From contig JAKVAZ010000006.1 of the NCBI GenBank assembly GCA_022447225.1, positions 558,001-622,000 on the forward strand: a stretch of 64,000 nucleotides of DNA. Direction: 5' to 3'. This document shows, piece by piece, positions 1 through 64,000 of the stretch. Each line of letters starts with the position of its first letter. Positions within the stretch are counted from its first letter, which is position 1. This DNA comes from Fuerstiella sp. Its GTDB lineage: Bacteria > Planctomycetota > Planctomycetia > Planctomycetales > Planctomycetaceae. A program made the translations under genes and the position numbers. The notes beneath the pieces are model-generated. The model had not been told where the DNA came from and ran no database searches. It saw only the letters and a program-made list of their open reading frames with translations.

Positions 1-18
1 TCATCTCAATTCGCTCTG

Positions 19-750
19 TCACTGATTATCGTTGAGCGAGTCCATCGTTTCACGGAGTTGCTGGACCTGAGTCTGGAGTTGTTTGAGTTGTCTCATCACA
101 TCCTGCAGAGAACCGCGGGCATGTTCTTCCCGTGCATGCTCACGCATTTCATTAAGTTCCTGCCTGAAGTTTTGTGCGTGCTCTTCCACCTGTTCAGCCA
201 ATTCAGGCAGATCCGCCTCTCGCAGATGCATGATGGCACGCTGCATATGTTCGAGACGGCGGTGACTATCTGAATGTGGTCGACTGTGTTCCGATTCGTG
301 GCGGGAACGCCTGGCACGGTTTCGATGCCTGCGACGCTGTTCCGGTCTTTCCTGTTCCTCACGATCCCGGTCCTGACGGTCGCCTTCGAGTTGTTCGAGC
401 AATCGACGTGCAAACCGCAACCCCTGACCTTCCTGTGTTCGCGGTCCTGCATGGCGCTGTCGCTTTCTGTATTGCCGTCGTTCGGTTTGATCAGAATCCT
501 GATTCACATTTCGTTGACGTCGGAGTGATCGGCGCCGGTTCTGTCCCTGCGTTTCAATACGTTCAGCTTCATCCACAAACGCCTCAGTCTCCTCACCCGA
601 TTCGGCAATCAGACCATCTCCATCGACCTCAGCCGACTCCTGCGGTACGACGTCTGATTTTCCAGGGGATTCACCAGTTTCATCTGCCCAGAGCAATGTC
701 GTTATCGAGGAAAATCCAAGTACGATCGCTGCCGGTTTCATGTAAGACAT
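19..750 (-). CDS. Secreted Arg/Glu-rich coiled-coil protein
   Basis: A 243-residue protein of unknown function. The N-terminus is a short signal peptide (about residues 1-22, ending LLWA before an acidic stretch), so it is probably exported. Residues about 25-70 are acidic. Residues about 70-160 are extremely rich in Arg, Gln and Glu with repeated RR and RDR runs. Residues about 165-240 form heptad-like helices typical of a coiled coil. The start at 750 is chosen over an in-frame ATG at 783 because an AGGGTG ribosome site lies 8 bases before it and the signal peptide then begins at once. Planctomycetes carry many such low-complexity secreted proteins. No enzymatic motif is visible. A role in binding polyanions or in the cell envelope is only a guess. 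Confidence 0.7.
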   Translation of the reverse strand: MSYMKPAAIVLGFSSITTLLWADETGESPGKSDVVPQESAEVDGDGLIAESGEETEAFVDEAERIETQGQNRRRSLRRQRNVNQDSDQTERRQYRKRQRHAGPRTQEGQGLRFARRLLEQLEGDRQDRDREEQERPEQRRRHRNRARRSRHESEHSRPHSDSHRRLEHMQRAIMHLREADLPELAEQVEEHAQNFRQELNEMREHAREEHARGSLQDVMRQLKQLQTQVQQLRETMDSLNDNQ

Positions 751-1167
751 GTGCTCACCCTTCGCTGCTTTTGGAACGTGCAATTCACTGAGTGCGATGC
801 TCTCACCTTATGGTCGCAATATTGAACTCACTTGCAACTGCAAATCTGAGTGTTCCGCGCCCATCGATCCGATAGAGTTTCTTTCACAATCAGCGGAGAT
901 ACCTCGATCACACTGTCGGCACTGCCCCGCTCTGCGGCGAACGCGGTACCCGCCGGCCTGATACTCCTGAAGATCACGTCGCAGAGCCGATGGATGGTCC
1001 ATGTCGGCAACCACCGGGTGCAAACGAAGGCGAAGACCGAACAATCTGTCTGGCACCCAGACTCATTCTGACTGAAACACAAAACTCCTACGAGTGAGTC
1101 CGCTCCTCAGTCACCTCAGATGACTCTGCGGAAACCCGCGGGGCATCCGATCCGCAGGGTCAGGCCA
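751..1167. other. Intergenic region with one hairpin
   Basis: No convincing gene is seen; the short open frames here lack signal peptides, ribosome sites or recognisable motifs. A hairpin at 1122-1161 pairs CTGCGGA with TCCGCAG, plus three more pairs beyond one mismatch, just after the stop of the leftward membrane-protein gene. It has no T-run, so it is at best a weak terminator or an mRNA 3' end structure. Confidence 0.4.
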
Positions 1168-2817
1168 CTATTTCTTCTGAGGCCTGTTTTTCAGCGACTC
1201 AAGCAAAGCCCGGGCCGGTCCGCTCGCCGGAACCATCTTAAGAGCACTCGCAGCGCAGGACGCCGCCGCGTCATATTGTTGCTGACTGACATAAAGGTTT
1301 CCGATCATGACGAGAAACTCCGCCAGTTCACCTGCATCACCCCCGATGACCTGCGGCAGGAATACTTTGCACTCCTCAAATTCCCGGAGCACTGCAACAG
1401 TGTTCGACTGCCGGCCCGCAATGCACAGCTTAAGATAGTGCGCATGTGCGTGGACAAGCTGACGCTGCTCGTCGCTGATATACGCAACACGATCTGCCAG
1501 TAAAAGATTCGCCTGCGCATCCGCGGCTTCAAGGTCGCCGTCTGTAAGGTTCAATTCGCCAAGTTTGTGCACCACCATCGGATTAGGATGCGGATGTGCG
1601 GCTGAAATGACGAGAATCTGACGGATCGAACTCCAGGTCGGAATGTAGACAAAGGAAAGTGTCCCCAGGATCAGAATCACAATACCGGCGACCGCACATC
1701 CCACGGCCATCATCGATCCGAACGCAGGGTGCTCACTGATCCGAGGGCAGCGACATCGACTGGCGGCGACAGCAAGCAGGCAAAGCAGAGCAGCAGATGG
1801 CAGGTAACTGTAGCGATCAGCGTAGTCAATCGCGCCCAGCGGGAAGAAACCGGCAACGGGTGCCAGAACGACGGGATACGCCAGCAACAGAGGTAACCAG
1901 TTACGCAGTGAGCCACTGCTGTGGCAGCACCGACGGTAAAGGTCCCCGCAGACAACACAAAGCACAGCCACAATGCCCACAGATAGTACACTGGCTGAAT
2001 CAGATGTCACACGCGAGTGCATCGGATACAGCCCGGCGGGAACCAGCATCTTCTGGATGTACCAGAACAGGTTATGAACAACCACGGCCACCCGGCGAAC
2101 GACAGGGACGTGTGCCTGCACGGCGTCGCCCTGAGCAGCTATCGTAATCGGCACAAAGACGGCAGCAATCAGGATGTACGGCCAAAGCCGCCGTACCCAG
2201 CCTCCGATGTCAACCTTCCTGGCCAAGTGCCATTCATAGAGAACCAGAATCAGCGGGAACGAGATAGCCATTGGTTTGGAAAGCAGCGCCAGGATGAAGA
2301 AGATCAGCGTCAGCACCGTGCGCGGCTTCCCTCTGTTACGACCGTGGATATACAGCACCAAGCCCCAGATGTACCAGGCCGCACACAGGACATCCTTTCG
2401 TTCGGATATCCAGACAACCGATTCGACCCGCTGAGGATGCACCGTCCAGATTAATGCGGTTATCAGGGCAATACACGGGCCCACCTTAAGCAATCGCAAC
2501 AGAGCCAGCAGACCGCAGGCGGACACAATATGCCACAACAGATTCTGCAGGTGGTACACGAACCCGTCGACGCCGCCAATCGCGCTGTCAATCATATAAC
2601 TGAACATCGTCAGCGGGATGTACATCTTAAAATACGCTGACGTCAGCCAGAAATGGATGTTCTCTGTGGAAATAACCAGACGCGACTGATTGTTGAGAAC
2701 ATAGATATCGTCATCGAAGCCATCGAGCGGCGGCAGCGACAGTCCGCCGGCAAAGACCACCAGTGCAGCAATGGCAATAATCAGGCAGGCGATGAGGTCG
2801 TGACGGCGGCTGTACAT
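1168..2817 (-). CDS. TMTC-like GT-C membrane protein with TPR tail
   Basis: A 549-residue polytopic membrane protein. After the first membrane helix the extracytoplasmic loop holds GFDDDIYVLNN, which resembles the catalytic acidic loop of GT-C glycosyltransferases. A later loop carries HPQRVESVVWISERKDVL, the hallmark of bacterial relatives of eukaryotic TMTC O-mannosyltransferases. About ten membrane helices follow, and the last about 150 residues look like degenerate TPR helices. The family is expected to transfer sugars from a lipid carrier to exported proteins; that activity is inferred, not shown. The start at 2817 (MYSRRHDL) is preferred because the extra upstream residues in frame look non-coding. 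The ribosome site is weak (GGGAA). Confidence 0.8.
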   Translation of the reverse strand: MYSRRHDLIACLIIAIAALVVFAGGLSLPPLDGFDDDIYVLNNQSRLVISTENIHFWLTSAYFKMYIPLTMFSYMIDSAIGGVDGFVYHLQNLLWHIVSACGLLALLRLLKVGPCIALITALIWTVHPQRVESVVWISERKDVLCAAWYIWGLVLYIHGRNRGKPRTVLTLIFFILALLSKPMAISFPLILVLYEWHLARKVDIGGWVRRLWPYILIAAVFVPITIAAQGDAVQAHVPVVRRVAVVVHNLFWYIQKMLVPAGLYPMHSRVTSDSASVLSVGIVAVLCVVCGDLYRRCCHSSGSLRNWLPLLLAYPVVLAPVAGFFPLGAIDYADRYSYLPSAALLCLLAVAASRCRCPRISEHPAFGSMMAVGCAVAGIVILILGTLSFVYIPTWSSIRQILVISAAHPHPNPMVVHKLGELNLTDGDLEAADAQANLLLADRVAYISDEQRQLVHAHAHYLKLCIAGRQSNTVAVLREFEECKVFLPQVIGGDAGELAEFLVMIGNLYVSQQQYDAAASCAASALKMVPASGPARALLESLKNRPQKK

Positions 2818-3195
2818 GTTCCCGACTATACGACGCCGGTGAAAGATTCGCCAGCAGAGCCACTGCACACCCGGTTCCCTGCCACGCAGGGAATCGGATT
2901 GTGAAATCATCAGTCATCCAGATCAGCGTCTCTTCATACCCAGACTTTCCTTTCCCACACGCGGTCTGAGTAAATAGAAGAGAAATCCTCGAATCCAAAC
3001 CTGCCCAACACGGCATCGGTTGACCGAAGAACCGCTGCCGGCCACAGAGAAAACCGGGCAGAAGCACAAAAGCCATCGCAAAAATCAAAACCGAACAGCC
3101 CGGTTACCCGAAATCACAGGAAGCGTCACTGTCAGCACGCTTAGGAAACTCGGCACAGTCGTCAGCAGAACTTCTTCGATATCGACCGGTTTGAA
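2818..3195. other. Intergenic region
   Basis: Spacer between two leftward genes. No open frame with a credible start, no RNA gene and no strong hairpin is seen. It presumably contains the promoter of the membrane protein gene at its left edge. Confidence 0.4.
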
Positions 3196-3879
3196 CTACA
3201 TGCCAGGAACGGTCAGAGGCTGACCGTTGTCACGGGAGCTCATGGCCAGAATGAATGGCACCGCCTGCTCAGCCCATTCGTCCGGCGATGGATAACTGTC
3301 AGCACCGCTGCCGAAACAGCTTTGCAGCATATCCGTGTTAATGATCCCTGGATTCAGCGGAATTGCCGCCATCCCGGCCGGAAGGTCTTCTGCCAGGGCG
3401 CGTGTCAGACCTTCGATGCCCCACTTTGAGGCGCAATACGGGGCCACATCCGGTGACACGGATCGGCCCCAGCCACTGCTGAGATTGATCACGACTCCTG
3501 CGGACTGTTGCACCATCGCCGGAACAAAATGCCGAATCGTATTGGCGGTTCCGTTGATATTCACTGCTGTCAGTTGGTCAAATTCCTGGGCCGTGATCTT
3601 CCACAGCGGTGCATTGGCGTTGATGGTTGCTGCGTTGTTGATTAGAAAATCAGGTGGCCCGTACTGCTTAAGAATTCGGTCGGCCCACGATGATACCTCA
3701 GCATCGGAGGACACATCCACAACATCAAACTGATGCTGCAGTCCTGGTCGTTTCCGCAGTTCTTCAATGCCTCCTTGAGATCGCGCACAGCCACAAACCG
3801 TACACCCGGCATCTGCGAATCCCGCAGCCATCGCTCGCCCAATGCCCCGTGACACACCCGTAATCACAACGATGGTCAT
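3196..3879 (-). CDS. Short-chain dehydrogenase/reductase (SDR)
   Basis: A 227-residue classical SDR oxidoreductase, cytosolic and NAD(P)-dependent. The cofactor motif TGVSRGIG is at residues 7-14, NNA at 81-83, the catalytic Ser in INLSSGWG near 134-135, and the YCASK motif supplies Tyr148 and Lys152. NPGIINTDM follows, as in other SDRs. The start at 3879 (MTIVVITG) puts the Rossmann strand at the usual position; 20 upstream in-frame residues are rejected. It is slightly shorter than the usual 240-260 residues, mainly at the C-terminus. The substrate cannot be deduced. No functional link to the neighbours is visible. Confidence 0.9.
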   Translation of the reverse strand: MTIVVITGVSRGIGRAMAAGFADAGCTVCGCARSQGGIEELRKRPGLQHQFDVVDVSSDAEVSSWADRILKQYGPPDFLINNAATINANAPLWKITAQEFDQLTAVNINGTANTIRHFVPAMVQQSAGVVINLSSGWGRSVSPDVAPYCASKWGIEGLTRALAEDLPAGMAAIPLNPGIINTDMLQSCFGSGADSYPSPDEWAEQAVPFILAMSSRDNGQPLTVPGM

Positions 3880-4341
3880 TCTACCGGCTTTTTTCCGAAG
3901 TCGCTCGATGCGATGGAAATCCACCGCAGTTCCAAACATCCACGGATCGTAGCATTGCAGACGAGGTTGTGTAGTATTCGCCTGCAGACACCGGCAACCG
4001 TGAACAGCAAAAGCACCGCAACTCCGGTTGGCCGGTTGAAAATGTTGAACGTGACCCTCAGGAGGAACCGGACGCCGAACAAATAACGATAGTTTGTAAT
4101 ACGTGTCCCGACGATCAGTCTGTGCACCAGTCGCAGGCCATTACCGAAGGAATCCGTTACAGTCGGAATTTTCGGCTATAATCCGGACAGCGGGGATCTC
4201 CGAAAGACGGACGACGGATTGATTCTCCCGAAACTGATGCCGTCGAATCAGGCCGATTGCCGGGTCGCCCCGGTCGACATCTAAGTGCCTGGCATTTCAC
4301 TCAAAAAGTCACAACACCTTTTACTTTGCCGGAATTCCTGG
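3880..4341. other. Divergent intergenic region
   Basis: Region between the leftward SDR and the rightward beta-propeller gene. No gene or RNA recognised. It must hold the two divergent promoters, but no consensus boxes can be called with confidence. Confidence 0.4.
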
Positions 4342-5574
4342 ATGGAAACAGAACTTAAGCTGCATCTGAAGGCGTTCATCGCGCTGTCGGTAACCGCGTC
4401 TCTGTCATCACACGGTGCGGCTGCAGACTGGCCCACGTGGATGGGACCGAATCTCAATGGAGTCTCTGCAGAACAAGGCTGGTCAACGAACTGGCCGAAA
4501 GACGGATTGCCTCAGGTGTGGTCCACGGAAATTGGAATCGGTTTCAGTTCTGTCAGTCTTGTTGACGGGTTACTGTACACGATGGGCCACTCCGGCGGAA
4601 AAGAGACCGTCTGGTGCCTGCAGGCCGGAACGGGAGACGTTGTCTGGAAACAATCGTATCGGGCAGAACGCAATTCGAATTTGTATGAAGGCGGCCCCGG
4701 TTCCACTCCCACGGTCGACGGAAACTCCGTTTACACGCTCAGCGTGGATGGTCTGCTTGCCTGTTTCGAACGGAACACAGGAGACCTAGTCTGGAAGACC
4801 AGTCTGCTGCACGAACTCGGTGTCGGCCTGCACGAATGGGGTTTTAATTCTTCCCCGCTGATTCTGGGACAGCAATTGATTGTTCAGGGGGGACGGATTG
4901 TTTCCTTTGATAAAACAACGGGAAGCAAAAACTGGCAGTCCGGAAAACATCGGGCCGGATACGGATCGGTGCGTGCCTTTTCCCACAACGGTGAAATGCT
5001 GCTCGCCAGTCTGGACTGCGATGGTCTGCGAATCAGTGCCGCAGAGGACGGCCGTCTGGTGGCCTTCGAAACCTGGAAATCACCTTTCGGAACGAATTCC
5101 ACCACACCGATTGTTACGGAAGACACGATTTACATATCGAGTGGATACAATGTTGGCTGCGGTTTGTTTCGATTTGGGGACGGGAAACTCACCACGGTCT
5201 ACCGCAGCCGAAGAATGCGAAACCATTTTAATAACAGTATTCTGCTGGACGGATATCTTTACGGAATGGACGGCAACTCCAACCTGGGTCGAGTCGTCAC
5301 ACTGACGTGCATGAATTACCAAACCGGCGAAGTGAGATGGAAGCAGCGTGGTCTGGGGTGCGGCTCACTGATGATTGCGAATGACCGCCTGCTGATACTG
5401 AGTGAGAAGGGCATGCTGGTTGTAGCAGAAGCAACACCAGGTGAGTACAAAGAACTGGCTCGGTCACCATTTCTTGAAGGACGATGCTGGACGGTTCCGG
5501 TGCTGCTCAACGGTCGAATCTACGGGCGCAATGCAGCCGGAACTCTTAAGTGCGTTCAGCTGCCGCAGGAGTAA
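4342..5574 (+). CDS. Secreted PQQ-type beta-propeller protein
   Basis: A 410-residue exported beta-propeller. An N-terminal signal peptide (hydrophobic FIALSVTASL, cleavage near GAAA) is followed by DWPTWMGPNLNGVS, the entry motif of the planctomycete PQQ-like repeat family. Repeats of the form LVDGLLYTMG, GDVVWK and TGSKNW recur along the chain, consistent with a WD/PQQ seven- or eight-bladed propeller. These proteins usually lack PQQ and probably serve as binding scaffolds. The start at 4342 (METELK) is chosen because it begins the signal peptide directly. It is followed 72 bases later by an esterase gene on the same strand, so the two are probably co-transcribed. Ligand unknown. Confidence 0.85.
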   Translation: METELKLHLKAFIALSVTASLSSHGAAADWPTWMGPNLNGVSAEQGWSTNWPKDGLPQVWSTEIGIGFSSVSLVDGLLYTMGHSGGKETVWCLQAGTGDVVWKQSYRAERNSNLYEGGPGSTPTVDGNSVYTLSVDGLLACFERNTGDLVWKTSLLHELGVGLHEWGFNSSPLILGQQLIVQGGRIVSFDKTTGSKNWQSGKHRAGYGSVRAFSHNGEMLLASLDCDGLRISAAEDGRLVAFETWKSPFGTNSTTPIVTEDTIYISSGYNVGCGLFRFGDGKLTTVYRSRRMRNHFNNSILLDGYLYGMDGNSNLGRVVTLTCMNYQTGEVRWKQRGLGCGSLMIANDRLLILSEKGMLVVAEATPGEYKELARSPFLEGRCWTVPVLLNGRIYGRNAAGTLKCVQLPQE

Positions 5575-5646
5575 CAGAGACCGCTGGTGATTGATGGTAC
5601 GTTCACGGAATCCCGGCACAGCCGTATTATTTTTCTGAGGACCAAC

Positions 5647-6540
5647 ATGAAACGGTTTGAATTACGATCGGTTATTTATTTTCTGTTTGTTTTACTGACG
5701 GTTGTTTCATTCGCGCGAGCGGGCGACGAAATTTACCGTCTGGGAAAGGAGTCGCTGCCGCAGGACAATGTTCCCAAAGGGGAACTCACCGAATACACCT
5801 GGAAAAGTAAAGTCTTTCAGGAAACCATTCGCCGCTACTGGGTCTACGTTCCCAGCCAGTATGATGCTTCCAAGCCGGCGGCCGTGATGGTCTTTCAGGA
5901 TGGTCATGCTTACGTAGATAAGGACGGCTGGTTCCGAACTCCGGTCGTATTCGATAATCTGATTCATGCCGGTGAACTGCCGGTTATCATCGGTATCTTT
6001 ATCGATCCCGGGCACAAAACGGAAACATTACCGCAGAAAGCCGGCTGGCGTCCCCGCGCGGCAAATCGAGACTTCGAATACGACTCAATGTCGGCTCTGT
6101 ATGCTCAGTTTCTGCTGGAGGAAATTCTGCCGGAAGTTGGTCAACAGTATCAATTGACCGATGACCCCGACCAGCGGGCAATTTGTGGAATCAGTTCCGG
6201 CGGAATTTGTGCGTGGACCGCAGCCTGGCAGCGTCCGGACGCGTTCCGTAAAGTGCTGAGCCATGTGGGTAGTTTCGTAAATATTCGGGGTGGACATGTC
6301 TATCCGGCATTGATTCGCAAGTCGGCTCGGCGCCCGATTCGCGTGTTCCTTCAGGGCGGTTCAGAAGACCTCAACAATGCTCACGGGAACTGGCCGCTGG
6401 CGAATCAGCAAATGGCGTCGGCACTGGACTATGCCGACTATGATTACCGGTTTGAATACGGTGAAGGCGCTCATAACGGTATCCATGGCGGTGCAATTCT
6501 TCCCGATTCTCTGCGGTGGCTGTGGCGCGATAAAAGATAA
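5647..6540 (+). CDS. Secreted esterase (enterochelin esterase-like)
   Basis: A 297-residue alpha/beta-hydrolase of the putative esterase family (PF00756; enterochelin esterase/ferulic esterase type). A signal peptide covers about residues 1-25 (ending SFARA). The nucleophile elbow is GISSG at 181-185 with Ser183, and C-terminal His residues lie at 276 and 280 (GAHNGIHGG), one of which completes the triad. RRYWVYVPSQYD is the usual first strand. The start at 5647 is supported by TGAGG 6 bases upstream. The gene follows the beta-propeller gene closely. A role in de-esterifying plant or algal polymers is plausible, but the substrate is unknown. Confidence 0.85.
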   Translation: MKRFELRSVIYFLFVLLTVVSFARAGDEIYRLGKESLPQDNVPKGELTEYTWKSKVFQETIRRYWVYVPSQYDASKPAAVMVFQDGHAYVDKDGWFRTPVVFDNLIHAGELPVIIGIFIDPGHKTETLPQKAGWRPRAANRDFEYDSMSALYAQFLLEEILPEVGQQYQLTDDPDQRAICGISSGGICAWTAAWQRPDAFRKVLSHVGSFVNIRGGHVYPALIRKSARRPIRVFLQGGSEDLNNAHGNWPLANQQMASALDYADYDYRFEYGEGAHNGIHGGAILPDSLRWLWRDKR

Positions 6541-6976
6541 ATGAGCGACGCGGTTCACAGACGACAGCCCGACTTTGTAACAAGCCGGGCCGATCCGCCG
6601 TTGCCGTCGCGATTGTCCTTATATCCGGCCCCTGCCGTCGCATCTGTAATTCGAATTCAGCTGATGATGGACAGCAGGAATCTCCGGACGGGGATGTGAC
6701 TGTTGAGACACGGAGATAACCACAGCAGGTCTCTGCACCGCAAACCGCCAACGTTCGCGTACAGTACGTGAATTCTATGATGAGTCACTGGCAGGTATCG
6801 CTGCTCCGGCAAACTGCTGATGACACAGTCCGCCGCCAGTCAGGAAAGTCACACCGATTCATAGAATATTTCCCAGGGACCCGGGAATGCTTGAACCAGT
6901 GCCCGCTTCAGAGAAACTGTGGCATGTCCGGAGGGTGATGCTCCATTCATAATCTCAATCTGCAGGAAAAAACAAC
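6541..6976. other. Intergenic region
   Basis: No gene, RNA or strong repeat is recognised. Short open frames on the minus strand extend out of the esterase and look like shadows. The right end supplies the ribosome site of the SIS gene. Confidence 0.4.
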
Positions 6977-7585
6977 ATGCTGGGTGCGTCGCTTGATACC
7001 AACAACTACATGACGCGACTGAACGAGGAACTGGACCGCATCGATCGGTCCGACATGCAACGCTGGTCCGATGCGATCTATGAGGCGTGGCAGTCCGGGA
7101 ATTTTGTGTACATCATCGGTAATGGCGGATCCGGGACCACGGCCAGTCACATGGCCGAAGATCTCGGCAAGAGCACCCTTCACGAAACCGATCTCAATGA
7201 TGAGTCGAAAAAAAGACTCAAAGTACTCAGCCTGACAGACAACGCCGGCTGGCTGATGGCTGTCGGGAACGACCTCGCGTATGACCAGATTTTTGTACAG
7301 CAGCTGATGAATTACGGTCAGCCGGGAGACGTGCTGCTGGCAATCAGCGGATCAGGCAACAGCCGGAACGTACTGAACGCCGTTGACTGGGCCAATCGAC
7401 ATGAATTGAAGACGTTTGGTCTGACCGGCTACAGTGGAGGAAAACTAAAAGACATGCAGCAGGACGGTCTGCATGTCGCCCTCGACGACATGGGAATGGT
7501 GGAAAGCATTCACCTGTGTCTGTTCCACTGGGTGCTCAACGACGTATTTGCCAGAATTAACCGTGAAGGTCGTTACGCGGGCTGA
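6977..7585 (+). CDS. SIS-domain sugar-phosphate isomerase, GmhA-like
   Basis: A 202-residue cytosolic SIS protein resembling sedoheptulose-7-phosphate isomerase (GmhA). The phosphate-binding loop IGNGGSGTTASH spans about 47-58 and is followed by MAEDLGK, where Glu61 matches the GmhA catalytic acid. SGSGNS near 122-127 is the second SIS phosphate loop. The C-terminal VESIHLCLFHWV matches the E-x-x-H-x4-H end of GmhA. AGGA lies 8 bases before the ATG. A ROK kinase gene follows after 126 bases, so the pair may isomerise and phosphorylate a sugar. A heptose role is possible, but no hldE or gmhB homologue is in the window. Confidence 0.85.
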   Translation: MLGASLDTNNYMTRLNEELDRIDRSDMQRWSDAIYEAWQSGNFVYIIGNGGSGTTASHMAEDLGKSTLHETDLNDESKKRLKVLSLTDNAGWLMAVGNDLAYDQIFVQQLMNYGQPGDVLLAISGSGNSRNVLNAVDWANRHELKTFGLTGYSGGKLKDMQQDGLHVALDDMGMVESIHLCLFHWVLNDVFARINREGRYAG

Positions 7586-7663
7586 ACATCTGCTGCGGGG
7601 ACCGGTGACCGCAGCCTGACACCAGTGACTTTTCCGCTGCACCTGCAAACTCCCGATGCGGAT

Positions 7664-7691
7664 ACTGACACCTGACGACACTGACACCTGA
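7664..7691. repeat. Two 12-bp direct repeats, 16-bp period
   Basis: ACTGACACCTGA occurs at 7664-7675 and again at 7680-7691, in the gap between the SIS and ROK genes. The cause is unknown; it could be slippage duplication. Confidence 0.6.
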
Positions 7692-7711
7692 TAACAGTTG
7701 CATCTGACGCA

Positions 7712-8704
7712 ATGATCCTTGGAATTGAAATTGGCGGTACCAAGCTACAGCTGGGTGTCGGACGTGGTAATCAGGCAAAGTTCGAGACTTTGCTGCGTCG
7801 TGACGTGATCGCAGAGAATGGTGCTCAGGGAATTCTGCATCAGATTCAGGAATGCGTCACACAACTGACCCGGAAGTTTGAAATCGAATGCGTGGGCATT
7901 GGTTTCGGGGGTCCGGTCGATGGAGCAAACGGACGTGTGACCACCAGCCACCAGATTGAAGGCTGGACCGGTTTTCCGTTTGTGGACTGGTTCCGGGACG
8001 AGCTTCACCTCCCGGCATTACTGGGAAATGACTGTGACTGCGGAGCACTGGCTGAAGCCAAATACGGTGCCGGCCGCAACTTCCGCACGGTGTACTATAT
8101 CACGGTCGGAACGGGTGTCGGAGGAGGACTGATCATCAACGGACACATCCACGGTACAGATCGACCGGCAGCAGCAGAAATCGGGCATTTGCGACCTGGC
8201 CTGCATGCCAAAGCTGCTGATGCCACCATCGAATCCATTGCCAGTGGTCCGGGTATCGCTGCGACTGCCCGCGCGTGTCTGCGAGGTCCTTCTGATGGCA
8301 TCCACGATCGGCTTTTGGCAGGCGGTCTCCCCCGGCTTGCGACCGAAGACAAAGCAGACCTGTTGAAACGCTGCGCAGGAAATACAGACGCCCTGACGGC
8401 GCTAATGATTGCTCAGGCGGCGGAAGCCGGAAATACGGGCGCTCGATCAATCCTCGCCACCGCCACGGATGTACTCGGCTGGGGAATTGCTCAGGTGATG
8501 GCCCTGATCGACCCGGATATTGTGGTGGTCGGGGGCGGAGTTTCACTCATGGGTGAAGCCCTGTTCTATGCTCCGTTGCGGGAGGCCGTTTCTCAATATC
8601 TGTTTCCGCCCATCCAAGGTGCCTGGCAGCTGGCTGCTCCGACTCTGGGCGAAGAAGTGGTGGTACACGGAGCAGTGGCACTTGCCGCCGGTTCCGAATG
8701 CTGA
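7712..8704 (+). CDS. ROK-family sugar kinase
   Basis: A 330-residue ROK protein (glucokinase-like), cytosolic. The ATP phosphate loop EIGGTK is at 6-11, a GND motif near 110 begins the catalytic segment, and TVGTGVGGG is the second ATP loop. AAEIGHL carries the sugar-contacting Glu and His. The usual ROK zinc motif CxCGxxGCxE is absent: the same place reads LHAKAADATIES, so all cysteines are gone but the final Glu remains. No repressor-type DNA-binding N-terminus is present, so this is a kinase form. It is likely to act with the SIS isomerase just upstream. Substrate unknown; N-acetylmannosamine, glucose and heptose are all possible. Confidence 0.88.
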   Translation: MILGIEIGGTKLQLGVGRGNQAKFETLLRRDVIAENGAQGILHQIQECVTQLTRKFEIECVGIGFGGPVDGANGRVTTSHQIEGWTGFPFVDWFRDELHLPALLGNDCDCGALAEAKYGAGRNFRTVYYITVGTGVGGGLIINGHIHGTDRPAAAEIGHLRPGLHAKAADATIESIASGPGIAATARACLRGPSDGIHDRLLAGGLPRLATEDKADLLKRCAGNTDALTALMIAQAAEAGNTGARSILATATDVLGWGIAQVMALIDPDIVVVGGGVSLMGEALFYAPLREAVSQYLFPPIQGAWQLAAPTLGEEVVVHGAVALAAGSEC

Positions 8705-8897
8705 TGCACGGCAATGGGATTCACAGACGATCTGTGGCTCCAAATTCCATGAAGCCAGCCACATCAGGAATTACCGGATGAACAGTATGTGACAAACCGT
8801 TATTCTGTGTCCTCAACAGACCATCCGGTTTCATTCCTCCTCGGAACAATTTGTTTGAATCAACTTAGGCGCACGTATTGTGCGACGGAGTCCGGTT

Positions 8898-10100
8898 ATG
8901 CAGTTTCCCTTTTTCTTCCAGGAACATCTAAGTCGCCGGCAGTGGATCCAGGCTGCCTCAGTCGGTGCTGCCGCAGGATTAATCAGCCGCGAACCAGGTT
9001 TCACATCTGAACAACTCACCTCAGAAAAACAGTTGCGGGTCCACAGCCGGTCACCTTTGAACGCGGAACCGGAGCTGAACGATTTGGTGGAATCGTGGAA
9101 CACTCCGGTCAAACATTTTTACGTTCGCAGTCATGCACCGGTTCCGGAGGTGAACCGGGAGACCTTTCGGCTGAAGGTTGAAGGCATGGTCGATCAGGAA
9201 TTGAGTCTGTCGATGGATGAACTGGCAGGCCGCATCCCCGCTGCCGAGGTGACTGCGACACTGACTTGTGCGGGGAATCGACGGAGTGAACACAGTCTGG
9301 TGAGACCAACAGGCGGAGTACAGTGGAATGCCGGTCCGATCGGAAATGCCCGCTGGGGCGGCGTGCGGCTGGCCGATGTGTTACGGATGGCCGGATTGAA
9401 AACCGGGGCAAAGCATGTGTGGTTCGAGAGTATTGACCGAATTGAGAAAAAAGGTCGTACATTTCCGTTCGGAGCCTCCATCCCCATAGCGAAAGCCCTG
9501 GAGAAGACCAGGGACGGAAACAGTACATTACTGGCGACAAACATGAACGGTGTTCCACTGCCGGCGGACCATGGATATCCCGTACGCACAGTGGTACCTG
9601 GTTATGTGGGTGCTCGCAGCGTCAAATGGCTTGGTCGAATTGTGGTCAGCGACCGGCCTTCGGAGAATCATTACGTTGCCAACGCTTACAAACTGGTTGT
9701 GAATGGTGATCCGGATGAGTTATCAGCTGCCACGCCTGTTTATTCATTCCCGATTAATTCCGCAATCTGTCTGCCAGGTGCGCCGGCACAGCTGGCCGGC
9801 GGTCAATTGACCGTACGGGGTTACGCACTTCCTCCGGGGGAATCGGGGCGGACGATCCGTCGAGTTGAGATTTCCACCGATGGCGGACACCACTGGCATC
9901 GGGCGGCACTGATGTCTCCTGCCCGCGAATTCTGCTGGCGACTTTGGGAAGCCACCGTGTCATTGAACTCCATGACCAGACAATTGATTGTACGAGCCGT
10001 GGATTCCACCGGTGCCGTGCAGCCGGCAACAGTCGACTGGAATCTGAAAGGCTATCTCTACAACGCGTGGTACCGTTTGCCGGTTCAGGTTGGTACGTAA
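8898..10100 (+). CDS. Sulfite oxidase-like molybdopterin enzyme
   Basis: A 400-residue oxidoreductase of the sulfite oxidase family. A twin-arginine-type leader LSRRQWIQAASVGAAAG (residues 11-27) suggests Tat export with cofactor bound. The Oxidored_molyb domain follows, with Cys124 in TLTCAGNRR as the molybdenum ligand and PADHGYPVR, PGYVGARSVKWL as cofactor-binding segments. The C-terminal Mo-co dimerisation domain begins near residue 285 (VRGYALPPGESGRTI, STDGGHHW). The start at 8898 is taken over the GTG at 8880 because GGAG sits 8 bases upstream. It may detoxify sulfite released during sulfated-polymer use; this is inferred from the sulfatases in the window. Confidence 0.9.
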   Translation: MQFPFFFQEHLSRRQWIQAASVGAAAGLISREPGFTSEQLTSEKQLRVHSRSPLNAEPELNDLVESWNTPVKHFYVRSHAPVPEVNRETFRLKVEGMVDQELSLSMDELAGRIPAAEVTATLTCAGNRRSEHSLVRPTGGVQWNAGPIGNARWGGVRLADVLRMAGLKTGAKHVWFESIDRIEKKGRTFPFGASIPIAKALEKTRDGNSTLLATNMNGVPLPADHGYPVRTVVPGYVGARSVKWLGRIVVSDRPSENHYVANAYKLVVNGDPDELSAATPVYSFPINSAICLPGAPAQLAGGQLTVRGYALPPGESGRTIRRVEISTDGGHHWHRAALMSPAREFCWRLWEATVSLNSMTRQLIVRAVDSTGAVQPATVDWNLKGYLYNAWYRLPVQVGT

Positions 10101-10231
10101 GCTGACAACGCGTGCTCAGTGAACAGCTCGGCTATTGGCCACTGTCATGCCTGAATCTCGCCGGCAGGTTTGTTCCGGTGTAAAAGTCCGTTTGTCTATT
10201 CCTCAGTTTTCCGATTGTCTGGAGACATTCC

Positions 10232-11404
10232 ATGTCAGTTTTGACCCGACGCACAATGTTATCGGCATCGGCAGCCGGCATGATGGCAGGAGTGAATGGT
10301 GTGATCGGTGCGGCCGGTTCCGAACAGGCGTTCACGATCCATGAGATTCGAACCATCAGTGAACAGTCGGACCGCTATCACGGCTGGCCCACCCTCATCC
10401 GTCGCCGCAATGGAGAACTGCTGGTGGTGTGTTCCGGCGGGCGGGAATCTCACGTCTGCCCGTTTGGGCGAATCGAGCTGATTCGATCGTACGATGACGG
10501 AGCAACCTGGAGCTACGCTCGTACGATTCTCGACGGTCCGATCGATGATCGTGATGCAGGGATCGTGGAAACGGCCAAAGGGACTCTGCTGGTCACGACC
10601 TTCACATCTCTGGCGTTTGAAGCGTCGTACCGTCAGGCGTTAAAAACTGTGGGATCTGAAAACCCGACGATGTCCTCCGGGCAGTTTGCCCGATGGCAGG
10701 CCGCGTGGCACCGACTGCCGGACGGACGGCACGCAACCCATTTGGGCTGCTGGATGCTGCGTTCGGAAGACGGAGGCACATCCTGGTCTCCGGCCTGGAG
10801 GGTTCCGGCAAACAGTCCCCATGGTCCCGTCAGTCTCAGCGACGGTCGACTGATGTACGCAGGCGCCGATTTGTTGAGCCAAACGCAGCGAGTGGGTGTG
10901 TGGATTTCAGAAGATGATGGTAAAACCTGGAATCTGCATGCAGAACTGCCGGCCCGGGCAGGCGACGATCCGCATGAATACCATGAACTGCATGCTGTTG
11001 AAGCCGTTGACGGACGCTGGATTGTGCATATCAGAAATCACAATTCCGCCAACAACCTGGAAACTCTTCAGACGCACTCGATGGACGGCGGAAAAACGTG
11101 GGCTGAACCGTATTCAATTGGGGTCTGGGGTTTACCGTCTCATCTGCTGCGTCTGACTGATGATCGACTGCTGATGACGTATGGTCATCGCCGACCTCCC
11201 TTTGGAACTCAGGCCCGAGTGAGTGATGACAACGGGATCACCTGGTCAGATCCTGTAATGCTTCACGGCGACGGTTCGACCCGCGACCTGGGATACCCGT
11301 CCACGGTGGAAATCTCCCCTGGCCGGCTGGTCACTGTCTGGTACGAGGTGTTACCTGACAGCAGAATGGCTCAATTGCAAATGGCCAGATGGCAACTCCA
11401 GTGA
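10232..11404 (+). CDS. Sialidase-like BNR-repeat protein
   Basis: A 390-residue six-bladed propeller of the sialidase/BNR type. A Tat-like leader TRRTMLSASAAGMMAG directs export. Five Asp-box motifs (SxDxGxTW) are visible at about 86-93, 178-185, 226-233, 283-290 and 331-338. An Arg-rich entry (GWPTLIRRRNGELL) resembles the start of the catalytic propeller, though the full set of three sialidase arginines cannot be confirmed by eye. GGAG lies 7 bases before the ATG. Glycoside hydrolase activity on sialic acid or related sugars is possible, but many planctomycete members are uncharacterised. It follows the Mo enzyme after 131 bases on the same strand. Confidence 0.85.
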   Translation: MSVLTRRTMLSASAAGMMAGVNGVIGAAGSEQAFTIHEIRTISEQSDRYHGWPTLIRRRNGELLVVCSGGRESHVCPFGRIELIRSYDDGATWSYARTILDGPIDDRDAGIVETAKGTLLVTTFTSLAFEASYRQALKTVGSENPTMSSGQFARWQAAWHRLPDGRHATHLGCWMLRSEDGGTSWSPAWRVPANSPHGPVSLSDGRLMYAGADLLSQTQRVGVWISEDDGKTWNLHAELPARAGDDPHEYHELHAVEAVDGRWIVHIRNHNSANNLETLQTHSMDGGKTWAEPYSIGVWGLPSHLLRLTDDRLLMTYGHRRPPFGTQARVSDDNGITWSDPVMLHGDGSTRDLGYPSTVEISPGRLVTVWYEVLPDSRMAQLQMARWQLQ

Positions 11405-11519
11405 CATCTGACACGTTCTTCTGAAAGACCGACAGTTCATTCGATCGATTAAATGCAGTGTGCTGACAGTGCGTACGGTAACGGAACGGCAAACGGCCCG
11501 GAGCACAGTGACTGCAGGA

Positions 11520-13028
11520 TCAGGCCAGTTTCTTTTCTGCCACGGTACCGGCCGGCGTGGTTTTTACGTCATATCCGGCCTGTTCAAGCTGTGCACGAAT
11601 TTCGTCCGACCTGGGCCAGTCTTTTGAAGCACGTGCTTCATCCATCATCGCACACAGTGAGATCACATCGGGCTGGCCGTCGGACTCGGTCTGTTCGCTG
11701 CCGGCAACACCCAACGGAGCCACCGCCAGGACCGAATTGATGCGATCAAGTACTCCCAAAGATTCAGCCGCATCCGGATGATCACCGGACGCCCAGGGCA
11801 GTACAGCTCCCAGCGCACCAGCAACATTCACGTCGTCTGCAAGAGACTGACCGAAGGCCTGCAGTATCGGATGTGATGCGTCAACGACGGCGGATTCGGA
11901 TGTCTGCGATTCCAGACGTGATCTCAGCTCATGCAGTCGCTTTACCACACCGGCCGAATCCTGCAGTCCCTTCTTTGTGAAGTTCATATTCGATCGGTAG
12001 TGTGACTTGATGAGTTCCAGACGCAGGACTGCCGGATGGACGTCATTACCGGTCGCACGTCCTTCCAGGACATCCCGAACGGTCCAGAAATTGCCGGTAC
12101 TTTTGGACATTTTCTCACCTTCAACCATGAGAAAACGAGCGTGCATCCAGAATCGAGCGAACGAATCAGCGCCTGTTGCACCACGGGACTGAGCAATTTC
12201 ACATTCATGATGCGGAAAGATGAGATCTTCACCCCCCGTGTGAATATCAATCACATCTCTGCCGAGGCGTTTGCGGGCCATACATGAACACTCGATATGC
12301 CACCCGGGGTAGCCGGTTCCCCACGGCGAATCCCACTTCATAATGTGAGAGGAGTCGGCTTTCCACAACATGAAGTCAGCCGGGTGTCGCTTACCGGCCT
12401 GATCGGTATCACGAATTCGACCACCGGCCCCCGTCTGCAGCTGATCCAGGGTGTTTCCGCTCAGCTTCCCGTAATCACTGAAGCTTTCCACACTGTAGTA
12501 AACCACGCCGTCCGGTCCGACGTAGGCATGATCCCGGTCAATCAACTGACTGATCATCTCCTGCATTACATCGATATTTTGAGTTGCGTGCAGAATATTG
12601 TCGTCGTATTCAAAAGCGACCTTCATTCCAAGCTGCCGCGCATCTTCCAAAAACGCATTGGTGTAGAAGTTTGCAATTTGATAAGGATCATCAGGATTTT
12701 CGACAGCACCTTCGGGAACTTTGCCTGACTTCTTGTCTTCTTTGATTCGTTTGGCAGCGGCTTCCATTTTGTCTTCACCCGCGCCGTCAGCCACAGCATC
12801 ATCGGTCATGTGACCGACGTCAGTAATATTCATCACCTGGTGAACGTTGTGTCCAAAGAACTCCAATGTGCGACGAATCAGGTCGGCAAAGAGGAATGAC
12901 CGAAAATTCCCGATGTGAGCAAAGTCGTAAACAGTCGGCCCGCAGCTGTACATACGGACGCATTCACTGTCGACCGGCTCAAAGGATTCCACAGAGTTTG
13001 TCAACGTATTGTAGAATCGAATGCCCAT
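11520..13028 (-). CDS. cysS: Cysteinyl-tRNA synthetase
   Basis: A 502-residue class I aminoacyl-tRNA synthetase that charges tRNA-Cys. The HIGH-type motif is FAHIGNF at 36-42. Zinc ligands are Cys29 (YSCGPTVYD), a Cys in HIECSC near 247-249, and His/Glu in FPHHECE at 271-277. KMSKS is at 306-310. The C-terminal anticodon-binding part ends [15 protein letters not shown]. The length is normal, with a modest insertion ([20 protein letters not shown]) after the N-terminal fold that is common in planctomycete-type CysS. The start at 13028 (MGIRFYNT) is preferred over the ATG at 13034, since GAGGG is then 6 bases upstream. Confidence 0.97.
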
Positions 13029-13208
13029 TGACATCCCTCAGGTCAAAAGATCAAAACGGAACACCGGCGGTGATTGCCGGCAGCAGGAAATTTGCGTCAA
13101 GGAAACGCCGGTCAAAGAGACAGAATCTGTGCTGCAGCAGTTTAGTTGATTGCCGAATGTTCGTCAGGCGGAACCACACGAACTGTCCACCGGCAGCTGC
13201 GAGTCAGA

Positions 13209-13229
13209 CAGCCACCTTGAGAGTGGCTG
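13209..13229 (-). terminator. Hairpin downstream of Ig-like protein gene
   Basis: CAGCCAC and GTGGCTG pair across a 7-base loop, 17 bases after the stop of the leftward gene that ends at 13246. There is no T-run after it on the minus strand, so intrinsic termination is uncertain. Confidence 0.35.
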
Positions 13230-13245
13230 CCGAGGGATTCAGAAA

Positions 13246-14889
13246 TCAGTAACCGATAGTCTGCCCGACCTTTTCAACACCCAGCACGCGGGCCTTTGGA
13301 CGCTGCAGATCAATTAAGACCGGTTGAGATGTCTGCGCATAGCCAATGTTTCCGGCGATATCTCTCGCGAGCAGCCGGAAATGCATACTGTGCGGCATAT
13401 TGGGACTCACCGGCCATTCATAACGACCACGATCAGCCTGCCAGTCAAAGACAGGTACCCACGGACCGGCCAGTGACGTGGCCCACTCCAGTCGCACGAC
13501 CGTCGCCTGAGTGTCAAACACTCGCCATGTCAGATTAAGGGATGCCGTTCCGCTGGCGAGAACCTGAGGCTCACCAAATTCCACACCGGGAGCCGTCTGA
13601 TCCACTGTAACCACAATTTCAGGTCGGTCACCAGGCTGCGGAGGTGGATCAACAAAACCGACTCCGTTTCGAACACGAATCGCAAAACCAAACGTCCCTT
13701 CCCCCTGAACGTCCACCTGCATGGGACTCTGCATATCGAGGTCATTACCATACCGAAACCACTGCTGACCGTTATCTTCAGTCACAAACAATTCGACAGC
13801 ACTCACTCCGGAGGGTCCTACATCTTCCAGACTGTAGGTAACATTGAATACAGTGTCTGAAACCAGCTGTGACATCGGCCTGGCCAACGTCGGATTGGTC
13901 GAGACAGACTGGTGCCCGGTCATCTGCCACGGCTGACCCGACGAATTCATGACCGGTGCCTGAGTGTCCGCGATGCTCTGTACCGGAAACGGTGAACGCA
14001 GCACCGACCGACGTGAACCACCAGGGTTGGCGGGGGCTGGCTGCTGTGAAGGAATCATCGTGGGCGGCAGACCACCCTCACCGGAGGGCATCTGCAGCGG
14101 CTGTCCGTAAACAGGCAGCGTCGGACGCTGTCCCTGCTGCCGGAAGGGCGATGGTCCTACAGGGATTCCGATTTCCGACGGTGTCAAGCCGGATCCGTCC
14201 TGCCGACTCGTACCGTCTGCAGACGGCACAACTGAACGAGACACAGCCGGGGCTGCAGCCAGCACAATTTCGCGACTGGCCGTCCCGGTATTACCCGCCT
14301 GATCCGACAGTTGCGCCCGAACAGCCATTGAACTTCCGGATCGCGACTGAATCGTTGTGAGACCGGAAGCAGACGGAGGAACGTCAAGCATCTTCCAGCG
14401 TCCTTCCGGCCCTTCCGCGTATTCAATCGCCAGTGTTTCAGGAACAATATCATCGCTGCTGGTCCAGCGTACTTCGACGCTGCCGTTGCCGGCATCGCTG
14501 AGATCCAGGTTAAGAGTTGGAGCCGTCGTGTCAACCACCACCTGGATCTCCGGTGTCAGCGGCCCGGGAGATTCGTCCATCTTCCCGGCCGGATCTGTCA
14601 TACGAATGGCGAACTGCCATGCACCGTCAGTTGGAGCGGAAAATTCAAAACCGCCTGAAGACAGAGGAACACGCTGCAATTGCCGCATAGGTCCGCCGTC
14701 TCTGGAACCAAACAACACAGCAGACCATTCATTCGTTCCGTCACTGTCAAAATCGACAACGAAGGGTATCCGAAATCTCGTTGAATTGGTCAACCTGGTA
14801 AGCCCCGGGTCTGCAGCCACAGTATTGACCGCCATCAACCCGGCCAAAACCGAGACCGTCGCTGCGGAAGTGATCCTGTACAGTTTCAT
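13246..14889 (-). CDS. Secreted Ig/FN3-like repeat protein
   Basis: A 547-residue exported protein of unknown role. A signal peptide (about 1-27, ending NTVAA) is followed by two blocks of beta-sandwich-like sequence. The first (about 80-210) contains VVDTTAPTLNLDLSD and RAQLSDQAGNTG. The second (about 325-540) contains YSLEDVGPSGVSAVELFVTE, VTVDQTAPGVEFGEP and RLLARDIAGNIG. These match Ig-like bacterial domains whose phrases TTAPT and DxAGN recur. Between them lies a Pro/Gln/Gly-rich linker (about 215-325). The start at 14889 (MKLYRITS) has AAGGAA 8 bases upstream. It probably sits in the envelope or outside the cell. Confidence 0.8.
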   Translation of the reverse strand: MKLYRITSAATVSVLAGLMAVNTVAADPGLTRLTNSTRFRIPFVVDFDSDGTNEWSAVLFGSRDGGPMRQLQRVPLSSGGFEFSAPTDGAWQFAIRMTDPAGKMDESPGPLTPEIQVVVDTTAPTLNLDLSDAGNGSVEVRWTSSDDIVPETLAIEYAEGPEGRWKMLDVPPSASGLTTIQSRSGSSMAVRAQLSDQAGNTGTASREIVLAAAPAVSRSVVPSADGTSRQDGSGLTPSEIGIPVGPSPFRQQGQRPTLPVYGQPLQMPSGEGGLPPTMIPSQQPAPANPGGSRRSVLRSPFPVQSIADTQAPVMNSSGQPWQMTGHQSVSTNPTLARPMSQLVSDTVFNVTYSLEDVGPSGVSAVELFVTEDNGQQWFRYGNDLDMQSPMQVDVQGEGTFGFAIRVRNGVGFVDPPPQPGDRPEIVVTVDQTAPGVEFGEPQVLASGTASLNLTWRVFDTQATVVRLEWATSLAGPWVPVFDWQADRGRYEWPVSPNMPHSMHFRLLARDIAGNIGYAQTSQPVLIDLQRPKARVLGVEKVGQTIGY

Positions 14890-15320
14890 CCCGACGTTCC
14901 TTCGTGTCGTACCCGGACGTCTAAACGGCCGTGCAGCCATCAATACGTCCAGCTCGTCAAAGCCAGCTTCAATCTATTCAGACGTAATCTGTATCGGAGG
15001 CAAAAAATCAGCGACTTGATCGGAATCTGTCACTGGTGACGTCAGCATCGATTATACAAATCATAAATTACCCAAACCTCCGCGATGCTGACGTCCTAAA
15101 ACGTTAATCGGTAAATTCAACCGGTTGCGGATTTGGTGTGCACGCTAAAACTGCGACTTCGCATCCATTAAACTACAATATGAATCAGAGTGACGTTGCA
15201 GTGCTTATGCCGCTCTGAATATGTCCGGACAGCATACGTCCGCCAGTGAGGGCGTATCGCACGCATGTCACTGACACAACACCACGATTTGTTTCCATGA
15301 TGTGACTCAGGAATATTTAG
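14890..15320. other. Divergent intergenic region
   Basis: A relatively AT-rich spacer between the leftward Ig-like gene and the rightward CDGSH gene. Apart from the inverted repeat at 15038-15095, no gene or RNA is recognised. A long open frame on the plus strand entering from the left is antisense to the Ig-like gene and is rejected. Confidence 0.5.
15038..15095. promoter_or_regulatory. 13-bp inverted repeat around AT-rich spacer
   Basis: GACGTCAGCATCG at 15038-15050 is repeated as its exact reverse complement at 15083-15095, with a 32-base AT-rich spacer. Each arm contains the palindrome GACGTC. It lies in the divergent region between two gene starts, which suits an operator pair for a dimeric regulator. 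A long-loop hairpin in a 5' leader is the alternative. Confidence 0.5.
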
Positions 15321-15533
15321 ATGACAAACACAAAAGTTACGGTGCGAGACAATGGTCCCCTGCTGCTAACCGGTTTCGGCGTCGTTGAAGACGCTGAGGG
15401 AAGTGCGTTCGACACAGGTGGTAAAGAAACGATCGCACTTTGTCGCTGCGGCGCAAGCAAAAACCGTCCGTTCTGTGACGGATTTCACCGCGAATGCAAC
15501 TTCGAAGCAGTGGATCGGGTAACAGACAAATAA
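15321..15533 (+). CDS. CDGSH iron-sulfur protein
   Basis: A 70-residue mitoNEET-type protein binding one 2Fe-2S cluster. The ligands are visible as Cys41, Cys43, Cys52 and His56 in CRCGASKNRPFCDGFH. The N-terminal half (PLLLTGFGVVEDAEG, then FDTGGKETIALCRCG) is typical of small bacterial CDGSH proteins. No signal peptide is seen, so it is cytosolic. AGGA lies 10 bases before the ATG. The gene appears monocistronic. Such proteins are thought to act in redox sensing or cluster transfer. Confidence 0.95.
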   Translation: MTNTKVTVRDNGPLLLTGFGVVEDAEGSAFDTGGKETIALCRCGASKNRPFCDGFHRECNFEAVDRVTDK

Positions 15534-15768
15534 AGTAAATCGTGTTCACGCATTGTGCGACCGAAATTCACCGGCGGTACTGTGTATTTTGGTTTGCATG
15601 GCGCGATAAACAGGAACCTGCCCTTCTGAGACATTCTCTGTCCAAACTTGACAGGTGCTTCCACGTTTACAGTGTCTCTCTACACACTCACTTTGCCGGA
15701 CACCCGGCCTTACTCATCTGACGTCAAAAACCGTACCACGTGTTACTAATGGTGCGATGCAGCCCCCC
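15534..15768. other. Convergent intergenic region
   Basis: Spacer between the CDGSH gene and the terminator of the leftward YTV-like gene. No gene or clear signal is seen. Confidence 0.4.
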
Positions 15769-15800
15769 AAAAAAAAGGGCACCGGTGTGATACCGGTGCC
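15769..15800 (-). terminator. Rho-independent terminator
   Basis: GGCACCGGT at 15778-15786 pairs perfectly with ACCGGTGCC at 15792-15800 across a 5-base loop. On the plus strand eight A residues (15769-15776) precede it, giving a run of eight T on the minus strand after the stem. It terminates the leftward gene at 15918-17033. Confidence 0.85.
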
Positions 15801-15827
15801 GCGAGGATGACGCTTCATCAGGCAGTT

Positions 15828-15877
15828 GAGGGAGAGGGAAGGGGGGGAGAAGAGACGTGAGTGAGGGGAGGGGAGGA
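15828..15877 (+). other. G-rich tract with G-quadruplex pattern
   Basis: The plus strand reads GGG at 15830-15832, GGG at 15836-15838 and seven G at 15841-15847, enough for four G-runs with short loops. A second G-rich patch follows at 15863-15875. It lies between the stop codon of the leftward gene and its terminator, so the transcript 3' end is C-rich. Confidence 0.5.
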
Positions 15878-15917
15878 TTGTCTCAACAGGTCGATCGTTA
15901 CACGACCGCCCCCTATC

Positions 15918-17033
15918 TCAATTACCTGAACGCTGCGTCAATGTTACGTGAGAATCATCCCTGCCTGTCCTGGATGAACTTCTTTTGGCTGTCCGTAACG
16001 AAGTACGTGACCAGCCACCGGATTTAGCGGTTGTCAGTGGGGAATCTCCGGCGGGAAGAACCATTTTCTTTGGATCGCTGGAGACACCGCCGTCGAAATT
16101 CTCAATCGTGTCCAGTGGGACCATTTCCCGTGATTTACTGGAACGGTGATAATGTCCGTCATGATCAACACCCTCTCCGTCATCAGCAAACGGTGCTTTT
16201 TCATCATTGTCCCGACTGGCAGAACGCTGAAAACTGGGATCGGGTTCGGGATTTTGTGCCGTTCGGCTGTCTTCGATGATCGGCGCGAACGCCACCGCAC
16301 TACCCGGTGCGTAGCCGCCGTACCCGTAAGCCAGTCGACTGCCGATGGGAACTGTTCGGTAGGCTGTCTGAGGTCTCATAACCGTAACGACGCGGTTGCG
16401 ATACTCCAGCTTTTGAACAGCCACACGTTCTGTTGTTTTGTGAGCCACCATTTTAGTTTCATTGACGGACACTCGACGCGTTCCACGAACAGCCACCTGC
16501 CTGGTTACCGGAACCGTGCAGGCCATCATTTTGGGCACATACTGGCGAGACGTGTAGTATTTGGGTGTAAATGAAGATCGAAACGCGTAGCCGGTACGAT
16601 TAAGCCAGCCAATCACTCCCGGCCGTGCATCCACCTGGCAGGGAGACATTTTTTGAGTTGGCGTGTAGCGAGTAATCCAGCGTCCCATGTCACGCGTTAC
16701 CGTACGGTGCTCAGTAACATTCTGATACGACAGCGTAGGAATCTCGATTTCACGTTGAGTCGTCACCGGCCTCATCGCCGTCACTTCGCGGTCTTCATAC
16801 GTCGTTCGGTAATACGGCTCGCGAACAGTCTGCTTTTCGCGACGAAATGTGGTGACCGGCACCTGCTGATAACAGGTCGTCTGTACAGGCTGAATCGGAA
16901 CACATGAAGCAACCGGCGGGGCACCCACGCCGCAGTCGGAACAGCCATCTCCGAAATACTGGGCGTTTGCCGCTGACATACTCAGGACGACAGCCGTAAT
17001 GAGAGCAGCACGGAACATCTGGCTGGGAAACAT
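15918..17033 (-). CDS. Secreted YTV-like repeat protein
   Basis: A 371-residue exported protein. The signal peptide ends near SAANA (about residue 24). A Cys-rich patch follows (DGCSDCGVGAPPVASC). The middle (about 55-240) is built from imperfect repeats such as VTTFRREKQTVREPYYRTTY, VTAMRPVTTQREIEIP, VTRQVAVRGTRRVSVNET and VVTVMRPQTAYRTVP. These resemble the YTV repeat first described in Rhodopirellula. The C-terminus (about 270-371) is hydrophilic and probably disordered. AGGGAAG stands about 9-12 bases before the ATG, and a strong terminator follows the gene. Envelope or surface location is likely; function unknown. Confidence 0.8.
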   Translation of the reverse strand: MFPSQMFRAALITAVVLSMSAANAQYFGDGCSDCGVGAPPVASCVPIQPVQTTCYQQVPVTTFRREKQTVREPYYRTTYEDREVTAMRPVTTQREIEIPTLSYQNVTEHRTVTRDMGRWITRYTPTQKMSPCQVDARPGVIGWLNRTGYAFRSSFTPKYYTSRQYVPKMMACTVPVTRQVAVRGTRRVSVNETKMVAHKTTERVAVQKLEYRNRVVTVMRPQTAYRTVPIGSRLAYGYGGYAPGSAVAFAPIIEDSRTAQNPEPDPSFQRSASRDNDEKAPFADDGEGVDHDGHYHRSSKSREMVPLDTIENFDGGVSSDPKKMVLPAGDSPLTTAKSGGWSRTSLRTAKRSSSRTGRDDSHVTLTQRSGN

Positions 17034-17589
17034 AGCGTTTTCTTCCCTGAAAGGACTTTTCTTCTCGCGCAGCAGCCAGCGCAGGTGTTGACTGTGTCGA
17101 GAGACAGGAGGGACTACCGAAGCGAATGATCCCCGTCAGTTACTCATGTTCATCCGCGAACATGAGCTGGGAATTTCGAATCCGGTGAGATGGTTTGAAG
17201 GTTGAATGGTTTTAGAGGTAAGCCGAAGAAGATATGCCGAAAGGTTGGCCGCAAACGCGAGAAATGGAGTAAACAAGCGTAAACACGTGGCATGTGGCTG
17301 AATTTGCCGAGATGTGTACCCCGTGCAGGGGTGATGTATCGGATCCTGTTGAATTGCGTCAAGGCCGTTTGAACGCACTTAAGCCAAACTTCTTTTTTCG
17401 TACGAATCCGACCATTCGCAGCTTCACGAACGGTGTACAAACCGGCAGATTCTGCCGTCCGTGCCTGGATCAATTTGCTCCGCGCATCAGCCTGCTCTGC
17501 ATCGACACAGGAAATATCACAGCATGGATCTTCTGCTCCATCGGGAAACACTGCAGCGTATCTCCTTCCGATCACATAGCCACCGCACG
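17034..17589. other. Long intergenic region, left part
   Basis: Open frames exist on both strands (for example minus 17150-17575) but none has a signal peptide, a conserved motif or a convincing ribosome site, so I do not call a gene. The region should hold the promoter of the leftward YTV-like gene. Confidence 0.4.
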
Positions 17590-17626
17590 AAAAAAGGCTG
17601 ATCGGATTCTTAAGATCCGATCAGCC
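17590..17626 (-). terminator. Strong hairpin with minus-strand T-run
   Basis: GGCTGATCGGAT (17596-17607) pairs perfectly over 12 bases with ATCCGATCAGCC (17615-17626) across a 7-base loop. Six A residues at 17590-17595 become a T-run after the stem on the minus strand. No minus-strand protein gene lies upstream of it, which points to a non-coding transcript. Plus-strand use is possible but has only TCTTTCTC after the stem. Confidence 0.65.
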
Positions 17627-17800
17627 TCTTTCTCATTCGCCGAGGTTGCACAGTTTCTCAGGCTGCCAACCTCACATTAACAGACAGGCCCGTTTCTCAC
17701 GCGGGCCACCGTCTCTCTCAGTTTGCCGCACCTGTAAGCGGCGGCGCCGACATCTCACATCAGCGCGACCCGGGATCTCAACTCCAGGTCAGTCTCTCTC
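17590..17800 (-). ncRNA. Candidate structured RNA: tandem hairpins
   Basis: A run of hairpins ends at the terminator above when read on the minus strand. Visible stems are GAGGTTG/CAACCTC (17642-17673), GGCCCG/CGGGCC (17687-17707), GCCGC/GCGGC (17725-17742), and GACC/GGTC with inner GGA/TCC (17767-17790). Three of the loops contain the same word, TCTCA on the plus strand (TGAGA on the minus): at 17656-17660, 17695-17699 and 17776-17780. Further copies at 17631-17635, 17716-17720 and 17753-17757 give irregular spacing of about 20-40 bases. It does not match tmRNA, RNase P or SRP RNA by eye. The right end of the transcript is not defined. Strand is inferred from the terminator only. Confidence 0.35.
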
Positions 17801-18078
17801 GAAAGAATCCTTAAGCAACACTGATGCCAAAACCAGTTGATCCAGGACCACGCAGGTCGGGGACGGGGACAAAAACACGCAGGAAGACTGAAAATTTTCT
17901 GTCCAGCCGCCTTTCCTGTTTTTTTTTTTCGTCACCGAACCGGAACGCTACGTAATAGCTCAATTGCATATTCTACAATCTTCGGACGGTGAAAAGATTA
18001 CAATGCAGTCCTTATCATTCCACAGAGGTTCACCTTACTGACCTGAACAAAATCAGACACATGCCGGAATTTCCGATA
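17801..18078. other. Intergenic region with T11 tract
   Basis: Contains eleven T at 17919-17929, preceded by a possible 6-bp stem CAGGAA/TTCCTG with a long loop. No gene is seen. It should include the tadA promoter and, if the RNA at 17590-17800 is real, its upstream part on the minus strand. Confidence 0.4.
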
Positions 18079-18552
18079 ATGGACCCTCTTCATCCGCATG
18101 ACCACTGGATGAAACGCGCACTCGACCAGGCCGTAGCTGCATACAACTCCGAAGAAGTCCCGGTGGGGGCGGTTATTACATACGAAAATCAAATCATTGC
18201 TGCGGCCCACAATCAGCGTGAAACACTCAACGATCCGACGGCTCATGCAGAAATGATTGCAATCACCCAGGCAGCTGATGCTTTGGGGTCATGGAGATTG
18301 CTGCAATGTACACTGTATGTCACTCTTGAACCCTGCCCCATGTGTGCCGGAGCTATTGTGCAGGCTCGACTTCCCTGTGTGGTCTATGGCACCAGTGATC
18401 CCAAAGCAGGAGCATGCAACTCGCTGTTTAACATCACCGGAGATAGCCGTATGAATCATCAGGCCGCCGTGCTGGGTGGAGTGATGCAGGAAGACTGCCG
18501 GGCGATCCTGCAGCAGTTTTTCCGGGAACAGCGGACATTGGGGAAGAAATAA
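18079..18552 (+). CDS. tadA: tRNA-specific adenosine deaminase
   Basis: A 157-residue zinc deaminase that converts A34 to inosine in tRNA. The zinc and catalytic motifs are clear: HAE (PTAHAEMIA), then EPCPMCAGA with the two Cys ligands. VPVGAVI and NDPTAHAEM match TadA rather than cytidine deaminase. The start at 18079 ([18 protein letters not shown]) aligns with the N-terminus of known TadA; upstream ATG (18061) and GTG (17989) are in frame but would add an unusual extension. The CPBP protease gene begins 7 bases after the stop, so they form an operon. Confidence 0.95.
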
Positions 18553-18558
18553 ACAGGC

Positions 18559-19164
18559 ATGACCGAAATTCGTCCGCCATCAAAAATCACACACAGCCAG
18601 TTCCTGGTCGGAGCAGGTGTCACTGAAGGGTTGATGCTCCTGGCTGCGTTTTTTCTCGGCTGGCTGATGGAATTCCACCCGACAGAGGATCTGTACTGGA
18701 ACTGGATCGATCTGGGCTATGGACTGCTGTCAACCTTGCCAATGCTGTTCGTACTCATAGCCATGCTGCTGCTGCCGGGGTCCGGAATTCGCGGGATCCG
18801 TGAATTCCTGCGAGACACATTAGGCCCCTTCCTGTCCGGATGCAGGATCATTGACCTGTTGCTGCTTGCGGTCCTGGCAGGGGTGTGCGAAGAAGTGCTG
18901 TTTCGAGGATTCGTGTATGGGTATGTGCGACAGTTTAATCAGGGTCTGGCAATTCTGATCTGCAATATGGCTTTCGGACTTGCTCATCTGGTGACACCTC
19001 TTTACGCGTTCCTCGCCGCAATCGCCGGACTCTATCTCACCGCGCTGGTTGCCGTGGATCCCTCGCCGAATCTGTTGATTCCGATCACGGCCCACGCCGG
19101 TTACGACTTCGTGGTATTTCTGTTTGTGGTACATGAATTTCGCCGGCATGTCACACTGTCATAG
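18559..19164 (+). CDS. CPBP-family intramembrane metalloprotease
   Basis: A 201-residue integral membrane protein of the CPBP (CAAX protease/Abi) family with about five to six membrane helices. Motif 1 is EEVLFRGF with Glu111, Glu112 and Arg116. Motif 2 is FGLAHL with His143. A third His lies in ITAHAGYDF near 176. These form the metal-binding, proteolytic site inside the membrane. The gene starts 7 bases after tadA and probably shares its transcript. Natural substrate unknown; some relatives process prenylated peptides or give self-immunity. Confidence 0.88.
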   Translation: MTEIRPPSKITHSQFLVGAGVTEGLMLLAAFFLGWLMEFHPTEDLYWNWIDLGYGLLSTLPMLFVLIAMLLLPGSGIRGIREFLRDTLGPFLSGCRIIDLLLLAVLAGVCEEVLFRGFVYGYVRQFNQGLAILICNMAFGLAHLVTPLYAFLAAIAGLYLTALVAVDPSPNLLIPITAHAGYDFVVFLFVVHEFRRHVTLS

Positions 19165-19475
19165 AGCAGCGTCGGAATCGTGTTTACCGAATACAGTAGA
19201 CAGGGCGGTCAAGTTTCGCCGGTGGCTGTCCGGAACGACGTCGTTCCCGTCATTTCCATCTGACACAAAGACGGGCCCGGCACCTGAACTGCCGGATGCT
19301 CATTCTGTTCGCAGAAAAGGAGTCTGTTCCGCCTGAATAAGACCCACTGACTCAGCACACAGCAATGTGGACAGCAGACCCGGAATTGCAACCCGTCTTG
19401 ACACAACCACAGTTTTGTCGCTTCAGGTCACGCCACCATCACCCACGGAGGCGATGTCCGTCATCAGTCGGTCCC
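19165..19475. other. Convergent intergenic region
   Basis: No gene, terminator hairpin with T-run, or RNA is recognised between the CPBP gene and the end of the DUF1501 gene. Confidence 0.4.
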
Positions 19476-20942
19476 CTAAGCAAACAGCGCCGAGACCGCT
19501 TCCGCCTTGACCAGCTCTCGAGGCTGATTCAGGTGGTTGTGGACGATCGTATCGGGTGCGATGCCAAAGCTTTCGTAGATTGTTGCCAACAGCTCTCCTG
19601 GATGGACCGGATCTTCCAGAGGGGCGGATGCCGTCTGGTCACTCTTGCCGTGTACATATCCACGCTTAATCCCGGCACCGGCTACCAGAGCCGTGTAACA
19701 GTACGGCCAGTGATCCCGGCCGTCATCAGAATTGACATTTCCTGAAGTGCTGACACCGCGCTGAGGAGAACGACCAAATTCACCCACGGCAATCACCAGG
19801 GTTTCATCCAGCAATCCGCGTTCGTCCAGGTCAGTCAGGAGTGTAGACAGCCCGCCGTCAAGCATCGGAGCGGACTGAGTCTTCATTCGTTTGGACAATC
19901 CGGTGTGGACATCCCATGAATGATTATCGCTGTTAGCCACCTTGGGCCAGACCACTTCAACCACTCGGGTTCCTGCTTCAACCAAACGTCGAGCAAGCAG
20001 GAGAGACTGACCGAATGTATTACGGCCGTACTGATCACGCAGTTCGCGTGATTCCTGTTCGATTGCAAATGCGTCCCGGGCTCTTCCGGATGAAATCAAA
20101 GACAACGCCTGCTCGTAGTACTGGTTGAGTTTGTAATCCTTCACGGCATTCTCGACCGCCGGCATTCCTTTGTTGATCACGTCACGTAATCGAGCTCGAC
20201 GCTTCATGCGACCGCCGTAAACATCGGCACGCATTTCCAGATCAGACACATTGATGCGATCCATCTTCTTCATGTCCATGTCGTCACCGACCGGATACAG
20301 ATAGTATGGATCGTAAGCTTTTCCGAGGAACCCGGCAGTACCGGCCTTGCCAACCACATTGCTTTCCTGCAGCGGTCGCGGCAGCATCACAAACGGCAGC
20401 ATGGGGTCCACTGGAGGCTTCAGTCGAATGATATTCGAACCAAAGTTTGGAAAGTCTTTGGGACTCGGTGGCTCCAACTGGCCTGAGGGACTGACTTTGT
20501 CGGTCGTATAACCGGTCATCATCTGATAAATGGCAGCGGTGTGGTTGAACAGACCATTCGGCGTGTACGCCATAGCCCGAATCAGGGTTGCTTTGTCCAC
20601 CACCTGAGCAAGTCGGGGAAGCAACTCCGTAAACTGAACACCAGGCAGTTTTGTATCGATAGGTTTAAATATCGATTTCACGTTGTCAGGAGTCCCTTCT
20701 TTGGGATCCCACAAATCAAGATGGCTGGGCCCTCCCTGCAGATAGCAGAGAATCACGCTTTTTGCTTTTCCCCAGCCTCCACCGGCAGACTCATTGGCCT
20801 GGACAGACTGCGCCTGAAGCAGACCACCCAAAGACAATCCCAGCATGCTGCTGCCACCGACTCGCAGAACGTCACGGCGAGTTACACCCAAACTGGAGTC
20901 ACACAGGTCTTTACCCGGCTGGCCTGGAATACGAATCAGCAT
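19476..20942 (-). CDS. DUF1501 protein, Tat-exported
   Basis: A 488-residue DUF1501 protein, a planctomycete-rich family placed in the alkaline phosphatase/sulfatase superfamily. A Tat leader [20 protein letters not shown] (about 21-40) is present. Family motifs seen are [19 protein letters not shown] near the start, GEFGRSPQ late, and DGRDHWPY, the probable metal site. AGGA lies 8 bases before the ATG. It lies 161 bases downstream of the giant cytochrome/DUF1553 gene on the same strand, the usual partner arrangement. Extracytoplasmic function is likely; the substrate is unknown. Confidence 0.92.
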
Positions 20943-21103
20943 AGTTAGTTCCTGTACAAAACGTCGACGACAAACAGGACAGGCAGAAGATCGAAGGTCT
21001 TCTTAATAATATCAGATTTCGGCCGCGCATGGGAATAAATGTGAATTGATCACGTGTCAGCAGGCAACTGCTGCTGACAGGATACCCATTCTACGGGAAT
21101 TAA

Positions 21104-24100
21104 TCATCGATTGAATAAAAATGACGGACTGTTTACCAGGGCCCAGGCAAGGTCCTGCACCATTGTTTTCCGTCCATCAGCCAGTTGTTCTTGACTCAGT
21201 CGGGCTGCCCGTTCAAGACGCGACAACAGCTGATCCTGTGCCAGAGGCTGGCTGACCAGCTGAAGTTCTTCTTCTCTCTCTATGATTCCGGGGTCTTTCG
21301 GCCACGGCCGTTTACTTTTTGCGATCGACAGTACTCGTTTGCGACGCTCGGGTGACCTGCCCCCGAACCAGTCACGTAATCGACGATCCTGCTCTTCGCT
21401 TCTTCCTGCACTGACAATGGCCAAAATCCGGTCGATGTCCTGTGGTACGCCGCGTAAATCCGGATTTGCGTCATCGGTGACCGAAATACGAAACCGCCCT
21501 ATTGCATGCGACCGTTGTTTAAACAGCTGTTCCAGTACGAACGTCAACACCACCGGTTCCGTGAACTTAAGTGGATCATTCAGGTGAAACACTGCCGATT
21601 GAGGCTGTCCCCCAACACCGGACACGGCCCATCCGTTGTCGTTGTCATTTCGTACATTGTCGACTGCATCGGTGACCGGAAAACCATCCTGGCTGCCTGA
21701 AGCTTCTGTTTTGCCAAACACCAGATCGGTGGGTGCCTTTGCCACATCAGATGCAGGTACCCACCGTCCTGCAATTTCAGTCAGCACGAACTTCCCGCTG
21801 TCTCCGAAACCCGGACCGAAGGAATCAATCGATTCATGGGGCAGGACTTCCAGTCGTACCGCAGTGATGCGACTCAGATTCACACCGGCCTTCATCGTAT
21901 ATTTGACCGGACTGGTGCTGTGTCCGTCTGCAAGGACACTGGCGTCAGCAAGCTTTGTTAACCGGGTATCCGTATCTGTGGCAAGTTCTGCAGCTTCCAG
22001 CGGGATCCAGGTAGTGGATCTCATATAGCCTGAATCAAACTCAGCGAGTTCAGCCGGCAGCGACTCTTTATCATATTCTTCCAGTTCTGCTGACAGTTGC
22101 GCAATCTGCTGCTGCTGCTGCTGTTGAATTTCCGCTTCTTTGGCGATTCGAAAACTCTCCAGATCTGCCGTGGCCGCAGCGATGGATTCTTCTCTGGCTT
22201 TTTCCTGACGCTTCTGTTCGTCGGCTATCTTCGCTCGGTACTCCGAGAGGGTCTGCAAAAGTGCTTCATGCTGCTGACCGGCATCTGCACCGATCTCCAG
22301 CGTTGCCTGAATCTCTTCCTCACGTGCCGGACGATTCAGAATTCTAAGGAAGATTTCATTGATCACTTGTTTGTCATTGTCATTTTCTTCCAGCAGTTTC
22401 GTAATAGCATTATTCGAATCGCTGATAGCACTGCTGACAGTCGGTCCGTTCATGAGTGCCATGACCGGACCCAGCTGAAGTTCAGAGGAACGCTCGCATT
22501 CACATGCACTTTCCCGAACAGGTCGTCCGAGGTTGGCCAGAAATCCATCCGGGAGTTTTGTCGCCGCATCGGCCAACGCTGCAGCCCGCGTGCCCTCCGG
22601 AACTCCGGGGATATTCATTTTCGCCCCGGTCACGGCGTAAATGGAATCATACAGAACTTCAGCAGGCAGTCGTCGGGCTTTCGCGTGAGAGAAGTTCAGT
22701 TGGTCGTCTTCGTTCCATTCGTTGGTATCCATGGACAGCTGATAAGTTCGGCTGGTGACAATTTCACGAGTCAGATCCTGAACATTGAATCCGGATTCAA
22801 CGAATCGGTTTGCCAGATAATCGAGAAGTTCCGGATTGGACGGTGGATTGCCGGCGCGAACGTCGTCCAGTGGTTCGATCAAACCGGTGCCCAGCATGTA
22901 GCCCCAGATACGATTCACATATCCCTTAACGAAATAACTGTTATCCGGCGCCGTGATCCAGCCGGCCAGTTGTTGCCGTCTTGATGCCGCTTCCTGAGAC
23001 GTAAAATCAACGGGATAAGGAAATGCAGGAGCCGTCACATCACCGGTACGGTCATGCGTGATTTCGCCTTCTTCTTTGTCGAAGACAACCTCGTACAGAG
23101 GTTTCGCATTTTCAACCGCCGTTCCACCAATTGTCTTGTCGCCACTCTGTTCATCTTTCTTCAGCCCAACGCGGGCGAAAAAGGCAGCCGTTTCGTAGTA
23201 CTGATCCTGAGTCCAGCGTTCGAACGGATGATCGTGGCATTTGTTGCAGTTGAACCGAACGGCAAGAAACAGATGTGTCGTATTCTCCATCAGTGCATCG
23301 GGCTCGCGAAGGATCTTGTAATACGATGCGGCCGGATTGTCTTTGCTGGAGCCTGTCGCTGTCAGAATCTCGCGACAGAACTGATCATATGGCGTGTTCT
23401 GTTCAACGTGTTCACGTATCCAGTCACGAAAGGCCGTGGCTCCCTCTTTCGCCAGGAATTTGCTGTTAACCTGCAGCAGATCCGCCCACTTGTTAGTCCA
23501 GTACGTCACGTAGGCCTCTGACCCGATCAGCTGATCCACCAGTTCACCTCGTTTGACCTGGGTTTCCCGTTCATCGGCGAGAAATTCTTTCACCTGCTGC
23601 GCCGTCGGCGGCAGACCGGTAAGATCCAGATATATCCGACGTAAATACTCCGCGTCGGTACACAGCTCAGACGGACTGATTTTCATGCGCTGCCATTTTC
23701 CAGCGATCAGTTTGTCAATCGGCCCCCAGCTATCCGGCTGTTTCCATTCGAACCCGGTACGATCACCCATGGCCGTGATTGTGGTCGCCGCATAAGACCC
23801 CTCAAATCGAGCCAATACAGGTGCCTCTCCCCGCCGCAAGGTCGTCACGACACCATCAACATTGACGGCCGCAATGTCTGTGTTTCCACTGCTAAGAAAC
23901 GACTCTGCTGTCACATCACCGGTTGTTCCGTCTGAATAGGTGGCAATCACCCGCATTTGCTGGCGAGCTCCAATGGTTTGCACAACCGGGTTCTGCGGCT
24001 CCAGTTGAATTCCCACCACTCTGACAGCATCCGGATCCAGTCTGGCACCTTCAGCAATCCATTGACGGATGATCCGATAGTACCTGGACCCCGGGGTGGT

Positions 24101-26179
24101 GAGTTGGCCACCAACGTGTGGTACCGCTCCGATAGCCTTTAAGAGCATCAGACTGTTATCGGGTGAAGCCAGATTGATACGTCGTGCCTTGAGATCGTCG
24201 GTCCAGGCACGAACATCATAAATCGGATCGTAGCCTCGAAGCGACAGTTTGAAGCCTTCCTTACCGTCTTTAGCTCCATGACAGGTGCCTGCGTTGCAAC
24301 CGAGACGAGAGATCACCGGCATGACGTCGTGGACATAGCTGATCGGCTCTTTTGCCGTCGTCCCCTCTGCAATCAGCGGCACGGCCTTGATGTGGTTGCC
24401 TGTCTGTACGAGCACGGCCGCTGCTCCGTCACTCCGTGCCCACAACTGTCCGGCCGCCGTGATTTGTCCAATGTCTGCCGGCAAAGAGAACTTTGACAGG
24501 CGCGTCACATCGACTCGATCCCCTGTTTCCAGAATTCCGGTTACCAGCAGTTGCTGGTAACTCCACGGACCATTCAATCTGGCAACAGGGGGTGAAACTT
24601 CGATTGCGGTCAGCGGAAGTCCGTCCGGCAGTTTTTCATTCGACGACAGAGCATCCAGTTCCTTCACAGACTCGTCGGCGACGATCCCCATGGATTCGGA
24701 AGCAACAGGGTCAACTTCGACGGGCAGAAGTTCCCGCATGATTGCCCCGTCCGCCGGATTGATGAAGCGAATGACACCATCCGCACCGGCCGCCGCAATC
24801 GTTTTCCCGTCCGGGGCAAACCTAACCGCATAAACCGCTGTCGGAAGTTCGACCTGCATGACCGTCTCGATCCCGACAGTCACGTACTCTTCGTACTTCT
24901 CCCGTTCCTCGTCGTTCCACCGCCGCGGCTGCTTACCGAGAATCACTTTGAACTCGTCACTGATCGAGCTGTCGTATTCACTCGTATAGACGAACACCTG
25001 CCCCGTACCGTCCAGACTGCTGGCGCACACAATCATTCCGCCGTCTGCAGCAAAGTCAACGGAGTGAATTCGGCCTCGCATTGGAGGAAACCGACGCACG
25101 AGATTGGCATCATCGCCAATGACGCGTTTTGTCTGTCGATGCATCCGATAAATTCGGGGCGTCCCGTCAGACCCACCAACCAGCACCTCATCCCGCTGTG
25201 GATGACGAGCCACCGCTCCGATGCCCCCCTTCAGTGCACCAGGAGTAATTGAAGTGACATTGTCAATAAAACGTTGCGTCGACAGATTGTAAAGTTTCGT
25301 GGTCATGTCACGACCGACAGAAACGAGATGCTGACCGTCAGCGGAAAACACGGTGTCCAGTACCCAGTCGCCATGGGCTCCATTGAAGAAAACCTGTTCA
25401 CCGGTACGCGAATTGAATGCACGCACAATTGAGTCGGTACAGCCAACGGCAATCAACGCCCCGTCCGGTGACCAACTGACACCGTAGACAGTGTCATAAG
25501 TCAACGGTAACGAAAGAGTCAATTGCTGAGTCGTGACATCCCAAACCTGAACTTCACCGGTACGCTCGGGCAAACCACCGGTCACTGCCAGACGATTCCC
25601 GTCGGGCGAAAAACTGACAGATTCAATACGGGCAGAAAGACCAATGAGCCGGCCAACCAGCCCGCTGCCATCAGCCCTGTGAATCAGAACTTCATGAAAT
25701 CCTGAGACCGCCAGCAGCGACCCGTCCGGAGAATAATCGAACGACGTCACAATTGGCTGTCGGGAATAAACCGGAGGGTGATCAACGTCATACTTTTCTT
25801 TTGCGTTGTCAGGGGTATCATCAACTGCGCCGGCAGCGATCCACTTGTTAATCAAGTCCAGATCCGGCTGTGAGAGTGGCGTCTTTCCTTTGGGCATCGC
25901 CGCTTCTCCGTCAGCGGGCGTAATGAGGTCCACCAGGATACTCTCTTCCGGTTTTCCGGGGACAATTGCGGCGACATCCGATTCGCCACCGGCGAGCAGC
26001 CTGACAAAATCGGTCATGACGTATTCACCGCTTTGTCTGGCCGGTTGGTGACATCCCTGACAATGATTCTGAAAAATTGGACGAATCTGTCTGTAATAGC
26101 TCACGCTGTCGTCCGCTGCCGCAGTCAGGGACGTCAGCCCGGCGAAAACACCGATGAACACGAAGTGACGTTGTCGCAT
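21104..26179 (-). CDS. Cytochrome/WD40/DUF1549/DUF1553 fusion protein
   Basis: About 1691 residues, far longer than the usual 800-1000 of the PSCyt1-DUF1549-DUF1553 family. In order: signal peptide; PSCyt1 domain with CQGCH near 40-44; a WD40 propeller at about 150-480 (DYSPDGSLLAVSG, FAPDGKTIAAAGADG); a Big_2-like domain near 690-760 (ATYSDGTTGDVTAE); DUF1549 from about 830 with CNKCH near 978; DUF1553 from about 1065. Another cysteine motif, CNAGTCHG, lies near 626. A coiled coil with a Gln7 run and a beta-rich domain (about 1300-1600) interrupt DUF1553 before its usual end QDLAWALVNSPSFLFNR. The start is uncertain: 26179, 26197 or 26233. Extracytoplasmic; function unknown. Confidence 0.9.
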   Translation of the reverse strand: MRQRHFVFIGVFAGLTSLTAAADDSVSYYRQIRPIFQNHCQGCHQPARQSGEYVMTDFVRLLAGGESDVAAIVPGKPEESILVDLITPADGEAAMPKGKTPLSQPDLDLINKWIAAGAVDDTPDNAKEKYDVDHPPVYSRQPIVTSFDYSPDGSLLAVSGFHEVLIHRADGSGLVGRLIGLSARIESVSFSPDGNRLAVTGGLPERTGEVQVWDVTTQQLTLSLPLTYDTVYGVSWSPDGALIAVGCTDSIVRAFNSRTGEQVFFNGAHGDWVLDTVFSADGQHLVSVGRDMTTKLYNLSTQRFIDNVTSITPGALKGGIGAVARHPQRDEVLVGGSDGTPRIYRMHRQTKRVIGDDANLVRRFPPMRGRIHSVDFAADGGMIVCASSLDGTGQVFVYTSEYDSSISDEFKVILGKQPRRWNDEEREKYEEYVTVGIETVMQVELPTAVYAVRFAPDGKTIAAAGADGVIRFINPADGAIMRELLPVEVDPVASESMGIVADESVKELDALSSNEKLPDGLPLTAIEVSPPVARLNGPWSYQQLLVTGILETGDRVDVTRLSKFSLPADIGQITAAGQLWARSDGAAAVLVQTGNHIKAVPLIAEGTTAKEPISYVHDVMPVISRLGCNAGTCHGAKDGKEGFKLSLRGYDPIYDVRAWTDDLKARRINLASPDNSLMLLKAIGAVPHVGGQLTTPGSRYYRIIRQWIAEGARLDPDAVRVVGIQLEPQNPVVQTIGARQQMRVIATYSDGTTGDVTAESFLSSGNTDIAAVNVDGVVTTLRRGEAPVLARFEGSYAATTITAMGDRTGFEWKQPDSWGPIDKLIAGKWQRMKISPSELCTDAEYLRRIYLDLTGLPPTAQQVKEFLADERETQVKRGELVDQLIGSEAYVTYWTNKWADLLQVNSKFLAKEGATAFRDWIREHVEQNTPYDQFCREILTATGSSKDNPAASYYKILREPDALMENTTHLFLAVRFNCNKCHDHPFERWTQDQYYETAAFFARVGLKKDEQSGDKTIGGTAVENAKPLYEVVFDKEEGEITHDRTGDVTAPAFPYPVDFTSQEAASRRQQLAGWITAPDNSYFVKGYVNRIWGYMLGTGLIEPLDDVRAGNPPSNPELLDYLANRFVESGFNVQDLTREIVTSRTYQLSMDTNEWNEDDQLNFSHAKARRLPAEVLYDSIYAVTGAKMNIPGVPEGTRAAALADAATKLPDGFLANLGRPVRESACECERSSELQLGPVMALMNGPTVSSAISDSNNAITKLLEENDNDKQVINEIFLRILNRPAREEEIQATLEIGADAGQQHEALLQTLSEYRAKIADEQKRQEKAREESIAAATADLESFRIAKEAEIQQQQQQQIAQLSAELEEYDKESLPAELAEFDSGYMRSTTWIPLEAAELATDTDTRLTKLADASVLADGHSTSPVKYTMKAGVNLSRITAVRLEVLPHESIDSFGPGFGDSGKFVLTEIAGRWVPASDVAKAPTDLVFGKTEASGSQDGFPVTDAVDNVRNDNDNGWAVSGVGGQPQSAVFHLNDPLKFTEPVVLTFVLEQLFKQRSHAIGRFRISVTDDANPDLRGVPQDIDRILAIVSAGRSEEQDRRLRDWFGGRSPERRKRVLSIAKSKRPWPKDPGIIEREEELQLVSQPLAQDQLLSRLERAARLSQEQLADGRKTMVQDLAWALVNSPSFLFNR

Positions 26180-26573
26180 GGTCAGTGGAATTATCATAGG
26201 GATTGAGAAATCAGAAGACGATAGATCTGTCAAACAGCCGAAGAAAAGTGTTACTTCGTAAGTATCTGTCCGGCAGTAACAGGTTGCATGAAAAAAGAAT
26301 AAATTTCACCCTGTAATTTTACACCACTCACGTTGACCTGCAACCTGCTGGTCGGGTTATGCGCTATGTGGCGAGTAGATCCGTTTTTCGGGGCTTTAGG
26401 AATTCACCGGGAGGAGTGCGTTTCCAGTCGGGCACCTTCTTGACACCCGCTTGACCTGTTCGCAGAAACCGTCGCACGCTTTCCCCAACTGAGGAGCCTT
26501 CCGGTTCTACTCACTCGATCGCCAGTTCAGGGCCCTCGAACTTGGGATCCTCGGTCTTCGGCCGGTCTTTGAG
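26180..26573. other. Intergenic region
   Basis: Upstream region of the giant fusion gene. No intact gene or RNA is recognised; the right half already looks like degraded coding sequence. Confidence 0.4.
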
Positions 26574-26786
26574 TCAGGCCCGAAACGACTTAAGTTCTCG
26601 TGGCGAAAGAGAAAACGGTTCGCCGGCGATAAGAGTAAGATCCGCCTTCACCTCGATGATGCGTGACTTGCCCTCGGCCAGGTCGGCATCGTGACACTCC
26701 ATGCAGTTCCGTTCCACAAAAGCCTTTGGCACACGGTCCTTGGCGCACACGCTGAACACAGTGACCCGGCGAGAAACCAAGTCCAC
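26574..26786 (-). pseudogene. Remnant with haem-binding CMECH motif
   Basis: An open frame of 70 codons contains FVERNCMECHDADLAEGK, the start of a PSCyt-type cytochrome domain, then jumps to IIEVKADLTLIAGEPFSLSP, which looks like the C-terminal beta strands of a different protein. There is no signal peptide and the other minus-strand frames around it also show broken coding sequence. I read it as a chimeric relic, not a functional gene. Confidence 0.45.
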
Positions 26787-26811
26787 GTGAAATGACGGTA
26801 GCCATGCCCCA

Positions 26812-27738
26812 TCATTTGTTCCTTAGGGACATCGCCCCGGCGTGGACGACACGCACCTGGTACAGGGAGGTGCGGGCGGTAATGAAGAGAGTCCTGTAGT
26901 CCTGGCCGCCAAAGCAAACGTTGGCAGGATTTTCGGGAACCTTTATGGTCTCCAGTTTGTTGCCGTCGGCATCATAGACCAGGACCTGCCCATGGGTGAG
27001 GTAGAGATTGCCCTTCACGTCCACCGCCATACCGTCGCTTCCCTCGTCGATGGTGAACAGTTTTTTTCCAAGAGCTCCCTGCTGGCTCACGGCATAGCAG
27101 GTCACAGTGTCGGGATAGTCGTGATACTTGGGCTCCGGATGCCGCTTGTGCCCGCCTGTGTCGGCAACGTACAGCCGCAAGCCGTCTGGAGAAAAAACGA
27201 TACCGTTGGGCATGGCCAGATCCTTGATCAGGGCTTCTACTCTGCCCGTTTCCGGATCCAGCTTGTAGACCCAGTGGCCGGGGATTTCATGCGGTCCGCT
27301 CAAACCCCACGGGGGATCCGTGAACCACAGGCTGCCGTCCTTCCAGACGGCCACGTCGTTAGGGGAGTTGAAGCGTTTTCCGTCGAACTTGTCGGCCAGG
27401 ACCGTTGCCTTGCCGTCCTTCTCGATGCGGATGATGTTCCGGGCTGCATGCTGACACGAAATGATACGGTTTTTCAGGTCGAGGATATTACCGTTGGCCT
27501 CCTCGCTTTTGCGAAACACAGACAAGCCACCCTGCTCGCTCCACTGCATGAGCTTGCTGTTCGGGATGTCGGAAAAAACAACCTTGTTTTGTTGCGGCAG
27601 CCAGACGGGGCCCTCGGTGAACTTCATGCCCCCGGCCAGTTTCCTGACCTTAGTCCCGTGTTCGACGACGGAAGCGGCCTGGAGTGAGTGTGCCATGGCA
27701 GGAAGAGCAACAGCAAGAGACAGGATGATTGTTTTCAT
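26812..27738 (-). CDS. Secreted SMP-30/gluconolactonase-family protein
   Basis: A 308-residue six-bladed propeller of the SMP-30/gluconolactonase (LRE) family, metal-dependent lactonases. A signal peptide (MKTIILSLAVALPAMAHSLQAA) indicates export. KFTEGPVWLPQ carries the first metal-binding Glu, RFNSPNDVAVWKDGSLWFTDP holds the Asn/Asp ligands, and PNGIVFSPDGLRLYVADT and DEGSDGMAVDVKGNLYLT follow as in the family. An in-frame ATG at 27744 is an alternative start. The gene is complete and uses many G/C-ending codons. It sits among degraded sequences. Likely a sugar lactone hydrolase, substrate unknown. Confidence 0.88.
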   Translation of the reverse strand: MKTIILSLAVALPAMAHSLQAASVVEHGTKVRKLAGGMKFTEGPVWLPQQNKVVFSDIPNSKLMQWSEQGGLSVFRKSEEANGNILDLKNRIISCQHAARNIIRIEKDGKATVLADKFDGKRFNSPNDVAVWKDGSLWFTDPPWGLSGPHEIPGHWVYKLDPETGRVEALIKDLAMPNGIVFSPDGLRLYVADTGGHKRHPEPKYHDYPDTVTCYAVSQQGALGKKLFTIDEGSDGMAVDVKGNLYLTHGQVLVYDADGNKLETIKVPENPANVCFGGQDYRTLFITARTSLYQVRVVHAGAMSLRNK

Positions 27739-28010
27739 GGTCATCGGTGAGTTGGGTTCGGTAAATGGGCAGGACCATCGTTGGGCCGTGCTTTTGTTAC
27801 TTGATGGAACAGATGCGTTCCTCGATTGGCGTAGAGAATAATTTTCAACTGTCGGCCTTCAGCTGCGCACAGAATCCGGGACGACAACTCCTGAGCAGTT
27901 CCTTAAAGCGGAGGGTGATTTGCACGCCGCTACGTCCATTAGCGGGGTTCCTGGCCTGGGTCGGATTCTTTATTTTGCAGAATGTGCGGTCGCAGACAAG
28001 CGTTATCAGC
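27739..28010. other. Gene-free region inside degraded segment
   Basis: No intact gene. Frames are short and broken. It contains the upstream region of the SMP-30-like gene. Confidence 0.35.
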
Positions 28011-28402
28011 TTACTGGAAAGCTTTCACCGAGGCACTAAACCGGACATCCTCAGGCCCCAGGCAGGGGAGCCCACTTTCTTGAGGTTCCCCTCTGAGGGA
28101 GATCCGGCAGGCGGTCAGACTGGCCCCGGTGGCGGCAGAAACGAAGAGAATTTTCCCACCGGGTGAGGGTGTCAATCCCCGGGGGATCTTGTCGGCCTTA
28201 CCGTCTTCCAGCACGCGTTAGCGAAAAACACGATCGAAGTCCCGACGATGTCCGCGAAGAGAAATTTCCCGGTCGGGTTGATCAGGACATCAGCCCGGCC
28301 GGAAGCCTCTGCTGGCAGATGTTGAGCACGCTGTTGTCGCACTGATGGTGCTGCAGTTCGTGCTGTTGCCGATGGCAGGCAGGACATCTGACGCCTTCGC
28401 AC
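28011..28402 (-). pseudogene. Frameshifted beta-propeller (lactonase-like) remnant
   Basis: Two minus-strand frames join into propeller-like sequence. One reads ADVLINPTGKFLFADIVGTS (about 28230-28300). After a shift the other reads RVLEDGKADKIPRGLTPSPG then GGKILFVSAATGASLTACRI (about 28090-28220). The phrases PTGKFLF and GGKILFVSA match blades of 6-phosphogluconolactonase-type propellers. A single frameshift near 28220 and the missing ends indicate a dead gene fragment. The family call is tentative. Confidence 0.4.
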
Positions 28403-28830
28403 GCAAGACCACGCTGCTCTTCCGAGACACAGTTAACGGGACGTGCCTCATGTATTTTTGCGCTGCGACGTTGACCTCGTACGCGTTGGCCAGTGATATG
28501 ACTCTGAGACTCTCCGGGAAGCGATTGTACATGACATCCACCGATCGCAAATTACGGACAATGCCACTCAGACGCACGTCCACAAACACAACGGTGCCCC
28601 GCGCCCGGAGTTCCTTCTTGCCCCACCCTGAACGACTCCAACTCATCATTCCATATATCATGAAATCGCAGTCAGCAGTGATTTCAACAACAGCTGCTTC
28701 GTCATCCCACATATTGAACGCGTCATGCGTTGCGGACATTCCCACAGCAACTGCGCCAGCCCGCTTCAGCAGAAGTTCCAATTACGGCTAAAATTACGAG
28801 GACGGCTCCCTGCATAAAAAAACGTTGCAT
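28290..28830 (-). pseudogene. Broken secreted-protein gene
   Basis: An ATG at 28830 has a strong GGAGG ribosome site 8 bases upstream and starts a good signal peptide (MQRFFMQGAVLVILAVIGTS, then AEAGWRSCCG), but this frame stops at 28723. The next minus-strand frame stays open from 28781 to 28290 with sequence such as DDEAAVVEITADCDFMIYGM. I infer one frameshift near 28770. An alternative is an intact 35-residue secreted peptide. No family recognised. Confidence 0.4.
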
Positions 28831-29188
28831 GGGTAAGTCCTCCGTCCTGAGAAGCCAAATGTGGTACGCTGCAACCAGTCTGCCGTTACGAATGCTCCGA
28901 GTCGCATTCCCCATATCCCCCCTAACTCTGTGTATGAATCAAAGTTACAAACAAACCTTGCGTGTTTCGTGAATTCTGTTCAGACATTGCGAACGTGATC
29001 AAATCCACAAACAAATCTCATCACATCGATATCAGAAATCTGATAAAGTAATTTGACAGTGGAAACAAAAGGACCTCTCACGTCCCGCTCCAGGCAACAT
29101 TACTGCGAACCTGGCCCGACGTCTTTCTTCCTTCAATGTCGCATAACGATAGAATGTCGAACCTCGCGCAACATTTGGGAGTCATTTC
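28831..29188. other. Intergenic region, AT-richer
   Basis: Spacer before the rhodanese gene, noticeably richer in A and T than its surroundings. A short dyad TATCAG/CTGATA occurs near 29028-29045. No gene is seen. Confidence 0.4.
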
Positions 29189-29575
29189 GTGGGTAAAGCA
29201 CATTCCGGCCGTTTTCTAAAAATCGTGGACCTCGCTCGAGGTAAAATTCGCGAGTGCACCGTTGAGGACATCGCTGAACGGCAAAAGACAAGCAGCGATT
29301 TAAGGCTACTCGATGTGCGGGAAGAAAGTGAATTTAACAAAGGGCACATCCCGGGTGCTGTTCACCTTGGAAAAGGCGTAATTGAGCGAGATGTCGAAGA
29401 GAAATTTCCCGATACCGACACAGAACTTTTTCTCTACTGTGGAGGCGGATATCGCTCGGCACTTGCAGCACTGAATCTGCAGTTAATGGGATACACTAAC
29501 GTGATCTCCATGGACGGTGGATTTCGAGGATGGAAGGAAGCAAATCAACCTGTCACCATCCCGGACTCTGATTAG
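29189..29575 (+). CDS. Rhodanese-domain protein
   Basis: A 128-residue single-domain rhodanese (sulfurtransferase). The catalytic loop is YCGGGYRSA with Cys84. LLDVREESEFNKGHIPGAVHL at about 40-60 is the conserved substrate-side motif, and GGFRGWKEANQP is the typical C-terminus. It begins with GTG at 29189, supported by GGGAG 7 bases upstream. No signal peptide is seen, so it is cytosolic. A DUF2760 gene follows 84 bases later. Sulfur donor and acceptor are unknown. Confidence 0.92.
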   Translation: MGKAHSGRFLKIVDLARGKIRECTVEDIAERQKTSSDLRLLDVREESEFNKGHIPGAVHLGKGVIERDVEEKFPDTDTELFLYCGGGYRSALAALNLQLMGYTNVISMDGGFRGWKEANQPVTIPDSD

Positions 29576-29659
29576 ATCCGGTTGGCAGTAACATCCAACA
29601 GATTGTCTGGTGACACTGACTGCGTCAATTGGTTCATTGCGAAAGCAGAAGTTTCGACG

Positions 29660-30160
29660 ATGGGACGTTTTGGTCTTGCACTCAAAATCCTGTTCAATGG
29701 TCATCCAGCGAGAAAGTTCGACGCCGCGCGGTCCCGCCAGTCGCCTCCCGTCACCCAACAGGCTACTCCCGAACCGACCCGGAGTGAGGCTGTAACCTTA
29801 CTGGCCGCGTTCCGGCGTGATACTCGGTGTGTAGATTTTGTTCAGGAATCAATTGACGGATACAACGACGCACAGGTCGGAGCTGCAGTTCGCGACGGGC
29901 ACTGCGGTTTTCGTGATGTCCTCAAACGTATGTTCGATCTTAGGCCAATCATTGATCGGGAAGAGGACGGGGACATCCTCGCACCTGACCCTGCATCAGC
30001 CCGATGGCATCTCATTGGTAACATGGGGCAATCGTCCCGAACTGTTTCCGGAAGGCTGTTGCACGCCGGCTGGAAGTCGCTGAGGTGCAGGGTCCCTGAA
30101 TGGTCCGGCAGTTCCAGCGACACAGAAGTTGTATCGCCGGCCGAGGTACAGGTTTCTTAA
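29660..30160 (+). CDS. DUF2760 protein
   Basis: A 166-residue protein of family DUF2760. The N-terminus MGRFGLALKILFNG is the family start. The core EAVTLLAAFRRDTRCVDFVQ and IDGYNDAQVGAAVRDGH, and the end GRLLHAGWKSLRCRVPEW, follow the family pattern. The start at 29660 is chosen because it begins with this conserved segment; 26 upstream in-frame residues are rejected. Function is unknown in all members; relatives often sit near chaperone-like genes, which are not seen here. It probably shares a transcript with the rhodanese gene. Confidence 0.85.
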   Translation: MGRFGLALKILFNGHPARKFDAARSRQSPPVTQQATPEPTRSEAVTLLAAFRRDTRCVDFVQESIDGYNDAQVGAAVRDGHCGFRDVLKRMFDLRPIIDREEDGDILAPDPASARWHLIGNMGQSSRTVSGRLLHAGWKSLRCRVPEWSGSSSDTEVVSPAEVQVS

Positions 30161-30365
30161 TTCTGCAGCATCGTGTTGCTGTTCGTAGTCCCTTCTTCAG
30201 GCGGAATCAACGCTACCGGAAGATATCCTGACCACCTGAGTTCGGAACGGCAAACAATGTTACGCTGTTGTATCTCAACCCCAAGGTTCAATCGGCTGGC
30301 TGCAGCTGTCCTGGATTGCGGCAGTTTTTTTTTACCCGACTTCATCAGAATCAGTTGACCGGCGC

Positions 30366-31793
30366 ATGCCCAGAGATTTTTTAAAAGACGTAAAACGCGA
30401 ATACGATGTTGTCGTGATTGGCAGCGGCCTGGCCGGGTTAACAAGCGCCAATATTCTTGCGAGACAGGGATATTCGGTTCTGCTGCTGGAACATCACTAC
30501 CAACTGGGTGGAATGGCCACGTGGTTCAAACGACGCGGTGGCCATATCTTTGATATTTCTCTGCATGGTTTTCCGGCCGGAATGATCAAGAGCTGTCGTA
30601 AGTACTGGACGAAGGAAATCGCGGACTCGATTGTGCAGCTCCATGGAATCCGCTTCGAGAATCCCCAGTTTTCGTTACGAACAACATTCGACCGCCAGGA
30701 TTTCACAAAAATCCTTACTGAAAAGTTCGCAGTCTCACCGGAGGCAGTTCAGGGGTTCTTCGACACGGTTCGCGGAATGAACTTTTACGACGATCAGGAC
30801 AAAACAACGCGTGAAATGTTCGATGAATTTTTCCCGGGCCGCGATGATGTTGTCCGACTGCTGATGGAACCCATTACCTATGCAAACGGATCCACACTCG
30901 ATGACCCGGCAATTACGTACGGAATCGTCTTCAGCAACTTCATGCACAAGGGGGTATTCACTTTTGAAGGCGGTACCGATGCTCTGATTGGCCGGATGAA
31001 AGACGAACTTCTGGCCAATGGAGTGGACCTTAGAATTCGCACCCTGGTGGAAAAGATTGAAGTCAGCGCCTCACAGCAGGTCCAGGCCGTTGTCGTCAAT
31101 GGCCGCCGCATTGGCTGCCGTGCTGTTGTCAGTAATGCCAACATCCGTTCAACAATTCTGGACCTGACGGGCCCTGATCATTTTGATCCCGATTTTGTAG
31201 CCGACACACATGCTGTCAGACTCAACAGCAGCAGTTGCCAGGTCTACATGGGACTTAACCCCGGTGAGGGATTTGATGCAGGCGTTGGTGATCTGCTTTT
31301 TCACTCTGAACATTCCGGTTTCGACATCGACGCAATGCTGAGCATGAATGTGAGCAGTCGGACGTTCAGCTTCTACTATCCACAAACACGTCCTGGCAGT
31401 GATCGCTGGCTGGTTGTGTCCTCGACAAATGCCAACTACCGCGACTGGGCCGATCTTTCCGATGAAGATTACAGAGTTGCCAAACATGAGCTGGAACAGA
31501 CAACACTGGACTGCCTTGAACAGTACGTTCCGGATGTTCGGTCCAAAATTGATCACATCGAAGCGGCCACACCAAGGACGTTTGAACATTACACACGCCA
31601 CGTGGCCGGATCATCTTTCGGCACAAAATTTGAAGGACTCAGGGTCAGTCAGAATCTTCCCGGACAGATTGGTGGTCTGTTTCATGCGGGTTCCGTCGGC
31701 ATTATAATGTCGGGCTGGCTGGGAGCAGTGAACTACGGCGTGATCGTCAGTAATGAAGTCGACAAACTGCTGGCATCTCAGTCACCCGTCTAA
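30366..31793 (+). CDS. CrtI/CrtISO-like FAD oxidoreductase
   Basis: A 475-residue flavoprotein of the phytoene desaturase/carotenoid isomerase/retinol saturase superfamily. The FAD-binding motif [20 protein letters not shown] is at about 13-32, with [15 protein letters not shown] after it. [16 protein letters not shown] is the mid-region conserved block. The C-terminal [20 protein letters not shown] is the second FAD segment. It is one of the carotenoid or polyene redox enzymes, but no other carotenoid gene is in the window, so the substrate is open. The ribosome site is weak. Confidence 0.88.
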
Positions 31794-31811
31794 ACACCGG
31801 TGGCGGAATGC

Positions 31812-32594
31812 CTAAAACGGAAACTGCCCGTCCAGCGGTGATTCTGCCAGCTGAATCAGAAAAGCGGACAGTCGTTCCACAATGACCTTCATCAACGCCT
31901 CACCTTTTTCCGCGGTCGCCGGATGTGGATTACCCACCCCGGTGTTACTTGTCAGCAGGTGCCAGGGCCGGGTAATACTCACCCAGCCCTCATTAACAGC
32001 ATTGAACTGTGTCTCACGTACCGTTCCGTCGTCAGCAGCAATGGTTCCATCCTCGTTCCGGCGAACCAGATGCTCAAAAAACGCCAGCCCCAGTGCGGTC
32101 TCCATTTCGCCGGCGTGGTCACCAGGTGACTCAAACAGTTTCTGCTGAACGTCATGAGTAAGGCCTCGAAACCAGTCACACAGGAACAGCTGAACCGGTG
32201 TGCTGCCGTGGAACTCGCGCAGCAACGGCTTAAATTCGTTCCCGCCGTGACTGTTAAGAATCACAAGTTTCAAAATTCCGTGGCCGGCAAGCGAATCGAT
32301 CAAATCACGGAGGACCGTCCCCAGCGTAGCCGGATTGACGTTCATCGAAAGCCGGCAACGCGACTGGTTGGTCTGGGTCCCGTAAGGAATCGCCGGCAAC
32401 AAAATGACACGAGCTCCACCATTCCAGGCAGCTTCGCAGACACGGCTGCCGATTGCTTCTGATTCCAGTGTATCGGTCCCGTAGGGCAGATGCAGATTAT
32501 GGGGTTCGGTAGCCCCCATCGGCAGGACCGCCACCTGATACTCGCAGTCTTTGACGTGATAGTAGTTGGTTTCAGCCAGAATCCAGGGACGCAT
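31812..32594 (-). CDS. Creatininase-family amidohydrolase
   Basis: A 260-residue creatininase-family protein. Metal and catalytic residues appear in MGATEPHNLHLPYGTDT (Glu30, His35, Asp41), LNSHGGNE (His116) and DHAGEMETA (Glu). The family includes creatinine amidohydrolase and enzymes of riboflavin/F420 and mycofactocin pathways. The start at 32594 has GGAG 6 bases upstream; a longer frame to 32780 has no ribosome site and a Cys-rich, unlikely N-terminus. It is convergent with the CrtI-like gene, 18 bases apart. Substrate unknown. Confidence 0.88.
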   Translation of the reverse strand: MRPWILAETNYYHVKDCEYQVAVLPMGATEPHNLHLPYGTDTLESEAIGSRVCEAAWNGGARVILLPAIPYGTQTNQSRCRLSMNVNPATLGTVLRDLIDSLAGHGILKLVILNSHGGNEFKPLLREFHGSTPVQLFLCDWFRGLTHDVQQKLFESPGDHAGEMETALGLAFFEHLVRRNEDGTIAADDGTVRETQFNAVNEGWVSITRPWHLLTSNTGVGNPHPATAEKGEALMKVIVERLSAFLIQLAESPLDGQFPF

Positions 32595-33016
32595 TGATGA
32601 CTCCATGCAAATTACAGCGTGTGATACCGGACCGTTACCGCAACAGCCGTGCGGGGAACACGCATCACACTTCTCCGCGTACTGAATGCCCTGCAGTTCC
32701 TGTCCGTACCGAAGATCGAGTCTATCGCCTTCACCTATGACCGCAAACAGCAGCGACCAGTATGACCATTGATCCTTCAAAGGATTCCTGCGACCGTGTG
32801 CAGTAAATCCGTCCGTACAACCGGGACGGATGAGTCTTTTCGTGACTGCAGCAACTCAGACGATCGTCCCTGACAAACCGATTCTCTGCAGAGGACAGAT
32901 GCTGCCGTCTTTAGCAGATTTAACAACACGCAACCGGTGGCTGACTACACGGTTAGTCGCCGCCGATTACCAGTCCGTCTTCTGCTGTGTCCCTCTGTAT
33001 CTGCGGAAATTAAAAG
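32595..33016. other. Divergent intergenic region
   Basis: Region between the creatininase-family gene and the MBL hydrolase gene. No gene or RNA is recognised. Confidence 0.4.
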
Positions 33017-33865
33017 ATGAATCAAATCACTATTGGCAATTTGGAGCTCTCAGTGATCAGCGGAGGCAGAATGCGTACTGACGGCGGGAACATGTTCGGT
33101 GTTGTGCCGCGTGTTCTCTGGTCGCGCATCTGCCCGCCGGACGATCAGAATCGAATCTCAATGGATACAAATTGTCTGCTGGTACGAACCCCTGATTCAC
33201 TGGGGCTGATCGATGCCGGTTACGGGGATAAAGCACCCGAGAAAATACGCCGTCGCAGCTGCATGGAATCCGGTGCACCACTGCTTAAGAATCTAAATGA
33301 TGTCGGAATCTCAGCGGACGATATCGACTGGGTCATTCTGACACATCTTCACTTCGACCACGCCGGAGGGACCACCAGAATTGACAACAGTGGTAATCTT
33401 CTGCCGGTCTTCCGGTATGCCCGCCACTTCGTTCAGCAATTCGAATGGGACGACGCCGTTTCCGGCCGTGCGGAATTCGCCGGCGCCTATGATCCTGACG
33501 ATTTCGTACCATTGCAGGATGCAGGTCTGCTGACACTCGTGAAAGAAGAACATGAAATTGTGCCTGGCGTCACCACCCGTCGAACAGACGGTCATACCCG
33601 AGGACAGCAGTTAGTCCGGCTGTTTTCACATGGACAAACTGCCGTCTATGTGGCGGACCTGTGTCCTACAGCAGCACACCTGCGTCCGATGTGGACAATG
33701 GCTTATGATCAGTTCCCGCTGACGACACGAAGAACCAAACCCGAAATCCTGGGAGAAATTGCCGACCAGGATCACGTTGTGATACTACCGCACGATCCCG
33801 GTACAAAGATCGCGAGGCTGCAGCGCCACGGGCCGGCGGACTTTGAGCTGTTACCTCCGGCCTGA
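33017..33865 (+). CDS. MBL-fold metallo-hydrolase
   Basis: A 282-residue metallo-beta-lactamase-fold hydrolase. HLHFDH at 110-115 is the dinuclear metal motif, preceded by NCLLVRTPDSLGLIDAGYG (first Asp). Later ligands are RTDGHTRGQ (His) and VADLCPTAAHL, with a final LPHDPGTKI. The overall pattern resembles quorum-quenching lactonase or glyoxalase-II-like MBL proteins of the YtnP type. No signal peptide. GGAAA lies upstream of the ATG. Substrate unknown. Confidence 0.9.
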   Translation: MNQITIGNLELSVISGGRMRTDGGNMFGVVPRVLWSRICPPDDQNRISMDTNCLLVRTPDSLGLIDAGYGDKAPEKIRRRSCMESGAPLLKNLNDVGISADDIDWVILTHLHFDHAGGTTRIDNSGNLLPVFRYARHFVQQFEWDDAVSGRAEFAGAYDPDDFVPLQDAGLLTLVKEEHEIVPGVTTRRTDGHTRGQQLVRLFSHGQTAVYVADLCPTAAHLRPMWTMAYDQFPLTTRRTKPEILGEIADQDHVVILPHDPGTKIARLQRHGPADFELLPPA

Positions 33866-33986
33866 ACGGACGCCAAAGACAATACCGGCAGATACAAAAG
33901 ACGGCTCTCCGGTAAAACTGGCCAAACAGATCTGAATTGATTCACAGGACAAACACAATCTGCAGAACAATGACTGCGGACTTCGG

Positions 33987-35204
33987 CTAGCGAATAAAGA
34001 ACCGCTTCGCATCCCGAAATATTCGGGCGTCCTTCTCTTCCAGAATCTTCAGATTTTCGACAGCAGATGCAGCGACCTGAGCATACTGCTCAGGATCCTT
34101 TTTACCGGCCTTTTCACATGCCAGCATGTAGCGCACAATCGCACGTTTGATGGACGGAATCTGATACTCTTCCTGGTCAAACATACCCATCAGACGACTC
34201 TGCACAGACCAGTCTTTCCAGCGTGCCAGGTCGGCAATAATCAGATCACTGAGTTCGGGACGATCCAGTAACAGATACATCGCACCGGCAAGCCGCTCGA
34301 TCGGAATATGCCCGGGTTCGTGCTTCTTCATGAACCGAAGTGTGTTGACCGTGGCATAGGTTTCTGAAAACGGCAGTTTTTTCTCGACACCGGATTCGGT
34401 CGTATAAAACTCATTGCGTATCTTGGCATCTTCAAGCTTCTCAAGCCCCTCTTCGCCGGTGAGCATCAGATAACCGGACATGATTCCCTCCAGTCCGAGA
34501 CGGAAATCACTGTCGACTGTCATAATTTTCTTTTCCAGAACTACGGCATCATCTTTGGTGCCGCAGAGTCCCAGCATCATGCCGTACAGGGCGATACGGG
34601 TGACAGAAGTCTCCGAATCGGCAACCCATTGGATCAGTTTTTCACGCGGCATCTGATCCCTGAGCGGTCGAATGATCTTGTAGGGAGCAGCCGCGAATTC
34701 TCCGTAAGCGTCATTGGAAACCAGCAACTCGGGGTGTTCCAGATACCCGAGAAACCATGCTAACCGCTTCTGACGCTGCTCCGGATCCTTTTCAGGAGCA
34801 GGACAATTTCGAATGTATTCCCATGAATTCTCTGTCACTTTGGTTGGCGGTTGCCAGTTGAGATAGTCAGTCCCCGGCCCCATTAAGGCAAATTGCTCAC
34901 CCGTTTCTCCGGCAGCATAAAACGGCAATGTCAGAGTTTGGTCAGGCTGAAACGTATCATCCTGCGACCGAGCGACAGCCAAAATCACGAACTCGACACT
35001 CCCGGCTGTTTGATTATCGGGGCGTGACGCCTTAACCCATTCACCAAGCAGCAAATGATCCGACTGATCAATCATCTCTGCCATTGTAAGCTGCGGAGCA
35101 GTGCAGAAAGGACAGGCGTTCACTGAGTCACTGAATACCAGGGACGCCCCCATCAACAGTGCAGCAGACACAACGACACGTGATTGTAAGCGAAGTGACA
35201 ACAT
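33987..35204 (-). CDS. Secreted CPFC-motif planctomycete protein
   Basis: A 405-residue exported protein of unknown function. The signal peptide ends near SVNA and is followed at once by CPFCTAPQLTMAEMIDQSDH, a redox-type CxxC, a pattern I associate with uncharacterised planctomycete secreted proteins. Residues about 45-110 look like a beta domain. The remainder is helical and HEAT-like (RIALYGMMLGLCGTKDDAVV, LIIADLARWKDWSVQ). A strong GGAGG stands 5 bases before the ATG. It is the last gene of a three-gene minus-strand cassette, 26 bases after a DUF3299-like lipoprotein gene. Confidence 0.8.
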   Translation of the reverse strand: MLSLRLQSRVVVSAALLMGASLVFSDSVNACPFCTAPQLTMAEMIDQSDHLLLGEWVKASRPDNQTAGSVEFVILAVARSQDDTFQPDQTLTLPFYAAGETGEQFALMGPGTDYLNWQPPTKVTENSWEYIRNCPAPEKDPEQRQKRLAWFLGYLEHPELLVSNDAYGEFAAAPYKIIRPLRDQMPREKLIQWVADSETSVTRIALYGMMLGLCGTKDDAVVLEKKIMTVDSDFRLGLEGIMSGYLMLTGEEGLEKLEDAKIRNEFYTTESGVEKKLPFSETYATVNTLRFMKKHEPGHIPIERLAGAMYLLLDRPELSDLIIADLARWKDWSVQSRLMGMFDQEEYQIPSIKRAIVRYMLACEKAGKKDPEQYAQVAASAVENLKILEEKDARIFRDAKRFFIR

Positions 35205-35230
35205 TTCTTCCTCCAGCCTGCCGGCATTCG

Positions 35231-36076
35231 TTATTCAGTGATTACGCCGTCATCAATAAAGAACAGCGCATACAGGTCAACCTCATCGGCATGGGGTTCA
35301 ATGCGCAACGTTCCTTCAACGTCAAAGGGCGTGCCTTCGATCAGATCGGTCGACGCGCCATCCTCAAGCACCACAGCAATCATGTCGTATATCTTCGGTA
35401 ACGGGCCGTAACAACATTCTCCGTTGTCCCGCACAAACAGAAACTCAGTGATATCCTCTGTCTCATATCCGGGCCGCATATATCCTCGAATTCGTACGCT
35501 GGCCCCGTTGAGCTGACTGAGCCACTCCGGAAAATGGTCCGGCGCATCCACCGTCACAGGATCCATGTTCAGAATTTTGAGCAGATCAATGTCGTCGAAA
35601 GTAACTCGAAGTGCCGTGCCTTCTTTGCGAAACTGTCGATAAGGGATCAAAAGTCTGATGGTATTCGCATTTCCGGAATCAGCAACTGACGGAGCAGCCG
35701 AATCACTTTCGCCGGTATCATCCCTGTCGCTCGTAGCGGAACGTTCAACGACTTTTTCTGCTTCTGCAGCGGGCGCAGGACCCGACACGACATCAGTCGT
35801 ATCAACCTCGTCAGCGACAGACACATCGATGTCCGGATGGTTACTGAGCGTCGCCTGGGGTTCAACCTTTTGCTCCGGTTCAACCTTTTGCTCCGGTTCA
35901 ACAGTTATCGTTCCGGGGTCCAGATTTTCGAACCTGACGAAGTCTCCGGACTCAGAACCACTGCATCCCGCGGTTAGTACACTCAGAACCAGACTGAATA
36001 AATAACATCTGATTCCGGAAGGAGGTCTCACAGACGATATCCGGCATACAGCAAGCGTTGGCAATGAATCCGTCAT
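35231..36076 (-). CDS. DUF3299-like lipoprotein
   Basis: A 281-residue predicted lipoprotein. The signal peptide ends with lipobox LTAGC near residue 38, so it should be lipidated and envelope-anchored. A low-complexity acidic linker with the repeat EPEQKV follows (about 50-130). The C-terminal domain (about 150-281) contains GASVRIRGYMRPGY and EFLFVRDNGECCYGPLPKIY, resembling DUF3299. The start at 36076 is chosen because AGGGG lies 6 bases upstream; the longer frame to 36229 is poor. Its C-terminal domain is related to that of the gene just upstream. Function unknown. Confidence 0.8.
   Translation of the reverse strand: MTDSLPTLAVCRISSVRPPSGIRCYLFSLVLSVLTAGCSGSESGDFVRFENLDPGTITVEPEQKVEPEQKVEPQATLSNHPDIDVSVADEVDTTDVVSGPAPAAEAEKVVERSATSDRDDTGESDSAAPSVADSGNANTIRLLIPYRQFRKEGTALRVTFDDIDLLKILNMDPVTVDAPDHFPEWLSQLNGASVRIRGYMRPGYETEDITEFLFVRDNGECCYGPLPKIYDMIAVVLEDGASTDLIEGTPFDVEGTLRIEPHADEVDLYALFFIDDGVITE
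35859..35902 (-). repeat. 18-bp tandem repeat in coding region
   Basis: An 18-base unit is present about 2.4 times (35859-35876, 35877-35894, partial 35895-35902). It encodes repeated EPEQKV in the lipoprotein linker. Copy number may vary in frame. Confidence 0.8.
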
Positions 36077-36104
36077 GACAACCCCTGAATAACGCATCAA
36101 AGAA

Positions 36105-36851
36105 CTAAAATCGCGTCCTTGATGGTTCAACCATTTGAGCTTCCACCGTGTACACCGCCTCACCGGAAGCAGCAGCCACGTTTGCTCTAAGTATACCGGC
36201 CACAGAAACCATTCCATTGTGACCATCAATCTTCCTGCCGTCCTGCATTCTGACGAGCATCATATCGTAAGGTTTTGGTTCCCCACCAAAACAGCACTCA
36301 CCATTATCTTTAAGAAACACGAATTCTTCCAAATCCTTTTGAGTCTGAGTTAGCCACATGAATCCCTTGAGAAACAACTTCTGTCCGACTAATTTCGCAA
36401 CCTCCGGATGTAAACGTCGCTGGCCCCCCTGGAAGTACTGAAATTCCCGGGCAGAAATCTCTTCAGGGAAATTGACCCTGAGATACCCCTCCGGCACCTC
36501 GTGGTTGTAATGGTAAATCTGGCTGGCAATTCCACCAGAGACGCCGGCCAGCGACAGCACCAGCCCCAGAGCCGCCAACAGCATGCCCCGAACCATCCCG
36601 TGTTCACCACGAATTCGCAGAATCGCAGCAATACTGACAATCACAGCGATACCGGCAACAAAAATTCCAAACAATCCGAGAAATGCCGTGAGTCCACAGA
36701 TTCCAAGCAGAATTGCCACGGATCCCCATGGTGATACCGGGATATAGCTAAAACTGGCAGACTGACTGCTCTCCCCCCAACCAAAGTCCTCCGATAATTT
36801 TGTATCGCTTATCTGACTCGGACCAGGCTGGTCCAACAAATCCTGGGTCAT
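36105..36851 (-). CDS. Membrane-anchored DUF3299-like protein
   Basis: A 248-residue protein. Residues about 45-105 form membrane helices (SVAILLGICGLTAFLGLFGI, then MLLAALGLVLSLAGVSGGIA), the arrangement of DUF4190-like modules. The C-terminal domain (about 140-248) contains GQKLFLKGFMWLTQ and EFVFLKDNGECCFGGEPKPY, the same block as in the downstream lipoprotein. The start at 36851 (MTQDLLDQPG) is the most sensible; 65 upstream residues in frame look non-coding. It is the first gene of the minus-strand cassette and ends 28 bases before the next start. Probably envelope-facing; function unknown. Confidence 0.8.
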   Translation of the reverse strand: MTQDLLDQPGPSQISDTKLSEDFGWGESSQSASFSYIPVSPWGSVAILLGICGLTAFLGLFGIFVAGIAVIVSIAAILRIRGEHGMVRGMLLAALGLVLSLAGVSGGIASQIYHYNHEVPEGYLRVNFPEEISAREFQYFQGGQRRLHPEVAKLVGQKLFLKGFMWLTQTQKDLEEFVFLKDNGECCFGGEPKPYDMMLVRMQDGRKIDGHNGMVSVAGILRANVAAASGEAVYTVEAQMVEPSRTRF

Positions 36852-37189
36852 GACTGTAAACCGTTGAGCGAAACGAGTTTGAGGTAAACGGAGATGTGCA
36901 GACGAACCGCAACACGTACCGTCGATCCGACAACCATTGTACGTTCGCTGTCTGTGGTCTGTGAACGAATTCGCAGGGGTTTTTATACATTGGAGGGACT
37001 TATGAAAGGAGCCGAAATGACATCCGGATCCCCGTAACCGGGACACATAGCAGACTTTTTCACATCGGTCTCAGTTCCAGCACGAGCTTCCGCTGAAATG
37101 CACGATCGATTCAAACCATCTACAATCGACGTTTCACGGTACTTGCCGTATCTTCAATTCTGAGTCTCCTTAGCAATGGTTTTTCATCC
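36852..37189. other. Divergent intergenic region
   Basis: Divergent promoter region between the DUF3299-like cassette and the EamA-like gene. It contains the tiny open frame at 37002-37037 described separately; no other gene or RNA is seen. Confidence 0.4.
37002..37037 (+). other. Possible 11-residue leader peptide ORF
   Basis: GGAGGG at 36992-36997 stands 4 bases before an ATG that opens an 11-codon frame (MKGAEMTSGSP) ending at TAA. It has a much better ribosome site than the following EamA-like gene at 37190. It may be a leader peptide or chance. Confidence 0.25.
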
Positions 37190-37753
37190 ATGCCATCGTT
37201 GCCGGTCAAACCCAATGTTCTGCTGTTCGTCACCATGGCTGCTCTGGCGTGGGGTGTTTACGTTCCTCTGGTCCATGGCGCAGCCAGCAAACTGGGCAGT
37301 AGTCTCCGCGCGTTTCTCATGGTCGGAGTTGCCTATTTTCTGACGGCGGTACTGATTCCCTGCCTGTTCATCTTTTTGATGAACAGCGATCCGACCGTCA
37401 AAGACCCGACCAAGGTCAATTTCCAGGTTTCTAATATGATGTGGGGACTGGCTGCCGGTGTCGCGGGTGCAGCTGGGGCACTGTGTGTGATTTTCGCAGC
37501 GAAAGCTGCAGGACCAGGAGCTGCATTGTATGTGGCACCTCTTGTTTTCGCGGGTGCCCCAATCATCAATACAATCGCATCGATCACAGTCTTCAGTCAC
37601 GGAAAAACAGCTGTCCCCTCTGCACCATTCTATCTGGGACTCGTTCTGGCTGCGGCCGGTGCCGCGATGGTCATGATCTACAAACCCGGTGAAATTGCAG
37701 AACCACCGGCAGTTCCTCAGCAACAGGTTGAAACCGGGAATAACTCCGAATAA
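37190..37753 (+). CDS. Half-size EamA-like membrane protein
   Basis: A 187-residue integral membrane protein with about five hydrophobic helices. GALCVIFAAKAAGPGAALYV and PLVFAGAPIINTIAS resemble one EamA repeat of drug/metabolite transporters, which normally have two repeats and ten helices. A half-size protein would need to dimerise. The C-terminal tail is hydrophilic (EPPAVPQQQVETGNN). No clear ribosome site precedes the ATG. PolX starts 13 bases after the stop, so the genes are likely co-transcribed. Substrate unknown. Confidence 0.7.
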   Translation: MPSLPVKPNVLLFVTMAALAWGVYVPLVHGAASKLGSSLRAFLMVGVAYFLTAVLIPCLFIFLMNSDPTVKDPTKVNFQVSNMMWGLAAGVAGAAGALCVIFAAKAAGPGAALYVAPLVFAGAPIINTIASITVFSHGKTAVPSAPFYLGLVLAAAGAAMVMIYKPGEIAEPPAVPQQQVETGNNSE

Positions 37754-37766
37754 GTCAATCAGCAGG

Positions 37767-39473
37767 ATGACCAACGAACAGATTGCCGACGTATTCGAAC
37801 AACTGGCAGACCTGCTGGAAATTCAGGGTGCCAATCCTTTCCGGCTGCGTGCTTATCGGAATGCGGCCCGTACCATTAAGTCCACGGCCCGTTCGTTTGC
37901 TGCGCTGGTGGAACAGAAATCGGATCTCACACAGTACTCCGGTATCGGTAAAGACCTCGCCAGGCAGATTTCAGAAATTGCTGACACCGGTCAGCATCCA
38001 AAGTTGACTGAACTGCGTCAACAGGTCCCACCGGGTGTGGTGGACATGCTGAAAATCCCCGGGGTTGGTCCAAAGAAGGTAGCCGTTTTCTTCAATACAC
38101 TGAATCTCACATCACTCGAGGAACTCAAAGCTGCCGCGGAATGCGGCAAACTGGCTGAACTCAAAGGATTTGGCAAAAAAACCGAACAGGCAATTCTGCA
38201 AAACATTGATCTGGCTGCTGAAGCGGGCCGTCGAGTTCGGATTGACGTAGCCCGCTCGTCTGCAGAGGCCGTGTTGGAAGATCTGTTGCAGCTTGAAGAG
38301 GTTACTCAGGCCTCAATAGCCGGGAGCTGTCGCCGCCGCAGGGAAACCTGTGGTGATCTGGACGTATTGGTAACCTGTTCCTGTCATCGCGCCCCCATGG
38401 ATGCTCTGGCAGATCATTCGCTTGTCGAGTCTGTTCTGCAGCGAGGTGAAACGAAACAGAGGGTCCGTTTAACATCAGGCATTGAACTGGATATGCGTGT
38501 TGTTCCAAATGAGTCGTTTGGTGCAGCACTGCAGTACTTCACCGGCTCAAAGGAACACAACGTAATTGTCCGACAGCGAGCCAAAGACCGAGGATTGAAG
38601 ATCAACGAATACGGTGTATTTCGCGGTGATCATCAGGTGGGCGGCGCAACGGAAGAAGACATCTATAAAGCGGTCGAACTTCCCTGGATACCGCCCGAAC
38701 TGCGCGAAAACCGAGGTGAAATTGAGGCTGCAGAGAATAATCAACTACCCGAACTGCTGACGATTGACCAGATCAAAGGTGATCTGCATATGCACACGAC
38801 CGCGTCAGACGGAACAGCTTCCATTGTTGAAATGGCCGAAGCGGCGAAAGCACGCGGGCTCAAATACATCGCCATCACCGACCACAGCAAACGGGTCTCG
38901 ATGGCGAACGGTCTGGATGCCGATCGTCTACGGACTCACTGGGAGCAGATTCGCCAGGTAAACGAACAAATCAAAGGCATTGAACTTCTGTGCGGGATCG
39001 AGTGTGACATCCTGGAAGATGCCACCATGGATCTGGAAGACGAGGTGCTGGCGGAAGCGGACTGGGTCATCGCGGTACTGCACTACGGACTGCAACAGCC
39101 CCGCGAACAGATTATGAAACGACTGATGTGTGCCATATCGAATCCTCACGTGAATATTATCGGACATCCCACCGGACGTCTCGTAAATCGTCGTGAAAGC
39201 GCAGACATGGACATGACTGATGTCCTCAAAGCAGCTGCCGACAACTCAGTCATGATGGAAATCAACGCCCATCCCAAACGTCTGGACCTGAACGACATTC
39301 ATGCTGCCGCTGCCAGAGACCTGGGGATTCCAATTGTCATCAGCACCGACGCTCACAGTGTCAGTGGATTCGACGTCCTGCAATACGGAGTTGATCAGGC
39401 GCGCCGAGCCGGACTCAGCAACGTCGACGTGGCAAATACCAGGTCCTGGGCGGAGTTTCGCAAACTACTGTGA
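37767..39473 (+). CDS. polX: Family X DNA polymerase with PHP domain
   Basis: A 568-residue bacterial PolX. HhH motifs lie at about 57-63 (SGIGKDLA) and 97-103 (IPGVGPKK). The polymerase active site is CGDLDVLV with Asp197 and Asp199, and Asp242 in ELDMRV is the third acid. The PHP nuclease domain starts at DLHMHTTASDG (339-349) and includes ITDHSK (370-375) and later STDAHS. All key residues are present, so both gap-filling polymerase and 3'-5' exonuclease functions are expected in base-excision or end repair. The start at 37767 (MTNEQIADVF) matches the family N-terminus. Confidence 0.95.
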   Translation: MTNEQIADVFEQLADLLEIQGANPFRLRAYRNAARTIKSTARSFAALVEQKSDLTQYSGIGKDLARQISEIADTGQHPKLTELRQQVPPGVVDMLKIPGVGPKKVAVFFNTLNLTSLEELKAAAECGKLAELKGFGKKTEQAILQNIDLAAEAGRRVRIDVARSSAEAVLEDLLQLEEVTQASIAGSCRRRRETCGDLDVLVTCSCHRAPMDALADHSLVESVLQRGETKQRVRLTSGIELDMRVVPNESFGAALQYFTGSKEHNVIVRQRAKDRGLKINEYGVFRGDHQVGGATEEDIYKAVELPWIPPELRENRGEIEAAENNQLPELLTIDQIKGDLHMHTTASDGTASIVEMAEAAKARGLKYIAITDHSKRVSMANGLDADRLRTHWEQIRQVNEQIKGIELLCGIECDILEDATMDLEDEVLAEADWVIAVLHYGLQQPREQIMKRLMCAISNPHVNIIGHPTGRLVNRRESADMDMTDVLKAAADNSVMMEINAHPKRLDLNDIHAAAARDLGIPIVISTDAHSVSGFDVLQYGVDQARRAGLSNVDVANTRSWAEFRKLL

Positions 39474-39507
39474 GCAGCCCGCGAACCAAAAGACGTCACC
39501 TGACCTG

Positions 39508-40953
39508 CTACGTCAGAACCTCTTTAACAATTTCACCGTGGACGTTGGTAAGCCGTCGCTGAATACCATTGTGATAATAGGTGAGCTGCTCGTGATCGAT
39601 TCCCATGAGATGTAAAACTGTGGCGTGGAAGTCATGCCAGGGAATCGGACGTGTTACATTTTTCCAGCCGACCTCATCGGTCTCGCCGAATGCAAATCCG
39701 CTTTTCAGACCGGCGCCGGCCATCCAGCAGCTGAATCCGTAACGATTGTGATCCCGGCCAGGGCCAACTTTGTCGGCAGCGGACTGGGAAAATGGAGTAC
39801 GACCAAATTCCGTGGTAAACAGCACCAGCGTATCCTGCAGCATTCCTCTCTGTTTGAGATCTCGCAGCAGAGCTGCCACGGGCCGGTCGATTCGGCCCGC
39901 CTCGATCGTATGGTTCTCCATGACGCTTTCATGGGCATCCCAGCTGGCACGCGGGCTTCCCGCAATCGGGCCTCCGGAAAACAGCTGTACAAACCGGACA
40001 CCTCGTTCCAGCAAACGACGCCCCAGCAGACAGCGTCGCCCCATATCGGATGTCTGTTTGTCATTCACACCGTAGGCTTCCGCGGTTTCCTGGGTTTCAC
40101 CGCTCATATCAGCGACCTCGGGAACCGACAGCTGCATCTTCGCGGCCAGTTCATAGCTCCTGAGCCGGGCCGACAGGGCGGCATCTGCATTCGTTTGCGA
40201 CAACTGATGCCGATTGACCGCATTAACAAATTCTCTTGTCGCCTGGTCCGCAGCAACCGGAACAGGCTGAGCGGGAAACAGATCAGGAACCGGCTGGTCA
40301 CCAGCTTCAAAGACCACCCCCTGACTGCTTGACGGCAGGAACGCACTACTCCAGGTGGATGTCCCGGTATTGGGCGCCCCTCGTTCGTCGTTAAGAACAA
40401 CATAGGCGGGCAGTGAATCAGTTTCAGAACCCAGCCCATAAGACAGCCAACTGCCCATCGAGGGAAATCCGTTGGCTTCGAACCCGCTGTTGGCCACAAA
40501 CAAAGCCGGTGTGTGATTCGCTGACTCCGATTCCATGGATCTCAGAATCGTCAGATCATCAGCCAGTTCAGCAATGTTTGGAAACATGTCAGAGATCATC
40601 AGGCCGCTGTCGCCTCGCGGCTCGAACTTCCATTCCTGCTTCTTCAGCAGTCCAACCTGCCCAAAAAAGATGTCAGGCTGTTCATCGGTCTGCAGTGACT
40701 TTCCGTGAAATTTTTCCAGTGCCGGTTTGTAGTCAAAAGAGTCGATATGACTCATACCTCCGATCAGGCAGATGTGAATGGCTCTTTTGGCTTTTGCCGG
40801 AAACTGCGGCAGACCGCGCCCGAACTCCGCAGCCGACGCCTCCCGGCTCAGCATACTCGTGAACGCTGTGGCTCCCAGACCATTGATTCCCCAGTTGAAG
40901 AAATCACGGCGCGCCGGATCTGCGGCAGGAAAACTGGCTGTTGAAAACATCAT
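39508..40953 (-). CDS. DUF1501 protein, second copy
   Basis: A 481-residue DUF1501 protein with a Tat-like leader ARRDFFNWGINGLGATAF. Family motifs: HICLIGGMSHIDSFDYKP, FTTEFGRTPFS and GPGRDHNRYGFS, the probable metal site. The ATG at 40953 lies 4 bases after the stop of the upstream DUF1549/DUF1553 gene; a TTG at 40965 would overlap it. Either way the two are translationally coupled. It is only distantly similar to the DUF1501 protein at 19.5-20.9 kb (different spacing around GRDH), so the loci are not a recent duplication. Extracytoplasmic; substrate unknown. Confidence 0.92.
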   Translation of the reverse strand: MMFSTASFPAADPARRDFFNWGINGLGATAFTSMLSREASAAEFGRGLPQFPAKAKRAIHICLIGGMSHIDSFDYKPALEKFHGKSLQTDEQPDIFFGQVGLLKKQEWKFEPRGDSGLMISDMFPNIAELADDLTILRSMESESANHTPALFVANSGFEANGFPSMGSWLSYGLGSETDSLPAYVVLNDERGAPNTGTSTWSSAFLPSSSQGVVFEAGDQPVPDLFPAQPVPVAADQATREFVNAVNRHQLSQTNADAALSARLRSYELAAKMQLSVPEVADMSGETQETAEAYGVNDKQTSDMGRRCLLGRRLLERGVRFVQLFSGGPIAGSPRASWDAHESVMENHTIEAGRIDRPVAALLRDLKQRGMLQDTLVLFTTEFGRTPFSQSAADKVGPGRDHNRYGFSCWMAGAGLKSGFAFGETDEVGWKNVTRPIPWHDFHATVLHLMGIDHEQLTYYHNGIQRRLTNVHGEIVKEVLT

Positions 40954-40957
40954 TCGC

Positions 40958-43900
40958 TCATTCAATCAGGACAAATTCAGATGTATTAAACAATCCGCGG
41001 CACAACGCCGGTAACCCGTGTTCGCTCACAAGTGTCAGCGACAGCTGACGCTCCTGGTCAGTCGGCAAACGAGCCACCGCCAGCTGCCATGCCCGACTGA
41101 CCTGATCAGACGCAGCGTCACCCACGTCCTTTCGGACACGTTCGGCAAACAAGGCAGACATATGTAAGACAAACGAATTATTCAGGAGACTAAGCGCCTG
41201 CAGCGGAGTTGTCGTGACTGCCCTGCGAGGGGCTGTACTGGCTGAATCCGGGCAGTCAAAAGTATCCAGCAGTGCGCTACGTCCTCCCCGAGGATTGAAA
41301 CGATAGACTGTACGACGAAAAGTGTCCTCACTGTCGGTAAAAACCGGAGTATAGTAGGTCGTCCCGTTGTTGCTCACGATCGACACGTCAACAAAACCGG
41401 GACCGCCTGCCTGAGTGTTAAGTGTGCCGGATACCGCCAGCATCGCATCGCGTACACATTCAGCCTCCAGCCGGCGAGGTGTCATCCGCCACAACAGCCG
41501 ATTTCCGGCATCAACGTCCGCACCGTTCCCCGAATCAGACTCCGGTGAAAACGCCGCCTGACGATAAGTTCCTGATGTAACCAGAAGTCGGTGAAAATCC
41601 TTCATACGAAAACCGCTGTCTCGAAAATGAACAGCCAGCCATTCGAGCAGCTCCGGATGACTGGGACGACCGCCGTTAAAACCAAAATCGTTCGGTGTAT
41701 CGACAAGTCCGGTGCCAAAGTGATAGTGCCAGATGCGGTTAACAATGATGCGGGGAAACAGCGGATTGGAAGGATCTGTGATCCATGCAGCGAGCTGGCG
41801 TCGACGCGATTCTTCCGGAGCATCCGCCGCCAGATGAAAATCCGAATCGATTCCTCTGACCGCAGCCACAGCTGACGGCTGCACCGGCTCTCCAATGTTG
41901 TACGGGTCGCCTCGCAGCAGGACGTTCATCTTTGCTCCCTGCTGCGGCACCAGGGTATAGAGTTTTCGATCCGCCAGCTGCTGCAGCCGATTACGATGTT
42001 TGGTCAGTTTCCGTGCCTGTTCCAGCAGCTCCCTGCGAACGTCACGCTGCGTTTGCGGAATCCATTCTGTGATCTGTTTTTCGGTTACGTATTCTGTCGG
42101 AGAACTGGCAGCCGCTGCGATCTCTTCAGCCGACAGCGCACGGTCGTACAGCGCGGCCCGATGAATCCGCCCGCTTAAAAATCCTTTGCCGGATTCTGTG
42201 TGACGTAATCCAAAGATCACTCTGGATTTTTCCCCTGTGTACTTCTGAATCGGACCTTTGCGAACAGAATCACCGTATCGAACACCGTCGCGATATCCGG
42301 TTATAGTGCCGTCTTCGGCGTATACATATGCCATATGCACCGGCCGACTCACTGCCTCGGTTTCCACCGGTCCGCGAAACGAATTCGTACGAACGAATCC
42401 ATTGCTGCCGGGCATCCAGCGGCCGGGTTCATTTTCGGCAAACACAATCGAGTCAAATACACGGCCCTTCTTTGTCTCGATTGAGATTGCTCCGCCGCCT
42501 CGCTGCATCAGATTGTCAAGCTGCACCCAGACTGTCAGAGTTTTTGCAGTAATGTCTTTCGGTACAGGAGGTGTGGAAACGAACGAACTCCCGTTAAGAA
42601 TAACGGATCCATTTTCAATACGTACATCTCCGTGAGGAGATCCGTGAAGATTCCCGCTGCTGTCACTGAAATCAGTGTCAAATTCCCAGCGAGCCAGGGC
42701 AGCAGGTGCTGTGGATTTCGTATCGGTATCCGTTGAACGGCTGGCAATGATTTCCCTTCTGGCTCTTTGTTCAATTGCCGCCATCTGCTGCATGACAGTC
42801 GATAGCCTTTCAATGACCTGATTCAGTTCCGCTGCCTGTTCCGAAGTTTGCGCTGTTCGCTCACCAAAACCAAGACCTGAGATAGCGGAGGTGAGCTGAT
42901 AGAATTCCTTTTGTTTGATCGGATCAAATTTGTGGTCGTGACAGCGGGCGCAATTGACCGTCAGTCCCAGAAATGTCTGTCCAACTGCTGCAATCACCTC
43001 TTCCAGTTCGTCCTGCCGAGCAAGCAGTCTCATGCGTTCACTGCGTCCAACCACCGTATTGTGAACTCCTGCAACCCAGAACCCCGTGGCCGCCGCCCCT
43101 TCATAGCCGGGGTTGAGCTGATCACCAATCAGCTGGCAGCGGACAAATTCATCGTACGGCATGTCGCGGTTAAACGCGTTGATCACCCAGTCACGATAAG
43201 GCCAGGCATTCATTCGTGGACGGTTGCGTTCGAATCCACCACTCTCTCCGAAGCGCACAACGTCCAGCCAGTGTCGCCCCCATCTTTCGCCGTAGTGCTC
43301 CGACATCAGCAAATCATCGACCAGTTCCTGATAGGCCTTCTCCGAAGGATTGGACGCAAAGACAGCGACGGTCTCCGGATCAGGCGGCAACCCGATCAAG
43401 TCGAAGTAAAGGCGACGAACCAAAGCCCGAGGACTTGATGGACCGGACGGCCGCAGTCCGGCTTCGCGCAGACGCCGGAGGACAAATGCATCAATGTCAT
43501 TACGAATCCACTCGTCGGAATCGGTTTCCGGAGGTGCTGTTTGTTTCAGCGGCTGCAGTGACCACCAGTCATAGCCGGCTCGTTTCGGTGTTGTAACAGC
43601 AAAGGGATCGATGAGACTCGTTCCCCACTCCGCCCCGTTTTCAATCCAGTCTTTGATCACGATCTTTTCAGAGGCATCGAGCGGATGTTCGGGTGGCATT
43701 TCGTCACTGTCAATTCGTTCCCACAGCAGACTGGCTGAAGGATCACGTCTGACAATCACCTCGCCACTATCCCCACCTTTCATCGCCAGATCAACATGGC
43801 TCAGGTCGAGCCCCCCCCCGGGATCTGCCCCACTGTGACACTCGAGGCAGCGTACGGCCAGAATCGGGGCAACAGTCCGATCGAAATCGGCCGATTGCTC

Positions 43901-44044
43901 CGCCCGGACAATCGCGCCCTGACTCAAAGCTGCAGCAACCAGCAGGATTCGAAAAACGGAATTGGCATTAGGACAACAACAGTGCGGCACGATAATTCCA
44001 TCCGAAAAGACGGGCCTGCAAAACAAGACCAACAACAACTTCAT
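40958..44044 (-). CDS. PSCyt1/DUF1549/LamG/DUF1553 protein
   Basis: A 1028-residue exported protein. A long signal region (to about 48) precedes a PSCyt1 domain with CLECH at 66-70. DUF1549 covers about 165-400 and includes RRLYFDLIGLPPDPETV and CARCHDHKFDPI. A LamG-type lectin domain (about 450-640; ARWEFDTDFSDSSGNLHG) sits between it and DUF1553 (about 740-1015; RRQLAAWITDPSNPLFPRIIVN). A run of nine C at 43811-43819 falls just after the CLECH motif. The gene is coupled to the DUF1501 gene downstream. LamG suggests glycan binding; the chemistry is unknown. Confidence 0.92.
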   Translation of the reverse strand: MKLLLVLFCRPVFSDGIIVPHCCCPNANSVFRILLVAAALSQGAIVRAEQSADFDRTVAPILAVRCLECHSGADPGGGLDLSHVDLAMKGGDSGEVIVRRDPSASLLWERIDSDEMPPEHPLDASEKIVIKDWIENGAEWGTSLIDPFAVTTPKRAGYDWWSLQPLKQTAPPETDSDEWIRNDIDAFVLRRLREAGLRPSGPSSPRALVRRLYFDLIGLPPDPETVAVFASNPSEKAYQELVDDLLMSEHYGERWGRHWLDVVRFGESGGFERNRPRMNAWPYRDWVINAFNRDMPYDEFVRCQLIGDQLNPGYEGAAATGFWVAGVHNTVVGRSERMRLLARQDELEEVIAAVGQTFLGLTVNCARCHDHKFDPIKQKEFYQLTSAISGLGFGERTAQTSEQAAELNQVIERLSTVMQQMAAIEQRARREIIASRSTDTDTKSTAPAALARWEFDTDFSDSSGNLHGSPHGDVRIENGSVILNGSSFVSTPPVPKDITAKTLTVWVQLDNLMQRGGGAISIETKKGRVFDSIVFAENEPGRWMPGSNGFVRTNSFRGPVETEAVSRPVHMAYVYAEDGTITGYRDGVRYGDSVRKGPIQKYTGEKSRVIFGLRHTESGKGFLSGRIHRAALYDRALSAEEIAAAASSPTEYVTEKQITEWIPQTQRDVRRELLEQARKLTKHRNRLQQLADRKLYTLVPQQGAKMNVLLRGDPYNIGEPVQPSAVAAVRGIDSDFHLAADAPEESRRRQLAAWITDPSNPLFPRIIVNRIWHYHFGTGLVDTPNDFGFNGGRPSHPELLEWLAVHFRDSGFRMKDFHRLLVTSGTYRQAAFSPESDSGNGADVDAGNRLLWRMTPRRLEAECVRDAMLAVSGTLNTQAGGPGFVDVSIVSNNGTTYYTPVFTDSEDTFRRTVYRFNPRGGRSALLDTFDCPDSASTAPRRAVTTTPLQALSLLNNSFVLHMSALFAERVRKDVGDAASDQVSRAWQLAVARLPTDQERQLSLTLVSEHGLPALCRGLFNTSEFVLIE

Positions 44045-44526
44045 TATAAAGACCCGTTTCCGTATCCCGCAAGCAGTTCTGACCTGAAGAATAACACTCT
44101 TCAGGTCATCTTAATGCTCGCCGACCGACGGGATTCCCCGCCGGACAAACTTGTGTAGCCCAACAGACTCATATTAACAAAAAGTACAACACTGCGGTTA
44201 CTCAATCAGAAGTCGAAAGATGTCCAGGTTTTCAGAACACGGGCTGTATCAAAATGTTTTTCGCTGTTTGATCGTTTGACTGTGCCCTGCACAGCGGTGA
44301 GTTCATCCGGCTGCAGGTCCGTATCCAAAGTTCGCTGTGCTTTACATCACAATACCAGTCGAAGCAATAACGGTCGCCGGTAACAGGAACAACCACAGTT
44401 ACGAACGAATTATTATGCTGTCCGGCAAAAAGCCTGTTCCATCACACGTTACTCTAATAAAACGGTGGCTGGCAATCCCCCGCCCATCCGCCAGAATTCG
44501 GGTTTAGGTTCACTATTACTGCGACA
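44045..44526. other. Divergent intergenic region
   Basis: Region between the leftward cytochrome/DUF1553 gene and the rightward crotonase gene. No gene or RNA is recognised. Confidence 0.4.
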
Positions 44527-45366
44527 ATGGACAAGACGATGACCTGGGAATGTTTCGACGTCAGCATCGAAGATCGGATTGCCCATATCGTCATGAATCG
44601 TCCTGAAAAGCGTAACTGTATGTGTGAGTCGTTCTGGACCGATTTACCGGCTATTGTTCAGGACATCGATCAGAATGCCAGGGCACGAGTGATTGTCATT
44701 TCATCCACAGGGCCTCACTTCTCTTCAGGAATCGACCTGGAAATCCTGACGGGTGACGGGGCGGGACAGGCTGACAAAAACAACCCGCAGCATGGCGCTG
44801 CATTCATCGCCAGGGTTACACAACTGCAACAGTCATTCAACGCTCTGGAGAATTCCCGACTGCCGGTCATTGCCGCCATTCAGGGAGGCTGCATTGGAGG
44901 AGGTGTCGATCTGGTGACTGCGTGTGACCTGCGGTATGCCACAACAGACGCCTTCCTGAGCATCTACGAAATCAATGTCGGCATGACAGCCGATGTAGGA
45001 ACATTCCCCCGAATTACGAATCTGGTTCCGGAAGGTGTTGCCAGGGAACTGGCCTACACCGGCCGACGCATGCCGGCTGCAGAAGCAAAAACATTCGGTC
45101 TGGTTAACGATGTGTTTGAGGACCACCAGACAATGCTTGAACACGTCATGAAAATTGCAACTGATATCTCCGAAAGGGCACCACTTGCGGTTTACGGCTG
45201 CAAACGGGCCATCACGTATGCCCGGGATCACTCGACGGCAGATACCCTGGATCATATCGGCATCTGGAATACCAGCATGCTGGTCCCGCAACAGATTGCC
45301 GAAGCCATGCAGGCGGCCGCCGACAACAGATCGCCGCAATTCTGCGATCTGCCGGTGATTAACTGA
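44527..45366 (+). CDS. Dienoyl-CoA isomerase-like crotonase
   Basis: A 279-residue crotonase-fold enzyme. Oxyanion-hole segments are HFSSGIDLEI (about 64-73) and QGGCIGGGVDL (119-129). Asp128, Glu148 (YEINVGM) and Asp156 (TADVGTF) keep the 20- and 8-residue spacing of Asp176, Glu196 and Asp204, the catalytic acids of rat delta(3,5)-delta(2,4)-dienoyl-CoA isomerase. This favours ECH1-type isomerase over enoyl-CoA hydratase. It would help oxidise unsaturated fatty acids in the cytosol. It ends 6 bases from the convergent HD gene. The residue match is by eye. Confidence 0.88.
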   Translation: MDKTMTWECFDVSIEDRIAHIVMNRPEKRNCMCESFWTDLPAIVQDIDQNARARVIVISSTGPHFSSGIDLEILTGDGAGQADKNNPQHGAAFIARVTQLQQSFNALENSRLPVIAAIQGGCIGGGVDLVTACDLRYATTDAFLSIYEINVGMTADVGTFPRITNLVPEGVARELAYTGRRMPAAEAKTFGLVNDVFEDHQTMLEHVMKIATDISERAPLAVYGCKRAITYARDHSTADTLDHIGIWNTSMLVPQQIAEAMQAAADNRSPQFCDLPVIN

Positions 45367-45372
45367 ACGCGA

Positions 45373-46779
45373 CTACATATTGGTTTTAGTGTCACTCTCA
45401 CTGCCACCTGCAACTTTTTGCAAAGCGGTACTCAGTTCGCGGTCGTGATCATGGTCACGACTGTAGATGCGAAATATCAGAAAACTGGTCGGCAGGTTCT
45501 GAAACAGCTGATCGTCATCCAGTTCAACAGATTCACCGCTGGCTGAATCGAACCAGTAATTTTGCTTTCCAACCGGACGCCGGGCACTCGGCCGGTGGTA
45601 ATGCCTGGCCACATCAATCCGCAGGGGAATGTCCGACAGAGACGCCGGCAGATGGTGACGTACCCGACGCTCTACCAGGTCCGGTTCCGAAAAGATCGTG
45701 ATACTCTCTGTCTGTCCCCGGTGAAAATGCATGGTTCGCTCACAGGCCATGCGCCACATCTCTTCACGGTTGACGATACGACTCCAGTGTTTCCCCAGCC
45801 GCTGCAGTTCCGGATCTTCAGCGTCTGCCCAGCGCGCGACATCGACCATCAGCGATGTCTCCGTAAGCTGCCGGTATTCACGCAGATGCTGCAGCGGGTT
45901 TCCTGGAAACAACCGCTGCATGGTTTCTGCAAAGTGTTCTTCCAGGGCAATGTCGATCGCCCGAACAGTACGGTGAAAATAAATCGTGTGAAACAGATTG
46001 GCCCGCGTTTCGATAAAGTTGATCAGCGTCGGCATGCCGCGGGCATGAAGGGTGAGACCCTTTGCCGTGAAAAAGCTGTAATGAACCAGACGTGAAATGT
46101 CGAAAGCGCGTGTATTGTAACCGGACATGTAGGCATCGCGGAGTACAAAGTCCATGTTGTCGATCGTGTAGATTCCGCTGAACATCGACCGAAGTTTTCT
46201 AAGCCAGTCCGGATGACCGTCAACATCGTCTCCGCTGACAGGGCGACGAATCAGCCAGGCGACCTGCCTCGGGTCCAGTTCTTCCAGCGGCTTTAGCCGT
46301 CCGGACGGGTTCCGACGAATCCGGCGAATCAGATCGCCAAGTTCGTATTCAATAACATGAGCGCCGACGTCCTCATGCGTCAGATTGAACTGATCAAGAT
46401 AATGATCGTCGAAGAAGTGACCGAACGGGCCGTGGCCCACGTCGTGCAGCAGTCCGGCGATCCGGACCAGGCTCTCCACATAGGCCTGAGAAGGAACACT
46501 GCGGCACGACTCTGCCAGAGAATCGTACCACGCGCGAATTGTCAGCGAACCAAGATGCATGACCCCCAAGACATGCTGGAAACGCATATGTTCTGCTGAC
46601 GGAAAAACCCACCAGGCTGTCTGCAGCTGGTGAATGTGCCTCAACCGCTGCAACCAGGGATGATCGATCAAATCCTGTTCCGCAGCTTCATCATTCGGCA
46701 GTCCCACGGCTGACGTGAAGGGAATGTAGCCGTGGATCGGATCGTGCGACAGGCTTTCAGTAGTAAAGTCCCGGACCAT
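45373..46779 (-). CDS. HD-domain phosphohydrolase, dNTPase-like
   Basis: A 468-residue HD protein. LQTAWWVFPSAEHMRFQHVL gives His69 and LLHDVGHGPFGH gives His112-Asp113, the metal site. The arrangement VFP-x-A-x-H-x-R-F-x-H matches SAMHD1/YwfO-type dNTP triphosphohydrolases. A later Asp lies in IDNMDFVLRDAYMSG, also family-typical. No signal peptide. It may hydrolyse dNTPs or other nucleotides. It shares no obvious operon: the TlpA-like gene is 134 bases upstream on the same strand. Confidence 0.9.
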   Translation of the reverse strand: MVRDFTTESLSHDPIHGYIPFTSAVGLPNDEAAEQDLIDHPWLQRLRHIHQLQTAWWVFPSAEHMRFQHVLGVMHLGSLTIRAWYDSLAESCRSVPSQAYVESLVRIAGLLHDVGHGPFGHFFDDHYLDQFNLTHEDVGAHVIEYELGDLIRRIRRNPSGRLKPLEELDPRQVAWLIRRPVSGDDVDGHPDWLRKLRSMFSGIYTIDNMDFVLRDAYMSGYNTRAFDISRLVHYSFFTAKGLTLHARGMPTLINFIETRANLFHTIYFHRTVRAIDIALEEHFAETMQRLFPGNPLQHLREYRQLTETSLMVDVARWADAEDPELQRLGKHWSRIVNREEMWRMACERTMHFHRGQTESITIFSEPDLVERRVRHHLPASLSDIPLRIDVARHYHRPSARRPVGKQNYWFDSASGESVELDDDQLFQNLPTSFLIFRIYSRDHDHDRELSTALQKVAGGSESDTKTNM

Positions 46780-46913
46780 ATAATCTGAGTCGATTGTCGT
46801 GTGAATGAAATCCGGACGGAGTAACAGACCTCGTGCCTAATCATGCCGTCACTGTTATTGAGACCGTTTGCCACCGGATAACAGCGAGGGATTCGTACAT
46901 TTTCAAATGGGAG

Positions 46914-48092
46914 CTACTCAGGCAGCTCAACACTGTCAACCGACGCCCCCAAATGAGTCTCCAGTAACCGACCCAGCTCGGGACCACGAGCATTCAGCGA
47001 AATAACTTTGCCGTCCGGTCCCACAAGAATCACAGTGGGAATTCCGGTGACGGCATAATAGGCTGCCATCTCACTGTTACCATTCCCATCCGGCATAATG
47101 TTCTGCCATGGAAGCTGCGCTTCCTTCATGTAAGCTTCGAAATCGGCGCGATTCTGATCGATATTGATGCCTACAACAGTGAAACCCTTTGCACCGTAGA
47201 CTTCGAGGTTCTTTCTCACATTGGGAATTTCTGCCCGACACGGACCACACCAAGACGCCCAAAAATCAACAAGCACAAACTTTCCCCGATAGCTTTCCCA
47301 GTCGAATTCAGATCCCTCTGCTGTGACTCCCGAAAGTTCCATGAAATTCCCCGGAAGATTCAGACGTCGAACTGTGGCAGCAATGCTCAGGCCCTGAGTA
47401 CGAAAATCAGGATTGTCCGAGTTCTCCAGCATGGGAACCAGACGATTCAAAATCTGCTTTGCAATTTCCGGTTCACTACCGCTGAGTTGCTGCCCCAGCG
47501 CCGATGCAAGGCTCACTCCGCGCCTGTCCAGACCGTACTTATCGATGAACGCGAAGAGGTCCGTGACGACAGTTTCTCTGTTCCCGTCCTCCTGCAGAGC
47601 TTTCATGATCACCAGTTGAAGCAGCTGAAAATCCGCTGACTGTACCACAGCCGGACGTGGGTCGTTCCGGAGTGATCCGGCAAACGCCATCAACTGTCGT
47701 TGTGACTCGGGATCCACACGGCTCAGGACCGAAAGTACAAGGAACTTTTCTTCAACGGCGAGGACAGCGTCCTGTTCGCTGATCTCCTGTACCAGAATAC
47801 GATCGACCGCACCCGTGACGGCAGCAACCTGCTTTCGGAGGTGGGCAATCACAGCTTCCCGAGTCCGTTCCGTCGGTCTCATTTGTTTGATGCTGCCAAT
47901 AAACGAAAACAACTCCTGCGGACTTCCATCCGGCACCTCAAACGGATCCTTCTCCTTGTTCTGCGGGTCCCGCTCATTTTTAACAGACAATGCAGCCGAT
48001 TTGTCCTCCTGCGCAAAACATGTCAGTCCCCAAGCCGGTCCGAAAACCGAGATGATCAGCAGCCAGCGGAACGATTTTTGAAAAGCGGCCAT
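46914..48092 (-). CDS. TlpA-like thioredoxin-fold protein
   Basis: A 392-residue exported or membrane-anchored thiol-disulfide protein. The N-terminal hydrophobic segment (about 8-27) acts as signal peptide or anchor. Residues about 55-245 are helical and unassigned. The C-terminal thioredoxin domain (about 255-375) has FWASWCGPCRAEIP with Cys282 and Cys285, and GIPTVILVGPDGKV with the cis-Pro. All redox residues are present. The start at 48092 (MAAFQKSFRW) gives the hydrophobic leader. A role in periplasmic reduction, such as cytochrome maturation, would fit the many CxxCH proteins nearby, but this is inference. Confidence 0.88.
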   Translation of the reverse strand: MAAFQKSFRWLLIISVFGPAWGLTCFAQEDKSAALSVKNERDPQNKEKDPFEVPDGSPQELFSFIGSIKQMRPTERTREAVIAHLRKQVAAVTGAVDRILVQEISEQDAVLAVEEKFLVLSVLSRVDPESQRQLMAFAGSLRNDPRPAVVQSADFQLLQLVIMKALQEDGNRETVVTDLFAFIDKYGLDRRGVSLASALGQQLSGSEPEIAKQILNRLVPMLENSDNPDFRTQGLSIAATVRRLNLPGNFMELSGVTAEGSEFDWESYRGKFVLVDFWASWCGPCRAEIPNVRKNLEVYGAKGFTVVGINIDQNRADFEAYMKEAQLPWQNIMPDGNGNSEMAAYYAVTGIPTVILVGPDGKVISLNARGPELGRLLETHLGASVDSVELPE

Positions 48093-48922
48093 ACAGCACC
48101 AGAGGAAAACAGGAAAGAAGTGAACACACGTGTTGGTGAAAGAATCTAACTTAAAGCGGCGGCGTTTACGGAAACCAACCACAATCATAGCCAACCAACG
48201 GTTGAATGGAGAACCGACTCTTCACCCATTTGTCGTTCCAGAAGCCGCCCCGATTCAGTTTGGTCGTCGAACAGATCAACGTCCTGGTAAAGACGTACAA
48301 AACGAGTCAGTGATGAGTCCTGTTGGTTCAAATACAGGCATGCCATGCATCCGTCACTACACTCGCAGTCTAGGTCGAGTCAAATGATTCACCAACCCCG
48401 GTCACGACTCCGGTCCGTCTACGCAGCATTTCAATGATTCACTACAGATTGTAGCCGACGGCTGACAGTGACGAAGTCACAGAAAGCAGCCTAGTGTCTG
48501 TCCGGGAACGATCTGCGTCACTGAAAACCGGAAAAAAAACGTAAAGCCCGGTCGTCACTTCTTTAAAAGCTGAAGCCATCCGTAAAAAACAACCGGTTCC
48601 GAAGAATAGCAGAGATCTCAAAACTAGCTGCAGTTCTCAATATAGTAAGATTCAAACCAGACCCCAAAAACAGAGTAAATTTCGGAGTGTGCCACGGGAA
48701 CAACATGAATTGATGGACAGAACCGACCACCCGACGTATGGTGAATGCACGACAAAATCGTGCTCGTCACAGCTGATAAGCGGCTAGCCAACAACACCGA
48801 CAATCGATCAGTCATTCATTTGTCAACCAGTCAGTATTTATTGTGCGGAGATCTTGCCGGCAATAGTTGAACGGTAACGCGAAAAGGTTAAGGAAATTGT
48901 GCTGAGCCCGGAGAGTGCAAAT
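48093..48922. other. Divergent intergenic region
   Basis: About 830 bases without a recognised gene. It contains A-rich patches and repeated AATGATTCAC words (about 48383 and 48431). A tRNA-like T-arm word near 48328 lacks the rest of a tRNA. The right end carries the ribosome site of the sigma factor. Confidence 0.4.
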
Positions 48923-49519
48923 ATGTCGGATTCTCAGGATACAGTTTCTGAATCTTTTGAAAATATTTTTCGTGAAGAACGACAGCGACTGTGGCGTCTG
49001 GTTCGGTTTCGGATGAATCCGGGAGTCCGCCACCACCTCGACACCGAAGACGTTCTTCAGGATGTGTTTATAGAGGCGTCGCGGCGTTACGACGACTATC
49101 TGGACGGCAATGGATCTGCACCTTATCTGTGGCTCAGACAGATTGCCCTGGAGGTCCTGAACAACGCCCATCGCACTTACACCGGGGCACAGCAGCGCTC
49201 GACCGAACGAGAGTCTTATTCTGACCTGCCGGCCAATGATGCCGCATCAAGTCCGCTGCTGCGACTGGTCGCTGCTGTCACAACCCCAAGCGCAGTTGCC
49301 ATCCGGCAGGAAACCAAGATCATCGTCGATCAGGCTTTGCAAAAGCTGAATGAAACAGACTGGGAAGTGATCCAGCTGCGTCAGTTCGAAGAGCTGACCA
49401 ATTCCGAAGTCGCAGAAGTGCTGGAGATTTCCGTAACTGCAGCCAGTATTCGCTATGTTCGGGCACTCGAACGACTAAAAGACATCGTCGAATCGCTGCC
49501 CGACTTTAGTCAGAGCTGA
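48923..49519 (+). CDS. ECF-type sigma-70 family sigma factor
   Basis: A 198-residue two-domain sigma factor. Region 2 (about 20-87) includes DTEDVLQDVFIEASRRYDDY for core and -10 binding. Region 4 (about 135-188) includes WEVIQLRQFEELTNSEVAEV and a helix-turn-helix LEISVTAASIRYVRALERL. The linker is about 45 residues. The start at 48923 is supported by CGGAGAG 7 bases upstream. The kinase gene begins 13 bases after the stop. Planctomycetes often couple such sigma factors to membrane kinases, which suggests phosphorylation rather than an anti-sigma factor controls it. Confidence 0.93.
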   Translation: MSDSQDTVSESFENIFREERQRLWRLVRFRMNPGVRHHLDTEDVLQDVFIEASRRYDDYLDGNGSAPYLWLRQIALEVLNNAHRTYTGAQQRSTERESYSDLPANDAASSPLLRLVAAVTTPSAVAIRQETKIIVDQALQKLNETDWEVIQLRQFEELTNSEVAEVLEISVTAASIRYVRALERLKDIVESLPDFSQS

Positions 49520-49532
49520 AAGGAGGACCGTC

Positions 49533-52043
49533 ATGAGTCGTCCGCTCAGTGACCCGCGAGAGCTGCAAGGCCTGTCCTCCGAAGAACGCGATGAGCTCCT
49601 CGGACGTTTGGTAGAAGAATTCGAGTTTCGAATCCGACGCGGTGAATGTCCTCTGGTCGCGGAATACACCGAACAATTCCCTGACCTCGCCGCAGAGATC
49701 GAATCAGTCTTTACGACGATCGTCACCCTGGAAGGAATCAAAGCCGACGATGCTCGCGATGCAGAAGGACGTGTCAGTCTGGCGGGCGGACGAGTCGATC
49801 AGCTGGGCGAATATCGTGTCGTACGTGAAATCAGTCGTGGTGGCATGGGAATCGTCTTTGAGGCCGAGCAGGTTTCCTTGAAAAGACGAGTTGCTCTCAA
49901 AGTACTGCCGCGACGAATGATACTTCAGACAGAGGAACGAGAGCGGTTTGAACGAGAGGCACAACTGGCCGCCAGCCTGCACCATTCCAATATCGTCCCG
50001 ATCCACGGCTGCGGTTCTGAAGACGGCTACCAGTTCTACGCAATGCAACTGATCGAGGGAACTCCGTTAAATCAACTCCGGGAACAACTCACCGCACATC
50101 GAGTTGCCGAAATCGGTGTACAGGTTGCGGAGGCTCTGGATTATGCACACAAACAGGGAGTCATGCATCGTGACATCAAGCCCGAAAACCTGATTGAAGA
50201 CTCTGATGGACGGGTTTGGATCACCGATTTTGGTCTCGCTGCCGATTCACTATCCGTCTCCGACGGCCACGCGGGGGGCACAAAAAAATATATGGCTCCC
50301 GAACGAGCGACGGGATTGTGTGATGTACAGGCTGACGTCTTTAGTCTGGGAATGACCGTCCAAACTCTGTTGCCGGAACCCGAGGCCGTTCCTGTTTCTG
50401 CCGACCTGGCAGCGATCATTGATCGTTCGACCGATCACGACCCGGAAAACCGATATCAGACCGCAGGTGAACTGGCAGAAGATCTGCAGCGATTTCTGGA
50501 ATTCTGGCCCGTCAAAGCAAGAAAACTCAGCTGGTTTGGCAAAGGAATCAAACTGGCAAGGCGTAACCCGGCTCTGTCTGTCAGCCTGGGGCTGCTATTC
50601 GGGCTTGCCTGGGCCATGGCGATTTTTTCACACAGCGCTTATCTGCAGTCTGAACAGCAAAATACACAACTCTTCGGAAAAGTGTTTGCCATTGATGCAT
50701 TGTTCAAATCCAACTATCCGGGTCGGGATAAGCTCAGTCAGCTCAGCGAGCTCCAGGATTCCCGAACCACGAAGGTCCATGATCCCGCTCTGGAAGACCA
50801 CATCACGATGCTGCCGTATCTTCCTGACATCAAGATTGATCGGCTGACGGATTTGCCACCGGACCTGATTCATTCCGCCATTTCTGCACGACGCGATGTT
50901 GGTTTAGCCAAGAAAAATCTGGGCAGACTCGAGGATGCCCGTCGGGCATTTCAGTATGCACTGCAGGCCACTGATCGATGGATGTTCCAGTGCAATATGA
51001 CTTCACCGTTTGGCATACATACTGTGAACGCAGTGCTTTCTGCTGCAAGACTTCGCAATGATCTCAGCAGCGTTCTGGAAAAAGAAATGAAACTGGATGA
51101 AGCGGTCATATTGCGCCACGAAGTGCTGGCGCTTCTGAGCAAAATACCGCGGTCGGAGCAGAACACGACGGACTATGCCGAGCAGTTCGCTGAAGCGCAT
51201 CTCGGGCTTGGGACGTTCAGGCCTGAACGTGTGGGGCTCTTTGGAACATGGTACCAGCTTGAAGTTGCCGGGCACGATTTTACAGATGAAGCGGACACGG
51301 CAATTGCTCATCTTGACGCCGCGTTACAGGTGTTACAGGTATCCGGTCGAATGAAGATTCCGAGGATAAAAACACAAATCACAAGAACGCTGATAGAACG
51401 TGTACAGTGGAAACGTGTGCTGGGCTCTTTGGTGCAGCAGGACGACCAGCGTGCCCAGAACCTCATGCTTGAACTGACACAGGATTTTCCGAAACAGCCT
51501 AACTACCGTTACATCTATTCACTGGTTCTGGCAAATGTCAGGCTTCCGCAGGGAGCCGAAACTCAACCTGGGTCTGACTTGATTCGGTTGCGACTGGAAC
51601 GCGCGCTGGAACTGGTCCACTCGCTGACTCAAAGTCAGCCCCGTCGAACTGACTACATCGAAACAGAAGTTGATGTACGTCACCTGCTGGCAGAACTGGC
51701 GATTCGCAGCACTGAAGAGGGCGATACAAAATCGGACTTTGAAGTTGCCGTTTCGATGCAGAGTTACCTGAACCAAAGCATGGCAGTCGGGTTTCCCGAT
51801 CATGTTCGGCAGGCCCTGCTGGAGTGGCGTTTTGCAGAGTGGCTGGACCTGAAGAAAAAACATGATCAGGCCGACACCCTTCGGAATCAGGCCCGCCGGC
51901 AGTTTCAACTCATCCCACAGGACGACTCTTCGCAACCCTGTGTCGCGGCAACCCGGGAAGTGATCATCGACGGTACTCGAAAGCTGACTTCACTGACTTC
52001 TGGCGTCACTCCCTCTCCGGCTACTGTACAGTTGGCAGAGTAA
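49533..52043 (+). CDS. Membrane Ser/Thr protein kinase
   Basis: An 836-residue Hanks-type kinase. An N-terminal about 90-residue planctomycete extension precedes the kinase domain (about 94-323): SRGGMGIVFEA (P-loop, 101-111), Lys123, HRDIKPEN with Asp214, DFG at 232-234 and APE at 255-257. The stretch from ADVFSLGMTVQTLL to DHDPENRYQTAGEL is about 35 residues shorter than usual, compressing the C-lobe. One membrane helix lies at about 347-366. The about 470-residue extracytoplasmic part is helical with TPR-like repeats (LGRLEDARRAFQYALQ). A strong AGGAGG precedes the ATG. It likely senses an external signal and acts on the sigma factor encoded upstream. Confidence 0.93.
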   Translation: MSRPLSDPRELQGLSSEERDELLGRLVEEFEFRIRRGECPLVAEYTEQFPDLAAEIESVFTTIVTLEGIKADDARDAEGRVSLAGGRVDQLGEYRVVREISRGGMGIVFEAEQVSLKRRVALKVLPRRMILQTEERERFEREAQLAASLHHSNIVPIHGCGSEDGYQFYAMQLIEGTPLNQLREQLTAHRVAEIGVQVAEALDYAHKQGVMHRDIKPENLIEDSDGRVWITDFGLAADSLSVSDGHAGGTKKYMAPERATGLCDVQADVFSLGMTVQTLLPEPEAVPVSADLAAIIDRSTDHDPENRYQTAGELAEDLQRFLEFWPVKARKLSWFGKGIKLARRNPALSVSLGLLFGLAWAMAIFSHSAYLQSEQQNTQLFGKVFAIDALFKSNYPGRDKLSQLSELQDSRTTKVHDPALEDHITMLPYLPDIKIDRLTDLPPDLIHSAISARRDVGLAKKNLGRLEDARRAFQYALQATDRWMFQCNMTSPFGIHTVNAVLSAARLRNDLSSVLEKEMKLDEAVILRHEVLALLSKIPRSEQNTTDYAEQFAEAHLGLGTFRPERVGLFGTWYQLEVAGHDFTDEADTAIAHLDAALQVLQVSGRMKIPRIKTQITRTLIERVQWKRVLGSLVQQDDQRAQNLMLELTQDFPKQPNYRYIYSLVLANVRLPQGAETQPGSDLIRLRLERALELVHSLTQSQPRRTDYIETEVDVRHLLAELAIRSTEEGDTKSDFEVAVSMQSYLNQSMAVGFPDHVRQALLEWRFAEWLDLKKKHDQADTLRNQARRQFQLIPQDDSSQPCVAATREVIIDGTRKLTSLTSGVTPSPATVQLAE

Positions 52044-52591
52044 AATAAAGATTCTGATACCGCTGACGGTCATCCTGGACGTATTTCAATACGCCGCCGA
52101 AGCTCGATTACAATCAACAGACTGTATTTTCGGAGTTCGACTGTTTTCCGGATTGAACAGGCATGTTCAATCCGGCGGCGAATATGCTTTTCGAATAAGC
52201 AGGTTTGGCCCAGGTGAAAACGTTGCACCGGCGATCAAACTCCGATTTTTCAGCGATGATTCAACGGAAACCTCATACTTAAACACCGCAAAGTCGGTCC
52301 GAATCCTCCAACTCGCTTTGTCAGAGCCTGGTTCGACCCGCCTGCCTATTGCATTCAGTGCCACCGGGACTATGTTTAGAATATTGTGTTTTGGCAATTC
52401 TCCGGAAATCCCCACGAATTTGTCCGAAACGGATTTAGCGGAAATTCACAGATGGAACGTACTGTACACAGGCGGCAGTGCCGACTTTGATTTCGGACAC
52501 CGACTTCCGGCTGGTTAAACCGTGTTCTCTGACTACTCCGGTACTACAGGGACGTCTTTTGTCAATCATCGAATGTTCAGGGACAGAGCAG
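52044..52591. other. Intergenic region
   Basis: Spacer between the kinase and the FHA gene. A 121-codon frame (plus 52153-52518) and a minus-strand frame are open but show no motif or ribosome site. Upstream GTG or TTG starts for the FHA protein (52478, 52558) lie here. Confidence 0.4.
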
Positions 52592-53068
52592 ATGCTCGGT
52601 GAGCTGAATCCGTGCGGGGGAGGCGACACAATTCCCCTCCTTCATGAGAAAATACTTATTGGTCGCCGTTCATCCTGCGATATTTGCCTTGCGCTTTCGA
52701 ATGTGTCTTCGCACCATTGCGAACTGGAGTTACAAAAGCACTACTGGCACGTTCGGGATCTGGGCAGCACCAACGGTGTCAAGGTCAACGGCGAGCGAAC
52801 ACTAGAATCTGTTCTGATGCCAGGTGACGAATTGCAGGTGGCCAAGTCTCGGTTCCGCATTGAGTATTGCATTCATCCGGATGCTGCTGCACCGGAATCC
52901 ATAGACACGTTTGCATTGAGCCTGATGCAGAAGGCCGGACTGGAAAAACCGGCCGATTTTCGCATACCACAGTCGTCAGACGAAAGACGTGCGCGAATGA
53001 AAGCCAAACGCCGCTCGGAAAATCGCGACGATTTCATCATGGACTGGCTGAGTGACGAAGAAGAATAA
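52592..53068 (+). CDS. FHA-domain protein
   Basis: A 158-residue cytosolic protein with one FHA domain that binds phosphothreonine. The fold motifs are IGRRSSCDI (GR at 24-25), NVSSHHCELE (Ser-x-His region near 40-41) and DLGSTNGVKVNG (NG at 61-62), all intact. The C-terminal tail is charged (ERRARMKAKRRSENRDDFIM) and ends acidic. The ATG at 52592 is chosen; GTG 52478 would add 38 weak residues. Lying 3 kb after the kinase start on the same strand, it may read kinase phosphorylation. Confidence 0.85.
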   Translation: MLGELNPCGGGDTIPLLHEKILIGRRSSCDICLALSNVSSHHCELELQKHYWHVRDLGSTNGVKVNGERTLESVLMPGDELQVAKSRFRIEYCIHPDAAAPESIDTFALSLMQKAGLEKPADFRIPQSSDERRARMKAKRRSENRDDFIMDWLSDEEE

Positions 53069-53867
53069 GCGGTATTAGTGTTTTTGAGCCCCGATGACTA
53101 CCGCCGGCCCTCCGCGACAGATCGTGACGTCCACAGGAGGTGTACGGAACGCGGAATACTATCCGTCGGAAAGACCCTGTCATGACGGGGTGAGCCTGGC
53201 ATTCAGCTTAAATTTCGCTGCGTGGAACGAAGTATGATAATAATCCGACAACGTCTGCGAACAGTACTTAAGCGTATTTGCGGATTTCCCCGTCGCGCGT
53301 CACGTGGATCAGTTCGACTCAGATTCAGGGAACTCCTACACGCTGTTTGAACTGCCGTAATCCAATGAATTCATCTTTTGGAGGAACCAGCGAATTGTCA
53401 ATTTCCGGTGAAATCTGAAGCCCGGTCAAACAACAAACAATCGCATACGAACTCACAAGAGCCGAAATGTTCCAAAACCTGGTTCCGGAATCGCCAAACA
53501 ACTGTTATTGCAGCACCGAAGCACAGTTTCGATTTCCGGCTGGTGTGTCTGCCGGAAATCGGGGACACACGTTACATTTCCCGGCGGATCAGGGACTCTT
53601 TCATATCAGAGTTCGAAGAAAACTCGTAAGTGGAAAGAGTGGATTCCCTGTCTACCTTGGCTGACGCTGACAATGTAGAATTTGCGGGCTGCATGAACTC
53701 CCGGTGCCCTGTGAATCGATCCACCGGCTCAGTTCTGTCCGGATTTGACCGGTATAGAATCAGGGAAACGAATTTCAGTTTGTAGCAGCTCGCGGGAAAA
53801 CCCGGAAGGAATTTCCTCATCGGTGGCAGGTCTGTTCCGTGTATTCAGCTCGTTGTGAGACAGAGAT
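53069..53867. other. Intergenic region
   Basis: About 800 bases with only short, unconvincing open frames (83 codons at 53378, 65 codons at 53467). No RNA gene or strong hairpin is recognised. Confidence 0.4.
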
Positions 53868-54824
53868 ATGAAACGTCGAAGTATGATCTCATCTTCCGCT
53901 GCCACTGTGGCAGCACTTTCATTTCGTTCAGCCTGGGCACGGAGTGCCTTAACTCACCGCGAACACCGAAAATTCACACTCGATCTGAACTGGGGGGCCA
54001 TCGGTGTGGAAGCCGATCAACTGCAGGCAATCGGGTATGCAGCCAAATTTGGCTTTGAGTCTGTGTCTGCGGATCCACGGTTTCTTTCGTCGCTTGATGA
54101 GTCCCAACGCGCCAGTCTGGCGGCGCTGATGAAGGAAAAAGGTGTACGATGGGGAGCCGCCGGTCTGCCGGTAAATTTTCGCCAGGACGAATCCCGGTTT
54201 CAGCAGGACCTGAAGAAACTGCCAGCGATCTCCAGTTCCATGCAGCTTGCCGGTGTGACACGCGTGGGCACTTGGCTGAGTCCCTGTCACAATGAACTGA
54301 CCTATATGGCCAATTTCCGTCAGCATGCGCGGCGTCTGAAGGCCTGTGTAAGAATCCTTGCGGATCATGGTCAGAGTTTCGGCATGGAATACGTCGGGCC
54401 GAAAACGCTGTGGGCCTCAAAACGTCACAGTTTTATACACAGTATGCGAGAGACCAAAGATCTCATCGCAGAAATTGGAGAGAACAATGTTGGCTTTGTT
54501 CTCGACAGCTGGCACTGGTACACAGCACATGAAACGGTTGAGGATCTGCGAACTCTAAAGAATCAGGACATCATCGCCTGTGATCTGAACGACGCACCGG
54601 CAGGTCTTGCGATCGACGAACAGATCGATAACCAGCGTGAATTACCGGCAGCAACCGGGGTAATTGACCTGAAGATGTTTCTGGGGTTCCTGATTGAAAT
54701 CGGCTACGACGGTCCCGTGCGTGCAGAGCCGTTCAATGCAAAACTCCGGGACATGGGAAATGACGACGCCTGCCGAACAACGTCAGACGCACTGACAAAG
54801 GCCTTCTCACTGGTCAGCAAATAG
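53868..54824 (+). CDS. Sugar isomerase/epimerase-like protein, Tat leader
   Basis: A 318-residue protein of the xylose isomerase-like TIM-barrel family. The leader KRRSMISSSAATVAALSF is Tat-like, as in many planctomycete members. Barrel motifs include LNWGAIGVEADQLQAIGYAA, GMEYVGPK (metal Glu), GFVLDSWHWYTAHE (Asp and His) and DLNDAPAG, and a final AEPFNAKL (Glu). These acids and histidines match the metal site of sugar phosphate isomerases. GAGACAGAG stands before the ATG. It may process a sugar from polymer breakdown; the substrate is unknown. The DUF1592 gene follows 47 bases later. Confidence 0.87.
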   Translation: MKRRSMISSSAATVAALSFRSAWARSALTHREHRKFTLDLNWGAIGVEADQLQAIGYAAKFGFESVSADPRFLSSLDESQRASLAALMKEKGVRWGAAGLPVNFRQDESRFQQDLKKLPAISSSMQLAGVTRVGTWLSPCHNELTYMANFRQHARRLKACVRILADHGQSFGMEYVGPKTLWASKRHSFIHSMRETKDLIAEIGENNVGFVLDSWHWYTAHETVEDLRTLKNQDIIACDLNDAPAGLAIDEQIDNQRELPAATGVIDLKMFLGFLIEIGYDGPVRAEPFNAKLRDMGNDDACRTTSDALTKAFSLVSK

Positions 54825-54871
54825 CAGGATCGCAGTGATGTATTGATCACTTTTTTTTGTACGATGTTGTT

Positions 54872-57370
54872 ATGAGAAACGTACAACTGCATTTCCGTAC
54901 GCTGCTGTTGGTGCTTGTGCCTGCCGGACTTCCTTTAACCGCCAAACAGTGTCCTGCCGACGAACGGGTTGTATTCGACCTGATCCGAACTCACTGTGTT
55001 GATTGTCACAACCCGACGAAATCCTCCGGAGATCTGGACCTGCAGACTTTGAGTACTCAGGGCCTGCGCAGCTTTGACGTCAACCGGGAAGCATGGGAAC
55101 GTGTTGTCGCAAAGATGACCACCGGAGAAATGCCGCCACCCGAAGTCACCGGACCGTCAGGTAGTGAAGTTGTCCATGCGACGAAGTGGCTGAAAGCAGA
55201 GTTTCTCAGGCAGGATCGAGCCATTCAGCCTCAGGCCGGCCGGGTCACAGTGAGGCGACTCAATCGCGCCGAGTACACCAACACAGTTCGGGATCTGCTG
55301 GGCGTCAACATTCGACCGGCCGAAGATTTTCCGCCGGATCAGTCGGCATTTGGATTCGACAATATTAGTGATGCCCTCAGACTGTCTCCGGTCCTGATGG
55401 AAAAATATCTGAATGCCGCTGAACGTGTTATCACGACCGCACTCTTCGGCCCCAAAGAACACAAACCATCGGTCACGCATTATCCGTTACCGGTCCGCAT
55501 TAATCTGCGGCGCGGTACTCAGTCCGTGCCACAGGATCTGCCAAATTATGATCTCACGGGACTGAGTACGGTTCATGCGGCACACGTAGTACACCACTTT
55601 CCGGTTGAGGCCGAATATGATTTTCGGATCGTGCTCAACGGCCACCGCCCGACTCAGTCGGAGCCCGCACACCCTGCGCTGTTTATTGACGGCGTTTGCA
55701 CAAAGGAATTCGAAATTGATGCCACAGACCTCGAAGGACAGGTCGTGGAAACACGGCTCCGGGTCACTGCGGGAGAACACCTGCTGTCGGCGACCTATTT
55801 AAAAATGTATCACGGACTCCCTCCAAACTTTCACGGGCCGGAACCGTCAAAACGCCCGCCGGGGCCATTATTAACCGGAGGTGACAGACTCAACGAACAG
55901 GACATTGAAATTCTGCGAAAATTGGGTACGACAATTAAGACAGACATGTCAGTCGAAACACGAATCGACAACCGGTTTGAATCCATCGACATCGGGGGCC
56001 CGTTCAACCAGCAGACAGCAGCATCGCCCGCCGCACTTAAGCGTGTTTACGTCTACGGAAGTGTGGAACACGGCCATACGGCCAAATGCGCACGGGTTAT
56101 TTTGACAGACTTCGCCAGTCGCGCATTTCGCCGTCCTGCTGCAACCGAGGAAGTTGACCGATTTTTACGACTGTTCAAACTGGTTGAACATCAGGGTGAT
56201 TCATTCGAAAAAGCAATTGCAACGGCACTTCAGGCGATTCTGGTGTCGCCACACTTTCTGTTTCGAATTGAACACGACCGAAAACCGTCGGACGGACGCA
56301 GCTTCATGCCGGTAAGTGACTATGAACTGGCTTCAAGGCTGTCGTACTTCATCTGGAGCAGTATGCCCGATACGAAACTCCTGCAGTCGGCTGCGGACTC
56401 ATCGCTGCGGCGACCTGACATTCTGGAAGCTCAGGTTCGCCGAATGCTGCGGGATCCGAAATCCCGTGCACTGGTTGAAAATTTCGCCGGCCAGTGGCTT
56501 CAGTTCAGAAACATAGACATTGTGCGACCGGATCCTGAACAGTTTGCGACGTTCGAGGAAAGTTTGCGACATTCGATGAAACGAGAGACAGCCAGATTCC
56601 TCGAGGAAATCATTCGGGAGGATCGAAGTGTCCTGGAGATACTTAATGCGGATTATACGTTTGTCGACGAAAGGCTCGCGAGGTTCTACGGTTTCGAGGG
56701 CATTCACGGTCCCGGGTATCAACGGGTTGACGTCAGTAACACACGGCGGGGAGGAGGGATCCTTTCGCATGGAAGCATTCTGACGCTCACTTCGTATTCA
56801 ACTCGTACTTCCCCTGTGCTTCGTGGCAAGTGGATCCTCGAAACTCTACTCAACGACCCTCCGCCACCTCCTCCGCCGTCCGTCCCTGCCCTGGACGAAT
56901 CGAAAGTCGGGAAGTCGGTTTCACTACGTCAGGAACTGGAGGAGCATCGGAACAATCCTACCTGCGCCGGGTGCCACGCACGGCTGGATCCTCTGGGATT
57001 TAGTCTGGAACATTTTAATGCAATCGGTGAGTGGCGCGATCTCGACGGAAAAGAACCGGTGGATGCTTCAGGAACTCTGCCGTCCGGACTTACGTTTCAG
57101 GGCCATGCCCAGCTTAAACAGATCCTGATGGATGATCGAGACTCTTTTGTAGACGGTCTTGCGGAAAAACTGCTGATCTACGCCCTGGGTCGTGGTCTGC
57201 AGCGTCACGACCGTCCGGCTCTGGCAAAGATCTCAGAATCGCTTCCTGCTGCGGATTATCGGTTTTCTGAGCTGGTTCTGGGGATCGTGAACAGTCTGCC
57301 CTTCCAAATGCGGAACGTGGCTGAACAGAATACGGCGGACGGCCCGCCCACCGGAGAGACATCACCATGA
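54872..57370 (+). CDS. Cytochrome/DUF1587/1595/1592/1588/1585 protein
   Basis: An 832-residue planctomycete protein of the PSCyt3-like class. After a signal peptide, CVDCH at 42-46 is a haem-binding motif. Next come DUF1587 (RRLNRAEYTNTVRDLLG), a carbohydrate-binding-like beta domain (about 240-330), DUF1595 (FASRAFRRPAATEEVD), DUF1592 (ALQAILVSPHFLFRIEHD), DUF1588 (TRRGGGILSHGSILTLTSY) with CAGCHARLDPLG, and DUF1585 (EKLLIYALGRGLQRHDRPAL). The ATG at 54872 is taken; a TTG at 54857 is possible. Its stop overlaps the DUF1552 start by 4 bases. Extracytoplasmic; function unknown. Confidence 0.92.
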   Translation: MRNVQLHFRTLLLVLVPAGLPLTAKQCPADERVVFDLIRTHCVDCHNPTKSSGDLDLQTLSTQGLRSFDVNREAWERVVAKMTTGEMPPPEVTGPSGSEVVHATKWLKAEFLRQDRAIQPQAGRVTVRRLNRAEYTNTVRDLLGVNIRPAEDFPPDQSAFGFDNISDALRLSPVLMEKYLNAAERVITTALFGPKEHKPSVTHYPLPVRINLRRGTQSVPQDLPNYDLTGLSTVHAAHVVHHFPVEAEYDFRIVLNGHRPTQSEPAHPALFIDGVCTKEFEIDATDLEGQVVETRLRVTAGEHLLSATYLKMYHGLPPNFHGPEPSKRPPGPLLTGGDRLNEQDIEILRKLGTTIKTDMSVETRIDNRFESIDIGGPFNQQTAASPAALKRVYVYGSVEHGHTAKCARVILTDFASRAFRRPAATEEVDRFLRLFKLVEHQGDSFEKAIATALQAILVSPHFLFRIEHDRKPSDGRSFMPVSDYELASRLSYFIWSSMPDTKLLQSAADSSLRRPDILEAQVRRMLRDPKSRALVENFAGQWLQFRNIDIVRPDPEQFATFEESLRHSMKRETARFLEEIIREDRSVLEILNADYTFVDERLARFYGFEGIHGPGYQRVDVSNTRRGGGILSHGSILTLTSYSTRTSPVLRGKWILETLLNDPPPPPPPSVPALDESKVGKSVSLRQELEEHRNNPTCAGCHARLDPLGFSLEHFNAIGEWRDLDGKEPVDASGTLPSGLTFQGHAQLKQILMDDRDSFVDGLAEKLLIYALGRGLQRHDRPALAKISESLPAADYRFSELVLGIVNSLPFQMRNVAEQNTADGPPTGETSP

Positions 57371-58695
57371 CACTGATTATTACAGACAGGCACCTCTCAC
57401 GCCGCAAACTGCTTCAGGGGACCGGGGCTGCGATTGCCTTGCCGATGCTCAACGCCATGCAACCGGCCATTGCTTCAGCAGCGATCAATCCGCCGATCCA
57501 TCGAATCGCTGTCGTATATGTTCCCAACGGCATTGTCATGAAGCACTGGACTCCGAATCAAACCGGAACGGAATTCCCGTTTCCGCGGATCCTGAAATCA
57601 CTACAGCCGTTTCGCGATCAGATCACAGTGATTTCAGGACTGGAGAATACCGCGCCAACTAAAGTCAGAGGCGGTGGCCATGCCAAAGCATCGGGTAGTT
57701 TTCTTTCCGGCATGCCTCCAAAGTTTACTGCGGGAGCCGATGTTCGCGCGGGAATCACGTTCGACCAGGTGGCCGCCGGCAAATGGGCCTCAGAAACACG
57801 GGTCCCGTCGCTGCAACTTGGCCTCGAAGATTCACGAATGGTCGGCAACTGTGATTCCGGTTCAAGCTGTGCCTATACCAACAGCATTTCCTGGAAGGAC
57901 GCGGAAACACCGATGCCCGTTGACGTCAATCCTCGATCGGTGTTCGAGCGACTGTTTGGAACTGTTGATCCTGGTCTGTCAGCTGAAGATCGCGCCCGCC
58001 GACTGCTGTACCGCAGGAGTATTCTGGACGTCACCCGTGAAAGTACGCGGGAATTGTTCAATCGGCTCGGGGCAGATGACCAACGCAGGATGGATGAATA
58101 TCTCACCTCAATTCGTGAAGTGGAGAAGCGTATTTCCGATGCAGAAAAACGTGAACTCATCCCGGGGATCAACAAACCTTCGGGAATCCCGTTTGAGTTT
58201 CCTGACTACGCCAGAATGATGCTGGATCTTCAGGTCATCGCCTTTCAGTCGGATCTGACGCGCGTATCCAGCATCATGTTCGGTCGTGAGGGCAGCGTGC
58301 GCACCTATCCTGAAATTGGCGTCGCCGATCCTCATCATCCACTCACACACCATCGTGGTCATCCCGACTTCATCGAACGAGTTACCAAGATCAACTGTCT
58401 GCATGTGGAGTTATTCGCGTACTTCCTCGAACGACTCAAAGCGACACAAGACGGAGCAGGTTCACTGCTGGACCGGTCAGCCATTCTTTACGGTGGCGGA
58501 CTCAGTGACGGCAACACTCATTCCAGCACGGACCTGCCGCTGCTGGTTGCCGGCGGGTTGTGCGGAACCGGAGGCCGGCACATTGAGGTCGACCGACAGC
58601 CGATCACCAATCTGTTCGTGGACCTGCTCAATCGAGTCGACATTTCGACCGGATCCTTCGGTGACAGTACAGGACGGCTCGACACAGACAGTTAG
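57367..58695 (+). CDS. DUF1552 protein, Tat-exported
   Basis: A 442-residue DUF1552 (HXXSHH) protein. The Tat leader is HLSRRKLLQGTGAAIALPML. The family motif appears as HHPLTHH at 323-329, with Thr in place of the usual Ser. GGGHAKASGSFLSGMPP and GNCDSGSSCAYTNSISW are other conserved blocks. The ATG overlaps the stop of the DUF1592 gene (57367-57370), so the two are translated together, the normal arrangement in planctomycetes. Metal-dependent hydrolase-like activity is suspected for the family but unproven. Confidence 0.93.
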   Translation: MTLIITDRHLSRRKLLQGTGAAIALPMLNAMQPAIASAAINPPIHRIAVVYVPNGIVMKHWTPNQTGTEFPFPRILKSLQPFRDQITVISGLENTAPTKVRGGGHAKASGSFLSGMPPKFTAGADVRAGITFDQVAAGKWASETRVPSLQLGLEDSRMVGNCDSGSSCAYTNSISWKDAETPMPVDVNPRSVFERLFGTVDPGLSAEDRARRLLYRRSILDVTRESTRELFNRLGADDQRRMDEYLTSIREVEKRISDAEKRELIPGINKPSGIPFEFPDYARMMLDLQVIAFQSDLTRVSSIMFGREGSVRTYPEIGVADPHHPLTHHRGHPDFIERVTKINCLHVELFAYFLERLKATQDGAGSLLDRSAILYGGGLSDGNTHSSTDLPLLVAGGLCGTGGRHIEVDRQPITNLFVDLLNRVDISTGSFGDSTGRLDTDS

Positions 58696-59128
58696 CTGAA
58701 TATGCCTAAGCTGTTTGGTCTCCACTTCAGTTCCGGAAGACCTCGACAGCCGGCCCACCGGAGTATCAGCAGACTTGGCAGAATTTATTCGGGAGTGAAG
58801 AGCAACAGATGCCATTCATTTGGCCGTGACAACCCCCGACCGGACGGAGTGCTCAGTCAAACATGTTTTGACTGAGTGTGTATCACCGGGTTGCCGATCG
58901 TTTTCCCCGACAGCGAGGCATACTCGGGGCCGGCGACACCTCACAATTTACCAGGTAACAGAGCGGTAGCGTGCCCGTGACGGGGGTCCGTTTACCGGAC
59001 GAACTGAGTCCCGTCAAATATGACATCCTCGTCGGGCAGTCCGGATTCATTCGCCAACGGGACGCTCTACGTGGACGGTAGCCGCATAACGGACAAATAC
59101 GCACTTGAACCTCAACGTCATCCCCATG
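58696..59128. other. Intergenic region
   Basis: No gene is seen; minus-strand open frames overlap the sulfatase start and are shadows. It contains the hairpin at 58852-58876. Confidence 0.4.
58852..58876. repeat. 10-bp perfect hairpin
   Basis: CTCAGTCAAA and TTTGACTGAG pair across a 5-base loop, 156 bases after the DUF1552 stop. There is no T-run after it. It may stabilise an mRNA end or bind a protein. Confidence 0.5.
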
Positions 59129-60682
59129 AGAAATACTATTCTTTTCCTTCTTGTCCTCAGCTGCCTTGAGCCTGCCTTTGCCAGGAAACCTAACGTCGTG
59201 TTCATTCTGGCGGACGACCTCGGTTGGCGCGACCTCAGCAACGAGGGCTCCTCCTATTACGAGAGCCCGCACATCGACCGTATCGCCCGGGAAGGCATGA
59301 AATTCACTCGTGGTTACGCCACCTGTCAGGTATGCAGTCCTTCCCGGGCCAGTATCCTCACCGGCAAATACCCCACCAACCACGGGATCACCACATGGAT
59401 CGGCGATCGGTCAGGAGAGGCCTGGCGTGATACCGGCCGAAACGACAGTCACCTGCCGCCGGAGTACAACCAACAACTGCGAGCCTCCGAAATCACCCTG
59501 CCCGAGGTTATACAGAAGTCCGGCTACAGGACATTCTTCGCGGGTAAGTGGCACCTCGGCAGCAGGGGGTCCTGGCCGACCGACCACGGCTTCGAGATCA
59601 ACAGCGGCGGATGGGACGTCGGCAGTCCCCGCGGCGGATACTTTTCTCCGTGGCAAAATCCTAACCTCCACTCCGGCACGGCGGGCGAGTCGCTCACTCT
59701 GCGTCTCGGCAGAGAAACCGCGAATTTCATCGAATCCAGCAGGGACGAACCGTTTTTCGCCTACCTTTCCTTCTACAGCGTGCATAGTCCTATCCAGACC
59801 ACACCCCGACTCTGGAAGAAATACCGGCGTAAGGCAGTCGCAGCCGGCCTGGCCAGGGAACGCTTTGTCTTCGACCGTCGCCTCAGCGTGCGTCAGGTGC
59901 AGGACTGCCCCGTGTATGCGGGTATGATCGAAACCATGGACAATGCCGTCGGCATGGTGCTCCGGAAACTCGACGAACTCGGACTCACCGAACACACCAT
60001 CGTATGCTTTACATCCGACAATGGAGGGGTCTCCTCGGGCGATGCCTATTCGACCTGCAATTTGCCTCTGCGCGGTGGTAAAGGGCGTCAGTGGGAAGGC
60101 GGCATACGTGAACCTTTCTATCTCAAGGCACCCGGTATCACCAGACCGGGCTCGACGAACGCAGTACCGGTCAGCGGCATCGACTGGTATCCGACCCTGC
60201 TTGAACTGGTCGGCCTTCAGGTGCCGGAAAGCCAACAGGTAGACGGTGTCAGTCTGGTGCCTTTACTGCAAGGAAAATCTATCCCCGGACGGCCTCTCTA
60301 CTGGCATTACCCGCACTACGGCAACCAGGGTGGCGAACCTTCGTCCATCATTACCGAGAACAACTGGAAATTGATTCACTACCACGAGGATGGTCGCGAC
60401 GAGCTATATCACCTCGCCAGGGACGAAACTGAACAAACGAACCTTGCCACCACCGAACTCCGGCGGGTCAGGATCATGCGGACAAGACTTGACTCCTGGC
60501 TCACAGCAACCGGGGCGAAGTTTCCGATCCGGGACAGCAAAGCCGATCTGGTCAAACGCAAAGCCCGCTTCGATTCTCTGGCAACTCTGGGAAAGGAAAA
60601 ACTCGAACGTCAGCACGGGGATTTTCTTAACCCTGACTTCAGACCCAACAGCGACTGGTGGGGCAGCGTTCCCGGAGACTAA
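59129..60682 (+). CDS. Secreted arylsulfatase-type sulfatase
   Basis: A 517-residue sulfatase. The signal peptide is [27 protein letters not shown] gives the calcium-binding Asp30-Asp31. [11 protein letters not shown] (70-80) is the formylglycine motif with Cys70. GKWHLG and SDNGG supply further active-site residues. It is full length for family S1. The start at 59129 begins the signal peptide; the ribosome site is weak. A second sulfatase follows after 4 bases. Codons are strongly C-ended compared with other genes here. It should remove sulfate esters from polysaccharides after export. Confidence 0.95.
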
Positions 60683-60686
60683 ACCC

Positions 60687-62087
<1,401 letters not shown>

Positions 62088-62260
62088 ATTAGACAGGTGT
62101 CCTGACGTTAAGAGATGTGGCGATTCAGCCTGACTGTTTCCGTCGACACGAAAAAATCCAGGTCGTGTACCGGCTGTCCTTCAGCTTAGCGGCTGTAACA
62201 ACCTCCATTCCGGAACGTTCCCAATCCGGTTTCCCCCCCGGGCCAGGTTCCTGTCCGAAG

Positions 62261-63217
62261 CTAAACCACTGTCGCCGCAGACTCCCCGGACATCGCATCA
62301 CCGTCAGCACAATGGATACAGTTGCGGCCCTGAGATTTAGCTCGGTAAAGCAATTTGTCTGCGGCCGACAACAGTTCATCCACGTCAGAGAGCAAATGGC
62401 CATCTGTACAGGTGACCCCCATACTGCAGGTAACATTGAGCTGCCCGGCCTGAGTCTGGAAAGGTTTTTCTGAAATTTCGTGACGAATCCCTTCAGCAAT
62501 TTTTACGGTCACTGTCAGCGACGACTGCGGACATACGACAACAAACTCATCTCCGCCAAATCGACACAGACTGCATGTCCTGTTCAGAACCGGGTGAATG
62601 CGATCGCAAAAAGTCCGGAGAACTTCGTCGCCGATGAGGTGGCCATGTTTGTCGTTGGTCAGCTTGAAGCGATCAATATCGATAAAAATAACCGACAGCT
62701 GGAACGATTCCTGTCTGCAGTTCTCCAGCTCGCGTCCAAGCAACGGCATGAGCCAGGCGCGATTGAATGAGTTGGTGAGTGCATCTCGCGCCATCAGTTC
62801 GTGAACGAAGCTGTGATACTGAGCTTCTTCATCCGGCAGCATCATGAACTTCAGGATTGTGTTTCCCAGTCGTATTAATTCGCCACCTGCCAGCGGAGTC
62901 TGAGGATCCGGTTTTTTCCCGCTGATCCAGCTCCCGTTTGTGCTGTTCAGATCAGTGAGACAGTAGGTCCCGTTTGACCATTCGACAATTGCATGCATCC
63001 GGGAAACACTCGGATCATCAACGGTAATGTGGCAGGTGGAGTCCCGACCAAGAACTGCCCGGTCGAAAACCAGACGCGTGAGCCGGGGTATGTCGGGAAC
63101 AGGGTAGATCTGCAGCAAACAGCCCCGCCTTTCCGCAGAGTTGCCACTGTTCGCTGTGCCACCGGGTTCGATGCCCGTATCGGCCAGCGCTTCGTCATAT
63201 GAATCCCTGGAGCTCAC
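62261..63217 (-). CDS. FHA-GGDEF diguanylate cyclase
   Basis: A 318-residue cytosolic signalling protein. The FHA domain (about 35-125) shows LGRDSTCHI (Gly57-Arg58), SVSRMHA (Ser72, His75) and STNGSWISG. The GGDEF domain (about 145-305) has FIDIDRFKLTND and an intact RFGGDEFVVV at 219-228, so c-di-GMP synthesis is likely. The inhibitory RxxD site, expected a few residues before, reads NRTC, so product inhibition is probably lost. The GTG at 63217 with GGAAAG upstream is preferred to a TTG at 63265. It links phospho-threonine signalling to c-di-GMP. Transcribed away from the OYE-like gene. Confidence 0.9.
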   Translation of the reverse strand: MSSRDSYDEALADTGIEPGGTANSGNSAERRGCLLQIYPVPDIPRLTRLVFDRAVLGRDSTCHITVDDPSVSRMHAIVEWSNGTYCLTDLNSTNGSWISGKKPDPQTPLAGGELIRLGNTILKFMMLPDEEAQYHSFVHELMARDALTNSFNRAWLMPLLGRELENCRQESFQLSVIFIDIDRFKLTNDKHGHLIGDEVLRTFCDRIHPVLNRTCSLCRFGGDEFVVVCPQSSLTVTVKIAEGIRHEISEKPFQTQAGQLNVTCSMGVTCTDGHLLSDVDELLSAADKLLYRAKSQGRNCIHCADGDAMSGESAATVV

Positions 63218-63459
63218 GATCTGTCTTTCCGTGATCAGATGTCGGACCGGAGAGAACCGACACAATCCGGCGTAAAAGGATTCCCTGGCGACTGTCGTGA
63301 GAGTCGCTGACAGAATGATCCCTAAATACCCCTACGGTTGTCACCGGCAAGCTAATAATCGTCGAGATGCCTCGTGGCATCGTTGCAGACGCTGTATTGT
63401 ACGTCTCAGAAGTCGTTAGGATACAGCTTTTATTTTACCGTTCCACGGACCGTTCATTG

Positions 63460-64000
63460 ATGCAGTTTCCCCGAATCGCGTCCTTCCGCACTTCCGCCGG
63501 ATTTCAGGCGAGACTCGACGAGTTGCAGCTGCAGCTTCCGTTTATGAGCGATTTTGAAGGCGGACCGAATTCGTCACTGGCTGATCCGCTGATAACGCGC
63601 GCCGGTCAGATTGGAAATCGTTTTTGTATTCTGCCGATGGAAGGCTGGGACGGAACAACCGAAGGACGACCATCGGAGCTCACCAAACGCCGCTGGAAAC
63701 GATTTGGACTGAGCGGCGCAAAGCTGATCTGGGGTGGAGAAGCCGTCGCTGTTCGTCATGATGGACGAGACAACCCTTACCAGCTCGTTATCAATGAGTT
63801 AAATGCCGGTCCGCTGGCAGAGCTTCGCCAGACTCTTGTTGATGCCCACGCTGAACATTTTGATTCAACGGACGATCTGTGTATCGGACTGCAATTGACT
63901 CATTCCGGCCGCTTCGCCGCGCCCACCCGTGGAATGGGTCCTCAGCCGCGACCAATCTACCGGCATCCGATTCTCGACCGGCGCTGTGGCGTAACATCAG
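63460..64000 (+). CDS. Old Yellow Enzyme-family oxidoreductase (partial)
   Basis: The reading frame from ATG 63460 stays open to the window end, giving 180 residues of an NADH:flavin oxidoreductase (PF00724). NRFCILPMEGWDG is the first FMN-binding strand, SGAKLIWGGEAVAV the second, and GLQLTHSGRFAAP carries the Gln and His region near the flavin. The remaining barrel strands lie beyond the edge. Residues before NRFC are longer than in most family members. No signal peptide. Substrate unknown; it may reduce unsaturated carbonyls. The gene is divergent from the FHA-GGDEF gene. Confidence 0.88.
   Translation, partial: MQFPRIASFRTSAGFQARLDELQLQLPFMSDFEGGPNSSLADPLITRAGQIGNRFCILPMEGWDGTTEGRPSELTKRRWKRFGLSGAKLIWGGEAVAVRHDGRDNPYQLVINELNAGPLAELRQTLVDAHAEHFDSTDDLCIGLQLTHSGRFAAPTRGMGPQPRPIYRHPILDRRCGVTS

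Follow-up and report, generated by a model that had tools for sequence, protein, structure and literature searches.

Predicted sigma-54-dependent small RNAs with repeated (U/G)GAGA loops in the Planctomycetaceae: candidate sponges for an RNA-binding protein

The question raised by a 64,000-nt stretch of a Fuerstiella sp. genome (assembly GCA_022447225.1, contig JAKVAZ010000006.1, positions 558,001 to 622,000; hereafter the window) is what is encoded by some 210 bases of tandem hairpins lying beside a tadA-type deaminase gene. An initial annotation, made from the letters alone, had proposed a new structured RNA on the minus strand at positions 17590-17800, and these coordinates proved a close fit to the gene delineated here, the parts and neighbours of which are as follows.

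17590..17803 (-): sRNA gene; the T-run is its 3' end, and its 5' start is placed near 17803 from the promoter, 12 nt past the GC of the -12 element
17792..17800 (-): 5' single-stranded GAGAGAGAC
17767..17790 (-): hairpin H_A, 7 bp, loop AGUUGAGAUC; a GGA straddles the stem-loop border
17744..17766 (-): hairpin H_B, 7 bp, loop UGUGAGAUG
17725..17742 (-): hairpin H_C, 5 bp, loop UUACAGGU without UGAGA; varies between relatives
17711..17720 (-): linker UGAGAGAGAC
17687..17707 (-): hairpin H_D, 6 bp, loop CGUGAGAAA
17642..17673 (-): hairpin H_E, two-part stem, loop CCUGAGAAA
17627..17637 (-): linker AAUGAGAAAGA
17590..17627 (-): intrinsic terminator, 13-bp stem and T-run, read directly
17815..17831 (-): predicted sigma-54 promoter TTTGGCATCAGTGTTGC (-24/-12), pattern GG[CT]A[CT]N6TGC
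17964..17978 (-): putative activator (enhancer) dyad TTGTA-GAATA-TGCAA
17989..18003 (-): probable degenerate second dyad TTGTAATCTTTTCAC, 25 bp farther up, recognised because double sites in relatives are likewise 25 bp apart
18061..18552 (+): tadA-type deaminase gene, a divergent neighbour outside the system; start taken as ATG 18061, the first possible start of the frame being 17989
15918-17033 (-): ORF without a Pfam match, on the other flank of the RNA gene

The word UGAGA occupies 9-10-nt loops on four stems (H_A, H_B, H_D and H_E), with H_C as one further stem, and there are three GAGA-rich linker stretches, namely GAGAGAGAC and the two linkers proper; in the predicted folds the loops and linkers, which have GAGA in common, are for the most part single-stranded. 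The repeated loops noticed initially are real, with the word on four stems rather than the three first counted, and the terminal stem, given as 12 bp, has 13 bp. TGAGA is at its densest here, with six starts in 206 nt on one strand, the next best place in 1,262,000 bases of the same genome having four. Over 246 nt the minus strand folded at -105.9 kcal/mol compared with a shuffled mean of -80.6 (z = -5.05), and none of 200 dinucleotide shuffles was as stable. The opposite strand gives an equally good fold (z = -5.15), and a simple terminator scan assigned the last repeat to the plus strand alone (1 found vs 2.5 expected in shuffles), so the choice of strand rests on promoter, T-run and conservation, and the minus-strand terminator was read from its stem and T-run. 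On the RNA strand of the window copy, the gene encloses no ORF of ≥30 aa.

Two syntenic homologues were recovered by blast, one with a fold that none of 200 shuffles equalled (G001, z = -3.83) and one with a less striking fold (G002, z = -2.38, 4/200 shuffles as good). The first blast matches of 26-38 bases (L006, L007 and L008) had no RNA around them, L006 lying inside and L008 beside a protein gene. The window copy and the two syntenic homologues served to build a covariance model (R1) that begins at the first GAGAGA, extends through the last linker and contains no promoter. At E ≤ 0.1 it found matches in 37 of 170 family genomes, of which we kept the 27 at E ≤ 1.9e-6, a set that includes the three training genomes. 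The matches outside this set were L036, L037, L038 and seven at E 0.0165-0.0614; L036 and L037 were dropped for absent promoters and unrepeated hairpins, and L038, with one UGAGA hairpin and no sigma-54 box in the stretch shown, was not used.

In the full-length MAFFT alignment (A7) of 26 of the 27 copies (L030, a near copy of L029, was omitted from this and from alignment A8), 96.4% of the cells in the H_B and H_D stems were paired, a value that fell to 39.1% or less when the partner was slid by 1-3 columns. Nine of the 12 pairs had changed on both sides, as had 36 cells compared with 9.2 in shuffles, which ignore relatedness. The loops, meanwhile, were held: UGAGA is present in H_D in all 26 rows, in H_B in 24 (L010 has UGAGG, and L018 is without it) and in H_A in 24 (missing from L026 and L034), while the length of the 9-nt loop and the position of the word within it are fixed in 24/26 rows for H_B and 26/26 for H_D on stems that drift. 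Each copy has three to seven UGAG(A/G) words. No reading frame is common to the 27 copies, whose ORFs of ≥30 aa differ in frame, strand and length, and a small-protein gene was rejected on this ground. Compensatory changes in the stems, which the initial annotation had suggested looking for, are thus present with unchanged loops, and conservation as nothing more than a protein-coding frame, the reverse outcome that it had named, was not seen; with homologues in hand, its proposal of a new structured RNA on the minus strand was borne out. We regard the locus as almost certainly a real structured RNA gene, the structure, promoter and dyad motifs, terminator and family distribution of which can be read from sequence.

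The annotation had also placed the RNA upstream of tadA. This is true at 15 of the 23 loci with flanks and is incidental: tadA was not found at the other eight (at one of them, L054, the contig stops ~330 bases upstream), which argues for the RNA being a gene of its own. The product of the ORF on the other flank (15918-17033) looks secreted and has a Cys-rich N-terminal motif; its homologues were found by clustering near the RNA at 11 of the 23 loci, also at L004 and L005, and in other genera they occur on the far side of tadA.

Beyond anything predicted initially, the RNA is preceded by sigma-54 promoter and activator motifs. Although the promoter had been excluded from model R1, through which the copies were obtained, the box GG[CT]A[CT]N6TGC was found in 27/27 copies examined, and the first GAGAGA-like word stands 14-16 nt behind the GC of the -12 element in 25 of these, just past the expected start; L033 and L035 have GAGAGCAA in its place. 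Farther upstream, all 27 copies have one to three dyads of the form TGTA-N5-TRCA (45 sites), located -133 to -202 from the sigma-54 box and often paired 25 bp apart, compared with a mean of 0.25 sites and a maximum of 3 in 500 mononucleotide shuffles. The word first emerged from a count of recurring words in these 27 sequences themselves, which makes the shuffle test after the fact. In the genomic background, the UAS-plus-promoter pattern occurred in 49/170 genomes against 15/170 for the reversed pattern, and the promoter-plus-AGAGAGA pattern gave 54 against 3. By its layout, the dyad is a putative site for a sigma-54 enhancer-binding activator.

How widely the RNA occurs was assessed with a second model (R2) built from 26 training sequences and extending from the promoter to H_D. 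R2 matched 58 of 170 family genomes at E ≤ 0.01, with 30 strong matches at E ≤ 1e-18, three of which (G071, G147 and G150) were in genomes not among the R1 matches. Class-wide, 32 of 397 genomes were matched, 31 of them within the family. A second R2 match in the RNA's own genome (G000:C7, L089), together with L104, L106 and L107, was judged by eye to be due to chance or to protein genes. The H_D pattern retrieved 11 stretches from a named genome collection, ten of them in MAGs titled Planctomycetota, Planctomycetaceae, Planctomycetales, Planctomyces or Fuerstiella. The eleventh (L208, CAMAVB010000020.1) is in a MAG titled Candidatus Kuenenia stuttgartiensis, a title that looks like a mislabel of a genome of this family.

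Weak R2 matches, and places combining the dyad with a sigma-54 box, brought to light a sister subtype, which the initial annotation had not foreseen. Like the window RNA, these sister RNAs have the sigma-54 box, in many cases the TTGTA-N5-TRCAA dyad and in some members a 5' GAGAGA; unlike it, they have another terminal hairpin and core loops that read, among 19 aligned, AGGGAGA (7), UGGAGA (9), UGGAGG (2) or UUGAGAA (1), with GGA held in 18 of the 19. Twelve of the 19 also have CACCUC outside the two helices, a word which we take to resemble the anti-Shine-Dalgarno end of 16S rRNA. The two sister helices are 96.6% paired, with 64 cells changed on both sides compared with 20.9 in shuffles; the number of pair types was reached by 20 of 500 shuffles and the other measures by none.

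A model of the 19 sister RNAs devoid of promoter sequence (R3), from which L092, L097, L099, L101, L102, L245 and L254 were left out, found matches at E ≤ 1e-5 in 74 of the 170 family genomes; of the 74, 55 were outside the training set, 73 have a single match and G172 has two. None of these 74 genomes is among the 30 with strong R2 matches, so one or other subtype is present in 104/170 genomes and neither in 66 at these thresholds. Class-wide, R3 matched 74 of 397 genomes, of which 62 belong to the family and 12, outside it, are weak (E 6.7e-6 to 8e-4). The 30 R3 loci fetched had a sigma-54 box in 29 cases and the dyad in 26; for the 17 that lie outside the R3 alignment (two of which, in G189 and G169, had come earlier through promoter-using searches) the counts were 16 and 15, the single missing box being at a locus with a cut flank. 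Because the dyad came from the 27 UGAGA-type copies, its recovery at R3 loci is a more independent check than the shuffle test. The dyad is not universal, since only five of 13 weaker R2 loci had it within 260 bases of the box and eight were without it.

In some genomes, G080, G011 and G189 among them, a weak R2 match overlaps a strong R3 match. Two sequences bridge the loop words: L092 has CCGGAGAAA in an H_D-like hairpin, and the core hairpin of L257 shows UUGAGAA in place of the GGAGA of its sisters. Eight of the 20 places with dyad and box (L243, L244, L246, L247, L248, L250, L255 and L258) were found by eye not to be the RNA. One further locus, L101 (G023:C198), is a sigma-54 RNA in which some five stem-loops show, by eye, UUGGAGAG, and comes near a textbook CsrA sponge.

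When one loop is repeated unchanged while the stems beneath it drift, the RNA is characteristically one that offers binding sites to a single partner, and the anatomy of this RNA, as predicted, fits titration of a loop-binding protein. The core bound by CsrA is GGA (PMC4894983), and csrA was present in all 170 family genomes in 3-17 copies each. The window's genome (G000) has six (L142, L146, L150, L154, L158 and L161), belonging to types A-F that we sorted by eye and that are common to four genomes in three genera (G000, G002, G160 and G068). Type F (L154, L162, L160 and L163) has a conserved C-terminal SDQ(F/Y)PHVA and, ~100 nt upstream in 4/4 genomes, a sigma-54-like box (TGGCAC...TCGC or ...TGGC) first seen by eye and then found with a loosened pattern, its -12 element being TCGC or TGGC and not TTGC. 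With the loosened pattern, one csrA paralogue of G080 likewise had a sigma-54-like box 123 nt upstream. For types A-E no such box was common to the four genomes, and a match was seen at one of 20 genes (L156). Four of five regions upstream of csrA-F have the dyad TTGTC-N5-GACAA, and none (0/5) has that of the RNA; because the two differ, a shared activator is unsupported, and csrA-F is possibly under sigma-54 control by another activator. A published sigma-54 scan of Planctomycetia reports that CsrA genes (COG1551) are over-represented among the targets it predicts (PMC12316311). Possible target sites, in the form of UGAGA presented by a 9-nt loop on a stem, numbered six in 1,262,000 bases (a 23% genome sample), two of them in the RNA itself, at 28.1 per 10,000 occurrences of the word; this rate is second among 30 anagrams and becomes ~19 without the RNA's own two. 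An excess of UGAGA hairpin targets was not clear in this sample, and hence no target set is claimed.

The explanation that we favour is a free-standing, trans-acting sRNA of ~210 nt, which would be transcribed only once an enhancer-binding activator seated on the TTGTA-N5-TGCAA dyad has opened the sigma-54 RNA polymerase. The recurring (U/G)GAGA loops, together with the GA-rich linkers, would be sites for one RNA-binding protein, and the RNA, when made, would draw this protein off its mRNA targets in CsrB/CsrA fashion. The bound protein would most likely be a CsrA paralogue: CsrA is the prime suspect because family genomes have so many csrA genes and because sister RNAs show GGA where the window RNA shows UGA. 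Set against this is the loop word itself, since GGA occurs only twice in the window RNA (once where stem and loop of H_A meet and once in the terminator stem) and is absent from the loops of H_B, H_D and H_E; the initial remark that the word is not the GGA motif of CsrA therefore holds for three of the four UGAGA loops, H_A alone keeping a GGA. Judged from motifs and folds, a sigma-54-activated sRNA titrating a CsrA paralogue, with its predicted transcription, protein binding, CsrA identity and titration, is the best explanation, and we put its chances slightly above even; that the RNA is a protein sponge of some kind we consider likely. More tentatively, a Csr-type system may have changed its RNA code, the sponge sites having gone from GGAGA to UGAGA in g1, g6, g54, g55 and g73 and a CsrA paralogue having followed, a scenario that is conceivable and somewhat unlikely. 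If it is true, the multiplied planctomycete csrA genes would include proteins with different target words, each such CsrA being paired with a separate sponge that answers to a separate sigma-54 activator.

The same kind of sponge could have a partner other than CsrA, for instance a SpoVG-like or unknown RNA-binding protein reading (U/G)GAGA loops. Such a partner would account for UGAGA loops that lack the GG of a CsrA site in three cases out of four, and SpoVG is described as binding the apical loop of a Listeria noncoding RNA and is likened there to CsrA (PMC4959528). The GGA kept in 18/19 sister core loops, however, is as CsrA would predict, and CsrA is both present and multiplied in every family genome; we hold a non-CsrA partner to be a serious yet unlikely alternative. 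Alternatively, the RNA may act by base pairing, its GA-rich loops and linkers annealing to UUUCUCA or UCUCUC in mRNAs or other RNAs and the repeats raising avidity. The GAGA shared by mostly unpaired loops and linkers would suit this, as would the CACCUC of 12/19 sister RNAs, with its likeness to the anti-Shine-Dalgarno sequence. Loop length and word position, on the other hand, are fixed (24/26 in H_B, 26/26 in H_D) while the stems drift, as expected for a protein reading a presented loop, and base pairing as the main mode of action seems to us improbable.

That the stretch is a DNA element or a by-product, such as a spacer separating tadA from the adjacent gene or a terminator that the two share, with no functional RNA, is scarcely credible. 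In its favour, the simple scan picked up the terminator-like repeat just on the plus strand and at no more than the chance rate (1 vs 2.5); it is contradicted by covarying stems with fixed loops, by promoters in 27/27 copies (25/27 at fixed spacing) and dyads in 27/27, and by conservation at the eight of 23 loci where tadA was not found alongside.

With a sponge as the favoured reading, the closest known systems are of two kinds. CsrB/CsrC and RsmX/Y/Z are the CsrA-titrating sRNAs of gammaproteobacteria. As in CsrB and RsmZ, the window RNA is a separate gene with stem-loops repeating one word, the same word again in linkers and an intrinsic terminator, in a genome with CsrA genes (six in G000); it differs from them in its loop word, which in three loops out of four is UGAGA and not GGA (the sister subtype does have GGA), in its predicted sigma-54 promoter with an enhancer dyad, and in the lack of an Rfam match. 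CrcZ and CrcY are Pseudomonas sRNAs that sequester Hfq under the control of sigma-54 and CbrB. The likeness here, at the level of motifs, is a sigma-54 promoter and upstream activator site before an RNA with repeated sites for one protein. CrcZ sites, however, are A-rich unpaired motifs (AANAAYAA), which have no occurrence in the 214-nt window RNA, whereas the word of the window RNA sits in stem-loops. The mechanism would thus resemble CsrB as a sponge and CrcZ in its sigma-54 control; since GGA loops and A-rich motifs were both looked for and neither characterises this RNA, we assign it to neither class. The Qrr sRNAs of Vibrio share the sigma-54 promoter and intrinsic terminator, but they use a single conserved region to base-pair with mRNAs, with the help of Hfq, whereas the window RNA repeats its loops on different stems. 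6S RNA, being one long hairpin with a central bulge, was ruled out by the separate small stem-loops and the lack of an Rfam match.

At gathering score, Rfam 15 gave no match in the window. At E ≤ 10, positions 17300-18100 gave eight weak matches, none to a bacterial sRNA family; the miRNA, snoRNA and lncRNA families among these (E 0.054-7.7) score far below their gathering scores and were taken as chance. The loci of 12 relatives gave no Rfam match at E ≤ 0.5. Among the titles and opening lines of abstracts listed by literature searches, mostly of non-subscription journals, no description of such an RNA in planctomycetes was found; planctomycetes are named once among 104 candidate RNAs in the part of the paper covered (PMC2864571).

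A family of RNAs in 104/170 genomes, with promoter, activator site and structure in hand and in hosts with 3-17 csrA genes, makes three matters directly testable: the binding targets of the many CsrA proteins, the signal that would act by way of sigma-54 to turn on a widespread RNA of sponge type, and whether the target word of a CsrA can change.

A few loci with related promoter motifs were seen along the way. L090 (G143) and L091 (G148), of genus g73, are second related loci with a sigma-54-type box and UGAGAAA hairpins, and the TTGTA dyad is absent within 260 bases upstream of them. L104 (G189:C32) has, by eye, the sigma-54-type box TGGCACGCTGTTTGC and a GA-rich leader before a dnaK-like frame. 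In genus g34, a similar dyad and sigma-54 box precede a shared membrane-protein-like frame (L243, L244, L246 and L248, by eye), which is a possible second target of the same activator.
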